Source: Slackia sp. | Lineage (GTDB): Bacteria > Actinomycetota > Coriobacteriia > Anaerosomatales > Anaerosomataceae | Direction of reading: 5' to 3' | DNA: 64,000 nt | NCBI GenBank assembly: GCA_020725885.1 | Contig: DYEA01000017.1 | Location: 62,001 to 126,000 of the forward strand | Part shown: positions 1 through 64,000 of the stretch, one piece after another | How positions within the stretch are numbered: position 1 is the first letter of the stretch | Layout of the letters: every line of letters begins with the position of its first letter | Notes under the pieces: model-generated | Told to the model about the DNA's origin: nothing | Databases searched by the model: none | Seen by the model: only the letters and a program-made list of their open reading frames with translations | Made by a program: the position numbers and the translations under genes

Positions 1-107
1 GCGCAGTTTGGTCCCTGGATCAGAAGCCACGTCTTACCCCCAGGACAGCGGGCGACTGCTACTAGAATCGGCCTCTTGGGCGGCTCGCTCAAGCGCTCTC
101 AAGGGCG
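1..107. other. Window edge, no gene seen
   Basis: This short stretch lies downstream of the HNH nuclease gene. I see no convincing reading frame, tRNA fold or terminator with a T-tract in it. It probably holds the 3' end of the restriction operon transcript and the start of whatever lies to the left. Confidence 0.4.
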
Positions 108-1082
108 TCAACCTCGCCAAACGGTTCCCGCGTGCCATTCGAGCAGCGAACGGTCTGGCTGCATGGCGAGCTCTGACGGCAAGTGGATGCGCTGCTTGTC
201 GAGCGCGTAGTAGCTCCGGCCGTTGTGGAAGTCCTCGTAGAGGGCCTCGCTCACGCGGAATCGGTAGTCCGGCGTGACCGTCACGTAGCCAGTATCGAAG
301 AGCCGGTGGATGTCGCTGCGGAGCGCGAGGCCGTTGCGCACGTCGTGCGGACCGCCGTCCGCGAACGGCCGGATGTGCGCGGCCTCCAGGACGGGCAGCG
401 AGTGCTCTTGCGTGACGGCGCACGCGCGTTCGTACGCGTCGAGCACGGCGATGCGGAACGCCCCCTGGCCGAGCCGCGGGGCGACGAGGGTGGGCGGGCC
501 GTAGCGCTCGCCTCTAGGCTCGATTCCGACCAGCGAGGGTTGAGCGCTTGCGGCGGACTGGGCGGCCGCGGTCAGCATCGCCGCCCGCTCGCGGCACTCC
601 ACGAAGATGCGTCGCCCCTCGCCCGATGAGAGGACTTCGGTGCGGCCGGAAACGATGTTCTGATGCCAGTCGGCAGGCTCGCGAACCCACAGGCTCTCAG
701 GGAAGAACGCTGGCTGAGTGACGATGATGCAGCCGATCTCGAAGTCGCTGGCGCGACCGGTGTCGTCGTGACCCATCCGGCGACGGTACATGAGCAGGCG
801 TTCGACCATCGCATCCAGCGACTCGGCACCGTTCTCGACGCCGAATGCGTCCCACGCGAGCCACGCTGGAAGGATGCTGAAGCGCGCGAACCAGCCGAAA
901 CCGGCGATCGCGTTGTGCGGGTGCTTGAGGCGGAAAAAGAAGGGTTCTCCAGGCGAGAGGGCTTTGAACGTCGCGCGGTCAGACGGCCGCCAGAAGTTCA
1001 CCTCGTCGAGCGGCGCCTCCTGGGCGCGCCGTGCCAAAAATCGATACCAGTCGTAGTCGGTGTTGGCGACGAAACCGCGCAT
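108..1082 (-). CDS. HNH endonuclease (restriction-type)
   Basis: A 324-residue protein with a C-terminal HNH nuclease fold. The metal-site pattern is visible as Cys221, the AAHIRPF stretch with His236, Asn250 in RNGL and His259 in SDIHRLFD, which fits the HNH_2 type found in putative restriction endonucleases. The N-terminal 150 residues (RPSDRATFKALSPGEPFFF onward) look like the PUA/ASCH-like beta domain that often precedes such HNH domains; this part is inferred from resemblance only. It starts 9 nt after the hsdR stop and is the last gene of the restriction operon, so it is probably co-transcribed with hsdR. It could be an independent modification-dependent nuclease or an auxiliary defence gene. 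Its target is unknown. Confidence 0.8.
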   Translation of the reverse strand: MRGFVANTDYDWYRFLARRAQEAPLDEVNFWRPSDRATFKALSPGEPFFFRLKHPHNAIAGFGWFARFSILPAWLAWDAFGVENGAESLDAMVERLLMYRRRMGHDDTGRASDFEIGCIIVTQPAFFPESLWVREPADWHQNIVSGRTEVLSSGEGRRIFVECRERAAMLTAAAQSAASAQPSLVGIEPRGERYGPPTLVAPRLGQGAFRIAVLDAYERACAVTQEHSLPVLEAAHIRPFADGGPHDVRNGLALRSDIHRLFDTGYVTVTPDYRFRVSEALYEDFHNGRSYYALDKQRIHLPSELAMQPDRSLLEWHAGTVWRG

Positions 1083-1091
1083 GGAGGCGCC

Positions 1092-4222
<3,131 letters not shown>

Positions 4223-4226
<4 letters not shown>

Positions 4227-5299
4227 GGCTGCAACCCGCCCTTACCTGCCTTGTACTTCTCCCAGATCACCTCGGCACTCTCTTGGGCGAGCGCCTCCGT
4301 GATTACCTCGGCTGCCTTAGGCGAGTACCTCTTAAAGACGGACTTGCCGATTCGTATCTCTTTGTAGCAATCGGGTCGGCTGCGTAATCCAAGGTAGTCC
4401 ACAATCGCTACGGTCTTCGGCAATGTCAGGCCGACCTTCTCCGCCAGCTGCTTTGCTCCGAGGCTGTAGTATCCCAGCTCATCAACACGCTTCACCGCAA
4501 CAACCGAGGCCCCTGGAGTTCCCTCTCGCACTAACTGAATCGGTATGCCTTCTTTCTTGGATAACCGTAGGGACACGGTTGGTCCCGAGCCATCCGCTGT
4601 GATTTCTACAGCCGCCGCACCTGGGAACACTTCAGTCCACTCTTTGTCTTCGGCGAGGGCTCGACCAAGGCGCCTGAGTTCGCCATCACTTGGCTGTCCT
4701 TTGTTGCCTTGAATAGTGGAGTCCAGAATCGCTAGGGGCCGAAGACGAGCTAGCGCCTCGACGTGCCTGCGGCGTCCGGGTTCAAGGAGTTTCCTGACCT
4801 CTGCCAGCTCTGTGTCGAACAGGGTTGCGATGTCCGTTGGAGGGGTGGTCGAAACGGGCAGGACGCGAGTGGGCAGATAGGAAGCAAGTTCCTGATTGAA
4901 GACGCTCTTCAATAGGTCTCGGAAAAGGGTCACGCCAGACTGCATGTGGACGTACAGCTGACCCTCCGAGATATCTAGCAGATGATGTTGTGCGGCATCG
5001 CGCAGCCCGTTAATCGTCTGTAGAACGAGTGCTTGCTCCTCGCTGAGATACTTGATCTTCCCGTCGCTCAGGCTGCGCCGCACGCATGCATCGAACCCGA
5101 TGGTCTCCTTCGCCTTCCGGTCGCGGATGCGCCCGCCTCGATGGAGGATTGCCGCCTTCATCAGCATCTCAAAACTGTGATCAAGAAGAATCAGTGCGCC
5201 GGTGACGCGGCCGCGGTCGTGAGGCCGATTGAAGAGCTCGATTGACAACAAGAGCGCGTCGCATGCCTTCTCAAGTAGTAGCCGCGCCTCACGCTTCAT
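4223..5299 (-). CDS. DUF3644-like protein in the restriction operon
   Basis: A 358-residue protein with no recognised catalytic motif. The N-terminal half ([16 protein letters not shown], then [18 protein letters not shown] and later [12 protein letters not shown]) has the helical, HEPN-like look of DUF3644 proteins, which occur in defence operons. The RDAAQHH stretch near residue 105 resembles an HEPN-type R-x4-6-H ribonuclease site, but I cannot establish that. The C-terminal part ([16 protein letters not shown]) looks like a winged-helix segment. The gene overlaps hsdS by 11 nt upstream and hsdR by 4 nt downstream, so it is embedded in the translation-coupled operon. By eye the stretch is less GC-rich than the chromosome around it, which fits acquisition by transfer. 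Its role is unknown; an abortive-infection or regulatory function is possible. Confidence 0.6.
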
Positions 5300-6578
5300 A
5301 CTGCTGCGCTCCCACCAGTCTTTCGGCCTGTTTCACTGGCAGTTCGCCGGAGATTAGTTTCGGCAACAATCCGTCGCGAATGGAGCAAGCAATTTCAGAC
5401 TCGCGCTGCAGAAGCAAAATCCGGTTCAACAATCCTCCGGCGTGATTCTCGAACGATTGCGCAATGTGCTGAGTCGGTACGACGACGCCGATACTCATCA
5501 CTGACTTTGGCTGCGCGCGCTGATGACTCTTCGAAGTTCCCGTCACGAGCGACTGCATCGTCTCCCTAAAGGCTGACTGCACCAGCAGCAAGTACAGCCA
5601 TGCACGCCCGCAGGGCTTGATGGGCTTCAGGACCATGAACTCGGTAGAACAGATTGCCGGGGATCCAGGGCTGACATCGGGCACCCAGACCCGTTCGATT
5701 TCGGGATTAAGTTTCGACAGAAGTACGCTCCCTGGTTCGACGCCGAACTTGCTGCTCTTGATTGCCTTCCCAAGTTCACTTACGGGTTGTCTACCTGCGT
5801 CGTAGGCCGGGATGCTGTAGTGCAGGAACACCGTGTCTGGCTCAGTCTGTGGGTGTATCTGCGTGCGAACCTGTGTACAGACTTGGCTCAAAGGCGCAAC
5901 TCCCCACCCCTCGGGAATCGGGCCGAGCTCGGAGTCGACGAGGCGGTCGGGGAAGAGGTCGTAGAGGTGCGCGGGCAGGCCGGGGAGCGACTCGCCGCGG
6001 CGCCAGCGGCCGTCCATCTTCGCGCGCACGGGCTCGAAGTCGACGAACCACGCCTTGAACAGCGCCCGCGCCATCTCCTCGAGCGTGCGCGCCATACGGC
6101 GGTTGAGCTCGATCTTGTCGTCGAGCGTGCCGAGGACGTGGGCGATGGCGCGCCTGTCAGATGCGTGCTGCGGGTATGGAACCGTGATTCGATTCAAGTT
6201 GGACTGAGAGAGCTTCGCTTGAACAGACCCACTCATATACGGTCGCACGCGAATTGTCTGAAGCGCGTAGTAGAGATACCGCGTCTCTTCGTCATTAGCA
6301 CCGCGAAGCACGTGTGCGTGATTGTTGACCCAGAACCGACCATTCACCAGCTGCACAAACGGCATGCCGTCCGGTCGTTCGACTGAACCGTCCTCAGCTA
6401 CTAGTAAGTGCAGGCCCTCAAAGAGGTAGTCATCGACGTAGTCGATGACGCCGGTAGCGCCGTAGTAGGGATAAGGCCCATAGCGCCGCTTTCTTTCTCT
6501 CGAAGAAAGCGGAATACGTCTAGAATCTAAGTTCTCGACCAGCTCGCCGAGAGGTTTTGTGGCCCACTCACTGGCCAT
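5289..6578 (-). CDS. hsdS: Type I restriction enzyme, specificity subunit
   Basis: HsdS carries two target-recognition domains that choose the DNA site for both methylation and cleavage. The 429-residue product shows the usual layout: a first recognition domain (LGELVENLD...YGATGVIDYVDDY), a first conserved helix (IAHVLGTLDDKIELNRRMARTLEEMARAL), a second recognition domain beginning near GWGVAPLSQV, and a closing helix. I chose the ATG at 6578 because GAGGAG lies about 8 nt upstream; an in-frame TTG at 6593 is less likely. The region is visibly AT-richer than its neighbours, as is common for exchanged specificity subunits. The gene follows fic and overlaps the DUF3644-like gene. Confidence 0.95.
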   Translation of the reverse strand: MASEWATKPLGELVENLDSRRIPLSSRERKRRYGPYPYYGATGVIDYVDDYLFEGLHLLVAEDGSVERPDGMPFVQLVNGRFWVNNHAHVLRGANDEETRYLYYALQTIRVRPYMSGSVQAKLSQSNLNRITVPYPQHASDRRAIAHVLGTLDDKIELNRRMARTLEEMARALFKAWFVDFEPVRAKMDGRWRRGESLPGLPAHLYDLFPDRLVDSELGPIPEGWGVAPLSQVCTQVRTQIHPQTEPDTVFLHYSIPAYDAGRQPVSELGKAIKSSKFGVEPGSVLLSKLNPEIERVWVPDVSPGSPAICSTEFMVLKPIKPCGRAWLYLLLVQSAFRETMQSLVTGTSKSHQRAQPKSVMSIGVVVPTQHIAQSFENHAGGLLNRILLLQRESEIACSIRDGLLPKLISGELPVKQAERLVGAQQYEA

Positions 6579-6634
6579 ACCCGCGCTCCTCAAGTCCTTG
6601 CGTTGCCACGTGAAGACTCAAGCTGCGCCCCATG

Positions 6635-7828
6635 TCATGCTCCCTCAAGCGCATCCGCCTCCGGTTCGGCATCCGCGAACAGCCGCAGGTACGGGTCGAA
6701 CCGGAACCGCCGATTCCTTGCGTAGCCCGTGATCTCGCGCAGCAGCCCGATGTCGGTCAGGCGGTCGATGATCTGATACGCAGCTGGCGGCGTGACAACC
6801 AGCCACTCGCGAACCGTCGCCGCTGTGACGATGGGCTGATCGAACAGCCGGTCCATCACGCGGTGCCCGTTGCCCGCTGCTCGGCCGAGACGTTCGGTGA
6901 TCAATGTCCGGTACTTCTCGCGCATGGTAAGGATTGCTGCCGCCGTGCTGGTGGCCTCCGACCCGACTTCGGCGACGCCGCGCAGGAAGAACTCGAGCCA
7001 GCCTTCCCAATCGCCGGTATCCCGGATGCTCTGAAGACGCTCGTAGTACTCGGCGCGATGACGCTTGAAGAAGTGCGACAGGTAGAGGACAGGGCGAGTA
7101 AGCCGCCCGCGTTCTGTCAGCAGGAAGGTGATCAGGAGGCGGCCGATGCGGCCGTTGCCGTCGAGGAACGGGTGGATCGTCTCGAACTGGGCGTGCGCGA
7201 GTCCCACCTGCACGAGCACCGGCAGCTGCGTTTCGGAGTGCAGAAACCGCTCCAGATCTGCAAGTGCTTGCGGCACCTCGTCGGGGGGCGGCGGTACGAA
7301 GGTCGCTTCTGCAAGCGTGCAGCCGCCAGGCCCGATCCAGTTCTGGCTGGTGCGCAGCTCGCCTGGCGCGAGCTTGCCGCCGCGAACCCCGCGCATGAGC
7401 TCCGCGTGGATTTCGCGAATCAGCCGCGTCGAAATCGGGAGCTCCTTGAGTCGGGCAAGCCCGTAGTTCATCGCCCGCACGTAGTTGATGACCTCTCCGA
7501 CATCGGAGGGGGTGCTCGGGTCGAGCAAACGCGCTTCGGCTGCGAGCACGTCTTGGAGCGAACTCTGGGTTCCCTCGATCTGACTGGAGAGAACCGCCTC
7601 CTTGCGAACGTACATCGCCACGAACAGGTCGGGGTTCGGCAGCGTGAGGATCGCGCCGTCGAGCCGCCCGAGCGCGTAGTCCGCCTCCGAGAGCCGGTCA
7701 TGCAGCACGCCGGACAGGTCGACCGGCGGATGTGGTGGTAGCGGCTCAGGGATGAACGCCCGGTAGCCCGTCGGCTGCCGAACGTAGCGGCCAGCCCGCC
7801 CCGCCATGTTGTTCGCTGCATTCATCAT
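6635..7828 (-). CDS. Fic family protein with C-terminal winged helix
   Basis: Fic enzymes transfer AMP or another nucleotide moiety onto target proteins. The active-site loop HPFLDGNGRIGR is complete at residues 219-230. An inhibitory-helix motif, SSQIEG, sits at 81-86 with the Glu that normally blocks ATP, so the protein is probably self-inhibited. Residues about 330-397 (TAATVREWLVVTPPAAYQIIDRLTDIGLL) look like a winged helix-turn-helix DNA-binding domain. The gene lies between hsdM and hsdS in the type I operon, starts at an ATG with an overlapping second ATG, and is preceded by a long inverted repeat that its own HTH domain might bind. The target is unknown; a toxin-like or regulatory role in restriction is inference. 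Confidence 0.92.
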   Translation of the reverse strand: MMNAANNMAGRAGRYVRQPTGYRAFIPEPLPPHPPVDLSGVLHDRLSEADYALGRLDGAILTLPNPDLFVAMYVRKEAVLSSQIEGTQSSLQDVLAAEARLLDPSTPSDVGEVINYVRAMNYGLARLKELPISTRLIREIHAELMRGVRGGKLAPGELRTSQNWIGPGGCTLAEATFVPPPPDEVPQALADLERFLHSETQLPVLVQVGLAHAQFETIHPFLDGNGRIGRLLITFLLTERGRLTRPVLYLSHFFKRHRAEYYERLQSIRDTGDWEGWLEFFLRGVAEVGSEATSTAAAILTMREKYRTLITERLGRAAGNGHRVMDRLFDQPIVTAATVREWLVVTPPAAYQIIDRLTDIGLLREITGYARNRRFRFDPYLRLFADAEPEADALEGA

Positions 7829-7846
7829 GCAAGCAACCTATCTTCC

Positions 7847-7940
7847 ATGTTCAATGCTGCGTATATGATACGGCAAGTGAGCTTGTATATTAAACGCAGC
7901 ATTGAACATAGATGCTGTCTGCCTCCATATTCAATGCAGC
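7847..7940. promoter_or_regulatory. Inverted-repeat operator candidate before fic
   Basis: Two perfect 16-bp arms, 7847-7862 (ATGTTCAATGCTGCGT) and 7894-7909 (its reverse complement), flank a 31-bp AT-rich spacer. A third, imperfect half-site (ATATTCAATGCAGC, 7927-7940) follows in the same orientation as the left arm, just past the hsdM stop. The dyad fills the gap between hsdM and fic. The spacer on the minus strand contains promoter-like TATCAT and TTAATA elements. The large loop and lack of a T-tract argue against a terminator. Binding by the Fic winged-helix domain is an inference. Confidence 0.6.
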
Positions 7941-7941
7941 C

Positions 7942-9489
<1,548 letters not shown>

Positions 9490-9557
9490 GAGCTACCTCC
9501 TGAGACCAAGGTCATAGCGAATTCTAGGCGTAGTCTCTGCAGGCGCGAGACATGGAG

Positions 9558-10148
9558 TCACCGTGTCATCGTGATGCTCTCGATAGCAGTCCGGGCTCGT
9601 TTGATCTCATCGGCTATCGGTTTCAGGTGCTCCAGAGACTTTGCGATCTTCTGCCCTGTCTCATCTGGCACCAGCTCACGGTCGCGTCGCGTGCTCTGAT
9701 CGAACACCAGGACTGAACGCACATCGTGCTTTCCGCCGAGCGAGTCTGCGCATTGTCCTGCTAGCTCAATGCTGCATTCCTGTTCGTGGAGCTCCTGCAG
9801 CGATAGATGATGTTCCTGCTCCCGAAGCGGAAACAGCAGCGTGCGGCTCTCGCCGGGTCGGAGAATAGGGCAGTGCCAGGTGGTCTCGTCTAGGACCTCG
9901 GAGGCGCCAGTTCTGCATGTAGCTCGCACATGGATGCTGATTGCTGGCCCCGGTCCAACGTTTTCGATTCTGGTTAGAGCTGTTGTCCCAAGAATCTCGG
10001 CATCAAGCTGCAGGCTAGGCCTTGATATTTCGCGTCGCGCGTCGCGCATTTCGCGAACCATGGCGTACGTTAGCCATGCGTACCAGGCCGTGATAACGAC
10101 TAGAAGAAGACTGCCAACGAGACTCGCTGTGAACAGTACGTCCTGCAT
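9558..10148 (-). CDS. Membrane-anchored protein of unknown function
   Basis: I do not recognise this 196-residue protein. A single N-terminal membrane helix (LVGSLLLVVITAWYAWLTYAM, residues about 9-30) is followed by a charged helix (VREMRDARREISRP) and a beta-rich soluble part with an IENVGPGPAISIHV stretch that looks like a small immunoglobulin-like or CARDB-like fold. ATG 10148 is chosen over TTG 10151 because a GGGGGTGA ribosome site fits either and ATG is the better codon. It sits between the restriction operon and the lipid genes, on the same strand as both neighbours. Its composition is less GC-rich than the genes to its left, so it may have arrived with the restriction island. Confidence 0.7.
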   Translation of the reverse strand: MQDVLFTASLVGSLLLVVITAWYAWLTYAMVREMRDARREISRPSLQLDAEILGTTALTRIENVGPGPAISIHVRATCRTGASEVLDETTWHCPILRPGESRTLLFPLREQEHHLSLQELHEQECSIELAGQCADSLGGKHDVRSVLVFDQSTRRDRELVPDETGQKIAKSLEHLKPIADEIKRARTAIESITMTR

Positions 10149-10195
10149 CAAGTCTCACCCCCCGGCTCCAGTATCTGCGCGCGGCCGCCCGCCCC

Positions 10196-11392
10196 TCACA
10201 GCCTCAGATCCCAGATCCGCCACGTCTTGTAGCGGTGGCCGCCCATGAACTCGCTCGCGCGCAAGATGAGCTCGTTGTGCTCGAGCAGCATCGACACGTC
10301 GCAGTGCGTGTAGCCCTTCGAGACCGCGTACGCGTGCACTTCCTCGAACAAAAGCGCATCGGCGCCGAGCCGCCGGTTGCCGGGCACGATGCCGAAGAAC
10401 ATCAGCCGCACGCGCGGGATCTTGCGCCGCATCGCGAGCAGCCGGGCGATGCGCACGTAGTCCGAGTCGCCGTACCACTTCCAGCGCGGCTTGAGCGCCC
10501 AGTTCGGGTCTGGGAACGCGCCGAGCACCGCCACCGGCTCGCCGTTGCGGTATGCGAACCGCACGAGCCCCGGGTCGATGATCGGCTTGAGCGCCTCAGT
10601 GAGCATGTCGGCCTCCCACTCGGTGATCGGCAGGAAGCCCCAGTTGTTCGCCCACGCCTTGTTGTAGATGTCGATGACGAGGCGCACCTCGTCGCCGAAC
10701 CGCGACATGTCGACCGGCCGCGTCTCGATCTCGCCCTTCGCGCGCACTGCCTGCGCGATGCGGTGCAGCCGGTCGGTCACGGGCTGCGTCAGGTCGATCA
10801 TGTACGCGTGGTAGTCCATCGCCTTCGTAAAGCCGTAGCCCTCGATCAGGTCGCGGTAGTACGGCGGGTTGTGGGTGAGCTCCACGACCGGGTCGGTGTC
10901 GAACCCGTCGATCAAGCACGCCTGCCGCTCGTGCGTGGCGTTCGAGTACTCGCCCGGACCGCGCAGCGTGTCAGCGCCGCGCGCCTCCGCCCACGCGCGC
11001 ACCGCATCGAAGAGCGCGTTCGCGACGGTCTGGTCGTTCACGCACTCGAAGAACCCGAAGAACGCGTACTTGCCGTAGTAGTACTCGTTGAAGCGGTGGT
11101 TGATCGCCCCGGAGATGCGTCCGACCGGCTCCTTCCCGCGGTACGCCAAGAAGTGCGTGACCTCGGCGGTGCGGTGATACGGGTGCTCCGGCGTGAGCAG
11201 CCCGGTGACGCCGAGGACCTTGTTGCCGAGCAGGTCGGCGTCCAGCTGCGGCGTCCAGTGGGGGTCGCCGTGGTAGTGCTTCCAGTGGAACGCCACGAAG
11301 TCCTTGATGCGCGGGTCGCCGAGCGGGATCTCGACGATGCGGACGGGATCCGCGGTGCCGGCGGCGCTGCCAGCGGGTGCGGGCTCAGGCAT
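10196..11392 (-). CDS. GNAT-fold N-acyltransferase (YghO-like family)
   Basis: A 398-residue protein of a widespread GNAT-related family with a central signature GPGEYSNATHE...CLIDGFDTDP...NPPYYRDLIEGYGF. The family is usually called an uncharacterised N-acetyltransferase. Bacterial ceramide synthase has been described as GNAT-related, but whether this protein is an orthologue is a guess based on context, since a serine-palmitoyltransferase-like gene lies 4 kb away. ATG 11392 is chosen because GGAGG lies about 9 nt upstream; the in-frame start at 11449 has no such site. The gene is divergent from the acyltransferase, CDP-alcohol transferase and patatin genes, sharing a 108-bp control region. 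No signal peptide is seen, so it is probably cytoplasmic. Confidence 0.75.
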   Translation of the reverse strand: MPEPAPAGSAAGTADPVRIVEIPLGDPRIKDFVAFHWKHYHGDPHWTPQLDADLLGNKVLGVTGLLTPEHPYHRTAEVTHFLAYRGKEPVGRISGAINHRFNEYYYGKYAFFGFFECVNDQTVANALFDAVRAWAEARGADTLRGPGEYSNATHERQACLIDGFDTDPVVELTHNPPYYRDLIEGYGFTKAMDYHAYMIDLTQPVTDRLHRIAQAVRAKGEIETRPVDMSRFGDEVRLVIDIYNKAWANNWGFLPITEWEADMLTEALKPIIDPGLVRFAYRNGEPVAVLGAFPDPNWALKPRWKWYGDSDYVRIARLLAMRRKIPRVRLMFFGIVPGNRRLGADALLFEEVHAYAVSKGYTHCDVSMLLEHNELILRASEFMGGHRYKTWRIWDLRL

Positions 11393-11500
11393 GCGGGGCG
11401 CCTCCTTCGTCAGCCACCTGACTGCACAAGGGTAGCACTGTCGTCCCACCCCCTGCTGCTACACTGTATCGGGCGTGCAAGACTCACGAGGTGAGACTGC
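11393..11500. promoter_or_regulatory. Divergent promoter region, GNAT / acyltransferase genes
   Basis: This 108-bp gap separates two divergent genes. On the plus strand a TGCTACACT element (TACACT near 11460) looks like an extended -10 ahead of the acyltransferase ATG, which has an AGGTGA ribosome site. No good -35 is visible, which is common when the -10 is extended. The minus-strand promoter for the GNAT gene is not obvious. Confidence 0.35.
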
Positions 11501-12376
11501 ATGGACTTCGAATCGCTCGCGAACAGCAGGCTCGGCATCGGCATGGCGCTCTCGGCCAGCCGGGCGATGCCGCGTGCAGCCGGCTACGCGCTCGCGCAGC
11601 GCGTCGCCCGCCGCGTGGCGAAGGACCGCATGCTGCCGATGACGCGCGCGATCCGCGCGAACCAGTGGGTCGTCTCGGGCCGGACGCTCACGTCCGCCGA
11701 GCTCGACCAAGCCGCGTTCCAGGTGCTCGCCAACTCCGGCCGCTTCCTGTTCGATCTGTTCCACCTGCCGGAAGGTCCCGACGCCATCTTCCGGCTCGTC
11801 AAGCGCGACGAGGTCTTCGAGCGGATGCTTGCGATGAGCGCGCACGGTCCGCTCGTCGTGGCGGGCATCCACCTCGGCAACTTCGACCTCGTCGGCCGTG
11901 CGCTCGCGTACTCAGGCTGGCGGCCGCAGGTGCTTTCGGTGCCCGACCCGAACGGCGCGTACGAGCAGCAGAACGAGATGCGCCGCCAGGCCGGCTTCGA
12001 CATCACGCCGGTGTCGGTGTCGGCGCTCGCGAAGGCGGCGCGGCGGCTCAAAGACGGCGGCGTGGTCGTGACCGGCCTCGACCGTCCGATCCCCGAGCCC
12101 GAGGCGCGGGTGCGCTTCTTCGGCGAGCCCGCGCCGCTGCCGCTTCTGCACGTGCGGCTCGCGATGCGCGCGAACGCTCCCGTCGTCGTGGCCTCGGCGC
12201 CGCTCGACGACGACGGCCGCTACCGGCTCGAGATCTCCGAGCCGGTCCCGATGGAAGGCGACGACGCGGTCGCCAACGCCGAGCGCGTCGCCGCCGAAGC
12301 CGAGCGCATGATCGCCGCGCGGCCGCGCCAGTGGGCGATGCCGCACGCCGTATGGCCGCACGTGGAGGCGCCGTAG
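11501..12376 (+). CDS. Lysophospholipid acyltransferase (LpxL/PatA-like)
   Basis: This 291-residue enzyme belongs to the lauroyl/myristoyl acyltransferase family that includes LpxL and mycobacterial PIM acyltransferase. The HX4D catalytic motif is visible as HLGNFD near residue 124, followed by a GVVVTGLDRPIPEP segment that matches the conserved second block. It would transfer a fatty acyl chain to a membrane lipid at the cytoplasmic face. LpxL itself is unlikely in a Gram-positive lineage, so a PIM-type or other glycolipid or aminolipid acceptor is more probable. It is the first gene of a plus-strand run with a CDP-alcohol transferase and a patatin, which supports a lipid-modifying operon. 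Confidence 0.85.
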   Translation: MDFESLANSRLGIGMALSASRAMPRAAGYALAQRVARRVAKDRMLPMTRAIRANQWVVSGRTLTSAELDQAAFQVLANSGRFLFDLFHLPEGPDAIFRLVKRDEVFERMLAMSAHGPLVVAGIHLGNFDLVGRALAYSGWRPQVLSVPDPNGAYEQQNEMRRQAGFDITPVSVSALAKAARRLKDGGVVVTGLDRPIPEPEARVRFFGEPAPLPLLHVRLAMRANAPVVVASAPLDDDGRYRLEISEPVPMEGDDAVANAERVAAEAERMIAARPRQWAMPHAVWPHVEAP

Positions 12377-12419
12377 CGCCGCAACCCGACCGAAGCCCCG
12401 ACGGCCCGAAAGGAACCCC

Positions 12420-13088
12420 ATGCCCGACATCGCCAAGCACACCCGCCAGCACGACATGCTGCTCGGCCCGCTCGAGCGCCCCGCGCTGCAGTGGCTGGCG
12501 GCGCGCATGCCCGCGTGGGTGACGCCGGACGTGCTCACCGGCATCGGCGTGGCAGCCTCGGTCATGATCTTCGCGGGCTACTGGCTCACGAACGCAAGCC
12601 CATGGTGGCTGCTCTTCGTCAACCTCGGGTTCGTCGTCAACTGGTTCGGCGATTCGCTCGACGGCACGCTCGCGCGCTACCGCAAGATCGAGCGGCCGAA
12701 GTTCGGCTTCTACATCGACCACACCGTGGACGCCGTCGCCGAGTTCCTGACCATCATCGGCATCGGCCTGTCGCCGTACCTGCGGCTTGACGTGGCGGCC
12801 TTCGCGCTCATCGGCTATCTGCTCGTGAGCGTGCACGTCTACATCCGCACGGCCGTCGAGGGCGTCTTCAAGATCTCGTACGGGCGCATCGGCCCGACCG
12901 AGATGCGCGTCATCATCATGCTGGTAAACACCGCGATCTTGATCTGGCAGCCGTTCTTCTTGCGCGAGGTCGCGTGGGGCTTGAAGCCGTTCGACTTCGT
13001 CGGCATCGTGCTTGCGGCGGCCATGGGGGCGGTGTTCCTGGGCTCGTCGTGGAGCGCCGCGGTGCGGCTCGCCAAGGAGGGGAAGTGA
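12420..13088 (+). CDS. CDP-alcohol phosphatidyltransferase
   Basis: Integral membrane enzyme of 222 residues that joins a CDP-activated lipid to a small alcohol such as inositol phosphate, glycerol phosphate or serine. The family signature D-x2-DG-x2-AR-x8-G-x3-D-x3-D is readable as DSLDGTLARY, then GFYIDHTVD. About six hydrophobic segments follow the usual pattern. The alcohol cannot be read from the sequence. The gene begins 43 nt after the acyltransferase stop and precedes the patatin gene, so the three are probably one operon. In Bacteroides, enzymes of this family attach inositol phosphate to sphingolipids, which is relevant given the SPT-like gene nearby, but that link is inference. Confidence 0.9.
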   Translation: MPDIAKHTRQHDMLLGPLERPALQWLAARMPAWVTPDVLTGIGVAASVMIFAGYWLTNASPWWLLFVNLGFVVNWFGDSLDGTLARYRKIERPKFGFYIDHTVDAVAEFLTIIGIGLSPYLRLDVAAFALIGYLLVSVHVYIRTAVEGVFKISYGRIGPTEMRVIIMLVNTAILIWQPFFLREVAWGLKPFDFVGIVLAAAMGAVFLGSSWSAAVRLAKEGK

Positions 13089-13155
13089 CGGCGCGGCCCG
13101 CCCAGGCGGCGCCGAGCGGCCAGGCGCGCGAGCGCGTGGCGGGAAGGCGGCAGCG

Positions 13156-14034
13156 GTGAGCATCTTCGGGGGACCAAAGCGGCTCGGGCTCGCGCTCGGC
13201 AGCGGCAGCGCGCGCGGGCTCGCGCACATCGGCGTCATCAAAGCGCTCGAGCAGGCGGGCCTTCGGCCCGACGTCGTCACGGGCACGAGCATGGGCGCAG
13301 TCGTGGGTGCGATGTATGCGGCCGGCAAGACGCCAGAGGAGCTCGAAGCCATCGCGACCTCCTACGACATCAAGTCGCTGCTCGCGCTCGCCGACGTCGC
13401 GCTGCAGCGCGGCGCGGTGATGGCAGGAGAGAAGGTCGAGGCGTTTTTGGCCGAACACCTGCCGGAGCGCTTCGAGGACCTGAAGCTGCCGTTCGGGTGC
13501 GCGTCGACGGACCTCACGACCGGCCACGGCGTCAAGCACACCGCGGGCGACCTCAGGCGCGCGGTGCGGGCGTCGCTTTCGATCCCGGTGATCTTCGCGC
13601 CGGTCACGGGCGACGGCCACGTGCTCGTCGACGGGTTCCTCACCGACCCGATCCCCGTGGCGCTCGCGCGGCAGCTGGGGGCGGAGGTCGTCGTGGCGGT
13701 CGACGTGTGCGGCTCCGGCACGGTGACGGCCGACGACGGTCAGCAGGACTCCGGGCTCGTGCGCGACCTCATCAGCGTGCTGCGTGGCGAGCCCAGGCAG
13801 CGCCGCCGCGGCACTTCAGGGCTCGAGGTGCTCTCGGCGAGCGTCGAGATCATGGAGCGGCACGTGGCACAGAATGCGCTGCGAAGCGCTGACGTGGTGC
13901 TCTCGCCCGACGTGCACGGCTACCCGGGCTACGACTTCGTCTCGGCGGCCGACATCATCGCGGCGGGCGAGCGGGCCGGGCGAGCGGCCGTCAAGGCGAT
14001 CGCGCGCAAGGCGAGGCGGCAGGCAGCGGGGTAG
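13156..14034 (+). CDS. Patatin-like phospholipase (RssA type)
   Basis: Serine acyl hydrolase of 292 residues. The catalytic dyad and oxyanion elements are complete: the glycine-rich GSGSARG near the N-terminus, the nucleophile in GTSMG, and the Asp in the VDGFLTD block. It should release fatty acids from membrane lipids. GTG 13156 is chosen because the conserved domain begins 10 residues later (KRLGLALGSGS); the longer in-frame stretch upstream overlaps the CDP-alcohol transferase gene and carries no family sequence. The position at the end of the acyltransferase / CDP-alcohol transferase run suggests a role in remodelling the same lipid. Confidence 0.88.
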   Translation: MSIFGGPKRLGLALGSGSARGLAHIGVIKALEQAGLRPDVVTGTSMGAVVGAMYAAGKTPEELEAIATSYDIKSLLALADVALQRGAVMAGEKVEAFLAEHLPERFEDLKLPFGCASTDLTTGHGVKHTAGDLRRAVRASLSIPVIFAPVTGDGHVLVDGFLTDPIPVALARQLGAEVVVAVDVCGSGTVTADDGQQDSGLVRDLISVLRGEPRQRRRGTSGLEVLSASVEIMERHVAQNALRSADVVLSPDVHGYPGYDFVSAADIIAAGERAGRAAVKAIARKARRQAAG

Positions 14035-14117
14035 GGCGAGGCGCTGCCGAGCGGGCCAGGCGGCGCGGCGCGCGGCGGCTCGCGCGCCATCGAGACGCCG
14101 GCCATCGAGGAGGACGG

Positions 14118-14714
14118 ATGCGCAAACAGACGCTCGCAACGCTCGTGGCAGCAGGGGTGGCGCTCGCGGTGGCGGCGGTGCTGCTCACGCCGCCGGACCA
14201 GAAGCTCGGCGGGATGGTGCGGTTCGTGATGTACCACGGCGCCTCGACCTGGGTGAACATGCTCACCTTCACCCTCGCGGGGGCGCTCGGGCTCGCCACG
14301 CTCGCGGGAAGGGAGCGCGCGCGGGCGTACGGCGAGGCCTTCAGGTGGGTGGCGCTCCCGCACTGGGTCGTCAACACGATTCTCGGGCTCATCTCGATGC
14401 GGCTGATCTGGGGCGGCATCCTGTGGAACGAGCCCCGGCTGATGATGACGTTCGGCATCCTCGCGGGCGCGCTTCTCGTGCTCGCCGCGCAGTTCCTGCT
14501 CGACTCGCCGAAGGTGCCGGCGGCGCTCGACGCGGTGCTCGCGGCCGCGCTGTGGTTCCTCGTGCTCGTGCTGCCGAACCTGTTCCACCCCGACAGCCCG
14601 GTGTTCAACTCCGACAACCGCGTCTACATCGCGACGTTCTTCGGGATGGTGGTCTCCGTGGCGTTCATCGTCGTGCCGATCGCGCTTGCGGTGGCGCGCC
14701 GGAAGCCGGCTTGA
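14118..14714 (+). CDS. Multi-pass membrane protein, CcmC-like
   Basis: A 198-residue protein with about six membrane segments. The blocks VMYHGASTWVNM and MRLIWGGILWNEPRLMMTF resemble cytochrome c assembly proteins of the CcmC/CcsA family, where a conserved His and a tryptophan-rich loop handle haem. The full WWD signature is not present; only the W-G-G-x2-W-N-E-P-R-L part recalls it, so haem handling is uncertain. No other cytochrome c maturation gene is seen nearby. The last 50 nt overlap the convergent higA gene. It follows the patatin gene after an 83-nt gap with an AGGACGG-type ribosome site. Confidence 0.6.
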   Translation: MRKQTLATLVAAGVALAVAAVLLTPPDQKLGGMVRFVMYHGASTWVNMLTFTLAGALGLATLAGRERARAYGEAFRWVALPHWVVNTILGLISMRLIWGGILWNEPRLMMTFGILAGALLVLAAQFLLDSPKVPAALDAVLAAALWFLVLVLPNLFHPDSPVFNSDNRVYIATFFGMVVSVAFIVVPIALAVARRKPA

Positions 14715-15006
14715 TGCGCCGCACATCGTCCTTCACCGCATTCCGCGCATCCCAGAGGTCCACGGCGCGCTGGAGGTTGAGCCAGAACTCCGGCGAGTTG
14801 CCGAACAGCGCCGACAGGCGCAGCGCCATCTCGGGTGAGAGCGCCCGACGCTCGCGGAGCAGCTCGTTCACCGTCTGGCGCGACACACCGAGCGCCTTCG
14901 CCAGGCTGCTGACGGTAAGGCCGTAGTCAGGCATGAAGTCCTCGCGCAGCACCTCTCCAGGATGGGTGGGCCGGCGCTTCATGGGGGTGTCGTTGGGGAT
15001 GCTCAC
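14665..15006 (-). CDS. higA: HigA-family antitoxin / XRE regulator, no partner toxin
   Basis: A 113-residue HTH protein with the hallmark HigA opening RRPTHPGEVLREDFM, an XRE helix-turn-helix (SSLAKALGVSRQTVNELL) and the closing SPEFWLNLQ. HigA normally binds the HigB mRNA-interferase toxin and represses the higBA promoter. No HigB-sized frame lies in the 60-nt gap upstream or on either side, so this is an orphan or has lost its toxin. GTG 15006 has GGAG 4-5 nt upstream; ATG 14982 is an alternative. It follows the SPT-like gene on the same strand and may be co-transcribed with it. Its 3' end overlaps the CcmC-like gene by 50 nt. Confidence 0.85.
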   Translation of the reverse strand: MSIPNDTPMKRRPTHPGEVLREDFMPDYGLTVSSLAKALGVSRQTVNELLRERRALSPEMALRLSALFGNSPEFWLNLQRAVDLWDARNAVKDDVRRIKPASGAPPQARSARR

Positions 15007-15066
15007 AGCTCCAGCCTCCGCGCTGCCCGCCGCGCCGCGTCCGGCGGGATTCGGCGCGCTCCCGCC

Positions 15067-16257
15067 CTACCCGCCGATGACGCCGAGCTCGCGGCCGATG
15101 CGCTCGAAGGCCTCGAGCACGTAGTCCATCTGCTCGTCGGTGTGCGTCGCCATGTACGAGGTCCGAAGCAGCGCTCGGCCCTGCGGGACCGCCGGCGGCC
15201 GCACGGGGTTCACGAAGATGCCGGCCTCGAGCAGCCTGCGCCAGAACTCGAACACGAGCATCTCGTCGCCGAGCACGATCGGGATCACCGGCGTGGTGCT
15301 GTTGCCGGTGTCGAACCCGAGCCGCCGGTACTCGGCGTGCATCCGGTTCACGATCCGCCACAGCCGCTCGCGGTGCTCCGGCTCGTTCTCCATCACGTCG
15401 AGCGCGCCCAGGCACGCGCCGACGCTTGGCGGCGCCATCGCTGCGGAGAAGATGAACGGCCGCGAGTTGTGCTTGATGTAGTCGATGACCTTCGCGTCGC
15501 CTGCGATGAACCCGCCGAGGGAGGCGAAGCTCTTCGAGAAGGTGCCCATGATGAGGTCGACCTCGTCCGTGACGCCGAAGTGCGCCGCAGTGCCCTCGCC
15601 GCGCGGCCCGAGCACGCCTGAGGCGTGGGCGTCGTCGACCATCAGCCGCGCGCCGAACTCGCGCACGATCGGCAGCATCTCGGGAAGCGGCGCGACGTCG
15701 CCTTCCATCGAGAACACGCCGTCGACGACCACGAGCGCGCCGCCGTGCTCCCAATCCACTCGGCCGAGCGCCTCGCGCAGGCTTGCGGGGTCGTTGTGCT
15801 CGAAGCGCACGGTCTTGCCCCACGACAGCTTGCAGCCGTCGTAGATGCTCGCGTGGTCGTCCTTGTCGATGACGGCGTAGTCGTGCCGCCCGACGATCGC
15901 GGAGATGGTGCCGATGTTGGTGCCGAACCCGGTCGAGAAGACGAGCGCCGCGTCCTTGCCGACGAAGGCGGCGAGCCGCCGCTCCAACTCTTCGTGGATG
16001 TCGAGGTTGCCGTTCAGCAGGCGCGAGCCGGTGCACGAGGTCCCGTACTTCTCGAGCGCCTGGCGCGCGCGCTCGCGGACGTGCGGGTGCGTCGTGAGCC
16101 CGAGGTAGTTGTTCGAGCCGAGCATGATGAGCTCTCGGTCGTCCACGCGCACGCGCGAATCGGACTCGGACTCGATCACGCGGAAATACGGGTAGTAGCC
16201 GGAGGCGCGGGCCTCGTCGGCCGCGGTGTACTCGAAGCACTTCCCGAAGATGTCCAT
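15067..16257 (-). CDS. Serine palmitoyltransferase-like alpha-oxoamine synthase
   Basis: PLP enzyme of 396 residues that condenses an amino acid with an acyl-CoA or acyl-ACP. Stacking His135 (DDHAS), the PLP-binding Asp208 (VDDAH) and the Schiff-base Lys242 (GTFSKS) are all present. The family includes glycine C-acetyltransferase, BioF and serine palmitoyltransferase. The blocks GSRLLNGNLDIHEELE, VFSTGFGTNIG, DDHASIYDGC, IMGTFSKSFASLGGF and RPFIFSAAMAPPSV look closer to bacterial serine palmitoyltransferases than to E. coli Kbl, judged from memory of both. No threonine dehydrogenase or biotin gene is adjacent, which also argues against Kbl or BioF. If correct, it makes 3-ketosphinganine, the first sphingolipid intermediate. 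Confidence 0.75.
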   Translation of the reverse strand: MDIFGKCFEYTAADEARASGYYPYFRVIESESDSRVRVDDRELIMLGSNNYLGLTTHPHVRERARQALEKYGTSCTGSRLLNGNLDIHEELERRLAAFVGKDAALVFSTGFGTNIGTISAIVGRHDYAVIDKDDHASIYDGCKLSWGKTVRFEHNDPASLREALGRVDWEHGGALVVVDGVFSMEGDVAPLPEMLPIVREFGARLMVDDAHASGVLGPRGEGTAAHFGVTDEVDLIMGTFSKSFASLGGFIAGDAKVIDYIKHNSRPFIFSAAMAPPSVGACLGALDVMENEPEHRERLWRIVNRMHAEYRRLGFDTGNSTTPVIPIVLGDEMLVFEFWRRLLEAGIFVNPVRPPAVPQGRALLRTSYMATHTDEQMDYVLEAFERIGRELGVIGG

Positions 16258-16458
16258 GGAACTCCCGTCCGTCGCGTGGAGCGGTCGCGGAACACCTGCC
16301 GATTTTACCGCTTTGTTGCGAGCGGTGGGGCGGGGCCGCGGGCGCCGTGCGATCCGCCGGGCCGCGAGCGCCTGCTCGTGCGCGCGGCTGGCCGCCCCGC
16401 CGCTTCCCGCCCTAGCGCAGCGCCCCGCGGCGCTCTACAATGACGGCGAACCGAACAG
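16258..16458. promoter_or_regulatory. Divergent promoter region, SPT-like / cobalamin leader
   Basis: This is the gene-free part upstream of the cobalamin leader. On the minus strand a TAAAAT -10-like hexamer (16302-16307) precedes the SPT-like ATG by about 45 nt, and GGGAG forms its ribosome site. On the plus strand TACAAT (16436-16441) lies about 18 nt before the riboswitch fold and is the best -10 for the vitamin B12 transport operon. No clear -35 is visible for either. Confidence 0.4.
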
Positions 16459-16600
16459 CGGTCCCAGGTGCCCGCCGGGGCGAGAGCCGAGGCGGGAGAA
16501 TAGGGAAGCCGGTGCAAGTCCGGCACGGACCCGCCACTGTGACGGGGCGAGGCGCCCCGAAGTCAGGAGACCTGCCTGGGATCCCTGCGATGCCGGCCTT
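16459..16600 (+). ncRNA. Cobalamin riboswitch
   Basis: The conserved core is unmistakable: a GGTCCC...GGCGGGAGAATAGGGAA entry, the B12-box region GCCGGTGCAAGTCCGGC, then GGACCCGCCACTGTGAC, and a closing AGTCAGGAGACCTGCC. It binds adenosylcobalamin or a related corrinoid. It lies upstream of btuF and is followed by an intrinsic-terminator hairpin, so it should switch off transcription of the transporter and adenosyltransferase genes when cobalamin is plentiful. Confidence 0.95.
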
Positions 16601-16660
16601 CGAGGACTTGAGGCCCAGTCGCCCGCGCGACGCGCGTGCTTCCGGGAGACCGAGGACTCG

Positions 16661-16690
16661 AGGACCCGCCGCGAGCGGGTCCTTCGCTTT
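16661..16690 (+). terminator. Riboswitch-controlled terminator
   Basis: A perfect 8-bp stem, GGACCCGC (16662-16669) with GCGGGTCC (16675-16682), extended by an A-T pair and closed by a 5-nt loop, is followed by TTCGCTTTCTC. The U-run is broken, but position and stem strength fit the expression platform of the cobalamin riboswitch just upstream of btuF. Confidence 0.7.
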
Positions 16691-16742
16691 CTCGGCCGCG
16701 CTGTTCGGGATGCACGGCCCGGATGCGAGAGGAAGGAAGGAC

Positions 16743-17672
16743 ATGCAGACACGCAACTGGCTCAGGGCGCTGCTGGCCGCTGCGCTCGCCGCGATGCTCG
16801 TCGTCGCTCCCGCAGGCTGCGCGAAGAAGGCGGCGGACAACGGAGGGAAGGCGCAGCAGCAGGCGGCGTTCCCGGTGACGCTCACCGACGACGCCGGCAG
16901 GGAAGTCACCATTGCCAAGAAGCCGGAGCGCATCGTGAGCCTGGCTCCGGCGAACACCGAGATCGTCTACGCCCTCGGCGCGCTCGACCGCGTTGTGGGC
17001 GTCACGACCTTCGACGACTACCCGCCTGAGGTCTCGTCGATCGCGAAGGTCGGCGACTTCATGAACCCCAACATGGAGGCGATCGCCGCCGCCAAGCCGG
17101 ACCTCGTGCTCGCCACCGGCGGCGTGCAGGCGGACACGATCGCGAAGCTCGAAGACGCGGGCGCCGTGGTGCTCGCCGTCGACCCGCAGTCGCTGGACGG
17201 CGTGTACAAGGCGATCGAGATGGTCGGTAAAGCCATCGGCGAGCCGGCGAAGGCCGCCGAGGTCGTGCAGGGCATGAAGGACGAGCTCGAGACGATCCAG
17301 TCTGCGATCGAAGAGGCGCCGGTGCGCTGCTTCATCGAGATCGCGCAAGAGCCGCTGTACACGGCCGGTCCGGGGACGTTCATCAACGACCTCATCGACC
17401 AGGCCGGCGGCGAGAACGTCGTGACGCAGGAAGGCTACGTCGGCTACTCGCTGGAGCAGCTGCTCAAGGACGACCCCGACGTGTACCTCGCCACCAAAGG
17501 CTCGATGAGCGACCCGGCCGACATCGACAAGCGGCCCGGCTACTCGGCGCTTTCTGCGGTCAAGGCCAAGCGGGTGTTCGTGCTCGACGACAACCTCGTG
17601 AGCAGGCCGGGGCCGCGCTGCATCCAGGGCATCCGCCAGATCGCCGAGGCGTTGCACCCGGACGCATTCTAG
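16743..17672 (+). CDS. btuF: Cobalamin-binding lipoprotein of the ABC importer
   Basis: Substrate-binding protein of 309 residues for a FecCD-type ABC importer. A lipoprotein signal peptide is clear: RNWLRALLAAALAAML then a lipobox ending in PAGC at about residue 26. The mature part is a helical-backbone binding protein with the typical opening TLTDDAGREVTIAKKPERIVSLAPANTEIVYALG. ATG 16743 follows a GGAAGGA ribosome site; longer upstream frames run into the riboswitch. The riboswitch, the permease and ATPase genes downstream, and the adenosyltransferase gene point to cobalamin or another corrinoid as substrate rather than haem or siderophore iron. Confidence 0.92.
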   Translation: MQTRNWLRALLAAALAAMLVVAPAGCAKKAADNGGKAQQQAAFPVTLTDDAGREVTIAKKPERIVSLAPANTEIVYALGALDRVVGVTTFDDYPPEVSSIAKVGDFMNPNMEAIAAAKPDLVLATGGVQADTIAKLEDAGAVVLAVDPQSLDGVYKAIEMVGKAIGEPAKAAEVVQGMKDELETIQSAIEEAPVRCFIEIAQEPLYTAGPGTFINDLIDQAGGENVVTQEGYVGYSLEQLLKDDPDVYLATKGSMSDPADIDKRPGYSALSAVKAKRVFVLDDNLVSRPGPRCIQGIRQIAEALHPDAF

Positions 17673-17676
17673 GCGC

Positions 17677-18762
17677 ATGCGCGAGCAGGGCGCATCGGGC
17701 ACGGAAACGGCGGCGCCGGCTCGCGGACGGCGGCCGCTGCGCCCCGCCCTGCGCCCTGCGTCTCGCGCAGCCGTGCTCGTCGCGCTCGCTGCGGGGCTCG
17801 CCGTCGCGATGGTGGCGGGCGTCGCCGTGGGCGCGGTCCGGGTGGCGCCCGGAGAGGTGCTCGCCGCCATCGGGCGGGCCCTGTCTGGCGCTGCTCGCAC
17901 GGCCGACGACGCCATCATCGTCGACCTGCGGCTGCCCCGCGTGCTCTTGGCCGCCCTCGTCGGGGCGTGCCTCGCGACGGCGGGCGTGCTCTACCAGGCG
18001 CTGTTCCGCAACGCGCTCGCGGACCCGTACATCCTCGGCGTGTCCTCGGGTGCCGGGCTCGGCGCCACACTCGCGTTCGTAGCGGCGGGCACCACGACGG
18101 CGGGCGTGCTCGTCGGCGTGCCCGCGGGCGCGTTCCTCGGCGCGCTCGCGACGATCGCGCTGGTGGTGGCGCTGGCTGAGCGTGCGGGGCGGTTCGAGTC
18201 CACGTCGCTCCTGCTCGCGGGCGTGGCGGTCTCGTACACGCTCGCGGCGCTGACCTCGTTCGTGATGGTGGTCTCCCGCGAGTCGATGCACGCGGTGGTG
18301 TTCTGGATGATGGGCGGGCTGCAGCGCGCGTCGTGGCCGTGGGTCGGGATGCTCGCGGCGGTCCTGGCTGGCGGCGCCGCGGCGCCGCTCGCCCGCTCGC
18401 GCGACTTGGACCTGATGCTGCTCGGCGACGAGCGCGCGAGCCAGTTGGGCCTGGACGCCCGCCGCTTCACGCTCGCGATGCTCGCGTGCGCGTCGCTGGT
18501 GGTGGCAGGCGCCGTGTCGGTCTCCGGGCTGATCGGCTTCGTGGGGCTCATGGTGCCGCACGCGGTGCGGCTCGTCGTCGGCCCCGACCACCGGACGCTC
18601 CTGCCTGCCTCCGCGCTCGCCGGGGCGATCGCGGTGGTTCTGGCGGACCTGCTCGCGCGCATCGTGCTCGCGCCCGTGGAGCTGCCGGTCGGCATCGTCA
18701 CCGCGCTCGCAGGCGGCCCGTTCTTCGTGTGGCTGCTCACCCGGAAGGAGCGTGCAGCGTGA
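17677..18762 (+). CDS. btuC: FecCD/BtuC-family corrinoid permease
   Basis: Membrane subunit of 361 residues with about ten helices. Family blocks include LRLPRVLLAALVGACLATAGVLYQALFRNALADPYILGVSSGAGLG and the cytoplasmic GLIGFVGLMVPHAVRLVVGPDHR coupling segment. The N-terminal 28 residues are Arg/Ala-rich and precede the first helix. The gene starts 4 nt after btuF and its stop overlaps the GTG of the ATPase gene. It would form a dimeric channel taking corrinoid from BtuF. Confidence 0.93.
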   Translation: MREQGASGTETAAPARGRRPLRPALRPASRAAVLVALAAGLAVAMVAGVAVGAVRVAPGEVLAAIGRALSGAARTADDAIIVDLRLPRVLLAALVGACLATAGVLYQALFRNALADPYILGVSSGAGLGATLAFVAAGTTTAGVLVGVPAGAFLGALATIALVVALAERAGRFESTSLLLAGVAVSYTLAALTSFVMVVSRESMHAVVFWMMGGLQRASWPWVGMLAAVLAGGAAAPLARSRDLDLMLLGDERASQLGLDARRFTLAMLACASLVVAGAVSVSGLIGFVGLMVPHAVRLVVGPDHRTLLPASALAGAIAVVLADLLARIVLAPVELPVGIVTALAGGPFFVWLLTRKERAA

Positions 18763-20033
18763 GCGGGGGCGAGGCGCTGCTGGTCTTCGAGGCCGCCTCG
18801 GTCGGCTACGGCGGAGCGGCCGTGCTCGATGGCGTGTCGTTCGCGGTGCGCGCGGGCGAGGTCGTCGGCCTCGTCGGGCCCAACGGCGCGGGGAAGTCGA
18901 CGCTGCTGCGGGCCGTCACGGGCGCAGCGCGCGTGCTGGCAGGTCGGCTTGTGGTCTGCGGCGAGGACGCGACCCGCCTCTCGCCGCGCGCGCGCGCGAA
19001 GGTGGTGGCCGTCGTCCCGCAGGCGCTGCCGGTGCCGTTCGCGATGACGGCGCGCAGGTTCGTCGAGCTGGGACGTCACCCGCACCTGGACGTGCTCGAG
19101 CGGCCCGGACCGCGCGACGCCGCGGTCGTCGAGGACGCGATGCGGCGCACGGACACGCTTCGGCTCGCCGACCAGACGGTCGACACGCTCTCGGGCGGCG
19201 ACTTGCAGCGCCTGACCGTCGCGCAGGCGCTCGCCCAACAGCCGCGCGTGCTCCTGCTCGACGAAGCGACGGCGCACCTCGACGTCAATCACGCGCTGCA
19301 GGTCCTCGACCTCGTGCGGAGCGAGGCGCACGCCGGGGCCGCCGTGCTCGCGGTCTTCCACGACCTCGACCTGGCGGCCCGCTATGCCGACCGCATCGCG
19401 ATCGTCGCCGAGGGCACCGCGAGCGAGCCGCTGCCTCCCGACCGCGCGCTCGACGCCGAGGCGCTCTCGCGGGTGTTCGACGTGCGCGCGGTGGTGCGCA
19501 CAGAGCCGGTGACGGGCGCTGTGGCGGTCGTGCCGATCGTGCGTGGGGCGGACGTCGCGGCGCTGTCGCGCGGACCGGTCGGCGTCGTGTGCGGCTCGGG
19601 CGCGGGAGCGCGCCTGCAGCGCGAGCTCGCGCGCGCGGGCTGCCGCGCCGTGTGCGGCGCGCTGAACGAGGGCGACGTGGACGCTGCGGTCGCAGACGCG
19701 CTCGGGCACGAGTTCTTCCGCCTGCCGCCGTTCGGCGAGGCGGGGTCAGACGCGGAGGCGTGGGCCGAGGAGCGCTTCGCGGCGTGCGCGGCGATCCTCG
19801 TGGCGCCGACGCCGTTCGGGCGGGCGAACGTCGCCAACTTGCGGGCGGCGGTGCGCTCGGGCGCGCCGATGCTGCTGCTCGACGACGTGACGCCGGATCG
19901 GGACTACACTGGCGGCGAGGCGCGTGCGCTCGCGCGCGAGGCGTGCGAACGCGGTGCCCGCGTCGTCGCGAGCGAGAGCGAGGCGGTGGCGGCTGCGCTC
20001 GCGCTCGTCGAGTCGAAGGAGGGACGGCCGTGA
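18759..20033 (+). CDS. btuD: Corrinoid ABC importer ATPase with extra C-terminal domain
   Basis: Residues 1-240 are a standard ABC ATPase: Walker A GPNGAGKST (40-48), signature LSGGD (145-149), Walker B LLLLDEAT (around 162-169) and the switch His201. The normal family length is about 255; this protein has 424 residues. The added part (about 255-424) has the look of a Rossmann-like domain: GVVCGSGAGARLQRELARAGC, GALNEGDVD, and CAAILVAPTPFGRANVANL. Similar tails exist on some cobalamin-type ATPases in anaerobes, but I know no function for them. GTG 18759 overlaps the btuC stop; longer frames upstream lie inside btuC. The gene overlaps cobO by 4 nt. Confidence 0.9.
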   Translation: MSGGEALLVFEAASVGYGGAAVLDGVSFAVRAGEVVGLVGPNGAGKSTLLRAVTGAARVLAGRLVVCGEDATRLSPRARAKVVAVVPQALPVPFAMTARRFVELGRHPHLDVLERPGPRDAAVVEDAMRRTDTLRLADQTVDTLSGGDLQRLTVAQALAQQPRVLLLDEATAHLDVNHALQVLDLVRSEAHAGAAVLAVFHDLDLAARYADRIAIVAEGTASEPLPPDRALDAEALSRVFDVRAVVRTEPVTGAVAVVPIVRGADVAALSRGPVGVVCGSGAGARLQRELARAGCRAVCGALNEGDVDAAVADALGHEFFRLPPFGEAGSDAEAWAEERFAACAAILVAPTPFGRANVANLRAAVRSGAPMLLLDDVTPDRDYTGGEARALAREACERGARVVASESEAVAAALALVESKEGRP

Positions 20034-20563
20034 GCGAGGCTGACCGCGTAGGTCTGGTGCAGGTGTACACGGGTGATGGCAAGGGCAAGACGACCGCGGC
20101 GGTCGGGCTCGCGGTGCGCGCGGCCGGTGCCGGCTTGAAGGTCCTGTTCTTGCAGTTCGTGAAGGGCGGCGAGCGCTCGAGCGAGCTTGCGATGCTCGAG
20201 CGCCTCGGTGTGCGCGTCGAGCGCCCCGCACGGGCGTCCACAGGCTTGCTTGGGGGCGGCCCGACGGACGAGGACCGCCGGGCGGCCGCCGAGGCGCTCG
20301 CGGTCGCCGAGGACGCAATCGCGAGCGGCGCGTACGACCTCGTCGTGCTCGACGAAGCGTGCGTGGCGGCAGCGGCGGGGCTCGTCGACGAGCGCCGCCT
20401 GCTCGATGCGATCGCGGCGCGCCCCGTGCACGTCGAGGTGGTTCTCACTGGACGCGGCGCGTCGGAGGCGATTCTCGAGGCCGCCGACCTCGTCACCGAG
20501 ATGCGCTCGCACAAGCACCCGTACGAGCGCGGCGTGCCGGCTCGCAAGGGCATCGAGTTCTAG
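20030..20563 (+). CDS. cobO: Cob(I)alamin adenosyltransferase (CobA/BtuR type)
   Basis: Transfers the 5'-deoxyadenosyl group from ATP to cob(I)alamin to give the coenzyme form. The 177-residue length is typical. The P-loop variant TGDGKGKTTAA is near the N-terminus, then LQFVKGG, VVLDEA and a C-terminal EMRSHKHPYERGVPARKGIEF block that is characteristic of the family. GTG 20030 overlaps the btuD stop. It is the last gene under the cobalamin riboswitch, completing import and activation. Confidence 0.96.
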   Translation: MSEADRVGLVQVYTGDGKGKTTAAVGLAVRAAGAGLKVLFLQFVKGGERSSELAMLERLGVRVERPARASTGLLGGGPTDEDRRAAAEALAVAEDAIASGAYDLVVLDEACVAAAAGLVDERRLLDAIAARPVHVEVVLTGRGASEAILEAADLVTEMRSHKHPYERGVPARKGIEF

Positions 20564-20623
20564 CGGGCGCGATCAGATCGGCCGGCCGAGCGAGCGAGAC
20601 CCTGCCTGCAGCGGGCGTCCGCC

Positions 20624-21445
20624 TCACACTCCGCACACGAGCGGCTCGTGCTGCGATGCTGCCGCTACCGTGCAGGCGAGCCCGACCCGGTCGCGCGCCT
20701 CGACGAGCGCCGCCAGGGCCGCGTGCGGGGTGTTGTTCTGCTGCGAGAGATGCAGGCCCACCACCGTCGCGAGCCCGTCGTGCGCGAGCAGCGCGAGCGC
20801 CGTGGCCGCGTCGTCGTTCGACAGGTGCCCCACCGTCGAACGGATGCGCCGCTTCAGGAACGGCGGATACGGGCCCCGCTCCAGCATCTCCACGTCGTGG
20901 TTCGCCTCGATGGCGAGCGTGTGGCACCCAGAGAGCGCCTCGGCCGCTTCGCCGCCGAGCGTCCCGCTGTCCGACAGGTAGCCGAGCACGCGCCCCGACG
21001 GGAACGCCACCCGGAAACCTACGGGCTCTTCAGCGTCGTGCGACGAGCGGAACGGCAGCAGCGCGAGCCCGCCGACACGGACGGTCTCGCCCGGTCGCAC
21101 CATCGCCCGCTCCGGCACGTCCGCGAGCGCGTCGCGCGCAGCCGTGAGCGTGCCTCGGGTCGCGAGCACCGGCACGCCCAGGCGTCGCGCAAGCACCCGC
21201 ACGCCCGCGACGTGGTCCACGTGCTCGTGCGTGAGCGCGACCGCCTCGATACGCACGTGCGCGAGCCCCGCCGCTTCGATGCGGAGCCGCACCTGTCGAG
21301 CGGAGATGCCGCAGTCGATGAGCACGCCCGCATCGCCCGCGTACACGAGCGCGGCGTTGCCGCTCGAGCCGGACGCGAGCAGCGCCACGCCCTCTCGCGG
21401 AAGGCGGGCGGCGGAACCGGTCTCGATGCGGTGAGGGGACGTCAC
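20624..21445 (-). CDS. MBL-fold hydrolase, YycJ/WalJ-like
   Basis: A 273-residue metallo-beta-lactamase-fold protein. The metal motif THEHVDHVAG (HxHxDH) is complete and is preceded by LASGSSGNAALV and VLIDCGIS, which are typical of the YycJ branch (double-strand DNA 5'-3' exonuclease-like in Bacillus). It is convergent with cobO and faces away from the small redox operon. No WalRK genes are adjacent, so its cell role cannot be read from context. Confidence 0.85.
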   Translation of the reverse strand: MTSPHRIETGSAARLPREGVALLASGSSGNAALVYAGDAGVLIDCGISARQVRLRIEAAGLAHVRIEAVALTHEHVDHVAGVRVLARRLGVPVLATRGTLTAARDALADVPERAMVRPGETVRVGGLALLPFRSSHDAEEPVGFRVAFPSGRVLGYLSDSGTLGGEAAEALSGCHTLAIEANHDVEMLERGPYPPFLKRRIRSTVGHLSNDDAATALALLAHDGLATVVGLHLSQQNNTPHAALAALVEARDRVGLACTVAAASQHEPLVCGV

Positions 21446-21510
21446 GCGCCAAGGGTATCATCTGACTACGTCACGCGCCGCGGCCGCGGCGCCCGCGAGA
21501 GGAGAGCGCG

Positions 21511-21873
21511 ATGGCAAGCTCGCGATGGTCGCTCCGCAACATCTACCTGTACCTGGTCTGCCTCATCACGCTCATCATGGTCATCGTTGGCGCCGTCGGC
21601 GTGATCCGCAGCGGCGTCGAGCTGCTCTACCCCGAGCCGACGGCCACGATGGAACCGCTGCCGAAGGACGACAGCGGCAAGCCCGTCATGGACGAAGAGC
21701 AGTGGAAGCAGCAGCAGGCGGTCGCTAAGGAGTCCTCGCGACGCTGGGCGATTCTCAACCTCGTCGGCAACGTCGCGCTGGTCATCATCGCCGGCCCCAT
21801 CTACGTCTACCACTGGCGCAAGATCGAAGAAGAGAAGTCCGAGCCTGCCGAGACGGCCGCTACGACAGCCTAG
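21511..21873 (+). CDS. Two-helix membrane protein of the redox operon
   Basis: A 120-residue protein with two membrane segments (about 12-34, YLVCLITLIMVIVGAVGVI, and 81-101) separated by an acidic, Gln-rich loop (DEEQWKQQQAVAKES). I do not recognise a named family. A GAGAGGAGAG ribosome site precedes the ATG. A TATCAT -10-like hexamer (21456-21461) could start transcription. Its stop lies 9 nt before the glutaredoxin gene, and the three genes here form one likely transcript, so it may anchor or link the two redox proteins to the membrane. Confidence 0.75.
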   Translation: MASSRWSLRNIYLYLVCLITLIMVIVGAVGVIRSGVELLYPEPTATMEPLPKDDSGKPVMDEEQWKQQQAVAKESSRRWAILNLVGNVALVIIAGPIYVYHWRKIEEEKSEPAETAATTA

Positions 21874-21882
21874 GAGGCATCG

Positions 21883-22134
21883 ATGCACAAGGTGTTCGTG
21901 TACGCGCTTTCGACCTGTCCGTACTGCCGTGCAGCACGCAAGTACCTGGAAGAGAACGACGTCGAGCACGACGTCGTCGAGGTCGACAAGCTCGAGGGCG
22001 ACGAGTACAAGGCCACGGTCGAGGAGGTGCGCCGCATCTCCGGGGGAACGGCCTTCCCCGTCATCGTCATCGACGACGACAGCGTGATCGTCGGCTTCAA
22101 CAAGAAGCGCATCAAGGAGGAGCTCGGGCTGTGA
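21883..22134 (+). CDS. Glutaredoxin-like protein (CPYC)
   Basis: An 83-residue thioredoxin-fold protein with the active site CPYC (TCPYCRAARKYL) and the cis-proline block GGTAFPVIVIDD. These are the two hallmarks of glutaredoxins. It ends in a GTGA overlap with the ferredoxin-thioredoxin reductase-Rieske fusion gene, so it is the most likely reduction partner of that protein. Ferredoxin-dependent reduction of glutaredoxin, not glutathione, is the inferred route. Confidence 0.93.
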   Translation: MHKVFVYALSTCPYCRAARKYLEENDVEHDVVEVDKLEGDEYKATVEEVRRISGGTAFPVIVIDDDSVIVGFNKKRIKEELGL

Positions 22135-22796
22135 GCGACGCGAAGGTGCGCCGCCGGTTCCACCCCGGCACGACCGTAGAGGACCTGAAGGCGTACATGG
22201 GGCCGTTTGCCGACCGGCTCGGCTACAAGTTCAACACGGACGCCGAGTTCGTCGACGACGTGCTTGCCGCCGAGCTCGAGATCCTGGAGCAGACGGGCGA
22301 CGTGTTCTGTCCGTGCCGCGTGCGCACCGGCGACCCGAAGGAAGACGTCAAGATCATCTGCCCGTGCATCCCGTTCCACCGCGACGAGTTCGCGGCGGTC
22401 AAGAAGTGCTGGTGCGGGTTGTTCATCCTCAAAGACGTCGAGGACGGCAGCGAGCTGTTCGGCGTCATCGAAGAGCCCTCCGGCGAGGTCGAGGTGCCGG
22501 TGTTCCGGGTCGAGGACCTGCCGCCGGGCCAGATCCGGCACGTGAAGGTGGGCAAGCACGACGTCGCCGTCGCGCGCGTGGGCGACGAGTTCTTCGCGCT
22601 GTCGAACATCTGCCGGCATGCGTTCGCGCCGCTCGCCGACGGCTTCATGGACGGCTACTTCGCGATCTGCCCGTGGCACGGCTGGCGGTACGACGTGCGC
22701 GACGGCACCACCGATCACCCGGACGCCGACGTCCGCACCTTTCCGGTGAGCGTCCGCGACGGCCACGTGTTCGTGACGGTGCGCGTCGGCAGGTGA
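22131..22796 (+). CDS. Ferredoxin-thioredoxin reductase catalytic domain fused to Rieske domain
   Basis: The first 115 residues match the catalytic chain of ferredoxin:thioredoxin reductase. All six key cysteines are present as CPC (60-62), CPC (77-79) and CWC (93-95), which hold a 4Fe-4S cluster next to a redox-active disulfide. Residues about 120-221 are a Rieske-type ferredoxin domain with CRH (161-163) and CPWH (180-183), ligands of a 2Fe-2S cluster. The Rieske domain could pass electrons to the catalytic cluster in the same chain. The start is a GTG overlapping the glutaredoxin stop. Free-standing FTR catalytic chains are about 110 residues, so the fusion doubles the length. No variable chain is seen. 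Confidence 0.93.
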   Translation: MSDAKVRRRFHPGTTVEDLKAYMGPFADRLGYKFNTDAEFVDDVLAAELEILEQTGDVFCPCRVRTGDPKEDVKIICPCIPFHRDEFAAVKKCWCGLFILKDVEDGSELFGVIEEPSGEVEVPVFRVEDLPPGQIRHVKVGKHDVAVARVGDEFFALSNICRHAFAPLADGFMDGYFAICPWHGWRYDVRDGTTDHPDADVRTFPVSVRDGHVFVTVRVGR

Positions 22797-23001
22797 TGGG
22801 CGACCACGGCTCGCGCGGCGCCGCCTCTGCCGCCCCGAGGCCGCTGGGCGGCCGTTCGTGCTCGCCGCTACAGCGCGATGTATCGTTTCCGCCATCTGTT
22901 GCATAGCCGTCACTTGTGCTACATTCCGGGAATCTCAGGCGGTGCGCGCGCCGGCGGCATGCCGGCTCGTGCGTAGGGTCGTGTGTTGCGAAGGAGGAGG
23001 C
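22797..23001 (+). promoter_or_regulatory. Promoter region of the liv operon
   Basis: A 205-bp gap before the binding-protein gene. TTGCAT near 22900 and a TGCTACATT extended -10 near 22917 form the best promoter candidate, with a short 15-nt spacer. A strong AAGGAGGAGG ribosome site ends 1 nt before the livJ ATG region. I see no operator repeat or riboswitch. Confidence 0.45.
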
Positions 23002-24207
23002 ATGGCAAGAAGCAAGCGGTTCGTCGCTCTCGTCGCTCTGCTCGCCGCGCTCTCGCTCGTCGTCGCTGGCTGCGGCGGCAAGACCGAGACCGGCGGGACC
23101 GGCGGCGAGAAGGAGACCGTCACCGTCAAGATCGGCGTGATCTCGCCGTTCACCGGTGACGTCGCGGCGCTCGGCCTCGGCATCAAGAATGGCGCGACGC
23201 TCGCCATCGACGAGGCGAATGCCGACCCCGAGCTCCAGGAGCTCGGCGTGAAGATCGAAGGCATGTTCGTCGACGACGCGGCCGATCCGAAGACGGCCGT
23301 GAACGGCGCAACGCAGCTCACGTCCGATCCGGCAGTCGTGGGCGTCGTCGGCCACCTGAACTCCGGCTGCTCGATCCCTGCGTCCGCGAAGTACAACGAG
23401 GCCGGCATCGTGCAGATCTCGCCGGCGTCGACCAACCCGAAGCTCACCCAGCAGGGCTTCAAGAACGTCTTCCGCGTGTGCACCATCGACACGGTGCAGG
23501 GCTCGTTCGCTGGCGACTTCGCCGTGGACAAGCTCGGCGCGAAGTCGGTCGCGGTCATCAGCGACTCCACGCCGTACGGCGACGGGCTTGCTGACGAGTT
23601 CGCCAAGCAGTTCCAGGCCCGTGGCGGCAAGGTCGTCTCGCGCGACAAGATCCAGCTCAAGGACCAGGACTTCAAGGCGCTCGTGACCAAGATCCAGGGC
23701 CTGAAGCCGGACCTGATCTACTTCGGCGGCATGTACACCGAGGGCGGCCTGATCAGCAAGCAGGCGAAGGAAGCCGGCCTGCGCGTCCCGCTGATGGGCG
23801 GCGACGGCCTGTACACGCAGCAGTTCATCGACATCGCGGGCGCCGCGAACGCCGAGGGCGACATCGCGACCTCCGTCGGCCTGCCGCTGGACCAGCAGCC
23901 GAAGGGCCAGGAGTTCAAGGCCGCGTTCGAGAAGAAGTTCCCCGGCACCAACATCGAGGCGTACGACACCTACGCGTACGACGCCACGATGGTCATCGTC
24001 GAGGCGATCAAGAAGGTCGCCAAGGAGATGGGCGCTGACAAGCTCGCGACGCCGGCCGGCAAGCAGGCCATCATCGACGCGGTCGCCAAGACCGACTACG
24101 ACGGCGTGACCGGCAAGGTCGCGTTCGACGAGTACGGCGACACTACCAACAAGGCCATCACCGCGTACATCGTCAAGGGCGGCGCGTTCGTCCCGTACGA
24201 GCAGTAG
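23002..24207 (+). CDS. livJ: Branched-chain amino-acid-binding lipoprotein
   Basis: Periplasmic-binding-fold protein of 401 residues. A lipoprotein signal is present: KRFVALVALLAALSLVVAGC, cleavage before Cys22. The mature domain starts with VTVKIGVISPFTGDVAALG and has the Peripla_BP_6 blocks VGVVGHLNSGCSIPAS and SPASTNPKLT. It binds leucine, isoleucine or valine, or a related amide or amino acid. ATG 23002 is selected for its AAGGAGGAGG site and the signal peptide; the upstream frame lacks both. It heads the livJHMGF operon. Confidence 0.95.
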   Translation: MARSKRFVALVALLAALSLVVAGCGGKTETGGTGGEKETVTVKIGVISPFTGDVAALGLGIKNGATLAIDEANADPELQELGVKIEGMFVDDAADPKTAVNGATQLTSDPAVVGVVGHLNSGCSIPASAKYNEAGIVQISPASTNPKLTQQGFKNVFRVCTIDTVQGSFAGDFAVDKLGAKSVAVISDSTPYGDGLADEFAKQFQARGGKVVSRDKIQLKDQDFKALVTKIQGLKPDLIYFGGMYTEGGLISKQAKEAGLRVPLMGGDGLYTQQFIDIAGAANAEGDIATSVGLPLDQQPKGQEFKAAFEKKFPGTNIEAYDTYAYDATMVIVEAIKKVAKEMGADKLATPAGKQAIIDAVAKTDYDGVTGKVAFDEYGDTTNKAITAYIVKGGAFVPYEQ

Positions 24208-24235
24208 GTACGATTCCGCGTTAGGCGCGACCCGA

Positions 24236-24268
24236 GGCCCGGGCGGGGGTGCGACCCCCGCCCGGGTC
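24236..24268 (+). terminator. GC-rich intercistronic hairpin, livJ / livH
   Basis: Two perfect 13-bp arms (24238-24250 CCCGGGCGGGGGT and 24254-24266) with a 3-nt GCG loop sit between livJ and livH. There is no T-tract, so it is probably not a full terminator. Such hairpins after binding-protein genes commonly protect the upstream mRNA or reduce read-through, giving more binding protein than permease. Confidence 0.6.
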
Positions 24269-24328
24269 CGGTGCGGAGAGGCCGAGGCGCCCCGCGAAAG
24301 TCGCGCATGAGCCACGGATGGAGCGACC

Positions 24329-25342
24329 GTGCACTTCAACATCGCTGACGTGCCGCAGCAGCTCGTGAACGGCCTGACGCTCGGCGGGATGTACGCGCTG
24401 ATCGCGTTGGGTTACACGCTCGTCTACGGCATCTTGCTGATGATCAACTTCGCCCACAGCGAGATGTTCATGATGGGCGCCTACTTCGGGCTGATGTGGC
24501 TCAAGGTCCTGAGCAAGCAGACCTTCTTCACGTCGAGCGCGCTGGGGCTCGTCGCGCTGTATGCCGTCTCGATCCTGCTGTCGGCGGTCATGACGGGCAT
24601 CTTGGGCGTGCTCATCGAGCGGTTCGCATACCGGCCGCTCCGGCATGCGCCGCGCCTCGCGCCGCTGATCTCGGCGATCGGCGTGTCGCTGTTCTTGCAG
24701 AACGCGGTGCTGCTGTGGGTCTCGTCGCGCTCGATCCCGTTCCCCATCAAGTTCCCGGTCTACCAGTACACGCTCGCGCGCGACGCCTCCGGCTCGCTCG
24801 CGTTCACCGTGCTGGGCGCGACCGAGAAGCTCGCCGATAAGCTGGGTCAGGGCGCGCACGCGATCGTGCAGTTCAGCACGCTGCAGATCATGATCATCGT
24901 CGTGACGCTCGTGCTGCTGTTCGTGCTCGACACGTTCGTGTCGCGGACGAAGCTTGGCAAGGCGATGCGGGCGACCGCCCAGGACCGCGACACCGCGGGG
25001 CTCATGGGCGTCGACATCAACCGCATCATCGCGATCACGTTCTTCATCGGCCCCGCGATGGGCGCCGTCGCCGGCATCTTCTCCGGCATGTACTACGGCA
25101 ACATCAAGTACAACATGGGCTTCATCCCGGGCATCAAGTCGTTCACGGCTGCGGTGCTCGGCGGCATCGGCAATCTGCGCGGCGCGATGCTCGGCGGCTT
25201 CGTCTTGGGGATGGCCGAGGCGCTCGCCTCCGGCTTCATCTCGACAGCGTACAAGGACGTCATCGCGTTCGTGATCCTCATCCTGGTGCTCATCTTCCGT
25301 CCGGGCGGCCTGCTCGGCGAGTCGGTTGTGGAGAAGGTGTAG
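24329..25342 (+). CDS. livH: Branched-chain amino-acid permease LivH
   Basis: Integral membrane subunit of 337 residues, with about eight helices. The LivH opening QLVNGLTLGGMYALIALGYTLVYGILLMINFAHSE and the cytoplasmic block RAMRATAQDRDTAGLMGVDINR are diagnostic. GTG 24329 follows a GGATGGAG site. It lies 121 nt after livJ, past a strong hairpin, and 3 nt before livM. Confidence 0.95.
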   Translation: MHFNIADVPQQLVNGLTLGGMYALIALGYTLVYGILLMINFAHSEMFMMGAYFGLMWLKVLSKQTFFTSSALGLVALYAVSILLSAVMTGILGVLIERFAYRPLRHAPRLAPLISAIGVSLFLQNAVLLWVSSRSIPFPIKFPVYQYTLARDASGSLAFTVLGATEKLADKLGQGAHAIVQFSTLQIMIIVVTLVLLFVLDTFVSRTKLGKAMRATAQDRDTAGLMGVDINRIIAITFFIGPAMGAVAGIFSGMYYGNIKYNMGFIPGIKSFTAAVLGGIGNLRGAMLGGFVLGMAEALASGFISTAYKDVIAFVILILVLIFRPGGLLGESVVEKV

Positions 25343-25345
25343 GCC

Positions 25346-26548
25346 ATGGGCGGAAGCAAGGTCGACGTCAAGACGAACGTCGAGAGCGCTCGTCTGACTC
25401 CTAAGAAGATCGCGCTGTACGCGGCGATCGCGGTGTTCCTCGTCGCTGCGCCGCTGTACTTCCAGTCCGTCGGCAACGTGTTCATGGTGCGGATCTTCGC
25501 GCTCGTGGGCATCTACGTGATGCTCGCGCTGGGCCTGAACATCGTCGTCGGGTACGCGGGCCTGCTCGACTTGGGCTACGTGGCGTTCTACGGCATGGGC
25601 GCGTACTCCGGCGTCCTGCTCGGTTACACGTTCCAGAAGCTCGTCGGCGGACCGGATGCGCCGATGGCGGGGCTGTCGTACTGGGCGCTGCTGCCCGTGG
25701 CGGCGCTGATGGCGGCCTTCACCGGCATCGCGCTCGGCACGCCGGTCCTGCGCTTGCGCGGCGACTACCTCGCGATCGTCACGCTCGGGTTCGGCGAGAT
25801 CGTGCGCATCGCGCTGCAGAACGACATCTTCGGGCTCACGAACGGCTCGGCGGGTCTGCCGCGCGTCGGCGAGATCATCGTGCCGGCGGCCGGCCAGAAG
25901 TGGGCGTTCATGCACCTGAGCACGTCCACCTTCACGTTCTCGAAGGACCTGTTCTGGTACGTGATCGTCGTCGCGCTGTGCCTGCTCACGATCTTCGTGA
26001 TCCGGCGCCTCGACAACTCGCGTCTCGGCCGTGCGTGGGTCGCCATGCGCGAGGACGAGGTCGCTGCCGCGGCCACCGGGATCAACATCATGACGACCAA
26101 GCTCTGGGCGTTCTCGCTCGGCGCGATGTGGGGTGGCATCGCCGGCATCACGTACGCGTACTGGGTCGGCTTCATCAGCCCCGAGTCGTTCAACTTCATG
26201 GAGTCGGTGCTGATCGTCTGCATGGTCGTCCTCGGCGGCATGGGGTCGATCCCGGGTTCCATCATGGGCGCGGTGATCATCGCCGGCCTGCCGGAGATCA
26301 TCCGCGGCCTGGCTCAGTCCACGGCGCTGTCGCAGTTCCTCACCCCTGAGCAGGCATCGCGCATAGGCGACTACCGCTTCTTGATCTTCGGCGGGCTGCT
26401 CGTGGTGATGATGGCGATCCGGCCGCAGGGCATCCTGCCCTCGACCCGCCGTGCGAGGGAGCTCACCGCCGAAGAGCCGATCATCGAGGAAGAGAACACC
26501 GACCTGTGGGAGGTCGAGCACAAGCACGACCTGCCGCACAAGCTGTAA
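25346..26548 (+). CDS. livM: Branched-chain amino-acid permease LivM
   Basis: Second permease subunit, 400 residues. The LivM blocks LGLNIVVGYAGLLDLGYVAFYGMGAY, LRLRGDYLAIVTLGFGEIVRI and RLGRAWVAMREDEVAAAATGIN are clear. The C-terminal 45 residues are an acidic tail (EEPIIEEENTDLWEVEHKHD) beyond the last helix. It pairs with LivH to form the channel, driven by LivG and LivF. Confidence 0.95.
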   Translation: MGGSKVDVKTNVESARLTPKKIALYAAIAVFLVAAPLYFQSVGNVFMVRIFALVGIYVMLALGLNIVVGYAGLLDLGYVAFYGMGAYSGVLLGYTFQKLVGGPDAPMAGLSYWALLPVAALMAAFTGIALGTPVLRLRGDYLAIVTLGFGEIVRIALQNDIFGLTNGSAGLPRVGEIIVPAAGQKWAFMHLSTSTFTFSKDLFWYVIVVALCLLTIFVIRRLDNSRLGRAWVAMREDEVAAAATGINIMTTKLWAFSLGAMWGGIAGITYAYWVGFISPESFNFMESVLIVCMVVLGGMGSIPGSIMGAVIIAGLPEIIRGLAQSTALSQFLTPEQASRIGDYRFLIFGGLLVVMMAIRPQGILPSTRRARELTAEEPIIEEENTDLWEVEHKHDLPHKL

Positions 26549-26572
26549 GCGGCCGGACAGAGAGGCCAGACG

Positions 26573-27361
26573 ATGGCGCGACTGCTTGAAGCCACGAAGA
26601 TCACGATGCGGTTCGGCGGCCTGAAGGCGCTGAGCGACATCGACTTCCACATAGACGAAGGCGAGATCGTCGCCTTGATCGGCCCGAACGGCGCCGGCAA
26701 GACGACGTTCTTCAACCTGCTCACTGGGATCTACAAGCCGACGGAGGGCACGCTCCTGTTCGACGGCAAGCCGCTCGCGGGACGCAAACCGCACGCGATA
26801 TGCCGCATGGGCATCGCCCGCACCTTCCAGAACATCCGGCTGTTCCAGAACATGACGACGCTCGAGAACGTCATGGTCGGGCGCCACACGCGGACGTCCG
26901 CCGGCCCGCTGCACGCAGTGCTCCGCACGCCGAAGTTCAAGCGCGAGGAGCAGCACATCGTCGACGAGGCGCTGAAGTGGCTCCGGTTCGTCGGGCTGGC
27001 GGAGAAGGCCAACGAGTTGGCGAAGAACCTCCCGTACGGCGAGCAGCGCAAGCTCGAGATCGCCCGGGCGCTCGCGACCGAGCCGAAGCTGCTGCTGCTC
27101 GACGAGCCCGCTGCCGGCATGAACCCGCAGGAGAGCGCCGAGCTTACCAAGCTCGTCGGCAAGATCCGCGACACTGGCATCACGGTGCTCCTGATCGAGC
27201 ACGACATGAAGGTGGTCATGGACATCGCCGACCGCATCGTCGTGCTCGACTTCGGCGAGAAGATCGCCGAGGGGCTGCCGGCGGAGATCCAGCGCAACCC
27301 GAAAGTCATCGAGGCGTACCTCGGCAAGGGCGCGGAAGCGCTCATGGCCGCGGAAGGGTAA
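26573..27361 (+). CDS. livG: Branched-chain amino-acid importer ATPase LivG
   Basis: ABC ATPase of 262 residues. Walker A GPNGAGKTT, Walker B LLLLDEPAAGMNP and the LivG-specific ARTFQNIRLFQNMTTLENVMVG block are present. The usual signature LSGGQ is replaced by LPYGEQRKLEIARAL, which is normal for LivG proteins. It follows livM by 24 nt and precedes livF by 6 nt. Confidence 0.96.
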   Translation: MARLLEATKITMRFGGLKALSDIDFHIDEGEIVALIGPNGAGKTTFFNLLTGIYKPTEGTLLFDGKPLAGRKPHAICRMGIARTFQNIRLFQNMTTLENVMVGRHTRTSAGPLHAVLRTPKFKREEQHIVDEALKWLRFVGLAEKANELAKNLPYGEQRKLEIARALATEPKLLLLDEPAAGMNPQESAELTKLVGKIRDTGITVLLIEHDMKVVMDIADRIVVLDFGEKIAEGLPAEIQRNPKVIEAYLGKGAEALMAAEG

Positions 27362-27367
27362 GAGGCC

Positions 27368-28078
27368 ATGCTGCTGTCAGTCCAGAACCTCCACACGTTC
27401 TACGGCCAGATCGAGGCGCTCAAGGGCATCGACATCGAGGTCGCCGAGGGCGAGATCGTCACGCTGATCGGCGCGAACGGCGCCGGGAAGTCGACGACGC
27501 TCAAGACGATCTCGGGCCAGCTCGCTCCTCGCGAGGGGAAGATCGTCTTCGCGGACGAGGAGATCCAGGGAATGCCCGCCCACCAGGTCGCCGCGAAAGG
27601 CGTTGTGCAGGTGCCGGAAGGGCGCCGCATCTTCCCGCGCATGACGGTCGAGGAGAACCTCGAGATGGGCGCGTACCTGCGCAACGACGCAGACGGAATC
27701 GCTGCCGACAAGGAGATGGTCTTCGAGCTCTTCCCGCGGCTCAAAGAGCGCCGCTCTCAGAAGGGCGGGACGCTCTCGGGCGGCGAGCAGCAGATGCTTG
27801 CGATGGCTCGTGGGCTGATGGCGAAGCCGAAGCTGCTCATGCTCGACGAGCCGTCGATGGGGCTTGCTCCCGTGGTCGTCGAGACCATCTTCGAGACGAT
27901 CGAGCGGCTGCACCAAGAAGGCATCACCATCCTGCTCGTCGAGCAGAACGCGGCGATGGCGCTTGCGGTCGCCGACCGTGGCTACGTGCTCGAGACGGGG
28001 CGCGTCGCGCTTACCGGCTCGGGCAAAGAGCTGCTCGGGAACGAGCAGGTGCGCAAGACGTACCTCGGCGAGGCGTGA
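27368..28078 (+). CDS. livF: Branched-chain amino-acid importer ATPase LivF
   Basis: Second ABC ATPase, 236 residues. Walker A GANGAGKST, signature LSGGEQQMLAMARGLM, Walker B LLMLDEPSMGLAP and the LivF block VPEGRRIFPRMTVEENLEMGA are complete. It ends the operon and is convergent with the amidohydrolase gene 34 nt away. I see no T-rich terminator in that gap. Confidence 0.96.
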   Translation: MLLSVQNLHTFYGQIEALKGIDIEVAEGEIVTLIGANGAGKSTTLKTISGQLAPREGKIVFADEEIQGMPAHQVAAKGVVQVPEGRRIFPRMTVEENLEMGAYLRNDADGIAADKEMVFELFPRLKERRSQKGGTLSGGEQQMLAMARGLMAKPKLLMLDEPSMGLAPVVVETIFETIERLHQEGITILLVEQNAAMALAVADRGYVLETGRVALTGSGKELLGNEQVRKTYLGEA

Positions 28079-28112
28079 CGCCGGAGGGCCGCGTTTCTAG
28101 GCGTGGCGTCTC

Positions 28113-29414
28113 TCAGGCCGATTCCAGCGCGCGGGCTGCCTTCTCGGCGACCCGCGCGCTCGCATGTTCGATGGGGCGCGAGAGGACCGTCGGCTTGCCG
28201 TCGGCGACCCGCAGCACGCCCGCGCTGACTACCGTCCGCACGGTCGCGGCGCGGCCGTGTTCGAGCAGCGCGCCCACCGGGTCGTCTGTCGGGCCGGTCT
28301 GGACGGCGATGACGTCCGCGTAGCGCCCCGGCGTCAGTGCGCCCACGCGGTCTTCGACCCCGAGCACCGATGCGCCTTCGATCGTGAGGATGCTGAGCAG
28401 GCGTTGCGGCTCGATGGTCGCGTCGAGGCGCCTGAGCGCCCGTGCCTCTTCGAACAGGTCGAGGTCGTCGTTGCTGGCCAGCGAATCGGTGCCGAGCGCG
28501 AGCCGCACGCCGCGGGCGCGCAGCTCGCGCACCGGCGGCGCGCCGTTGCCGAGGATGCGGTTCGAGCGCGGGCACAGCACCGCCCCAGCGGCTTCTCGGG
28601 CGAGCAAGCTCATCTCGCGCTCGGTCGCCTTCGTGCAGTGGACGGCGATGACGCCGCGGAGCGCTCCAAGACGATGGACGTACTCGACGGGGCCGCAGGC
28701 CGGCGGCGCGAACCCGTGCGCGAGACGGGCCGCGAGAGAGACGAATGGGCCCGAGCCTGAGTCGAGAAGACGTATTTCGGCGTCGGATTCGGCGAGGTGC
28801 ATCGCGAACGGCACGCCGCGCTGCTGGGCAAGGCCGTATGCGGCCTGGATGAGACCGGGGCCCGAGGAGTACGGCGCATGGGCGGTCAAGCCGCAGACGG
28901 TCCGTCCTGCACGGCATGACTCGCCGTCTTGCGGGTACTCCATCTCCGCGAGCCGCTGCGGAAGCTCCTCGGCTTCGATTCCGAGCACCTCGAAGAAGAA
29001 CACTCCGTCGAGCCCGAGGTCGGCTGCCGCCGCAGGCGCTTCGGGCCCGTATGCGACGTCTCCGACGGTGGTGACGCCTGCGCGGATCGACAGCAGGGCA
29101 CCGTGGGTGCACGAGGCGGCGATGTCGTCGGCGTCCATGACGCGCATGACCGCAGCCACGCGGCCCAGCCATTCAGGGAACGGGGCCCGGCCGACCACGC
29201 GCGCGACCGACGTGAGCGCGAGGTGCGTGTGCGCGTTGACGAGGCCTGGCGCGATGACGCATCCAGGGTGCTCGCGGACCGGCAGCGACGGGTAGCGCTC
29301 GCGCATCGCCTCCAGGGGGCCGACGTCAGCGATGACCGGCGCTCGTACGACGACAGCGCCGTCACGGATCGGCTCTCCGAGGACGGGTACGACCCAGTCG
29401 CCAGCGATGAGCAC
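28113..29414 (-). CDS. Amidohydrolase, adenosine-deaminase-like (possible aminofutalosine deaminase)
   Basis: Metal-dependent hydrolase of 433 residues. The metal sites are visible as NAHTHL, HLAES, VHCTKAT and LGTDSLASNDDL, in the arrangement of the MtaD/SsnA/TrzN group that deaminates adenine nucleosides such as methylthioadenosine, S-adenosylhomocysteine or aminofutalosine. The gene starts at a GTG (GGAGGAG site) 4 nt from the MTAP-family gene and lies on the same strand as mqnE, mqnA and mqnC. That context favours aminodeoxyfutalosine as substrate, giving futalosine for menaquinone synthesis, but purine salvage remains possible. Confidence 0.8.
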   Translation of the reverse strand: MLIAGDWVVPVLGEPIRDGAVVVRAPVIADVGPLEAMRERYPSLPVREHPGCVIAPGLVNAHTHLALTSVARVVGRAPFPEWLGRVAAVMRVMDADDIAASCTHGALLSIRAGVTTVGDVAYGPEAPAAAADLGLDGVFFFEVLGIEAEELPQRLAEMEYPQDGESCRAGRTVCGLTAHAPYSSGPGLIQAAYGLAQQRGVPFAMHLAESDAEIRLLDSGSGPFVSLAARLAHGFAPPACGPVEYVHRLGALRGVIAVHCTKATEREMSLLAREAAGAVLCPRSNRILGNGAPPVRELRARGVRLALGTDSLASNDDLDLFEEARALRRLDATIEPQRLLSILTIEGASVLGVEDRVGALTPGRYADVIAVQTGPTDDPVGALLEHGRAATVRTVVSAGVLRVADGKPTVLSRPIEHASARVAEKAARALESA

Positions 29415-29417
29415 GCG

Positions 29418-30260
29418 CTACTCCTCCGCTTTCAGGAGCAGGCTCGGCTTGCGCAGGTCCATGCAGCCGCACTGCGCGTCGAGCGGCGCGTCGGCGATGA
29501 CGTCGAGCACGCAGGCGGCGATCTTCTCCGACTCGTCGAAGAAGATGGCCTTCAGCTCCTCGTGCTCCCACTCGCGGACGACCCCTTCGGCGTGATTCAC
29601 GACGATGTACAGGCCCGCGAAACACGCGCCGATGTCGCGTGACAAGAAGACCTCGGGGGAAAGCGACTGGCCTATCACGTCCGCGCCCAGCCGCTTCATG
29701 TAGTCGATCTCGGCGACCGACTCGAAGCGGGGGCCGTCGGTGACGAGGTAGATGCCCCGGCGGAACACCCGCGCGAAGCGCTCGCTTGCGGCGGCGTACA
29801 GGCGCGAGTGCAGGTCGGGGCAGATAGGGCGGCGCATGATGAGCAGGTGGTCGCCCCGGACGTAGATGTCCTGTTTGATGGACAGGTCGATGAAGTCGGT
29901 CGGCACGACCACGTCGCGCGGATCCAGCAGGTGGTTGAGCGCGCCCACGCCGCCGTCGGCGAGCACCTTGCGGACGCCTGCCTCGTGGAAGACCCAGAAC
30001 ACCTGCAGGCTCGCGTCCGCGCGCTTCACGCCGCGCCGCCACCCGTGCATGCGTACAGCGAGCGCCTCGCGTGGGCCGTGCGCTCCGGTCACGCGGAAGT
30101 GCGTGAAAGCAGGCGAGCGGCCGAACGGCGTGTCGAACACGAGCCGCTCGGCGAGCACCTCGACGCGCGGGTCTTCGAGCGCCCGCGGGAACGCGAGCGA
30201 CAGCGAGCCCGAGCCGCCGCACACGCCGAAGTCGGCGGATGGAACCGTGGATTCAGGCAT
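29418..30260 (-). CDS. mtnP: Methylthioadenosine phosphorylase family protein
   Basis: Nucleoside phosphorylase of 280 residues. The family block VVPTDFIDLSIKQ near residue 112 and VTDGPRFESVAEIDYMKRLGADVIGQS are typical of MTAP/PNP. It would split methylthioadenosine, or a related 5'-modified nucleoside, with phosphate. ATG 30260 has GGAGG 5 nt upstream; the in-frame start at 30290 lacks one. It is translationally close to the amidohydrolase gene. In the futalosine pathway a nucleoside hydrolase or phosphorylase step follows deamination, so a role with the mqn genes is possible. That is inference; standard methionine salvage would also fit. Confidence 0.85.
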   Translation of the reverse strand: MPESTVPSADFGVCGGSGSLSLAFPRALEDPRVEVLAERLVFDTPFGRSPAFTHFRVTGAHGPREALAVRMHGWRRGVKRADASLQVFWVFHEAGVRKVLADGGVGALNHLLDPRDVVVPTDFIDLSIKQDIYVRGDHLLIMRRPICPDLHSRLYAAASERFARVFRRGIYLVTDGPRFESVAEIDYMKRLGADVIGQSLSPEVFLSRDIGACFAGLYIVVNHAEGVVREWEHEELKAIFFDESEKIAACVLDVIADAPLDAQCGCMDLRKPSLLLKAEE

Positions 30261-30338
30261 CGCGACCTCCTCGGCACAAGGGTAGCGCAAGCACGGCAGG
30301 CAGGGGAGGCGGCGGAGCAGCGGAGGAGTGCCTCGCGC

Positions 30339-31598
30339 CTATCGCTGCATCGCCAGCATCTCGCGCAGCCGCTTCCAGGCGAGCCGCAAGCCTCCCACTT
30401 CGTACCAGTACATCGCGTAGGTGAACCGCTTCATGACGATGGCGGGGATCCCGCTCAGGTGCCAGCGGAACATCCAGCCGACTCCCCAGCTCGGGCCGAT
30501 GCTCACGAACTCGCCGTGCATGTGCGGATGGAAGGGCTCGGGCTGTCCGCCGCGCAGCTCGCGCAGCAAGTTGTCGGCGGTGTGCTCGGCCTCGCGGATG
30601 GCGAACTGCGCGAGCATCGGCAGCGTGCGCTTCGACTCGGGGTCGCGGAACGCTGCGACGTCGCCGATGGCGTAGATATCAGAGCGGCCGCTCGCGTGCA
30701 GCGACTCGTCGACCGTGAGGCGGCCGGAGGGATCGACCTCGAGCCCCCACGTGTTGGCGTCGGGATCGGCCTTGGCGCCGCCGCAGAACACGACGACAGA
30801 GGCGTCGACACGCGATCCGTCTTCGAGCGTGATGCCGGTCTCGTCCACTGAGGCCACCATCGAGCCGAGGTGCAGCTGGACGCTCAGCTTCGCGAGACGC
30901 GCCTTCGCCTTCTTGCGCAGGCTTTCCGGCAGGTCGTACAGGATGTCCGGGCGGCCCTCCACGAGGTGCACGCGCAGGTCGGCGGGGTCGAGCCCGTGCT
31001 CGCGCATGCGCTTCGGAAGCATCTGGCCGAGCGTGCCGACGATCTCCAGGCCGGTCGCTCCGCCGCCGATCACCGCGAACGACAGCGCCTTGACGCGCGC
31101 CTCGCGGTCGACGGTCTTAGCCGCGATCCGGAATTGCCCTTCGATGCGACGCTGCAGCTCCTGGGCGTCGTGGACCGACCACATGGTGGTCGCGTGCTCC
31201 TTGAGTCCGGGCACGGGCGGCACGAACGCGACCGCCCCTGTGGCGAGCACGAGCCGCCAGTACGGAACCTTCTCGTGCGGCCCTTCGCGCGGGCCCACGA
31301 GCACCGCGTGCTCGTCAGGAAGCACCGAGTGCACGCGGTTGTAGCACACCGTCACCGGGAGGTCCTTGAAGATGGTCGGCAGCCACAGCTCGCAGAACTC
31401 GGGGCGTGGCGGCCCGACCGCCACAAGATCCAACTCAGAGAGCGCTTGCTGGCACGGGTTCGGTTCGATGAGCAAGATCTCGACGTCGTCGCTCGGCTTG
31501 ATGCGTCTTCCCAGCCGCACGGCAAGGGTGGTGCCTGCGTACCCGCCGCCGGCGATCACGATGCGGCGCTTCTCGGTGGGGCTGACGCACGTCTGCAT
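30339..31598 (-). CDS. ndh: Type II NADH dehydrogenase (NDH-2)
   Basis: Flavoprotein of 419 residues that oxidises NADH and reduces menaquinone without pumping protons. The first dinucleotide fold IVIAGGGYAGTTLA binds FAD, the second FAVIGGGATGLEIVG binds NADH, and the late block IYAIGDVAAF closes the FAD site. The C-terminal region (MFRWHLSGIPAIVMKRFTYAMYW) contains the amphipathic helices that attach NDH-2 to the membrane. A CAGGAGG ribosome site precedes the ATG. Its position next to menaquinone-synthesis genes suggests supply and use of the quinone are genetically linked. Confidence 0.88.
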   Translation of the reverse strand: MQTCVSPTEKRRIVIAGGGYAGTTLAVRLGRRIKPSDDVEILLIEPNPCQQALSELDLVAVGPPRPEFCELWLPTIFKDLPVTVCYNRVHSVLPDEHAVLVGPREGPHEKVPYWRLVLATGAVAFVPPVPGLKEHATTMWSVHDAQELQRRIEGQFRIAAKTVDREARVKALSFAVIGGGATGLEIVGTLGQMLPKRMREHGLDPADLRVHLVEGRPDILYDLPESLRKKAKARLAKLSVQLHLGSMVASVDETGITLEDGSRVDASVVVFCGGAKADPDANTWGLEVDPSGRLTVDESLHASGRSDIYAIGDVAAFRDPESKRTLPMLAQFAIREAEHTADNLLRELRGGQPEPFHPHMHGEFVSIGPSWGVGWMFRWHLSGIPAIVMKRFTYAMYWYEVGGLRLAWKRLREMLAMQR

Positions 31599-31657
31599 AC
31601 GGCCTCCTGACCCTGGGGCGGACCCTCGAGGTGGTTCTTACCCGGCTGCTGGCGCGA

Positions 31658-31885
31658 CTACTTGCGCAGCAGGCGGATGACGAGGTTGAGCAGCAGCGTG
31701 AGCAGCAGCGACAGCACGATCGAGCTCGCGATTGGCACGTAGCAGCCCCAGCCTTCGCGCTCGATGCGGACGTCGCCGGGAAGCGAGCCGAGCCCCAGGC
31801 GCCCGCCGACCCACACGAGAGCGCCGAGGACGGCGATGCCTACACCGAGCGCCACCAGGATCTTCCCGAACGACTGCAGGTCCAT
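31658..31885 (-). CDS. DUF2905 small membrane protein
   Basis: A 75-residue protein with two membrane helices and the conserved GLGSLPGDVRIEREGWGCYVPIASSIVLS centre of DUF2905. The family is widespread and its function is unknown. A GAGGAGGG ribosome site precedes the ATG. It lies between the NDH-2 and glycosyltransferase genes in the same minus-strand run. Confidence 0.9.
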   Translation of the reverse strand: MDLQSFGKILVALGVGIAVLGALVWVGGRLGLGSLPGDVRIEREGWGCYVPIASSIVLSLLLTLLLNLVIRLLRK

Positions 31886-31909
31886 GAGCCCTCCTCGCGC
31901 ATGCGTGCA

Positions 31910-33064
31910 TCACGCAGCTGCCGCGAGGTCGAAGTATACCTGCTCGTATGAGTGGAATGTGAGGCGTTCGTCGTGGGAACGGACGGCATCGAGACCGGCG
32001 GTTCGGAGGCGTTGGGCAAGCGCGGCGTCGCTCAGCACGCTTCGGATCGCAGCGGCCGTGGAAGCCGGGTTCTCGGGCGGCACGAGCAGGCCGCACTCAC
32101 CGTTCCGCAGGATCTCCGGGAGAGCCCCTGCCGCCGCTGCGACGACAGGCACGCCGCACGCGAGCGCTTGCAGCGTCGTGATGGACTGCACCTCCACGAG
32201 CGATGCGATGGCGTACGTCTGGCATGCCCGATACAGCGCCGGCATAGCGGCCTCGGCGACCTTCCCGAGGAAGCGCACCCGGTCCTCCAGCGCGAGCTCG
32301 TGGGCCAGCCGCTCCAGCCGGCTCCTGTCGGCGCCGTCGCCTGCTATCACAAGGGAAGCCTTCGTGTCTCGCAGGTACGCGAGAGCGTGGAGCAAGATGT
32401 CGAGCCGCTTGTCGCGTGCGACCCGCCCGACGGCGAGCACGCGAGGAGCGGGCGGGAGATCCAGTCCTGGGGGGATGTCGTCGGGGCTGTCGGGCCGGTA
32501 GCGCTGGAGATCCACGCCGTTGGAGATCACGGCCGTCGGGGCGAGCAGTCCTGCACTGGTGTACATAGCGCGCTGGGTTTCCGTGGGGAAGATGACGCGG
32601 TCGAAGCGGTCGAGCAGGCGAACGGCGACCCGCCACGCCATGCGTTCGCGGGACTCGCTTCGCAGTGGGCGGCCGACGTAGTGCGACAAGAAGCGCGGCA
32701 CGAAGTGGCAGGTGGCCAGGAGCGGCACGGGAATCTCCTCCCGAAGGCGCGAAAGTTGCCACGCGAGCCAGGCGGACTCATGCGAGTGCACGACGTGCGG
32801 CGCGAAGCCCGCGACGACCTCAGCGAGGTGCTCGGATCCGGCGATCGGCAGACGCCCCTCCGGCCAGTACGGGTTGGGCGCCGAGCGGACGCGCACCACG
32901 CGGACGTCGCCGTCGTCGTGCTCGTACGGCGCGCCGGTGTCGCTCGCCGCCACGACAAGCGTCTCGTGGCCCCGTGCGCGCATCGCATGGGCGAGCTTGT
33001 GCACGAGGACTGTCACGCCGCTGATGGTCGGCGGGTACGCGTGGCTCACGAGCATGATCCGCAT
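31910..33064 (-). CDS. GT4-type glycosyltransferase
   Basis: A GT-B fold glycosyltransferase of 384 residues. The N-terminal domain opens with IMLVSHAYPPTISGVTVLVHKLAHAMRARGHE, and the C-terminal domain has LAVGRVARDKRLDILLHAL and the sugar-nucleotide EX7E block (E in SLVEVQSITTLQALACGVPVV). It resembles the PimB/MshA-like or diglucosyl-diacylglycerol group; the acceptor cannot be told. The ATG has only a weak ribosome site. A TAGATT-like hexamer (33083-33088 on the minus strand) could give it a separate promoter. Confidence 0.85.
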   Translation of the reverse strand: MRIMLVSHAYPPTISGVTVLVHKLAHAMRARGHETLVVAASDTGAPYEHDDGDVRVVRVRSAPNPYWPEGRLPIAGSEHLAEVVAGFAPHVVHSHESAWLAWQLSRLREEIPVPLLATCHFVPRFLSHYVGRPLRSESRERMAWRVAVRLLDRFDRVIFPTETQRAMYTSAGLLAPTAVISNGVDLQRYRPDSPDDIPPGLDLPPAPRVLAVGRVARDKRLDILLHALAYLRDTKASLVIAGDGADRSRLERLAHELALEDRVRFLGKVAEAAMPALYRACQTYAIASLVEVQSITTLQALACGVPVVAAAAGALPEILRNGECGLLVPPENPASTAAAIRSVLSDAALAQRLRTAGLDAVRSHDERLTFHSYEQVYFDLAAAA

Positions 33065-33127
33065 GATGTCACCGTACCTGAATCTACCGCGTGCGTCGCT
33101 GATGGTCGCCGCGGAGCGCCAGGCGTC

Positions 33128-34225
33128 TCAGAACCGCCGCACCTCGCGGTAAAGCGTGTCGCGCTGCACCGGCACGAACCCGGCGTCGCGGATCAAGCGC
33201 ACGAGGTCGTCGCGCGCCATCACGAAGCGCGTGCCCGCGGCGGCCACGACGTTCTCCTCGATCATCGTCGAGCCCATGTCGTTCGCGCCGAAGGCAAGCG
33301 AGATCTGCCCGACCTTCGGGCCCTGCGTCACCCACGACGCCTGGACGTTTCGCACGTTGTCGAGGAACAGCCGCGCCACGGCGAGCGTCCGAAGGTACTG
33401 CCAGCCGCTGCCGGAACCGGAGGTCACCTCGCCTTCCAGTTCGGTGTTGCCGGGTTGGAAGCTCCACGCGATGAACGCGCGGAACCCGACGCGGCCGGCA
33501 GCGACGGCTTCGTCTTGCGCCGCGCGGATGCGCGCGAGGTGCTCCACGCGCTCAGCGAGCGTCTCGAGGCCGCCGAACATCATCGTGGCGGTCGTAGAAA
33601 GCCCGAGCGCGTGCGCCTCGCGCATAACGCCGAGCCACTCGTCGCTCGTCGCCTTCTTCGGCGAGACGTGCCCGCGCACCCGGTCGACCAGGATCTCCGC
33701 GCCGCCGCCGGGAAGCGAGTCGAGCCCGGCGGCCATCAGGCGCTCGAGCGTCTCGCGGGTCGAGATGCCGGAGACCTTCGCGACGTGCACCACCTCCGGC
33801 GGTCCGAAGCCGTGCACGTGGATGGGGTAGCGCTCCTTGATCGAGCGGAGCAGGTCCTCGTACCACTCGATGCCGAGGTGCGGGTGCAGGCCGCCCTGCA
33901 AGAGGATCGCGGTGCCGTCCAGCGCGAGCGTCTCCTCGATCTTGCCGAAGAGCTCGTCACGCGAGAGCACGTACGCGTCGGGCGCGCTCTCGTCTCGGTA
34001 AAACGCGCAGAACCGGCAGCCGCTCACGCACACGTTGGTGTAGTTGACGTTGCGGTCGACGATGAACGTGACCTCGCGGTCTGGGTGGAGCCGCTCGCGC
34101 ATGCGCGAGGCGGCGACGCCGAGCTCGAGCAGGTCGGCACGCTCGAGCAGCGCGAGCGCATCGTCGGGCGTCAGCCGCCGCTCGCCGTCCGCGGCGGCGA
34201 AGGCGATGTCGGCAAGGCTGCTCAC
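33128..34225 (-). CDS. mqnC: Dehypoxanthine futalosine cyclase (radical SAM)
   Basis: Radical SAM enzyme of 365 residues that closes the second ring to cyclic dehypoxanthine futalosine in the futalosine menaquinone pathway. The 4Fe-4S motif C66-x3-C70-x2-C73 (CVSGCRFCAF) is intact. The blocks LQGGLHPHLGIEWYEDLL, HGFGPPEV and LPGGGAEIL match MqnC and set it apart from MqnE. GTG 34225 overlaps the mqnA stop (GTGA). It is the third gene of the mqnE-mqnA-mqnC run. Confidence 0.95.
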   Translation of the reverse strand: MSSLADIAFAAADGERRLTPDDALALLERADLLELGVAASRMRERLHPDREVTFIVDRNVNYTNVCVSGCRFCAFYRDESAPDAYVLSRDELFGKIEETLALDGTAILLQGGLHPHLGIEWYEDLLRSIKERYPIHVHGFGPPEVVHVAKVSGISTRETLERLMAAGLDSLPGGGAEILVDRVRGHVSPKKATSDEWLGVMREAHALGLSTTATMMFGGLETLAERVEHLARIRAAQDEAVAAGRVGFRAFIAWSFQPGNTELEGEVTSGSGSGWQYLRTLAVARLFLDNVRNVQASWVTQGPKVGQISLAFGANDMGSTMIEENVVAAAGTRFVMARDDLVRLIRDAGFVPVQRDTLYREVRRF

Positions 34226-35052
34226 TCGCCGAACACCTCGATCGCGGGCACCGTATCGAGCTGGCCGATCGCGACGGCCTCGGCGAAGTAGCGGGCGAGC
34301 CCGTCGCGGAACCGCGGCTCGAAGCGGAACTGCAAGGCGTCGAAGTACGAGCGGAATCGCTCCGGCCCGAAGTGCTCCCAGCGTGCCGCGTACTCGCTGA
34401 TGTCGTCGAGGTGCGCGCGGCAGTACGCAAGCGAGCCTGACAGCGCGTCGATCACTGCCCGCACCGCTTCCGGCCGCTCCTCGGCGAACGAGCGCCGCAC
34501 CGCCCACACCGCGTACACCATCGGCAGGCCGGTCCAGGCGGTCCACTCGGCGCCGAGGTCGTAGAGGCGCACGCCCCCCGGCCGCTCCCAGTAGGTGCGG
34601 AGCGCCTCGTCGCCGATGAGCAGCGCCGCGTCGGCCTCCCGCAGCATCGCGGGCAGGTCGGGCGGCATCTCGACGTATGCGGGCGCCACGCCCCAGCGCT
34701 TCTGGAGCAGGATGCGCGCGAGCACCTGCGAGGTGCGCGAGGTGTCGGTGAGCGCGACGGTGCGACCTCCGAGCTCTTCGGCAGGCACGGTCGAGGCGAG
34801 CAGGATCGACTGCACCTCGCCGTCAGAGGAGATCGCGATGTCTGGCAGGAGCACGAAGTCGTGCGCGTGCCTGGCGTACTCGATCGAGGGGATCGGCGCG
34901 ACGTCGAGCTCGCCTGCGCGGATGCGCTCGGCAAGCTCGCGGGGGGCGCCCTTCACGAGCTCCATCTCCAGCAGGTGGTCTCCGCTCTTCACGAGCCCAT
35001 AGTAGAGCGGCAGGCAGTTCAAGAACTGGATGTGGCCGACGCGCGGGCGCAT
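34222..35052 (-). CDS. mqnA: Chorismate dehydratase
   Basis: MqnA removes water from chorismate to give 3-enolpyruvyl-benzoate, the first futalosine-pathway step. The 276-residue protein has the periplasmic-binding-like fold; the opening RVGHIQFLNCLPLYYGL and VAPIPSIEYAR are typical. ATG 35052 is preceded by GAGGAGG and overlaps the mqnE stop by one base; a GTG one codon earlier is also possible. It lies between mqnE and mqnC. Confidence 0.95.
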   Translation of the reverse strand: MRPRVGHIQFLNCLPLYYGLVKSGDHLLEMELVKGAPRELAERIRAGELDVAPIPSIEYARHAHDFVLLPDIAISSDGEVQSILLASTVPAEELGGRTVALTDTSRTSQVLARILLQKRWGVAPAYVEMPPDLPAMLREADAALLIGDEALRTYWERPGGVRLYDLGAEWTAWTGLPMVYAVWAVRRSFAEERPEAVRAVIDALSGSLAYCRAHLDDISEYAARWEHFGPERFRSYFDALQFRFEPRFRDGLARYFAEAVAIGQLDTVPAIEVFGE

Positions 35053-36167
35053 CACGCCTCCTCGTAGACGCGCACGACGTTGTACAGCGTGTCACGCTCC
35101 ACTGGTGTGTGGCCGGTCTCGCGGATGAGTGCCAAGAGCTCGTCTTTCGACAGCGCTTCGGGCGTCGCCGCGCCGGCCATGTGCGTGATGCGCTCCTCGA
35201 CGACCGTGCCGTCGAGGTCGTCCACGCCGAACGCGACCGAAAGCTGCGCGACCTTCAGCCCGAGCATGATCCAGAACGCCTTGATGTGCGGGATGTTGTC
35301 GAGCATGAGGCGTGCGATCGCAAGCGTCTTCAAGTCGTCGTAGCCGGTCGTGGGCGGCAGGTCCGAAAGCTCGGTGTTCAACGGATGGAACGCGAGCGGG
35401 ATGAACGCGAGGAAGCCGCCGCTTGCGTCCTGTTGCTCGCGCAGGCGGATCAGGTGGTCGACGCGCTCCTCGAGCGTCTCGATGTGGCCGTAGAGCATGG
35501 TGCAGTTCGTCTTGATGCCGAGCGCGTGCGCCTCGCCGTGGATGCGCAGCCAGTCGTCGGCCGAGGTCTTCTTGTCCCACGCGAGCCGCCGCGCGCGCTC
35601 GGAGAAGATCTCCGCGCCGCCTCCGGGAAGGGCCTGCAGGCCTGCCTCTTTGAGCGTGCGCAGCACCTCGAGCGTGGAAAGCCCGCTGATCTTCGCGTAG
35701 TGCTCGATCTCGACGGCGGTGAACGCCTGGATGATGACGTGCTCAGGGAGCGCCTGCCGCAGCCGACGCACCATCTCGACGTAGAACTCGAATGGCCAGT
35801 CCGGGTGCAGGCCGCCGACGATGTGCACCTCGTGGGCGCCCTGTGGCACGCACTCCTCGGCGGCCCGGACGATCTCCTCGAGCGTCATCTCGTAGGCGCC
35901 GTCTTGGCCCTTGCTGCGCGAGAACGCGCAGAACTTGCAGCGGTTCTCGCAGATGTTGGTGGGGTTGATGTGGCGGTTGACCATGAAGTGCACGCGGTCG
36001 CCGTTGATGCGCCGGCGCACGTGGTCGGCCATTTGCCCGATGCCGAGCAGGTCGTGGCTGGCGTACAGCGCAAGCCCGTCGTCGCGCGAAAGGCGCTCGC
36101 CAGCGAGCACTTTCGTCGCGATGGGCTCAAGGGCTGGGTCTGCAAGGTGGAACGGCACGCGGATCAC
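35052..36167 (-). CDS. mqnE: Aminofutalosine synthase (radical SAM)
   Basis: Joins 3-enolpyruvyl-benzoate to S-adenosylmethionine to form aminofutalosine. The 371-residue product carries C73-x3-C77-x2-C80 (CENRCKFCAF) plus the MqnE blocks HIVGGLHPDWPFEFY, AFTAVEIEHYAKISG and LPGGGAEIFSERAR. The start is GTG 36167 with a modest GACGAAG site. A TACACT -10-like hexamer (36196-36201, minus strand) lies about 30 nt upstream, so the mqn run probably starts here. Confidence 0.96.
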   Translation of the reverse strand: MIRVPFHLADPALEPIATKVLAGERLSRDDGLALYASHDLLGIGQMADHVRRRINGDRVHFMVNRHINPTNICENRCKFCAFSRSKGQDGAYEMTLEEIVRAAEECVPQGAHEVHIVGGLHPDWPFEFYVEMVRRLRQALPEHVIIQAFTAVEIEHYAKISGLSTLEVLRTLKEAGLQALPGGGAEIFSERARRLAWDKKTSADDWLRIHGEAHALGIKTNCTMLYGHIETLEERVDHLIRLREQQDASGGFLAFIPLAFHPLNTELSDLPPTTGYDDLKTLAIARLMLDNIPHIKAFWIMLGLKVAQLSVAFGVDDLDGTVVEERITHMAGAATPEALSKDELLALIRETGHTPVERDTLYNVVRVYEEA

Positions 36168-36276
36168 CTTCGTCTCGGGTACGGCAAACGCGCTCAGTGT
36201 AGGACGGAGGCGGACTGGGCGCTAGGGGTGCCGCGCGGCGTGGCTGACCTTTACGGCAAGCGGGTTGCGCCTGATC

Positions 36277-37026
36277 TCAGCCTCGCTCCCACCGCGGCCG
36301 CACCGTGAGCAGCCGGTCGGCGAGCAGCGCGAGCGCGATCGACGGCAGGGCTCCTTGGAGGATGTAGGCGTCGTTGTAGTCATGGAAGCCGGCGAGGATC
36401 GGCATGCCGAGCCCTCCGGCGGCCACGACGGCGCCGAGCGTGGCCGCGCTCACGTTGATCACGACGACGTTCTTGATCCCGCCGACGATGACCGGCCACG
36501 CGAGCGGCAGCTCGACGCGGATCACGCGCTGCCAGCGGCGCATGCCGATGCCGGTCGCCGCGTCGCGGACGTCGGGCGGCACGCTCTCGATGCCGGAGAT
36601 GACGTTGAGCGCGATCGGGAGGATGCCGTAGAGCGTGAGGGCGATGATCACGGGCTCCGGCCCGTACCCGGTGAGCGGCACGAGCAGCGCCATGAGCGCG
36701 ACCGTCGGCACGGTCTGGGCGAGGCTGCCCGCGCTCAGCACGAGGTCGCGGAACGCGATGCCGAAGCGCGTGAGCGCGAGCGCCCCGAGCGCGAAGCCGG
36801 CTGCGGTCGCGAGCGCGCTCGCCGCCGCCGCGAGCCAGATCTGCTCGGCCATGAGGGTCGTCAGCGGCTTGGTCGGGTACAGCCACGACGTCTCGCCTGG
36901 AGCGAGGACGCGCAGGAGCCGTTCGAATCCGCGCGCGTCGAAGGTCATCCACGCCGTGGCGGCGGCCAGGGCGGCGATGCCGAGCCAGCGGGTGAGCGCC
37001 TGGCGATCCACGCTACGAGCACGCAC
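36277..37026 (-). CDS. Osmoprotectant-type ABC permease (second)
   Basis: Permease of 249 residues with about six helices. The EAA-loop block RDAATGIGMRRWQRVIRVELPLAWPVI is clear and matches ProW/OpuCB-type subunits. GTG 37026 is chosen because GGAGGAGGG lies 8-9 nt upstream; the frame further upstream lies in the ATPase gene. The gene overlaps the ATPase gene by 14 nt. With the first permease it would form a heterodimeric channel. Confidence 0.9.
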   Translation of the reverse strand: MRARSVDRQALTRWLGIAALAAATAWMTFDARGFERLLRVLAPGETSWLYPTKPLTTLMAEQIWLAAAASALATAAGFALGALALTRFGIAFRDLVLSAGSLAQTVPTVALMALLVPLTGYGPEPVIIALTLYGILPIALNVISGIESVPPDVRDAATGIGMRRWQRVIRVELPLAWPVIVGGIKNVVVINVSAATLGAVVAAGGLGMPILAGFHDYNDAYILQGALPSIALALLADRLLTVRPRWERG

Positions 37027-37972
37027 CGTCGCCCTCCTCCGCAAGCGACGCCAGGAGCACGTCGAAGTCGAACATCCCGATCGGCGCTCCGTCGCGCACC
37101 ACGGCGAGCGCCCGCGCCCGCCGGCCGACAAGCTCGGCGAGCGCCTCTTTCAACGTGACGCCCGCGTCGATGCGGGGCAGCGCCGTGGCGCCTTCCTCGA
37201 GCGGCTTCAAGCGCACGTCGGCCAGGCAGTAGCGGATGATCACGCGGAGCCCGAGGTTCTCGCCGAAGAAGCGGCGCACGAACTCGTTCGCCGGCCGGCG
37301 CCAGAGCGCTTCCGGCGTGTCGTGCTGCTCCAGGCGCCCGTCGCGCATGAGCGCGATGCGGTCGCCCAAGAGCACCGCCTCGTCGATGTCGTGGGTGACG
37401 AAGACGACGGTCTTGCGCAGGCGCGCCTGCAGGTGCCGCATCTCGCGTTGCAGGCGCTCGCGCGTGAGCGGGTCGACCGCGCCGAACGGCTCGTCCATGA
37501 GCAGGATCGGCGGATCCGCGGCGAGCGCGCGCGCCACGCCCACGCGCTGCGCCTCGCCGCCAGACAGCTGGCGCGGATACTTGCCGCCGTACCGCTCGGG
37601 GTCGAGCCCCACCAGCTCGAGCATCTCGTCGATGCGCTCCGCGATGCGCCGCTTGTCCCACCCGAGCAGCCGCGGAACCGCCGCGACGTTCTCCCGGATG
37701 GTCATGTTCGGGAATAGCCCGACGTTCTGGATGACGTAGCCCATGCGGCGTCTGAGCTCCACCGGGTCGAGCGTCGCGACGTCGACGCCTTCGACGCACA
37801 CGGTGCCGCTCGTCGGCTCGATGAGGCGGTTGATGCAGCGCAGCACGGTCGTCTTGCCCGCTCCGGAGGGCCCGAGCAGCACGGTGAGCTCGCCCGAGGC
37901 CACCGTGAGGTCGAGGCCGTCCACGGCCCGGTGCCCGCCGTACTCCTTCGTCAGCCCGGAAATCTCGATCAC
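37013..37972 (-). CDS. Osmoprotectant-type ABC ATPase with CBS-like tail
   Basis: ATPase of 319 residues. Walker A GPSGAGKTT, the Q-loop block YVIQNVGLFPNMTIRENV, signature LSGGEAQRVGVARAL and Walker B ILLMDEPFGAVDP are all intact; the family is ProV/OpuCA. Residues about 245-319 (LPRIDAGVTLKEALAELVGRRARALAVVRDG) look like a single CBS-type unit, the part that senses ionic strength in OpuA and OpuC. GTG 37972 follows GGAAGGAG and overlaps the first permease stop. Confidence 0.92.
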   Translation of the reverse strand: MIEISGLTKEYGGHRAVDGLDLTVASGELTVLLGPSGAGKTTVLRCINRLIEPTSGTVCVEGVDVATLDPVELRRRMGYVIQNVGLFPNMTIRENVAAVPRLLGWDKRRIAERIDEMLELVGLDPERYGGKYPRQLSGGEAQRVGVARALAADPPILLMDEPFGAVDPLTRERLQREMRHLQARLRKTVVFVTHDIDEAVLLGDRIALMRDGRLEQHDTPEALWRRPANEFVRRFFGENLGLRVIIRYCLADVRLKPLEEGATALPRIDAGVTLKEALAELVGRRARALAVVRDGAPIGMFDFDVLLASLAEEGDGACS

Positions 37973-39153
37973 GCCGGCTCCTTCCACCGCGTGAGCGCAG
38001 TCTCGATGCCCGAGAGTCCTCGGTCGAAAGTCAGCGCCAGCGCCACGATCGGCACGACGCCGAGGAGCATCAAGTCGCTCGCGGTCTCGCTCGCGCCCAA
38101 GAACACGAAGGTGCCGAGGCCGCCGCCGCCGACGAGGCCGGCGATGATCGCGCCCGCAGTCGTCTGCACGAGGGCGACGCGCAGACCGGCCAGGATGACC
38201 GGTGTCGCGAGCGGCAGCTCCACGCGCGCCAGCACCTGCACCGGCGCCATGCCGATGCCGCGGGCCGCGTCGATCACGGCTGGGTCGAGGCTCGTCAAGG
38301 CGGCGTGGGTGTTCCGTGCGATCGGGTAGACGGCGTATGCCGCCAAGACGATGACCACCGGCGCCCAGCCGACTCCGCGGACTCCGAGCGACGCCAGCAC
38401 AGGCGCGCGTTCCGACAGGCGCGTGAGCACGGGATACAGCAGCCCGATGAAGGCGAGCGTGGGGAGCACCTGCAGCACGTTGAGCGCCCCGAACACGGCG
38501 GGCTCGGACGCAGGCCGTCGTGCGGCAAGCAGCCCGAGCGCGAGCCCGAGCGCGAGCCCGACGGCCACGGACGCGCCGACGTATCCCAGGTGCAGCGCGA
38601 ACTGCTTCCCGAACGCGTCAGCGTTGTTCGCGTACTCCTTGAGGATGCCGAGGTCTGACAGCGCGCCACCGGCCACGAGCGCGCCTGCGCCGGCGAACGG
38701 GCCGTACGACAGCGCCGCTCGCAGCAGCCCTGGCTCAAGCCACGCCGTCGCGGCGAACACGGCGACGTAGGCTGCAGCGGCAGTGAGCCAGAACCCCGGT
38801 CCCAACGACACCCGTGAGAGGTCTCCGGCCTTCGTGGCGTACGCGGCAGCGAATACGCCGGCCTGCCACAGCGCGAGGACCGGAGCGAGGCCGCTGAGGA
38901 GCGAGGCGGCGACGCCTCGCGGGCGAAGCGGGAGGCGCGAGCGTGCGAGGAGCGCGACGAGCAGCCAGCACGCGACGATGGCCCACCACCATGCCCCGAG
39001 GGCGTCGACGAGCGACACCCCGGCGCCCCGGTCGATGCGCGTCTGGCGCAGCACGAGTCCGAAGGGAGCCAGGGCTGCCACGATGCCGAGCACCGCGCCC
39101 GACACCGCCACAGCCCTGGCCCGCTCGTGCAGGGAAGCCTCAGTCCGGCTCAC
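37969..39153 (-). CDS. Osmoprotectant-type ABC permease with extra N-terminal membrane region
   Basis: A 394-residue permease. The core (about 185-394) resembles OpuCB, including DAARGIGMAPVQVLARVELPLATPVI and a glycine-rich end LVGGGGLGTF. Residues 1-180 add about five hydrophobic segments not found in usual 210-240 residue subunits. I do not recognise that part. The start is a GTG with an AAGGG site. It is the second gene after the binding protein, 18 nt away. Confidence 0.88.
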   Translation of the reverse strand: MSRTEASLHERARAVAVSGAVLGIVAALAPFGLVLRQTRIDRGAGVSLVDALGAWWWAIVACWLLVALLARSRLPLRPRGVAASLLSGLAPVLALWQAGVFAAAYATKAGDLSRVSLGPGFWLTAAAAYVAVFAATAWLEPGLLRAALSYGPFAGAGALVAGGALSDLGILKEYANNADAFGKQFALHLGYVGASVAVGLALGLALGLLAARRPASEPAVFGALNVLQVLPTLAFIGLLYPVLTRLSERAPVLASLGVRGVGWAPVVIVLAAYAVYPIARNTHAALTSLDPAVIDAARGIGMAPVQVLARVELPLATPVILAGLRVALVQTTAGAIIAGLVGGGGLGTFVFLGASETASDLMLLGVVPIVALALTFDRGLSGIETALTRWKEPA

Positions 39154-39171
39154 GTCGGCCCTTCGGCAGCG

Positions 39172-40134
39172 TCACTGCTTCAAGAACCCCTTCGACACCA
39201 GGTACTCGCGGGCCACGTCCTTGCCGTTCTTGCCCGCGAAGGCGACCTGGCGGTTGAGCTCCTGCAGCGTCTCGGTCGTGAGAGACTCGAAGACCGGCTT
39301 CAAGATCGCCTCGATCTCAGGATACGCCTCCACGATCTCCTTGCGGAACACGGGCGTGGGCCGGTAGACGGGCGGGACGTTCTTGGGGTCCGCGAGCACC
39401 AGGATCCCCTGCTCCGCCAGGCCCCCGTCGGTCGCGTACACCTCAGCCACGTTCACGCCGTCCGTGCCGTTGACGAGCGCTTGGATGAACTGCGCGGTGA
39501 CGCCGTTCGCGAGCCCGATCTTCTGGTCGTCGCGGAGCGTGAAGCCGTACGCCTTCTCGTATGCCTTGAGGCCGGCTGGGTTGTCCATCCACGACTGGTC
39601 GCCGATGAGCTTGACGGCGCCGCCGCCGTTGACGTACCGGGCGAGATCCTCCATCGACTTCAGCCCGTTGGCCTGGGCGAACTCCTTCTTCACGCCGAAG
39701 TACTCGCTGTTGTTCGCCGGCGCGGGTGTGAGCCACACGAGCCCGTTCTCGAGGTCCTTCTCCTTGATGGTCTCGTAGCCCTTCTCGGGGTCGCTCCACA
39801 ACGGGTCGCCCTCGGGACCGACGTAGTACTGTCCCGACCCGGTGTAGTCGATGGTGGCGTCGACGTCGCCGGCGAGCAGCGCCTTGCGCACCACGTCCGG
39901 CGTCCCGAACTTCGTCTTGTCCTCGACGGGGATGCCGTTCGCCTCGAGCATCTGTATGACCATCGAGCCAAGAACGACGCCTTCGGAGTCGAGCAGCGAC
40001 GCGACGCGCACCGTCGGTCCCTGTTCGCTCTGGCCGCCCTCGGTCGCTCGGTCGCCTCCGCCCGAGCAGCCGGCCAGCGCGAGCATCGCGGCAAGGACGC
40101 CGGCGATCAAGGCGAAGGTCGTTCGTCGTGCCAT
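39172..40134 (-). CDS. Osmoprotectant-binding lipoprotein
   Basis: A 320-residue OpuAC-domain protein. The lipoprotein signal is TFALIAGVLAAMLALAGC. The mature part begins VRVASLLDSEGVVLGSMVIQMLEANG and includes DATIDYTGSGQYYV and WLTPAPANNSEYF, typical for OpuC/ProX-type binders of quaternary amines. The chromosomal context does not settle whether the ligand is betaine, choline or carnitine. ATG 40134 has GGGAG upstream. It is the first gene of the four-gene transporter operon. Confidence 0.9.
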   Translation of the reverse strand: MARRTTFALIAGVLAAMLALAGCSGGGDRATEGGQSEQGPTVRVASLLDSEGVVLGSMVIQMLEANGIPVEDKTKFGTPDVVRKALLAGDVDATIDYTGSGQYYVGPEGDPLWSDPEKGYETIKEKDLENGLVWLTPAPANNSEYFGVKKEFAQANGLKSMEDLARYVNGGGAVKLIGDQSWMDNPAGLKAYEKAYGFTLRDDQKIGLANGVTAQFIQALVNGTDGVNVAEVYATDGGLAEQGILVLADPKNVPPVYRPTPVFRKEIVEAYPEIEAILKPVFESLTTETLQELNRQVAFAGKNGKDVAREYLVSKGFLKQ

Positions 40135-40259
40135 CGGGGCTCCCTTCCTCGGTTGTCCAGTTCGTACCCGTCCTATGGACAAGACCTCAAGCGCGTGTTA
40201 TGAATCACCATAATGCAGGGCATAGCAAATGGCTATAGTATTCAGTCGAGGGAGGCGGA
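40135..40259. promoter_or_regulatory. AT-rich divergent region with two small dyads
   Basis: This gap divides the transporter operon from the plus-strand C_GCAxxG_C_C gene. It holds two short inverted repeats: TTATG-6-CATAA (40199-40214) and CATAGC-5-GCTATAG (40221-40238). A TATAGT -10 (40234-40239) with TAATGC 17 nt upstream faces the plus strand. The dyads would suit a regulator of the transporter, the right-hand gene, or both. Confidence 0.4.
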
Positions 40260-40796
40260 GTGACCGGGCGCCAGGCCGTGGCTGATGGGGTTCCCAAAGC
40301 GGTGGAGGCGCATCGAGCGCCTGCCGGTGCGCTCGCCGACCTGGATCCGGCTGCGTATGCCGAGTGGGCCGCCGCCGCCTCGTATCAGAGCGGGCTTTGG
40401 TGCGGGGAGTCGGTCGTCAAGGCCGTCAACGAAGCTCTCGGGATGCCGATGCCCGACGGCATCCACCGCCTGGCCTCCGGGTTCTGCGAGGGTCTTGGCG
40501 GGTCGCGGTGCATCTGCGGAGCGCTCGCTGGGGCAGTGATGGCGTGCGGGATCGCGCTCGGCCGCGATGACGTGCACGACCCCTGGGAGCCGAGCTACGA
40601 CGCTGCCGCCGAGTTGAGGCGCAGGTGGACGGAGTTCGAGCGCGCGCAGACCTGCGCGGAAGTGGCGGAGCGTCACGGCGGCATGGAGTCGCCTGAGCGG
40701 TGGGCGCACTGCGCCGAGCTGGTCGGGCTTGCGGCCCGCTGGGTCGTCGAGATCGTGCGCGAGCACGAGGGCCGCTGGGTCCGGACCTCAATCTAG
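40260..40796 (+). CDS. C_GCAxxG_C_C family protein
   Basis: A 178-residue protein of the C_GCAxxG_C_C family of putative redox or metal proteins. The family pattern is visible as WCGESVVKAVNEALG, then GFCEGLGGSRCICGALAGAVMACGIALG. Several cysteines (in WCGE, FCEG, CICG, ACG, TCAE and HCAE) are in place. Function is unknown. The start is GTG 40260 with a GAGGGAGG site. The next gene, tilS, follows 32 nt downstream and may be co-transcribed. Confidence 0.85.
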   Translation: MTGRQAVADGVPKAVEAHRAPAGALADLDPAAYAEWAAAASYQSGLWCGESVVKAVNEALGMPMPDGIHRLASGFCEGLGGSRCICGALAGAVMACGIALGRDDVHDPWEPSYDAAAELRRRWTEFERAQTCAEVAERHGGMESPERWAHCAELVGLAARWVVEIVREHEGRWVRTSI

Positions 40797-40828
40797 CGCC
40801 GGCACTCGCTGGCGCGTACGCTTCTTGT

Positions 40829-42250
40829 GTGAACGCTCTTCCCGACATCGTGCGCGCTGCCGCTGTCGAGCACGGCATGTTCCCGGATGGGACGGTCGTC
40901 GTCGCGATGGTCTCCGGCGGCGGCGACTCGGTGGCCATGCTGCGCGTGCTCGCCTCCGGGGCGCTCGGCGTGACCCGCGATCGCGTGCGCGTCCTGCACG
41001 TCGACCACATGCTGCGCGGCGCAGAAGCTGAAGCCGACGCTGCGTTCGTGCAGGGGCTCTGCGACGACCTCGGCGTCGAATGCCGCGTCGTGCGCTACGA
41101 CGTCGCGGCGTTCGCTGAGCAGGAAGGGCTCAACCTCGAAGACGCAGGCCGCCAGGTGCGCTACCGTTTCGCCGAGCAGGAAGCCGACGCGTTCGCGGAC
41201 GACCTCGGCGTGCCGCGCTCCGTGGCGCGCATCGCGGTCGCGCATACCCTCGACGATCACATCGAGACGTTCTTGATGCGCCTGCTCGCGGGCTCTGGCG
41301 CATCCGGGCTGCGGGGCATCCGTCCCGTGCGGGGCCGCGTCGTCCGGCCGCTCATCGGCGTCCGGCGCCGCCAGGTGCGCGAGTGGCTGGCCGCGAACGG
41401 CTGGGCGTGGCGCGACGACGCCACCAACGAAGACCTCGCGCGCACGCGCGCGTGGATCCGGGCGGAGTTGCTGCCGCTTGTCGAGTCCCGATTCCCGGCC
41501 TTCGTGCGCACGGCAGGCCGCATGCTCGAGATCCTTCGAGACGAAGACGACCTGCTCCAAGAGATGGCTGAGGCGTTCGCGAACGACTTCGCGCGCGTCC
41601 AAGCTGGCCGCGTCGAGTTCGACCGGGGCCGCATGACGACGCTTTCGCCGGCGATGGCGCGCAGGACCGTGCGCGCCGCCATCGCGCAGGCATTCCCGGA
41701 GGCGGGGCGCCTGGAGGCGGAGCACGTGGAAGCCATCGTCGAGGGGCTCGCGTGTGAAGATTTCGCGCGCGATCTGCCGCACGGCCTGCGGGCAGAGACG
41801 GAGTACGGTACACTTGCAGTTTCCCGGCGCGGGTCTGCGCCTGCACCGGTCGCACCTTGTCTGCTCGAGATCCCTGGGGAAGCCGACCTCGGCCCGGCCG
41901 GGACGATCGTCGCGCGGTTCGGCGAGCCAGGCGACGCGCCCGCCTCGCGGGACGTGGCGGTGCTCGACGCGGACCTGCTCGCGGCGCCGCTCGTGGTCGA
42001 TGCGGTCCGGCCGGGTGACCGGATCCAGCCGCTCGGGATGCGAGGCACCAAGAAGCTGCAAGACGTGTTCGTGGATGCGAAGGTGCCGCGGCGGCTCCGC
42101 GCGCTCACGCCGGTGGTGCGCAGCGGAGACGAGATCGCGTGGGTGGCGGGCCTCGTAGTGAGCGAGCGGTTCAAGGTGACGGAGCGGACTGTGCGGGCGG
42201 CAGTCCTGGAGTGGAGGCGGCCCAGCGAGGGCGCGACAAGCGAGACATAA
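40829..42250 (+). CDS. tilS: tRNA(Ile)-lysidine synthase
   Basis: TilS changes C34 of the CAU-anticodon isoleucine tRNA to lysidine with ATP and lysine, so that AUA is read. The 473-residue product has the PP-loop SGGGDS (29-34), HVDHMLRG, and the [14 protein letters not shown] region typical of the N-type ATP pyrophosphatase domain. C-terminal residues about 390-473 ([29 protein letters not shown]) form the TilS C domain. GTG 40829 is chosen because the conserved PP-loop is 28 residues in; the upstream frame lies in the previous gene. Confidence 0.95.
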
Positions 42251-42266
42251 GGAAGGAACGGACAGG

Positions 42267-42821
42267 ATGCGGATCCACCCCGACATCGACCACGTCGTGC
42301 TCACCGAAGAGCAGATCCAGCAGCGCGTGCGGGAGCTCGGCGCGCAGATCGCGCACGACTACGAAGGCTCGTCGCTCTTGCTCGTGGCGGTGCTGCGGGG
42401 TGCGGCGCTGTTCGTCGCGGACCTCGCGCGCGCCATCGACGGACCGGTCGAGATCGACTTCATGGCGGTCTCGTCGTATGGGTCCTCGACCAAGTCGTCC
42501 GGGGTCGTCCGCATCATCAAGGACCTCGACGAGGTCATCTCCGGCCGCGACGTGCTCGTCGTCGAGGACATCCTCGACACGGGGCTGACGCTCAAGTACC
42601 TGCTGCGCAACCTGGCATCGCGCAAGCCCAAGAGCCTCGAGGTGGTCACGCTGCTCGCGAAAGAAGGCAAGCAGCGTGTGCCGATCGACTGCAAGTACGT
42701 GGGATTCTCCGTGCCGGACGAGTTCGTCGTCGGGTATGGACTTGATTACGCGGAGAAGTACCGGAATCTCCCGTACATCGGCGTGCTGAAACCGGAGGTC
42801 TACTCACAGCCGGCCTCCTGA
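42267..42821 (+). CDS. hpt: Hypoxanthine phosphoribosyltransferase
   Basis: Purine salvage enzyme of 184 residues. The PRPP-binding signature [14 protein letters not shown] is present, with [18 protein letters not shown] near the N-terminus and [30 protein letters not shown] at the end. The gene lies between tilS and ftsH in the tilS-hpt-ftsH order common in Gram-positive bacteria and actinobacteria. Confidence 0.97.
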
Positions 42822-42825
42822 AAGG

Positions 42826-44829
42826 GTGTCGAGATTGAACCGGAACTTGCGGACGGCGCTGCTGTACCTGCTGCTCATCGCAGTGGCGCTTCTGTTCGTC
42901 GCCAACAACTTCGAGACGCAGGGCCGTGTGGACGAGCTGCCGACGTCGGGCTTCGTCAAGGCGCTTGAAGAGAAGCGCGTGGTGAACGCTGAGGTCATCG
43001 TCCGGGAGCAACGGGTCCGAGGAGACTACTACCCTACAGCCGAGGCTAAGGCGAAGAAGGAGCCGCGCCAGTACACCACGACGTACCTGGGCGAGGATTG
43101 GTTCGCGCAAGTCATCGCCGAGAACCCGCCGCTCGAGGAGTACACGGCCAACACCGCGGACTCGCAGTGGTGGGTGGCGGTGCTCGCGCAGCTCATCCCG
43201 GCGATCCTCATCGTCGGCGTGATGCTGTTCTTCTTGAACCAGATGCAAGGCGGCAACTCGAAGGTGATGTCGTTCGGCAAAGCGCGCGCCAAGCGCATGA
43301 CGCGCGACATGCCGCGGATCACCTTCAAAGACGTCGCCGGCGTGGATGAAGCGGTCGAGGAGCTCCAGGAGATCAAGGAGTTCCTGAGCAACCCGGGCAA
43401 GTTCCAGGCGCTCGGCGCGAAGATCCCGAAGGGCGTTCTGCTCGTCGGTCCGCCAGGCACCGGCAAGACGCTGCTCGCGCGCGCCGTCGCCGGCGAGGCC
43501 GGCGTGCCCTTCTTCTCGATCTCGGGCTCCGACTTCGTCGAGATGTTCGTGGGCGTGGGCGCGAGCCGCGTGCGCGACCTGTTCGAGCAGGCGAAGGCCG
43601 CGGCGCCGTGCATCGTGTTCATCGACGAGCTCGATGCGGTCGGCCGCATGCGCGGCGCCGGCCTCGGCGGCGGGCACGACGAGCGCGAGCAGACGCTGAA
43701 CCAGCTGCTCGTCGAGATGGACGGGTTCGACATCAAGGACAACGTCATCATCATGGCGGCGACGAACCGGCCCGACGTGCTCGACGCCGCGCTGCTTCGG
43801 CCCGGCCGGTTCGACCGGCAGATCGTCGTCGACAGGCCCGACCTCAAAGGGCGCGTCGAGATCTTGAAGATCCACACGCGCGGCAAGCCGATCGCCGACG
43901 ACATCGACCTCGAGGTGCTCGCGCGCCGCACGCCCGGCTTCACCGGCGCCGACCTCGCGAACATGGTGAACGAGGCCGCGCTGCTCGCCGCGCGCCACGG
44001 CAAGAAGCGCATCGAGATGGAGGAGCTCGAGGAGGCCATCGAGCGCGTCATCGCTGGGCCGGAGAAGAAGAGCCGTCTGATCTCGGAGAAGGAGAAGCGG
44101 GTCATCGCATACCACGAGGCAGGGCACGCGCTCGTCGGCCACGTCTTGCCGAACACCGACCCGATCCACAAGATCAGCATCATCTCGCGCGGCCGCGCGC
44201 TCGGGTACACGCTCGCGCTGCCCACAGAGGACAAGTTCCTCAACACCAAGGGCGAGATGCTCGACGAGCTCGCGATGCTGCTCGGCGGCCGGGTGGCCGA
44301 GGAGATCGCCATCGGCGACATCACGACGGGCGCGAGCAACGATCTGGAGCGCGCGACGAAGCTCGCCCGCCAGATGGTCACGCGCTACGGCATGTCCGAC
44401 CGGCTCGGCCCGATGACGCTCGGCGAGGACCAGCACGAGGTGTTCCTGGGCCGCGACTTCACCGCGACGCCGAACTACAGCCCTGAGATCGCCTACGAGA
44501 TCGACAAAGAGGTGCGGCGTCTCATCGACGAGGCGTTCGAGAAGGCGCACGCGATCCTCACCGAGCGGCGCGAGCAGCTCGACCAGATCGCTTCGGTGCT
44601 GATCGAGCGCGAGACCGTCGACAAGGACGAGCTCGCGGCTCTGCTTGAGGGAAGGTGGGAGGAGTACCTCAAGCAGGAGCAGGAGCGCGCTGCGGCGGCC
44701 GAGGCCGAGGGCAAGAAGCACGGGCGCAAGCGGCGCGACCGCGGCGACGAGCAACCCGAACAGCCCGAGGACACGCGGCCCCTCGTGGACATGCCGCCGC
44801 CCACGGTGCCGCCCGTCACCCCGGCGTAG
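42826..44829 (+). CDS. ftsH: ATP-dependent zinc metalloprotease FtsH
   Basis: Membrane-bound AAA protease of 667 residues. TM1 (about 10-27) and TM2 (about 115-140) flank an external domain. Walker A GPPGTGKT is at 208-215, the SRH ends in RPGRFDR, and the zinc site HEAGH is at 430-434. A charged, Pro-rich C-terminal tail (residues about 630-667) is variable in the family. The GTG at 42826 is the longest start; a TTG at 42835 with AAAGGG upstream is an alternative that would remove three residues. It degrades misfolded membrane proteins and regulators. Confidence 0.97.
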
Positions 44830-44859
44830 CGCCATCCGCCACGACATCCTCAGTGAGGT

Positions 44860-44896
44860 TTGACGCGTCCCGCTATATGATGTAAACATATACATG
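44860..44896 (+). promoter_or_regulatory. PadR operator and promoter region
   Basis: The sequence ATGT-N8-ACAT (44880-44895) is exactly the consensus operator of PadR-family repressors, with arms ATGTA/TACAT. A TTGACG -35 lies at 44860-44865; the matching -10 is unclear but would overlap the operator. The site is 22 nt before the padR ATG, so autoregulation of the operon is likely. Confidence 0.75.
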
Positions 44897-44917
44897 ACGC
44901 AATCAAGGGGGAACCAC

Positions 44918-45343
44918 ATGCCGAACGGCTTCCACAGACGGCGCAGGTGCTGCGAAGCGGCCGACGGCACGCAGCGGCAGGCGGGGCGCGGCAGGTGGGC
45001 GCTCATCGAGCCGCTCGTGCTCGCGGCTCTCGTCGCCGAGCCTCGCCACGGCTACGAGCTGGCGCAGGCCATCGAGGACATGACGGGTGGGGCGCTCCCG
45101 GTCGACCTGGGAGGGCTGTACCGGACGCTTCGTCGGCTCGAGGCGGAAGGGTTCGTGACGTCCGAGTGGGAGGACGCGGAGGCGGGGCCACAGCGACGCC
45201 GCTACGAGGTCACCGAAGACGGCGTCGCGATGCTCAGGCACTGGCGAGGCCACTTGGAGGCGAGCCGTGACCTGTTCGCGCGAGCTGTGGAAGCGGTCGA
45301 CGAAGCGGTTCGCCGCTTCGATGAAGGAGATGATGTGCGGTGA
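44918..45343 (+). CDS. PadR-family transcriptional regulator
   Basis: A 141-residue PadR regulator. The winged helix runs from WALIEPLVLAALVAEPRHGYELAQAIEDM to LGGLYRTLRRLEAEGFVTSEWE, and the tail is the short PadR_C-type helix (EASRDLFARAVEAVDEAVRRF). The N-terminus carries a Cys-Cys pair and many arginines. ATG 44918 has AAGGGGGAA upstream; ATG 44894 is less good. The gene overlaps the first NifX-like gene and is likely to control it. Confidence 0.92.
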   Translation: MPNGFHRRRRCCEAADGTQRQAGRGRWALIEPLVLAALVAEPRHGYELAQAIEDMTGGALPVDLGGLYRTLRRLEAEGFVTSEWEDAEAGPQRRRYEVTEDGVAMLRHWRGHLEASRDLFARAVEAVDEAVRRFDEGDDVR

Positions 45344-45699
45344 GGATCGCCGTGTCCGCTCTCCGGCCAGACCTCGACAGCCCGGTGGACGCGAAGTTCG
45401 GTCGGGCGATGTGGTTCGTCGTGTACGATACCGAGACCGGCTCGTACGAGGCGATCGACAACGCCGCGAACCGCAACGCTCTGCAAGGCGCAGGCATCGG
45501 CGCGGCCGAGACCGTCTCGAACGCCGGCGCCGCAGCTGTGATCACCGGCCACCTCGGACCGAAGGCCTTCGGCGTGCTGGCCTCGCTCGGCATCGAAGGG
45601 TACGTCGGCAGCGGCATGACGGTGGCGGAGGCGGTGGCCGCGTACGAGCGCGGCCAGCTCGAGCGCATCGATGAGGCCGGAGAGGCGCACGCAGGGTGA
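45340..45699 (+). CDS. NifX/NifB-type dinitrogenase cofactor-like protein (first)
   Basis: A 119-residue protein of the NifX/NafY/NifB C-terminal domain family (dinitrogenase iron-molybdenum cofactor biosynthesis-like). The fold blocks MRIAVSALRPDLDSPVDAKFGRA and ITGHLGPKAFGVLASLGI are typical. Such single-domain proteins occur in organisms without nitrogenase and probably bind metal-sulfur clusters. The GTG start overlaps the padR stop. No nif gene is in the window. Confidence 0.9.
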   Translation: MRIAVSALRPDLDSPVDAKFGRAMWFVVYDTETGSYEAIDNAANRNALQGAGIGAAETVSNAGAAAVITGHLGPKAFGVLASLGIEGYVGSGMTVAEAVAAYERGQLERIDEAGEAHAG

Positions 45700-45725
45700 G
45701 CGCGGCGCATACGGAAGGAGCTCAG

Positions 45726-46103
45726 ATGAGCGAGAAGGTCGTCCTGGCGGTCCCGTCGGTCGGCGAAGGGGGGCTCGACGCCGAGCGCTCCGGCCACTTC
45801 GGCCGGTGCGACTGCTTCACGCTCGTGGAGATCGAGGACGGTAGCGTCTCTGCCGTGCGTGTCATCGACAACCCGCCGCACGTCGAAGGCGGATGCCTGC
45901 GCCCCGTGGAGCTCTTGGCTTCGCACGGCGTGAATGCGCTCATGGTAGCGGGCATCGGCGCGCGTCCGCTCGCGGGGTTCAACGACGCCGGCATCGCGGT
46001 GTACTTCGACGTGGAGCGGCCGATCGTCGGCGACGCCGTCGAGGCGTTCCTTGCCGGCGAGGTCGAGCTCATCGACCCGAGCTACGTCTGCGGCGGCCAC
46101 TAG
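45726..46103 (+). CDS. NifX/NifB-type protein (second)
   Basis: A second NifX-like domain, 125 residues (ERSGHFGRCDCFTLVEIEDG, CLRPVELLASHGVNALMVAGIGARPLAGFNDAGIAVYF). It has extra cysteines in GRCDCF, near GGCLRP and in the terminal YVCGGH that the first copy lacks and that could bind a cluster. ATG 45726 has GGAG upstream. It stops 3 nt before the MinD-ferredoxin gene. Confidence 0.9.
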   Translation: MSEKVVLAVPSVGEGGLDAERSGHFGRCDCFTLVEIEDGSVSAVRVIDNPPHVEGGCLRPVELLASHGVNALMVAGIGARPLAGFNDAGIAVYFDVERPIVGDAVEAFLAGEVELIDPSYVCGGH

Positions 46104-46106
46104 ACG

Positions 46107-47021
46107 ATGCTGGGCTCGAGCCTTTCGCTCCGCAAAGCGAAGGTCGCTGTCGCCTCCGGGAAAGGCGGGACGGGCAAGACGCTCGTCGCGACGAACCTGG
46201 CGGTCGCGGCCGCGCGCGCAGGCACGCCCACGGCTCTCGTCGACTGTGACGTGGAGGCGCCGAACGACGCGCTGTTCTTCGACGCTGAGCCGCTCGGCTC
46301 ATCCGAGGTGACGTTCCCGCTTGCTGAGGTCGACGCGGATGCGTGCACCGGCTGCGGTGTCTGCCGCGACGTGTGCGCGTACGGCGCGATCCGCATCCTC
46401 GGCGGGAAGGCCGTGGTGTTCGAGGAGCTGTGCCACGGCTGCGGGCGATGCACTCGCGCGTGCCCGGCGGGGGCGATCGGGGAGGTACCGGCGCGCGTCG
46501 GGGAGGTCGAGTGGAGCCGCGTCGCCGGCGGCGTCGCCGCGCCGAGCGTGCTCGAGGTCGTGACCGGCAGGCTCGACGTCGGGCAGGTGAAGTCGCCGGA
46601 CGTCATCCGCGTGGCCCGCAAGCGCGGAACTGTGTTCGCGCGCCCGCTCACCGTCCTCGATTCGCCGCCCGGCGTCTCGTGCTCGGCGGTCGCCGCGATG
46701 CGCGGCGCAGACGCGCTCGTGCTCGTCACCGAGCCGACGCCGTTCGGGCTGCACGACCTGGCCCTCGCCGTCAGGCTTGGGAAGACGCTCGAGGTCCCGA
46801 TGGGGATCGTGGTGAACCGTGACGGTTCCGGCGAGGCCGACATCGACGGGTTCGCGGCCTCAGAAGGGCTGCCCGTGCTGCTGCGCATCCCGTTCGACCG
46901 CAGGGTCGCGGAGATATACGCGCGCGGCGGCCTGGTGATCGACGAGCACCCGGATGGGGCGCGGTGGTTCTCGACTCTGCTCGAAGCAGTGAGCGTGCTG
47001 GTCGGGAGGGCCGAAGGATGA
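46107..47021 (+). CDS. MinD/Mrp-type ATPase with inserted ferredoxin domain (first)
   Basis: A 304-residue P-loop ATPase of the MinD/Mrp superfamily. The deviant Walker A SGKGGTGKT is at about 17-25. An inserted 2x4Fe-4S ferredoxin domain has cysteines 80/83/86/90 and 109/112/115/119. The later LDSPPGVSCSAVAAM block is the Walker B region. These proteins always occur in pairs and are thought to move or insert Fe-S or metal clusters. The gene is followed by its partner in an ATGA overlap. Confidence 0.93.
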   Translation: MLGSSLSLRKAKVAVASGKGGTGKTLVATNLAVAAARAGTPTALVDCDVEAPNDALFFDAEPLGSSEVTFPLAEVDADACTGCGVCRDVCAYGAIRILGGKAVVFEELCHGCGRCTRACPAGAIGEVPARVGEVEWSRVAGGVAAPSVLEVVTGRLDVGQVKSPDVIRVARKRGTVFARPLTVLDSPPGVSCSAVAAMRGADALVLVTEPTPFGLHDLALAVRLGKTLEVPMGIVVNRDGSGEADIDGFAASEGLPVLLRIPFDRRVAEIYARGGLVIDEHPDGARWFSTLLEAVSVLVGRAEG

Positions 47022-47941
47022 GGACGGTCGTCTTCGCGTCTGGCAAAGGCGGCACCGGCAAGACGACGCTGACGGCGCTTGCGGCGCACGCGTGGGCTCC
47101 TCGGAGGATCGTGCTTGCCGACTGCGACGTGGAAGCCGCGAACCTGCCGATCGCGCTCGGCGCTCGCGAGACCAGCGCTCGGCCGTTCGCGGGCGGCGGG
47201 GTCGCCGTGATCGACCAGGACGTCTGCCGCGGGTGCGGCGCGTGCGCGCGCGTCTGCCGCTTCGACGCGATCGTCCCTGGCCGCAGCGGGTCGCGGCCGA
47301 CGCTCATGGTGGACGCGTTCGCGTGCGAAGGGTGCGGCGCGTGCGTCGAGCAGTGCCCGGACGGAGCCATCTCGATGACAGGCACGATCGCCGGCAGGGT
47401 GGTGGAGGCGGTCTCGGCGGCCGGCCCCATCGTGTACGGCGAGCTGGAGCCCGGCGAAGACCTCTCAGGCAAGCTGGTCACGGAGGTGCGAGGCGCTGCT
47501 GGCCGCATCGCCGAGACAAGCGGCGCCGATCTCGTCCTCGTGGACGGCCCGCCAGGCGTGGGTTGCCCCGTGATCGCGTCTGTGACCAACGTCGATCTGC
47601 TCGTCGCGGTGGCCGAGCCCACCATCTCGGGCGAGCACGACCTTGCGCGTCTCGTCGACCTCGCACGGCGCTTGAAGGTCGGCGTCGCGGTGGTGCTCAA
47701 CAAGGCCGACCTGTCGGATATCGGCGCGGACCGCATCCGTGACCTCGCCGCGCGCGAAGGGCTCCCGCTTCTCGGCGAGATCCCCTTCGACGAGACGCTC
47801 GCACGGACGTTGCACGATCTCGCTGCTGGTGCGGCCTTCGAAGACGTGCTGGCGAGCGGGTCGCCCGGTATCCTCGCGGCCCGCGACGCTATCACGGCCG
47901 CCGGGGCGCTCCTGGAGGAGCCCGCCGCTCCCGTGCGCTAG
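47018..47941 (+). CDS. MinD/Mrp-type ATPase with inserted ferredoxin domain (second)
   Basis: The 307-residue partner of the previous ATPase. Walker A SGKGGTGKT is at about 8-16, and the ferredoxin insert has cysteines 70/73/76/80 and 103/106/109/113. Walker B region is VLVDGPPGVGCPVIA. ATG 47018 overlaps the stop of the first and has GGGAGG upstream. The two probably form a heterodimer. The set PadR, NifX, NifX, MinD-Fd, MinD-Fd ends here; folE begins 33 nt later. Confidence 0.93.
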   Translation: MRTVVFASGKGGTGKTTLTALAAHAWAPRRIVLADCDVEAANLPIALGARETSARPFAGGGVAVIDQDVCRGCGACARVCRFDAIVPGRSGSRPTLMVDAFACEGCGACVEQCPDGAISMTGTIAGRVVEAVSAAGPIVYGELEPGEDLSGKLVTEVRGAAGRIAETSGADLVLVDGPPGVGCPVIASVTNVDLLVAVAEPTISGEHDLARLVDLARRLKVGVAVVLNKADLSDIGADRIRDLAAREGLPLLGEIPFDETLARTLHDLAAGAAFEDVLASGSPGILAARDAITAAGALLEEPAAPVR

Positions 47942-47974
47942 AATCGGCGTGTCGTCGAGCGCAAGGGAGCGCGC

Positions 47975-48541
47975 ATGGACCGCGAGAAGATCGAGCGCGG
48001 CGTCCGCCTGATCCTCGAAGGCATCGGAGAGGATCCGCAGCGCGAGGGCCTGATCGAGACGCCGCGGCGGGTCGCCGACATGTACGAGGAGATCTTTGCG
48101 GGGCTTGCACAGGACCCCGCGGAGCACTTCTGCGTGACGTTCTCCGAGGACCACCAGGAGATGGTCCTCGTGCGCGACATCCCGCTCTATTCCGTGTGCG
48201 AGCACCACCTCGTGCCGTTCATGGGCCGCGCGCACGTCGCGTACATCCCGGGCAAGCACGGCCGCATCTGCGGGCTGTCGAAGCTGGCGCGCGTCGTGGA
48301 CGTCTACGCGCGCCGTCCGCAGGTGCAGGAGCGGATGACCTCGCAGATCGCCGACACGATCGTCGAGCACCTCGACCCGCAAGGCGTGCTCGTCGTCATC
48401 GAGGCCGAGCACCTGTGCATGTCCATGCGCGGCGTCAAGAAGCCGGGGGCGATCACCACCACCTCGGCCGTGCGCGGCATCTTCGCGCGCAACATCGCGA
48501 CGCGGGCCGAAGCGATGTCGCTCATCAAGGGAGCGCGGTAG
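47975..48541 (+). CDS. folE: GTP cyclohydrolase I
   Basis: Converts GTP to dihydroneopterin triphosphate. The 188-residue enzyme shows the zinc block [21 protein letters not shown] and the C-terminal [17 protein letters not shown] with the second zinc cysteine. ATG 47975 has AAGGGAG upstream. A TAGAAT -10-like hexamer (47939-47944) at the end of the previous gene may give it its own promoter. It starts the folate run. Confidence 0.97.
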
Positions 48542-48549
48542 GAGGCGCG

Positions 48550-49404
48550 ATGGCCGGAGTGTGGCGCTGCGGGCGGCACGCGCTTGCGCTTGAGCGCACG
48601 CTCGTCATGGGCATCGTGAACGTGACGCCGGACTCGTTCTCCGACGGCGGCGATTATGCCACGGCCGAGGCCGCGGTGGAGCACGGGCTTCGGCTCGTGG
48701 AGGAGGGCGCGGACATCCTCGACGTCGGCGGCGAGTCGACGCGGCCGGGCTCGCAGGAGGTCCCCTCAGAGGTGGAGGCGGCCCGCGTGCTGCCCGTGGT
48801 CGAGCGGCTCGCGCGCGAAACCGGGGTGCCCATCTCGGTCGACACACGGCACGCGGAGGTCGCTCGCGCGGCGCTCGGTGCAGGCGCGAGCATCGTCAAC
48901 GACGTCTCCGGCTTCCGCGACCCGGCTATGGTCGAGGTGGCTGCGGGAAGCGACGCAGGCCTCGTCGTGATGCACATGCTCGGAGAGCCGAGGACGATGC
49001 AGGCGGACCCGCGCTACGGCGACGTGGTGGCCGAGGTGAAGGCGTTCCTTGCGCAGCGTGCGGAAGCGCTCAAGGCGGCGGGCGTCGGGGCGGACCGCAT
49101 CTGCGTCGACCCGGGTATCGGGTTCGGCAAGACGCTCGAGCACAACCTCGCGCTTCTCCGCGCGCTGCCGCAGCTCGGGGAGCTCGGCTACCCCGTGCTC
49201 GTCGGCGCGTCCCGCAAGCGCATGATCGGCGACATCACCGGCGAGGCGGAGCCCAAGCGCCGGCTCGGCGGCAGCGTGGGGGTCGCGGTGTGGGCGGCTG
49301 TGCACGGCGCTGCGGTGGTGCGCGTGCACGACGTCCGCGAGACGCGGCAGGCGCTTGCGGTTTGGGAGGCGCTCGTAAGCGGGTGGCCGGGGGGTGCGGC
49401 GTGA
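48550..49404 (+). CDS. folP: Dihydropteroate synthase
   Basis: Joins the pterin pyrophosphate to p-aminobenzoate. The 284-residue protein has the N-terminal signature MGIVNVTPDSFSDGG, ILDVGGESTRPGS and the C-terminal VGASRKRMIG block. ATG 48550 has a GGAGG site 4 nt upstream; longer frames lie inside folE. It overlaps the folK start by 4 nt. Confidence 0.97.
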   Translation: MAGVWRCGRHALALERTLVMGIVNVTPDSFSDGGDYATAEAAVEHGLRLVEEGADILDVGGESTRPGSQEVPSEVEAARVLPVVERLARETGVPISVDTRHAEVARAALGAGASIVNDVSGFRDPAMVEVAAGSDAGLVVMHMLGEPRTMQADPRYGDVVAEVKAFLAQRAEALKAAGVGADRICVDPGIGFGKTLEHNLALLRALPQLGELGYPVLVGASRKRMIGDITGEAEPKRRLGGSVGVAVWAAVHGAAVVRVHDVRETRQALAVWEALVSGWPGGAA

Positions 49405-50459
49405 GCGAGCTCGACGACGCGTACCGGCGCACGCTTCGCGGCTTCGGGGACGCGGAGGTCGACGACCCCGAGGCGCTCGAGCGCGCTGAGGCTGCGGTCC
49501 GCGGCGAAGCGCCCGGCGTGCCTCGGGTGCGCGCGACGTCGGGCGAGCCGGGGCTCCCGCACTGGCGCGCGCTCCTGCGGTGGCCCGTGAGCGAGGAGGT
49601 GCGACACCGCTCGCTCGCGATGCTCGGGCTCGGCTCGAACTTGGGCGACCGCGCCGCGACCATCGCTGAGGCGCTGCGCCGCATCGACGCCGTCGCCGAC
49701 ACCACCGTTGCGGTCGTCAGCCACCTGTACGAGTCCGAGCCGTGGGGCTCGCCCGACCAGCCTCCGTACGCGAACGCGGTCGCGGCGGTGGCTACCGTGC
49801 TCCGGGCCGACCAGCTGCTCGAGGAGTGCCAGCGCATAGAGAGCGAGCTCGGGCGCGTGCGCGACGGCACGCGGTGGGGGCCGCGCACGATCGACGTCGA
49901 CGTCCTGCTATTCGACGACGAGGAGTGGGACAGCCCACGCCTGACGATCCCGCACCCTCGCATGCGGGAGCGGGAGTTCGTCGTGGTGCCGCTGCTCGAG
50001 ATCGTCCCAGAGGTGACGCTGCCGGACGGCACGGCGCTCCGCCGCGAGGACGCGGTGTACGGCCGCGTGACGCGCGTGCTGGGGCGGGTTCCCGGCTTCG
50101 AGCGTCTTACGCCGCCTGAGCCCCGGCGCAGCGATGCTGCGGAGTTCATACCGGAGGATTCCGCGTTCGGTGAGGGGGCCGCAGCCGCGCTCGATTCGGC
50201 TGGGGCGGCGGCCCAAGCGAGCGCCGCTGGCTGGGTCGTGATCGAGGAACGTGCGAGAGGAGACCTGGGAACCCTGCTCCACAAAGGGCTCCTGGAGGGC
50301 GCCGGCATCCCCGTGGTGACCGAACCGCCCGAAGGGGTGTTCCCGCTCCCTGGCGTCGTGCGGCTGCTTGTCCCGAAGGACCGCGAGGCCGAAGCGCGCC
50401 GGCTGCTCCTGGAGGCGCGAGCGGCGGGTCACGAGCTGGAGTCGCTCGAAGACGAGTAG
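49401..50459 (+). CDS. folK: HPPK with unknown N-terminal part and DUF2007-like tail
   Basis: Residues about 74-225 are 6-hydroxymethyl-7,8-dihydropterin pyrophosphokinase (GLGSNLGD at 76-83, signature RWGPRTIDVDVLLF at 158-171). The usual HPPK length is about 160; this protein has 352 residues. The first 70 residues are not recognised. The last 80 (WVVIEERARGDLGTLLHKGLLEGAGIPV, then VRLLVPKDREAEARRLL) look like the DUF2007 signal-transduction-like domain. The fusion order is unknown-HPPK-linker-DUF2007. GTG 49401 overlaps folP. No folB (dihydroneopterin aldolase) is present between folE and folK, where it often lies. Confidence 0.9.
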   Translation: MSELDDAYRRTLRGFGDAEVDDPEALERAEAAVRGEAPGVPRVRATSGEPGLPHWRALLRWPVSEEVRHRSLAMLGLGSNLGDRAATIAEALRRIDAVADTTVAVVSHLYESEPWGSPDQPPYANAVAAVATVLRADQLLEECQRIESELGRVRDGTRWGPRTIDVDVLLFDDEEWDSPRLTIPHPRMREREFVVVPLLEIVPEVTLPDGTALRREDAVYGRVTRVLGRVPGFERLTPPEPRRSDAAEFIPEDSAFGEGAAAALDSAGAAAQASAAGWVVIEERARGDLGTLLHKGLLEGAGIPVVTEPPEGVFPLPGVVRLLVPKDREAEARRLLLEARAAGHELESLEDE

Positions 50460-50463
50460 GCCG

Positions 50464-51072
50464 CTACGGCTCCGGCTCGCCCAGGAGGACGCGTACGACG
50501 GCGAGCGCCTGGTGCGCCGCCACGAGCGCGACGCGCGGCGCGACGAGCGCGTGCCCGTCTGCGGGCGTCTCCGCGTCCCCGCACAGCCACACGGCCTCGC
50601 CGAGCCGCTGTGTGACGACGCGGTCCGCCGGTCCTGTGCCCGCGATGCCCGAGGCGGCCACGAGCGGCGTGTCCGGCAAGGCGTCGCAGCACGTGGCGAT
50701 GACCGCGGCCTTCGTCTCGGCGGCGTCCACAGCCTCCACGATCGCGTTGCAGCCCCCGAAGATCGCCGCGACGTTCTCGCCGGTCACGCGCACCCGATGC
50801 AGCTCCAGCCGGACATCCGGTCGGATGCGCAGCAGGTTCGCCGCAAGCGCGTCGGTCTTCGCGAGGCCGACCTGGTCGAGGAAGTAGAACTGCCGGTCGA
50901 GGTTGCCGGCTTCGACGGCGTCAGGATCGGCGAGCACCAAGGCTCCGACTCCCGCACGCACGAGCATCCAGGCGACGTTCGACCCGAGCCCTCCGAGTCC
51001 GATGATGCCGACCCGAGTGCGGGCAAGGCGGCCGAGGATCGCTTCTTCCTCGGACGGCGACACCGGCCTCAC
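50464..51072 (-). CDS. ThiF/MoeB-family adenylyltransferase
   Basis: A 202-residue E1-like enzyme. The nucleotide block GIIGLGGLGSNVAWML and LADPDAVEAGNLDRQF are typical. It would activate the C-terminal Gly-Gly of a small sulfur-carrier protein with ATP. The MoaD-like gene overlaps its start, so that protein is the likely substrate. It is convergent with folK, 4 nt away. MoeB, ThiF and tungsten-cofactor variants cannot be told apart by eye. Confidence 0.9.
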   Translation of the reverse strand: MRPVSPSEEEAILGRLARTRVGIIGLGGLGSNVAWMLVRAGVGALVLADPDAVEAGNLDRQFYFLDQVGLAKTDALAANLLRIRPDVRLELHRVRVTGENVAAIFGGCNAIVEAVDAAETKAAVIATCCDALPDTPLVAASGIAGTGPADRVVTQRLGEAVWLCGDAETPADGHALVAPRVALVAAHQALAVVRVLLGEPEP

Positions 51073-51305
51073 CCGCCCGCGACCGGCGGGAACACCGCAA
51101 GCCGGTCGCCGTCGTGCAGAGGCTGCTCGTCGTGCGCGTGCCTGCCGTTGACGAAGACGACGCGGGGCTCGTCGGGAAGCCCGAGCATGGAGATGACCTG
51201 CCCGACGGTCGTCCCGTCGGGCAGGTCGATCGTCTGCTCGTGTCCGTCCCCGCCATCAGGCAGGTAGCGCCTCAGCGACGCAAAGAGCGCGAGCTCGACA
51301 CGCAC
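51069..51305 (-). CDS. MoaD/ThiS-family sulfur carrier
   Basis: A 78-residue ubiquitin-fold sulfur carrier that ends in VAGG, the Gly-Gly that is thiocarboxylated. The body (LFASLRRYLPDG, TVGQVISMLGLPDEPRVVFVNGRHAHDEQPLHDGDRLAVFPPVAGG) fits MoaD better than ThiS. Its stop overlaps the thiF-like start. It follows the AOR gene by 9 nt, so sulfur for the pterin cofactor of that enzyme is the likely use. Confidence 0.95.
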   Translation of the reverse strand: MRVELALFASLRRYLPDGGDGHEQTIDLPDGTTVGQVISMLGLPDEPRVVFVNGRHAHDEQPLHDGDRLAVFPPVAGG

Positions 51306-51314
51306 GGTTTCGCC

Positions 51315-53105
51315 TCACGCACCCGGCTTGGAGATGCCCATCTTGGCAGCCGTCTCCGGCACGAAGTCGAAGACTGCGTCGAGGTCGCTTTCCGGCACCG
51401 AGAACACCGCCTCGTGCGGGGGCAGCTTCTCCTCGTAGAAGAACCTTGGCAGCCGGTCGTCTTCGGCCTTGAAGCCCACGGCCTCGTTGTAGAGGCGCTC
51501 CATCGCGAGCGTCTCCTTGCCGAGCTCCATGAGGGCGTCCGCGTCCCACTTCTGACCGGTGTGCGCTGTCGCCATCTCGAAGATGGCGTCGAACGCAGCC
51601 GGGATGTCGAGCACCGCGAACGCCACGAAGATGCACAGGCCCATGGAATCCAGCATGCCGGTCGCGATCTGCAGGCCCTTGGAGAGCTCGGCCTGCCCGT
51701 CCGGCTTGAGCGGGTCAACGGAGCCGCCGACGTTCAGGACGTTGGCCGTGATGGAGTAGCCGGCCGTGTGGTCCGCGCCCATCGGCGAGGTGGCGTACGT
51801 CACGCCGATGCCCTGGATCGGACGCGGGTCGTACGCCGGGAGGCCCTGGTGTTTGACGACCGGGATGCGTTTGACGCCGAACGCCTTGCCCGTCGCCTCC
51901 GCCCCGTCGCCGAGGATCCGGCCGAGGTCCGTGCCTTTGCGGACCTCCTCTTCGAGCAGCCTGAGCGCGCCCTTGCCGTCTCCGAACGCGAGCCGGCCCG
52001 ACTCCATGTACACGCCGAGCATGACGCCCGTCTCGATGGTGTCGATGCCGATGTCGCCGCACGCGCGGTCGAGCGCTGCGACGTCGTCCAGGTCGCCGAT
52101 TCCGCAGTCAGCGCCGAGCGACCACACGCTCTCGTACTCGGGACCCTTCGTGAGGTAGGAGCCGTCCTTGTCGACCCAGTAGCGAGAGCACTGGATGACG
52201 CAGCCGGTGTGGCAGCCGTGCTTCACGTTGCCGCCACGCTCGAGCGTGACCTCCCGCTGTTTCTCGCCGGAGATGTTCTCGACGAGCTCGAACCGTCCGC
52301 TCGAGAAGTTGCGGGTCGGGTAGCCGCCCGCCTCGTTGATGATGTTGGCGAGGATGTTCGTCCCGTACGTCGGAAGGCCTTGGCCCGTCACCGCGTGCTC
52401 GCGCAGCGCCGCCGCGAACTTCTTGACGGCCGCGTTGAAGGCGTCGCGGTCGGCGTGCTCGACCGTGGGAAGGCCCTCGTCCACGATGACGATCGCCTTG
52501 ACGCCCTTCGAGCCCATGACGGCGCCGAGCCCGCCGCGTCCGCAGAAGCGGTTCGGATAGCCGTCTGGGTCGCTCACGGCGATGCCGGCCATCTTCATGC
52601 CCATCTCGCCAGCCGGTCCGATCGTGATGGTTGCATACCGCTTGACGTCGCCCATCTTCTGCTTGATGCCGTCGGCCACGGCGTAGTTGCCGGCGCCGGC
52701 CCACTCGTCCACGCGCTCAAGCGAGACCGACCCGTCCGACGCGATCTTGATGAGGTAGCGTGCATCCTTGTCTGCTGGAGCGCCCTCGATGACCAGCGCC
52801 GCGATCCCGAGCTTCGCGAGCGCGTGCGCCGCCTGGCCGCCGGAGTTCGACTCCTTGATGCCGCCGGTGAGCGGGCTCTTCGCACCGGCCGAGAGGCGAC
52901 CGCCGTTCGGTGCGGTCGTCCCGCCGAGGATGCCTGGTGCGAAGACGAGTTTGTTCTCCGGGCCGAGCGGATCCGCCGCAGGCGGGACCTCGGAGAACAC
53001 GATCGCGTCCGTCAGAGCGCGACCGCCGTAGCGCGACCACTTCTCGGGCAGCGGCTCGGTCTTCACGCTCAGATCGGACATGTCGACGCGCACGATCTTC
53101 TTCAT
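51315..53105 (-). CDS. aor: Aldehyde:ferredoxin oxidoreductase (tungsten type)
   Basis: Pterin-dependent oxidoreductase of 596 residues that oxidises aldehydes to acids with ferredoxin. The 4Fe-4S cysteines Cys298, Cys302, Cys306 (GCHTGCVIQC) and Cys491 (GLCIF) are visible. The GRGGLGAVMGSKGVKAI block (189-205) is typical of the family. ATG 53105 has AAGGAGG upstream; the in-frame sequence before it is not conserved. The spacing C-x3-C-x3-C fits family members outside the Pyrococcus AOR. The exact substrate cannot be told. MoaD and ThiF genes follow directly. Confidence 0.95.
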   Translation of the reverse strand: MKKIVRVDMSDLSVKTEPLPEKWSRYGGRALTDAIVFSEVPPAADPLGPENKLVFAPGILGGTTAPNGGRLSAGAKSPLTGGIKESNSGGQAAHALAKLGIAALVIEGAPADKDARYLIKIASDGSVSLERVDEWAGAGNYAVADGIKQKMGDVKRYATITIGPAGEMGMKMAGIAVSDPDGYPNRFCGRGGLGAVMGSKGVKAIVIVDEGLPTVEHADRDAFNAAVKKFAAALREHAVTGQGLPTYGTNILANIINEAGGYPTRNFSSGRFELVENISGEKQREVTLERGGNVKHGCHTGCVIQCSRYWVDKDGSYLTKGPEYESVWSLGADCGIGDLDDVAALDRACGDIGIDTIETGVMLGVYMESGRLAFGDGKGALRLLEEEVRKGTDLGRILGDGAEATGKAFGVKRIPVVKHQGLPAYDPRPIQGIGVTYATSPMGADHTAGYSITANVLNVGGSVDPLKPDGQAELSKGLQIATGMLDSMGLCIFVAFAVLDIPAAFDAIFEMATAHTGQKWDADALMELGKETLAMERLYNEAVGFKAEDDRLPRFFYEEKLPPHEAVFSVPESDLDAVFDFVPETAAKMGISKPGA

Positions 53106-53298
53106 AGGCGCCTCCTTACGTCCGCCGCGCACCCCCTGTGCGCGCGTCCAAACACTGTGTATGCCCGAACCGGCGCGTTTCATGCATTTCCTGGGCGACG
53201 CTTCTGCAAACTCGCCGGTGCTATACTTGAACGCCCACCTGCGGAGGCTGCCTGGACCTCGGGAGACGAGGCCGGGACTGCCGGAAAGGAGCGGCGAG
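53106..53298. promoter_or_regulatory. Divergent promoter region, aor / panB
   Basis: A 193-bp gap. On the plus strand TGCTATACT (TATACT at 53222-53227) is a strong extended -10 for panB, with a GGAAAGGAGCGG ribosome site before the ATG. On the minus strand a CATACA-like hexamer near 53158 precedes aor. No riboswitch or repeat is visible. Confidence 0.5.
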
Positions 53299-54186
53299 AT
53301 GAACGCTCGAAGCGGCTCTGAGCGCGTCACCGTTGCGACGTTCGCGGAGATGAAGCGCTCGGGCGATCCGATCGTGATGGTCACCGCGTACGACGCGCCG
53401 TCGGCGCGCGTCGCGGAAGCGGCCGGAGCCGACGCGATCCTCGTGGGCGACTCGCTCGGGATGGTGGTGCTCGGTCATCCCACCACGCTGCCTGTCACGC
53501 TCGAGGACATGCTGCGGCACACCGCGGCGGTCGCTCGCACCGTCACGCGGCCGCTCGTGATCGCCGACATGCCCTTCGGTTCGTACCAAGCGTCGCCGGA
53601 CGACGCCGTCGCCAACGCAGTCCGGCTGTTGGCGGAGGCGGGCGCGGCTGGCGTCAAGCTCGAAGGCGGCCGCCACGTGGCGCCGCTCGTCGAGCGCATG
53701 GTGGCTGCGGGCATCCCGGTGATGGGGCACCTCGGACTCACGCCGCAGTCGGTCAACGTGTTCGGGGGATACCGGGTACGCGCCAAGGAGGCGGCCGAGG
53801 CCATCGGGCTCGTGGAGGACGCGCTGGCCTTGGAGGCCGCCGGCGCGTTCGCGGTGGTGCTCGAGCTGGTGCCGGCGGAGGTCGCCGCGATCGTCACCGA
53901 GGAGCTGGAGATCCCGACGATCGGCATCGGCGCCGGTGCCGGCTGCGACGGGCAGGTGCAGGTCTTCCACGACCTGGTCGGGCTCTCCGGCTTCACGCCG
54001 CGCCACGCGAAGCGCTACCTCGACGCCGAGCGGCTCATGACAGAGGCGCTGAGCGCATACGTCAACGACGTGCGCTCGGGCTCGTTCCCGGCGGAGGAGA
54101 ACGCGTCCCATGCGTCGGAGGACGTCGTTGCCGAGCTGGAGACCGCGCTGCCGATCGCGGGCGGGCGCGACGACGAGGGGATGTGA
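53299..54186 (+). CDS. panB: 3-methyl-2-oxobutanoate hydroxymethyltransferase
   Basis: First step of pantothenate synthesis. The 295-residue protein has TAYDAPSARVAEAAGADAILVGDSLGMVVLGH and MGHLGLTPQSVN, typical PanB blocks. ATG 53299 is chosen for its GGAAAGGAG site; the upstream frame is in the promoter region. A short charged tail (EENASHASEDVVAELE) follows the core. Confidence 0.97.
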   Translation: MNARSGSERVTVATFAEMKRSGDPIVMVTAYDAPSARVAEAAGADAILVGDSLGMVVLGHPTTLPVTLEDMLRHTAAVARTVTRPLVIADMPFGSYQASPDDAVANAVRLLAEAGAAGVKLEGGRHVAPLVERMVAAGIPVMGHLGLTPQSVNVFGGYRVRAKEAAEAIGLVEDALALEAAGAFAVVLELVPAEVAAIVTEELEIPTIGIGAGAGCDGQVQVFHDLVGLSGFTPRHAKRYLDAERLMTEALSAYVNDVRSGSFPAEENASHASEDVVAELETALPIAGGRDDEGM

Positions 54187-54192
54187 GCACGC

Positions 54193-55041
54193 GTGGAGCA
54201 GGCCGTCTCGAAAGAAGAGGTCCGGCAGCTCGTGCTCGAGGCGCGGCGCGAGTCCAAGCGCATCGCGCTGGTGCCGACGATGGGTGCCCTCCACGAGGGG
54301 CACCTCTCGCTGGTGCGAGCGGCGCAGCAGCGCGCGGACGTCGTGGTCGTGTCGATCTTCGTGAACCCGACGCAGTTCGGGCCCGGAGAGGACTTCGAGG
54401 CATACCCGCGGGACCTCGACCGGGACCTCGCGCTGCTCGCAGCGGAAGGCGTTGATGCGGCGTTCACGCCGACCACCGAGGCGATGTATGCGTCGGGGGC
54501 GCAAGTGACCGTGGATCCGGGCCCCCTCGGCGACGTCTGGGAGGGTGCGTCCCGCCCCGGGCACTTCCGCGGCGTGTGCACGATCGTCGCGAAACTGCTC
54601 TCGCTCGTGGGTCCCGACCTGGCGTTCTTCGGCGAGAAGGACTACCAGCAGCTGGTCATCGTCCGGCGGATGGTCGCCGACCTCGACATCCCGGTCAAGA
54701 TCGTGGGGTGCCCGATCGTGCGCGACGCGGACGGGTTGGCGCTGTCTAGCCGCAACGCCTACCTCTCGCCCGGGGAGCGGCGTGCGGCGACGGTGCTGTA
54801 CCGGGCGCTCCGGGAGGCCGAGACGTTGGTGTGCGGCGGCGAGACGGATGCCGGGTTCGTCGAGCGGGCGATGCGCGACACCATCGAGGCGGAGCCGCTC
54901 GCAGCGCTCGACTACGCGGCGCTCGTCGACCCGCGCACGCTCGAGCCGGCAGCTGCCGCGCCGGGTGCCCGGGCGATCATCGCAGCGCGCGTGGGCGCGA
55001 CTCGGCTGATCGACAACATGGCGATGCCTTCGATGGCGTGA
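54193..55041 (+). CDS. panC: Pantothenate synthetase
   Basis: Joins pantoate and beta-alanine with ATP. The 282-residue enzyme has the HIGH-like VPTMGALHEGHLSL, FVNPTQFGPGEDF, FFGEKDYQQLVIVRRM and the KMSKS-equivalent SSRNAYLS. GTG 54193 lies 6 nt after panB. No panD is present here. Confidence 0.97.
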   Translation: MEQAVSKEEVRQLVLEARRESKRIALVPTMGALHEGHLSLVRAAQQRADVVVVSIFVNPTQFGPGEDFEAYPRDLDRDLALLAAEGVDAAFTPTTEAMYASGAQVTVDPGPLGDVWEGASRPGHFRGVCTIVAKLLSLVGPDLAFFGEKDYQQLVIVRRMVADLDIPVKIVGCPIVRDADGLALSSRNAYLSPGERRAATVLYRALREAETLVCGGETDAGFVERAMRDTIEAEPLAALDYAALVDPRTLEPAAAAPGARAIIAARVGATRLIDNMAMPSMA

Positions 55042-55063
55042 CGGCGCAGGGAAGGGGAGGGCG

Positions 55064-55987
55064 TTGGGCGAGCTGGAAGACGTGCGCAGTCTCGTTGCGG
55101 AGACACGGCGGCTGGCCGCCGAGCGCGACGCGGTCATCCTCGCCCACAATTACCAACGTCCCGAGGTGCAAGACGCCGCCGACTTCGTGGGTGACTCGCT
55201 CGGGCTGTCCCGGCAGGCCGCGGCCACAGAGGCGAGCGTCATCGTGTTCGCGGGCGTGCACTTCATGGCTGAGACCGCGAAGATCATCTCGCCTGAGAAG
55301 ACCGTGCTGATGCCAGAGCCCGCGGCGGGCTGCCCGATGGCCGACATGATCACGGCCGAGCAGGCAGAGGCGTTCAAGGCCGCCCACCCGGGGGCGCCCC
55401 TCGTCACCTACGTGAACTCGTCTGCCGAAGTCAAGGCCGTCTCGGACGTGTGCTGCACGTCGGCCAACGCGCCCGAGGTCGTCCGCTCGCTCGAGGTCGA
55501 GCGCGTGCTGTTCGCGCCGGACCGGAACCTCGCGGCGTGGGTGGCGTCGCAGGTGCCTGACGTGGAGGTCGTCGCGTGGGACGGGTTCTGTCCGGCGCAC
55601 GACAGGGTGACTCCCGAAGCAGTGTTGGCAGAGAAGCGCGAGCACCCGGAGGCCGAGGTGCTCGTGCATCCAGAGTGCAGGCCGGAGGTCGTGGCGCTCG
55701 CGGATGCCGTGCTGTCGACGTCGGGGATGCTTCGGCACGTGGCCGTCTCGGCATCCGAGGAATTCATCGTCGTCACCGAGGAAGGTCTGCTGCACGCTCT
55801 GGACAAGGCGGCGCCTGGCAAGCGGTTCCGGGGTCTCTGTCCGCCGATGCTGTGCTCGAACATGAAGCTCACGACGCTGCAGAAGCTGCGGGACTGCCTG
55901 CGGGACATGACAGGGGCGGTCGAGGTGCCTGAGGGCGTCAGGGTCCGCGCGGCGCGCGCCGTCGAGCGCATGGTGGCGATCGGGTGA
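55064..55987 (+). CDS. nadA: Quinolinate synthase
   Basis: 4Fe-4S enzyme of 307 residues that makes quinolinate from iminoaspartate and dihydroxyacetone phosphate. The blocks VILAHNYQRPEVQDAADFVGDSLGLS, VFAGVHFMAETAKI and CSNMKLTTL are typical of the short NadA form. The start is a TTG (55064) with GAAGGGGAGGG upstream. Its 3' end overlaps nadB. Confidence 0.96.
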   Translation: MGELEDVRSLVAETRRLAAERDAVILAHNYQRPEVQDAADFVGDSLGLSRQAAATEASVIVFAGVHFMAETAKIISPEKTVLMPEPAAGCPMADMITAEQAEAFKAAHPGAPLVTYVNSSAEVKAVSDVCCTSANAPEVVRSLEVERVLFAPDRNLAAWVASQVPDVEVVAWDGFCPAHDRVTPEAVLAEKREHPEAEVLVHPECRPEVVALADAVLSTSGMLRHVAVSASEEFIVVTEEGLLHALDKAAPGKRFRGLCPPMLCSNMKLTTLQKLRDCLRDMTGAVEVPEGVRVRAARAVERMVAIG

Positions 55988-57654
55988 GCCCGCCCATGGA
56001 CGGTGCGCTCGACTTGGGCCCGCTCGACAGGCGCTACCTGCTGCCGTTCGACACGGACGAGCTGCCGTCCCGCGCGTGCGACGTGCTCGTCGTCGGCAGC
56101 GGCATCGCCGGGCTGACCGCCGCGTTGCACGCCGCGGCGTTCGCGCGAGTGCTGCTCGTGACGAAGGCGCCGCTCACGGAGACCAACACGTGGTACGCCC
56201 AGGGCGGCATCGCCGGCGCGGTCGGGGAAGCGGATTCGGTCGAGCTGCACGTCGCAGACACGCTGGTGGTCGGGCAAGGGCTCTGCGATCCGGCCGTGGT
56301 TCGCGCGGTGGTGCAGGAAGCGCCGGAAGCGCTTGCGGAGCTCGAGGCGTTCGGGGTCGCGTTCGACCGGACGCCGGACGGGCGCATCGCGCTCGCGCGC
56401 GAAGGCGGACACAGCCTTCCGCGGGTTCTCCACTCCGGCGACGCGACCGGTGCGGAGGTGCAAGACGCGCTCACCGCTGCGGTGCGAGGCCATCGGGGGA
56501 TCGAGATCCTCGAGCGGGCGTTCCTGGTCGACGTCCTGACGCATGACGGCCGCTGCGTCGGCGCGCTGGTGCTCGAGGACGGCGCCTCTGGGCCGACGGC
56601 CGTGTGGGCGGGCTCCACGGTGCTCGCGACCGGGGGCTGCGGGCAGGTGTACCGCGTCACCACGAATCCCGAGGTCGCGACCGGGGACGGCGTCGCTGCG
56701 GCGTGGCGAGCGGGGGCGCTCGTGACGGACACGGAGTTCGTGCAGTTCCATCCGACGGCGCTCGATTCCGCGGCGAGCCCCAAGTTCCTCATCACCGAGG
56801 CGCTGCGGGGAGAAGGCGCGTACCTGCTCGACTGCGAGGAGCGCCGGTTCATGCTCGATGCCCACCCGCTCGCGGAGCTCGCGCCGCGCGACGTCGTGAG
56901 CCGCGAGATCGAGCGGGTGATGGCGCGCTGCAAGCGGCCGAACGTGTGGCTCGATGCGCGGCACTTGGGCGAGGAGTTCCTGAAGAAGCGCTTCCCGAGC
57001 ATCTGGCGGGCGTGCGAGGAGGCGGGCTACGACCTCGCGCGCGACCTCGTGCCGGTGGCGCCGGCGGCCCACTACGCCGTCGGGGGCGTGCTCACCGACC
57101 TGGACGGCCGCACCTCCGTGCCGGGGCTGTATGCGTCGGGCGAGGCCGCGGCGACGGGACTGCACGGCGCGAACCGGCTGGCGAGCAACTCGCTGCTCGA
57201 AGGGCTCGTCTTCAGCCGCCGCATCGCGCGGGCGCTGGAGCGGGGGCATTCGGCGCCGCCTCGCGCTCGCATCGTCGAGCGGATCGACGGAGTTAGCGCT
57301 GGCGGGACGCCGCTCCTCCGGTCTCGCCTGCAGGCGCTCATGAGCGAGCGCGTGGGTATGACGCGGAGCGAAGAGGGGCTGGCCATGGCCTGTGCAGAGA
57401 TCGAGGCGCTTGCGGCAGGGCTTGGTGGGCCTGCGCTCGACGTGGCTGGGATGGAGTCTCGCAACCTCGTCACTGCTGCCGCGCTCATCGCGTGCTCCGC
57501 CCGGACGCGCACCGAGAGCCGGGGCGTGCACTATCGCTCGGACTTTCCGGAGCGCGACGACGAGCGTTGGAGGGTGCGGCTGGCGTGGAAGCGAGGCGAG
57601 GCGGCCGCGGCCGCGGTGCCTGTGCCCGCGATAGCCACGGAGGCGGGGACATGA
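55984..57654 (+). CDS. nadB: L-aspartate oxidase
   Basis: FAD enzyme of 556 residues that makes iminoaspartate for NadA. VLVVGSGIAGLTAALHA binds FAD, and NTWYAQGGIAGAVGE and VQFHPTALDSAASPKFLITEALRGEGAYL are family blocks. The GTG start overlaps the nadA stop. In anaerobes fumarate is the usual electron acceptor; that is family knowledge, not seen here. It overlaps nadC by 4 nt. Confidence 0.96.
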   Translation: MSPPMDGALDLGPLDRRYLLPFDTDELPSRACDVLVVGSGIAGLTAALHAAAFARVLLVTKAPLTETNTWYAQGGIAGAVGEADSVELHVADTLVVGQGLCDPAVVRAVVQEAPEALAELEAFGVAFDRTPDGRIALAREGGHSLPRVLHSGDATGAEVQDALTAAVRGHRGIEILERAFLVDVLTHDGRCVGALVLEDGASGPTAVWAGSTVLATGGCGQVYRVTTNPEVATGDGVAAAWRAGALVTDTEFVQFHPTALDSAASPKFLITEALRGEGAYLLDCEERRFMLDAHPLAELAPRDVVSREIERVMARCKRPNVWLDARHLGEEFLKKRFPSIWRACEEAGYDLARDLVPVAPAAHYAVGGVLTDLDGRTSVPGLYASGEAAATGLHGANRLASNSLLEGLVFSRRIARALERGHSAPPRARIVERIDGVSAGGTPLLRSRLQALMSERVGMTRSEEGLAMACAEIEALAAGLGGPALDVAGMESRNLVTAAALIACSARTRTESRGVHYRSDFPERDDERWRVRLAWKRGEAAAAAVPVPAIATEAGT

Positions 57655-58565
57655 CGACGGACAGCTTCGCACGCGAAGTCGACGACGCGGTGGCGCGGGC
57701 GCTCGCCGAGGACCTCGGAGTCGAGGCCGCCGCGCTGCTCGCTGCATCGCCAACGGTGCTGGAGCGCGACGCGACGACTGCAGCGTTGTTCGACCCTAAG
57801 GAGCGGTTCCGGGGCGCGGTCAACGCTCGTCAACCGTGCGTGGTCTGCGGCGTGGCGGCAGCGCAGCGCGCGTTCACGATGCTTGCCGAGGCCGCAGGCC
57901 TCGCTGGCGAGCTGCGAGCGACGCCGCTCGCTGCGGACGGACACGAGGTCGAGGCGGGGACCTCGGTGCTGTGGGTGGAAGGGCCTGCCCGCGTCGTGCT
58001 CGCTGCAGAGCGGACAGCGCTCGACTTCTTGATGGTGCTCTCGGGTATCGCGACCGAAGCGCGCCGGTGGCAGCGAGCGGCTGGACCTGCCTTGAAGGTC
58101 TACGACACGCGCAAGACCTACCCGGGGCTCCGCGCGCTGAGCAAGCACGCCGTCGCTGCCGGCGGCGCGCACAACCACCGTGCGGGGCTCTGGGACATGG
58201 TGCTCATCAAGGACAACCACGTCACGCGCATCGGAAGCGTCGCCGAAGCGGTGCGGCGAGCGAAGACCGCTCGGCCGGACCTGCTGGTGGAGGTGGAGGT
58301 GGAGAGCCTCGCCGACGCCATCGCGGCGGTCGAGGCAGGCGCAGACGTCGTCATGCTCGACAACATGGACGACGATGCGGTGGCCGCTGCGGTGCGGGCG
58401 GTCAGGGAAGCCGCGGCGCGAGCCGGCCGCGGCGTCGAGATCGAGGCCTCAGGGCGTGTGACGATCGAGCGTCTGCCGCGTCTTGCGGCGCTCGGCATGG
58501 ACCGCGTCTCGACGAGCCGCATCACGCTCGCGCCGCCGATCGACTTCGGACTGGACGAGGAGTGA
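57651..58565 (+). CDS. nadC: Quinolinate phosphoribosyltransferase
   Basis: Makes nicotinate mononucleotide. The 304-residue protein has YDTRKTYPGLRALSKHAVAAGGAHNHRAGLWDMVLIKDNH and a late EASGRVTIERLPRLAALGMDRVS. ATG 57651 overlaps the nadB stop and a GGAGGCGGGG site lies just upstream. It completes the NAD de novo operon nadABC. Confidence 0.97.
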   Translation: MTTDSFAREVDDAVARALAEDLGVEAAALLAASPTVLERDATTAALFDPKERFRGAVNARQPCVVCGVAAAQRAFTMLAEAAGLAGELRATPLAADGHEVEAGTSVLWVEGPARVVLAAERTALDFLMVLSGIATEARRWQRAAGPALKVYDTRKTYPGLRALSKHAVAAGGAHNHRAGLWDMVLIKDNHVTRIGSVAEAVRRAKTARPDLLVEVEVESLADAIAAVEAGADVVMLDNMDDDAVAAAVRAVREAAARAGRGVEIEASGRVTIERLPRLAALGMDRVSTSRITLAPPIDFGLDEE

Positions 58566-58570
58566 GCGCG

Positions 58571-59047
58571 ATGTCCGAGTCCGAGGTCCAGATCTCCGCA
58601 GAGGCGCAGCGCATCCGCGCGGAGTACCTCCGCTGGTTCCGCAGGCACGCGCTCGCGCTCGCTGTGCCGCTTGCGTCGCTTGCGTGGGGCCAGTTCGCGA
58701 TCGCATCGCTGCCGGCGTGGCCGCAGCCGCCAGCGGGCCTGCGGTCGATGCTGCTCGCGCTCGCGGCCGGCTCGGTCGTCTTCGGGCGCGCGCTGAAGAA
58801 GCGTGCGGTCGACGCCGGCTCTGGGGGCGACGTGTTCGTTGCGGCCCGCCGCCTGTCGCGTGACCTGGCCGTGGCGGCCGTAGCGCCGAGCGTCGTCGGT
58901 GCCGTCCTCGTCCCGATGACCAGATCGGCGCTCGACCTGTACCTGACGCTTGGCTTCTCGCTGCTCGGATGTGCGACGATGTTCCCGCGCGCCTCCGACT
59001 GGGCGCGCTGGATCGGAGTCCGCCACGGCAGCGAAGGTGACGCGTGA
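58571..59047 (+). CDS. Small membrane protein, unknown
   Basis: A 158-residue protein with about four hydrophobic segments. I do not recognise a family. ATG 58571 is chosen over GTG 58562 because GAGGAG lies about 9 nt upstream. It sits between nadC and the DedA gene and overlaps the latter by 4 nt, so it belongs to the same transcript. Confidence 0.7.
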   Translation: MSESEVQISAEAQRIRAEYLRWFRRHALALAVPLASLAWGQFAIASLPAWPQPPAGLRSMLLALAAGSVVFGRALKKRAVDAGSGGDVFVAARRLSRDLAVAAVAPSVVGAVLVPMTRSALDLYLTLGFSLLGCATMFPRASDWARWIGVRHGSEGDA

Positions 59048-59733
59048 CCCCGCATACCGGCATTCCTCCGCTCGACTGGGTGCTCTCGCTGCTCGACAGC
59101 TGGGGCTACCTGCTCGTGTTCGTGTTCACCATCATCGAGAACCTCTTCGTTATCGGCTCGTTCACGCCGGGAGAGACGATCGTCATGGCCGCCGGCTTCC
59201 TGACGGTCAAAGGCCACCTGGACTGGCGCATCGTGTTCGTCTGCTCCATCGTGGGGACGCTCACGGGCTCCAACATCTCGTACTTCTTCGGCCGTCGCGG
59301 CGGACGCCAGGCGCTGGAGCGGTACGGCGGGAGGTTCGTCGACGCCGAGCGCATCCTCGCGGCTGAGGAGTACTTCGAGCGTCACGGTCCCAAGACCGTG
59401 CTCATCGCTCGCTTCGCCGCGGTGTTCAAGAACTTCGTGCCCGTGATCGCCGGCGCGTCCAAGATGCGGATCGTGCTGTTCGAGGCCTACACGCTGCTGG
59501 GAGCGCTCGCGTACACGACGCTCATGGTGGTGCTCGGACGGGTCTTCGGAGAGAATTTCGACGTGGCGCTGGAGATCGCGCGCAACATCACGTGGGCAGG
59601 GCTCGTGCTGCTGGTGGCGATGGTGGCGGCGCTTCTGATGGGGCGGCGCCGGTACCTCCGGGCCAAGGTGGCAGAGCTCGCGCGACAAGCCGAGGAGGAG
59701 GAGGCCGAGCGGAATGCGCAGCCGGAGGGCTGA
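59044..59733 (+). CDS. DedA-family membrane protein
   Basis: A 229-residue DedA/VTT-domain protein. The blocks FTIIENLFVIGSFTPGETIVMAAGFL, GSNISYFFGRRGG and LIARFAAVFKNFVPVIAGASKM are diagnostic. These proteins are thought to flip membrane lipids such as undecaprenyl phosphate. The start is a GTG that overlaps the previous gene, and the 3' end overlaps birA by 20 nt. Confidence 0.93.
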   Translation: MTPHTGIPPLDWVLSLLDSWGYLLVFVFTIIENLFVIGSFTPGETIVMAAGFLTVKGHLDWRIVFVCSIVGTLTGSNISYFFGRRGGRQALERYGGRFVDAERILAAEEYFERHGPKTVLIARFAAVFKNFVPVIAGASKMRIVLFEAYTLLGALAYTTLMVVLGRVFGENFDVALEIARNITWAGLVLLVAMVAALLMGRRRYLRAKVAELARQAEEEEAERNAQPEG

Positions 59734-60685
59734 AGTCGCACGGATGCTTGCGAGCGCACGCGGGGACTGGGTGTCTGGCGAGCGCATCGCGCGTGCCCTG
59801 GACATCAGCCGCACGGCCGTCGCGAAGCACGTCGAAGCGTTGCGCGAGCTCGGATACGTCATCGACTCTGCGAACCGCAAGGGCTATCGCCTCGCGTCCG
59901 TGCCTGACGAGGTCGTTCCGACCGAGGTGGAGCGGCTCGTCACGGACCCGTTCTGGAACCGGTTCGAGGGCGGACGCGTGACGGGCTCGACGAACGAGGA
60001 CTGCAAGGCGCTCGCGCGGGCCGGCGTGCCCGAAGGGGCGGTCGTCGTCGCAGCCGAGCAGACGGCGGGACGGGGGCGTCTCGGGCGGCAGTGGGTCTCG
60101 CCGTGCGGGGGAGCGTACTTCTCGGCGCTCCTGAGGCCGCCTCTGGCTGCGATCGACGTCCCGCCGCTGGCGCTCGTCTGCTCGCTCGGCGTCGCGATGG
60201 CGCTGGAGGCGGCAGGGGCGCCCGTCGCGCTGAAGTGGCCCAACGACATCTACCTGGGGTGGCGGAAGCTTGGCGGGGTGTTGCTTGAGATGTCTGCCGA
60301 AGCAGACATGGTCGAGTGGGTCGTCGCAGGCTGCGGCATCAACGTGCGCCGCGTCCCTGGGCTCGCGCCTGACGTCGCGGTGCTGGAGGAAGTGGCGGCC
60401 ATGTCACCGGCAGAGGTGGCCGCGCTCGCGCTCGACGGCATGGCGCAGGCGTACCGCGAGTTCCTCCGGACGGGGCTGGCGGGGCTGCTCCGGCAGTACG
60501 AGCAACGGCACCTGCTGGCCGGACGCGAGGTGTCGGTCCGGGACCTCGCCGGCGCGGCCGTCGCCCACGGCGAGGTGATGGGCGTGGACGGGATGGGCAG
60601 GCTCCTGGTGCTGACGGGCGACGGACCCGTTGCGGTCTCCGCCGGTGAGGTCACGCTTTCGCGGGAAGGGATGCCGGGTGAGTGA
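59714..60685 (+). CDS. birA: Biotin-protein ligase and biotin operon repressor
   Basis: A 323-residue BirA. The N-terminal winged helix (VSGERIARALDISRTAVAKHVEALRELGY) binds DNA, and the ligase domain has the biotin-AMP motif GRGRLGRQW (119-127) and KWPNDIYLGWRKLGGVLLE. It attaches biotin to carboxylases and can repress biotin genes. No biotin gene is in the window. It overlaps the DedA gene upstream and the next membrane-protein gene by 8 nt. Confidence 0.96.
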   Translation: MRSRRAEVARMLASARGDWVSGERIARALDISRTAVAKHVEALRELGYVIDSANRKGYRLASVPDEVVPTEVERLVTDPFWNRFEGGRVTGSTNEDCKALARAGVPEGAVVVAAEQTAGRGRLGRQWVSPCGGAYFSALLRPPLAAIDVPPLALVCSLGVAMALEAAGAPVALKWPNDIYLGWRKLGGVLLEMSAEADMVEWVVAGCGINVRRVPGLAPDVAVLEEVAAMSPAEVAALALDGMAQAYREFLRTGLAGLLRQYEQRHLLAGREVSVRDLAGAAVAHGEVMGVDGMGRLLVLTGDGPVAVSAGEVTLSREGMPGE

Positions 60686-61541
60686 GCTGAGGGCACGCCC
60701 CATCGGCGTGCTCATCGACGACGCGCTCGCGATGTACCGGGCGAACGCCCGCCCGATCCTGCTGGCGGCGGCGCTCAGCGTCTTCCCAGCCGCGCTGTTC
60801 GTCGGGCTCGGCCAGGAGTTCTACCTGCGCGGGTTCTTCGAGACCATCGTCGCAGCGAGGGACACCGCCATGGCCACGCCGTCGTTCTCGGTGCTCCTCG
60901 GGTACGCTGCGATGAGCCTCGGCCTGTGGCTGATGCTGTTCGGCCGGGCATACCTCGACGTCACCGTGCTGGCGGCGGCTCCGCAGATGCTTCACGGACG
61001 CGTCACGGACGCAAGGGCATTCTTGAAAGGCGGCCTTCGGCGGTATGGCTGGTACCTGCTCACGGGCTGGCTCGTGCAGGTCGCTGCCCAGCTCGCAGCG
61101 TTCGCGAGCTTCTTTGCTCTGTTCGCCGGCGGCCTCGTGCTCTGGACGTTCTGGTCGCTCGCCGCGCCCATCACGGTGCTGGAGAACGCGAACACCTCGG
61201 AAGGCATCCGGCGGTCGTTCGAGCTCGTGAAGCCTCACTTCTGGCGTGTGCTGCGCTTCCTCGTGCTGCTCACCGTGCTCGTCGGGCTGTTCGAGGGCGC
61301 GGTCGCCTCGCCGCTCATCGTCAGGCAGGTGGTCGTCGCCGCCCAGAACCCCGAGGCGATCTTCTACCAGACGCCGGTCGCGTGGAAGATCGTAGAGGGG
61401 CTGGTGCTAGCGGCCTCGATGACGTTCGTGGCGCCGATCACGTCGCTGGCGTTCTTCGTGCTGTACATCGACCTGCGGACACGCTCCGAGGGGATCGACC
61501 TCATCATGCGGGCGCGGCGGTTGGCGGCTCGACGAGCATGA
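60678..61541 (+). CDS. Multi-pass membrane protein, unknown
   Basis: A 287-residue protein with about six hydrophobic segments. The part around APITVLENANTSEGIRRSFELVKPHFWRVL resembles the glycerophosphodiester-phosphodiesterase-like membrane domain found in YciC-like proteins, but no catalytic motif is seen. GTG 60678 overlaps birA and has GGGAAGGG upstream. It overlaps the DUF4129 gene by 4 nt. Confidence 0.75.
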   Translation: MSELRARPIGVLIDDALAMYRANARPILLAAALSVFPAALFVGLGQEFYLRGFFETIVAARDTAMATPSFSVLLGYAAMSLGLWLMLFGRAYLDVTVLAAAPQMLHGRVTDARAFLKGGLRRYGWYLLTGWLVQVAAQLAAFASFFALFAGGLVLWTFWSLAAPITVLENANTSEGIRRSFELVKPHFWRVLRFLVLLTVLVGLFEGAVASPLIVRQVVVAAQNPEAIFYQTPVAWKIVEGLVLAASMTFVAPITSLAFFVLYIDLRTRSEGIDLIMRARRLAARRA

Positions 61542-62527
61542 AGCGTCGACGGGCATCGATCCTGCCGATGGCGTTCGCGACCGCTGTCGCGCTGGTCTTG
61601 CAACTGCACCCGGCAGCCGTTGCTTCCGTGCCATCGATCGAAGGCGCGTACCGCGCCGTCTCAGAGGCTCGAGTGCTGGACGAGCGCGCTGCTTCGAAGG
61701 TCGCGAGCGAGGTCGAGCCGACCCTTCAGGCGATCGGCGACGCTGACGGCCTCGGGCTTGTCGAGCGGCTGCGGAGCGCTCGGTCTGCCGACGAGCGCGA
61801 GGCGGCGAGGAAGGACCTCGAGGCACGCCTGCGGACGCTCGCGGCGTTCGGCGCGCAGGGAGAAGCCCGTGTTCCGAAGCACGACCGCGCGCTCCTGGAG
61901 CGCATCATGGCCGAGGAGGGAGTGGCGGAAGGCGCGGCCGCTCAGGAATTCGTGCGGAGCATCCAGCAGCGGGTGCTCGACTGGATCGAGCGCGTCGCGT
62001 CTCGCTGGTTCGGCTCCGACGCCGCGTCCGCCGGGCTCGAAGCGGTCTACTACGTCGCTCTTGCCGTCAGCGCCGTGATCGCCGCGTGGCTCGTGTGGCG
62101 CCTGTTGAGCGCGCTGCTCGGACGCGCCCCCTCGGATCGCTCGAGGGGCCGACAGAGCCGTGCCGGCCAGGCCGAGCCAGTGGTGGACGCGGCGAGGGGT
62201 CTGCCCGCTGACGCGCTCGCGTACGCCGACGCCGAAGCGGACGCGGGGCGGTTCCGGGAGGCGGTCCGCGCGCTGTTCGGCGGTGCCGCGCGCCTGCTCG
62301 TCGAGCGCGGAGCGATCCCTGTGACTCGGACCCGCACGACGAAAGAGATCCTCCAGGACGTGCTGCAACGTGCCCCCGGGGTCCACCGGCCCCTCGCTGC
62401 GCTGGCGGGCGTGTTCGAACCAGCGTGGTATGGGCACGTGGATCCGGGCGCGGACGGGTACGCGGCAGCGAGGCTGGCGTATCTTCAGGTGGATCAGGCG
62501 GCCGCCGCGGCAGGTGATCGCCCATGA
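61538..62527 (+). CDS. DUF4129 protein
   Basis: A 329-residue protein with an N-terminal signal peptide (ILPMAFATAVALVLQLHPAAVA), a helical extracytoplasmic part, a single membrane helix near residue 175 (AVYYVALAVSAVIAAWLVWRLL), and a C-terminal cytoplasmic DUF4129 domain (DAGRFREAVRALFGGAARLLVERGAIPVTRTRTTKEI). It lies next to DUF4350 and MoxR genes, a set common in actinobacteria and often linked to transglutaminase or DUF58 proteins. Its biochemical role is unknown. Confidence 0.88.
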   Translation: MKRRRASILPMAFATAVALVLQLHPAAVASVPSIEGAYRAVSEARVLDERAASKVASEVEPTLQAIGDADGLGLVERLRSARSADEREAARKDLEARLRTLAAFGAQGEARVPKHDRALLERIMAEEGVAEGAAAQEFVRSIQQRVLDWIERVASRWFGSDAASAGLEAVYYVALAVSAVIAAWLVWRLLSALLGRAPSDRSRGRQSRAGQAEPVVDAARGLPADALAYADAEADAGRFREAVRALFGGAARLLVERGAIPVTRTRTTKEILQDVLQRAPGVHRPLAALAGVFEPAWYGHVDPGADGYAAARLAYLQVDQAAAAAGDRP

Positions 62528-63657
62528 AGATCCGGCTGAAGGTCGATCCCCTGCTGGCCGTCGCGCTCAGCGTCACCCTCGCGGTGATCGTGCTGTACGC
62601 TGTCGCGGTGTCGTCGGCGTTCAGCCGCGCGAGCGAGCGGATCCCGGTGCCGAGCATCTTCAGCTCCGCGCCCGAGGGGCTCCGCGTCCTGTACCGGTAC
62701 CTCGACGAGAGCGGGGTCGACGTTCGGCCGCTCCAGCAGTTCGACGCGCTCCCGCGGTCCGGGTCGCTCGTCGTCGTCGGGGACACGCCGCTGCAGGTCG
62801 ACCTGTCCGACGAGCACGTCGAGCGGCTCGCGGAGTGGGTCCGTGCGGGCGGCAGGCTCGTGATCGCCGGCGATGCGGGCGTCGCGATCGTCGAGCGTCT
62901 CGGCCTTCCAGCGGCCGTCGCACGCGGCTCGGAAGCGGAGATTCGGCCTCGAGTCCGCGTCCCGCTCACGGAGGGCGTCGGCCGGGTGGCCCTCGGGCCG
63001 GGCCGGGCCATCGCGGGCGATCCTCGATGGGTGGAGCTTTGTGGAGACGAAGCCGGCGCGGCCTTGCTGGCAGCGCGGGTCGACGGGGGCCAGGTGCTGT
63101 GGCTGGCCGACGCAGGGCCGCTCACGAACGAACGCATCGGCGAGGCGGACAACGCCGTGCTTGCGCTGCATCTCGCCAGCGCTCGGCAGCCCGTGTGGTT
63201 CGACGAGTACCACCAGGGTTTCGCGCGAGGCGGAAGCGCCTTCGAGCGGCTGGGGCCGGGCGGTCAGGCGGCGACGGTGCTCGCGGCGCTCGGCCTCGTG
63301 CTGCTGCTCGCGAGCGCGTCTCGGCGCAGCGGTCCGCCGGTGCCAGCGCCCGCTGAGCAGCAGGCGCGCACGCTGACGTACATCGACTCCCTCGCCGCCC
63401 TTTACCGTCGAGCGGGCGCGCACAGGGAGGCGCTCTCCACGCTGCGGGACGGGCTGTCGCGCGCGCTCGTGCGCCGGTACGGCTCGCCAGTGGCGGGGCT
63501 CAAGCGGCATCCCGCGGCCGCCGAAGCGCTCTCGCGCGCCGACGCGCTGCTCGGGCGCGATACGATACCGGAAGACGAATTCCGCGAGGCGGCGCGCCTC
63601 GTGGCACGAGCGCGACGGGAGGTCGAGCGGCAGTGGCAGACGTCAGCAAGGTCGTAA
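62524..63657 (+). CDS. DUF4350 protein
   Basis: A 377-residue protein: an N-terminal membrane helix ([24 protein letters not shown]), a DUF4350 Rossmann-like domain ([45 protein letters not shown]), a second helix near residue 260, and a helical tail. It overlaps the DUF4129 gene by 4 nt and the MoxR gene by 25 nt. The set acts with a MoxR ATPase in an unknown membrane process. Confidence 0.88.
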
Positions 63658-64000
63658 AGCTCGCGGAGGCGGTTCGCGCGGAGGTCGGCAAGGCGGTCGT
63701 CGGGCAGACCGAGGTCGTCGACGCGCTGCTCGTCGGGCTGATCACCGGCGGCCACGTGCTCATCGAGGGCGTGCCGGGCACCGCGAAGACGCTCATCGCG
63801 CGGGCGATGGCGCACGCGCTCGACGTGTCGTTCAAGCGCATCCAGTTCTCGCCCGACATGATGCCGGCCGACGTCGTCGGCACGAACGTCTTCGATGCCA
63901 AGCAACAGGAGTTCTACCTGCGGCGCGGGCCGATCTTCGCGAACGTCGTGCTCGCCGACGAGATCAACCGGACGCCCCCCAAGACGCAGGCTGCGCTGCT
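63633..64000 (+). CDS. MoxR-family AAA ATPase, cut by window end
   Basis: The first 122 residues of a MoxR AAA ATPase. Walker A GVPGTAKT and Walker [20 protein letters not shown] are intact up to the edge. GTG 63633 has GGGAGG upstream and the gene overlaps DUF4350 by 25 nt. MoxR proteins act as chaperones with DUF58/VWA partners, which would be expected just past the window. Confidence 0.93.

Follow-up and report, generated by a model that had tools for sequence, protein, structure and literature searches.

Enzymes of the ferredoxin-thioredoxin reductase (FTR) type are disulphide reductases of a distinct class, whose active site holds a 4Fe-4S cluster, and the entry of electrons into them depends on the lineage, being either direct from ferredoxin or through a rubredoxin relay. 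The window, by which we mean the whole stretch of 64,000 nucleotides analysed here, holds a gene for a single chain in which an FTR catalytic domain is followed by a Rieske domain. The locus raises the question of what a Rieske centre does in such an enzyme, and what the enzyme reduces.

The fusion protein and its motifs

Both Pfam domains are matched above their cut-offs (Table 1) and the metal-binding motifs are exactly present, so that the claim of the first-pass annotation, one chain with all six FTR cysteines and a complete Rieske pair, holds. The FTR motifs read C60-P-C62, C77-P-C79 and C93-W-C95, and these six cysteines in CPC-CPC-CxC order inside a FeThRed_B domain place the protein in the FTR superfamily (PF02943). 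The Rieske motifs read C161-R-H163 and C180-P-W-H183, i.e. CxH...CxxH ligand pairs within a Rieske fold, with the ligands invariant. By homology with FTR and ferredoxin:disulphide reductase (FDR) enzymes, C60, C77, C79 and C93 are predicted to be the ligands of the 4Fe-4S cluster, and C62 and C95 to form the redox-active pair; we infer the types of both clusters from homology as well.

The GTG start of the fusion gene is supported by the sequence GTGA at 22131-22134, in which the start codon overlaps the TGA stop codon of a glutaredoxin gene by 4 nt, and by the AAGGAGG element ahead of it. No promoter or terminator consensus was found at the locus. A DUF5671-like membrane protein encoded further upstream is not part of the core of the system, as only some relatives have it next to the pair. 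Genes farther away seem to have no connection with the fusion; they encode a metallo-beta-lactamase (MBL)-fold hydrolase on the opposite strand and, downstream, a branched-chain amino-acid ABC cassette.

Table 1. Features of the fusion locus and Rieske genes of the unfused operons. Nucleotide positions are those of the window unless a locus is named; residues (aa) are those of the fusion protein.
Feature	Position	Strand	Evidence and remarks
Small membrane protein, DUF5671-like	21511..21873	+	9 nt ahead of glutaredoxin; accompanies the pair in only part of the order
Glutaredoxin, 83 aa, CPYC active site	21883..22134	+	Pfam Glutaredoxin, E 9.6e-15; ribosome-binding site AGGAGG at 21873-21878
Shine-Dalgarno-like AAGGAGG of the fusion gene	22115..22121	+	Sequence; within the glutaredoxin gene
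FTR-Rieske fusion protein, 221 aa	22131..22796	+	Open reading frame, GTG start
FTR/FDR catalytic domain	aa 17-106, 22179..22448	+	Pfam FeThRed_B (E 2.2e-19, 69.9 bits; cut-off 22), alignment and tree with 4tpu, 7pwe and 1dj7, modest fold match to 7pwe and 4tpu
Short linker	aa 107-121, 22449..22493	+	L109, G111 and V112 conserved in alignments
Rieske [2Fe-2S] domain	aa 122-199, 22494..22727	+	Pfam Rieske PF00355 (E 2.6e-18, 66.1 bits; cut-off 20.3), model match
Rieske genes of unfused operon L112	910-1233, 1817-2152
Rieske genes of unfused operon L140	frame 43-1224 (C-terminal part), 1820-2215

Conservation and distribution of the fusion

The window belongs to a genome of 1.83 Mb. Its named relatives all fall in Coriobacteriia, among them Coriobacteriaceae bacterium EMTCatB1, at 88% identity, and a MAG of the Anaerosomatales; the order comprises oxygen-shunning bacteria of soil and subsurface. 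The full fusion was found in 50 of 61 genomes of this order and, cut by the contig end, in one more, and several of the genomes without it are incomplete assemblies. An assembly or frameshift artefact is ruled out by these relatives together with the single-contig genome G002. In 48 distinct proteins the ten residues C60, C62, C77, C79, C93, C95, C161, H163, C180 and H183 are invariant, the exception being locus L069, which has a TGA codon at C62; the tryptophan of the CWC motif (W94) is invariant, too. The internal stops that had been flagged in several relatives proved, L069 excepted, to be terminal ones, and in 20 additional loci in-frame stops occur only at the C-terminus. At the level of sequence, this confirms a real FTR-Rieske fusion with both metal sites intact and conserved far beyond chance.

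Outside the order, only G313 carries the fusion among 398 genomes of the class; it is a member of another family, and its protein shares 36% identity over residues 9-217. The fusion was not found in 396 genomes of the phylum other than the window's genus, no match spanning 80% of the query was obtained among 72,556 plasmid records, and viral contigs yielded no fusion. FTR profiles were used to sample two other phyla; further ones, e.g. Chloroflexota and Firmicutes, lay outside the search.

The FTR domain and its closest known relatives

Among proteins of known structure, 4tpu and 7pwe come ahead of plant FTR as relatives of the FTR domain. The AlphaFold2 model of the fusion has a mean pLDDT of 83 and a pTM of 0.74, with pLDDT dropping to about 50 around the 4Fe-4S site. 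Among 28 chains, the modelled residues 1-115 matched only 7pwe (Z 7.1, 96 residues, 4.1 Å) and 4tpu (Z 6.0), and these matches are modest: Z stays below 8, and the loop of the cluster has a low pLDDT.

The 4tpu structure, deposited as rubredoxin, is the FDR of Methanosarcina acetivorans and consists of an FTR catalytic domain and a C-terminal rubredoxin. The fusion shares with it a six-cysteine FTR domain followed by a second iron centre, glutaredoxin-like partners and the lack of a variable chain, and differs in having Rieske in place of rubredoxin, a tryptophan in the third motif where FDR has tyrosine (CWC, not CYC), a longer loop between the second and third motifs, and a separate, supported clade. 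In 7pwe, from Desulfotalea psychrophila, a glutaredoxin is joined to the FTR catalytic domain, whereas here the two are encoded by overlapping genes; 7pwe also lacks a Rieske domain and has a CYC-type active site. With the plant and cyanobacterial FTR (1dj7, 2pu9) the fusion has in common the FeThRed_B domain with its 4Fe-4S ligands and active-site cysteine pair. Unlike plant FTR, it has no variable subunit, carries tryptophan instead of histidine in the third motif (CWC for CHC), spaces the second and third motifs by 13 residues rather than 8, has an added Rieske domain, and is paired with a glutaredoxin gene, not a thioredoxin gene.

The first-pass annotation had assumed that FTR chains normally pair with a variable chain. 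This is true of oxygenic phototrophs only (PMC9025218) and not of the present system: the variable subunit (PF02941) was found in 0 of 12 genomes, with a positive Synechococcus control. NADPH-thioredoxin reductase-like proteins were present in all 11 genomes tested, above the family cut-off in 10, and the fusion with its glutaredoxin would thus be a second, parallel thiol system.

The glutaredoxin partner

In every one of the 47 loci with sequence ahead of the fusion, the gene immediately preceding it encodes a glutaredoxin, mostly with the 4-nt overlap; the distant fusion in G313 (L103) is likewise directly preceded by one. The nearest solved structures of the window's glutaredoxin are 3nzn, 3ic4 and 5cax, followed by the glutaredoxin half of 7pwe. 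We take 5cax to be methanoredoxin, which Prakash et al. reportedly described in 2018 as being reduced by FDR. Judged by homology, the co-encoded glutaredoxin is probably the electron acceptor of the fusion; the earlier suggestion that this neighbour is the substrate is plausible in view of its constant position.

Unfused operons and exchangeable iron domains

The same parts also occur as separate genes. In G685 (locus L112), which belongs to another class of the phylum, four genes overlap or abut: first one for a Rieske protein, then those for a glutaredoxin (CPWC) and an unfused FTR, and finally another Rieske gene. The same four genes recur in this order in G791 (L140), which came from searching the phylum around a genome that bears the label Deltaproteobacteria. 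The arrangement is known from these two genomes, both distant. Their FTRs are 66% identical, which suggests that the glutaredoxin-FTR-Rieske operon has been transferred as a module between lineages. In both loci, two different Rieske proteins bracket the glutaredoxin-FTR pair.

When 37 FTR domains were placed in a tree, the fused proteins grouped with the FTRs of L112 and L140 in one clade (support 96/91), enclosed in a larger CWC clade (98/96) that also contains rubredoxin-FTR proteins. The CYC-type FTRs sampled have no adjoining Rieske gene and mostly follow a glutaredoxin gene; in a phylum relative (L119), a glutaredoxin gene is followed by FTR-rubredoxin, which is the layout of FDR. The second iron domain beside the FTR domain appears to be exchangeable, being an N-terminal rubredoxin, a C-terminal rubredoxin or a Rieske domain.

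The fused Rieske domains cluster together in their own tree (100/99) with neither operon Rieske as sister, and this tree lends no support to a descent of the fused domain from the operon genes. The enzyme may have acquired its Rieske part on two separate occasions, or the sequences may have diverged fast.

Several further architectures were seen. CWC-type FTRs with an N-terminal rubredoxin-like domain occur in the class of G685 (L116:1480-1935 and L117:1480-1935, minus strand), and a single-chain glutaredoxin-FTR fusion resembling 7pwe turned up when the phylum around G756 was searched (L147:1471-2457, minus strand). Several genomes of the window's own order encode a second FTR-like protein of CHC type with a different C-terminal extension (L105:3692-4327, L106:3710-4333, L107:3829-4257 and L108:3899-4858, minus strand).

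The type of Rieske centre

The modelled Rieske domain closely resembles the ferredoxins of naphthalene, toluene and carbazole dioxygenases (Z 14-15, with 95-100 residues aligned to about 2 Å; for 2qpz, Z 15.0, 97 residues, 1.9 Å). With these proteins (CarAc 1vck, naphthalene 2qpz, toluene 3dqy) it shares the fold, the soluble nature and the CxH...CxxH motifs; it differs from them in being a domain of a disulphide reductase, in anaerobes, and a BphA4-type Rieske-ferredoxin reductase was not found in 12 genomes. High-potential Rieske proteins of the bc1/b6f type have a disulphide between the two ligand loops, formed by a second cysteine in each, and hydrogen bonds from a serine (that of CPCHGS) and a tyrosine. 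The loops of the fusion, CRHAFA and CPWHGWRYD, are without extra cysteines, and the position of the bc1-type serine is tryptophan in 47 of 48 proteins, while the tyrosine is retained in 46. With the additional cysteines and the serine missing, a low to intermediate potential is expected. The high-potential centre supposed by the first-pass annotation is not supported by these features, nor by the biology of the cultivated Anaerosomatales, which are obligate anaerobes with pyruvate:ferredoxin oxidoreductase and no complex III (PMC9686372).

A possible selenocysteine

In L069 (JAJZPX010000046.1), an in-frame TGA at positions 6169-6171 of the locus stands exactly at the codon of the catalytic Cys62. 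It is the sole natural replacement seen among the FTR ligands and active cysteines, and it hits the predicted active pair C62/C95. The contig has a coverage of 1.6x and the genome (G029) is 86% complete; SelB was found in it at a contig edge, and SelA was not found. For a SECIS element, a downstream hairpin did not rise above background and Rfam gave no match around the TGA. Read from the sequence of this single genome, the codon is a possible selenocysteine. The marine FTR selenoproteins of the FtrB double-selenoprotein family (NF041072; PMC2398784) carry selenocysteine at the redox-active FTR cysteines; unlike FtrB, L069 shows one position in one genome, and the text of PMC2398784 does not mention Rieske.

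Proposed mechanism and its alternatives

We consider it reasonably probable that the fusion is a bacterial FDR from a clade of its own, of the Trp type (CWC), that it carries a soluble Rieske-ferredoxin domain where the Methanosarcina enzyme has rubredoxin, and that it reduces glutaredoxin. Solved precedents combine the same parts (7pwe as Grx-FDR, 4tpu as FTR-rubredoxin), as does the L119 layout, and the reading is further backed by the order-wide fusion, its recurrence in G313, the constant coupling to glutaredoxin and the common clade with the L112 and L140 FTRs. Against it counts the tryptophan in the CxC motif, where FTR has histidine and FDR tyrosine.

In the proposed cycle, the C-terminal Rieske centre would be reduced by a one-electron donor of low potential, probably a ferredoxin that has its electrons from pyruvate:ferredoxin oxidoreductase, and would pass single electrons to the predicted [4Fe-4S] cluster (C60, C77, C79, C93) and the adjoining C62-C95 disulphide. 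C62 would then attack the CPYC disulphide of the co-translated glutaredoxin, and the latter would carry dithiol reducing power to targets in the cell, alongside the NADPH-thioredoxin reductase system. The entry through Rieske, the direction of flow and the donor are what we infer from the architecture. The proposal of the first-pass annotation, that a built-in 2Fe-2S domain relays electrons, is compatible with the analogy to the FDR rubredoxin domain and with the operon that pairs FTRs of the same clade with Rieske proteins; according to Prakash et al. in 2018, that rubredoxin was reportedly proposed as a relay between ferredoxin and the 4Fe-4S centre. The Rieske domain may hold the same intermediate place, or it may stand in for ferredoxin altogether. 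Also counting against the FDR reading are that the fused and the operon Rieske domains are not mutually closest, that no BphA4-type reductase was found in the genomes searched, and that the operon is known from two genomes. Typical dioxygenase-type Rieske ferredoxins have potentials of about -150 mV and are less reducing than FTR disulphides or glutaredoxins, so that the step from Rieske to disulphide may be uphill unless the potential of this centre is lower. Whether the centre is reducing enough decides among its possible roles as donor, outlet or sensor.

A regulatory role is one of these. Rieske clusters can respond to redox state and pH, and the centre might sense redox state, oxygen or pH and gate the FTR domain, onto which ferredoxin would dock directly. 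We think this unlikely: the stand-alone Rieske proteins of the L112 and L140 operons resemble ordinary soluble ferredoxins, and the FDR rubredoxin, in the equivalent place, is said to have been proposed as a relay. In favour of gating, plant ferredoxin docks straight onto the catalytic subunit, which makes a relay unnecessary (PMC9025218).

Electrons could also leave through the Rieske centre. The FTR domain would then be a dithiol oxidase that takes electrons from reduced glutaredoxin and sends them via the 4Fe-4S cluster to Rieske and on to an acceptor, the system thereby oxidising thiols or disposing of reductant. The potentials of Rieske ferredoxins mostly lie above those of disulphide couples, which makes flow towards Rieske downhill, and the Rieske ligands are invariant in the homologues. 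Such a role nevertheless seems distinctly improbable: glutaredoxin is the sole constant partner, with no co-conserved gene for an acceptor, the cultivated members are obligate anaerobes (PMC9686372), and the characterised FTR and FDR enzymes act as reductases (PMC7278568; PMC6262447).

That the main substrate is another thiol protein or a low-molecular disulphide, with glutaredoxin merely co-regulated, deserves very little credence, for although Methanosarcina FDR reduces the thioredoxin-like protein MaTrx5 (PMC6262447) and the genomes tested also have NADPH-thioredoxin reductase, the glutaredoxin coupling extends over 47 of 47 loci, the distant fusion and both unfused operons, and natural Grx-FDR fusions exist (7pwe; L147).

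Significance

No description of an FTR-Rieske fusion was found in the literature searched, outside of which lay key FDR papers. The fusion is a member of the FTR/FDR superfamily built from known modules; Rieske in the place of rubredoxin would be new. A broader picture, which we offer tentatively and regard as rather doubtful in its entirety, would be a third electron-entry design based on Rieske, found in a Trp-type glutaredoxin-FTR-Rieske clade that spans two or more phylum-level groups; its Rieske centre would have an unusually low potential and drive the 4Fe-4S/disulphide site, and one lineage would have a selenocysteine nucleophile. The system is compact, with two genes, and allows direct tests of the relay's potential, of the direction in which electrons flow and of what the residue inside the CxC motif does, be it His, Tyr or Trp. 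If true, the Rieske relay would add a third route of electron entry into FTR-type enzymes, and a Rieske centre would then take part in the thiol metabolism of obligate anaerobes lacking complex III.
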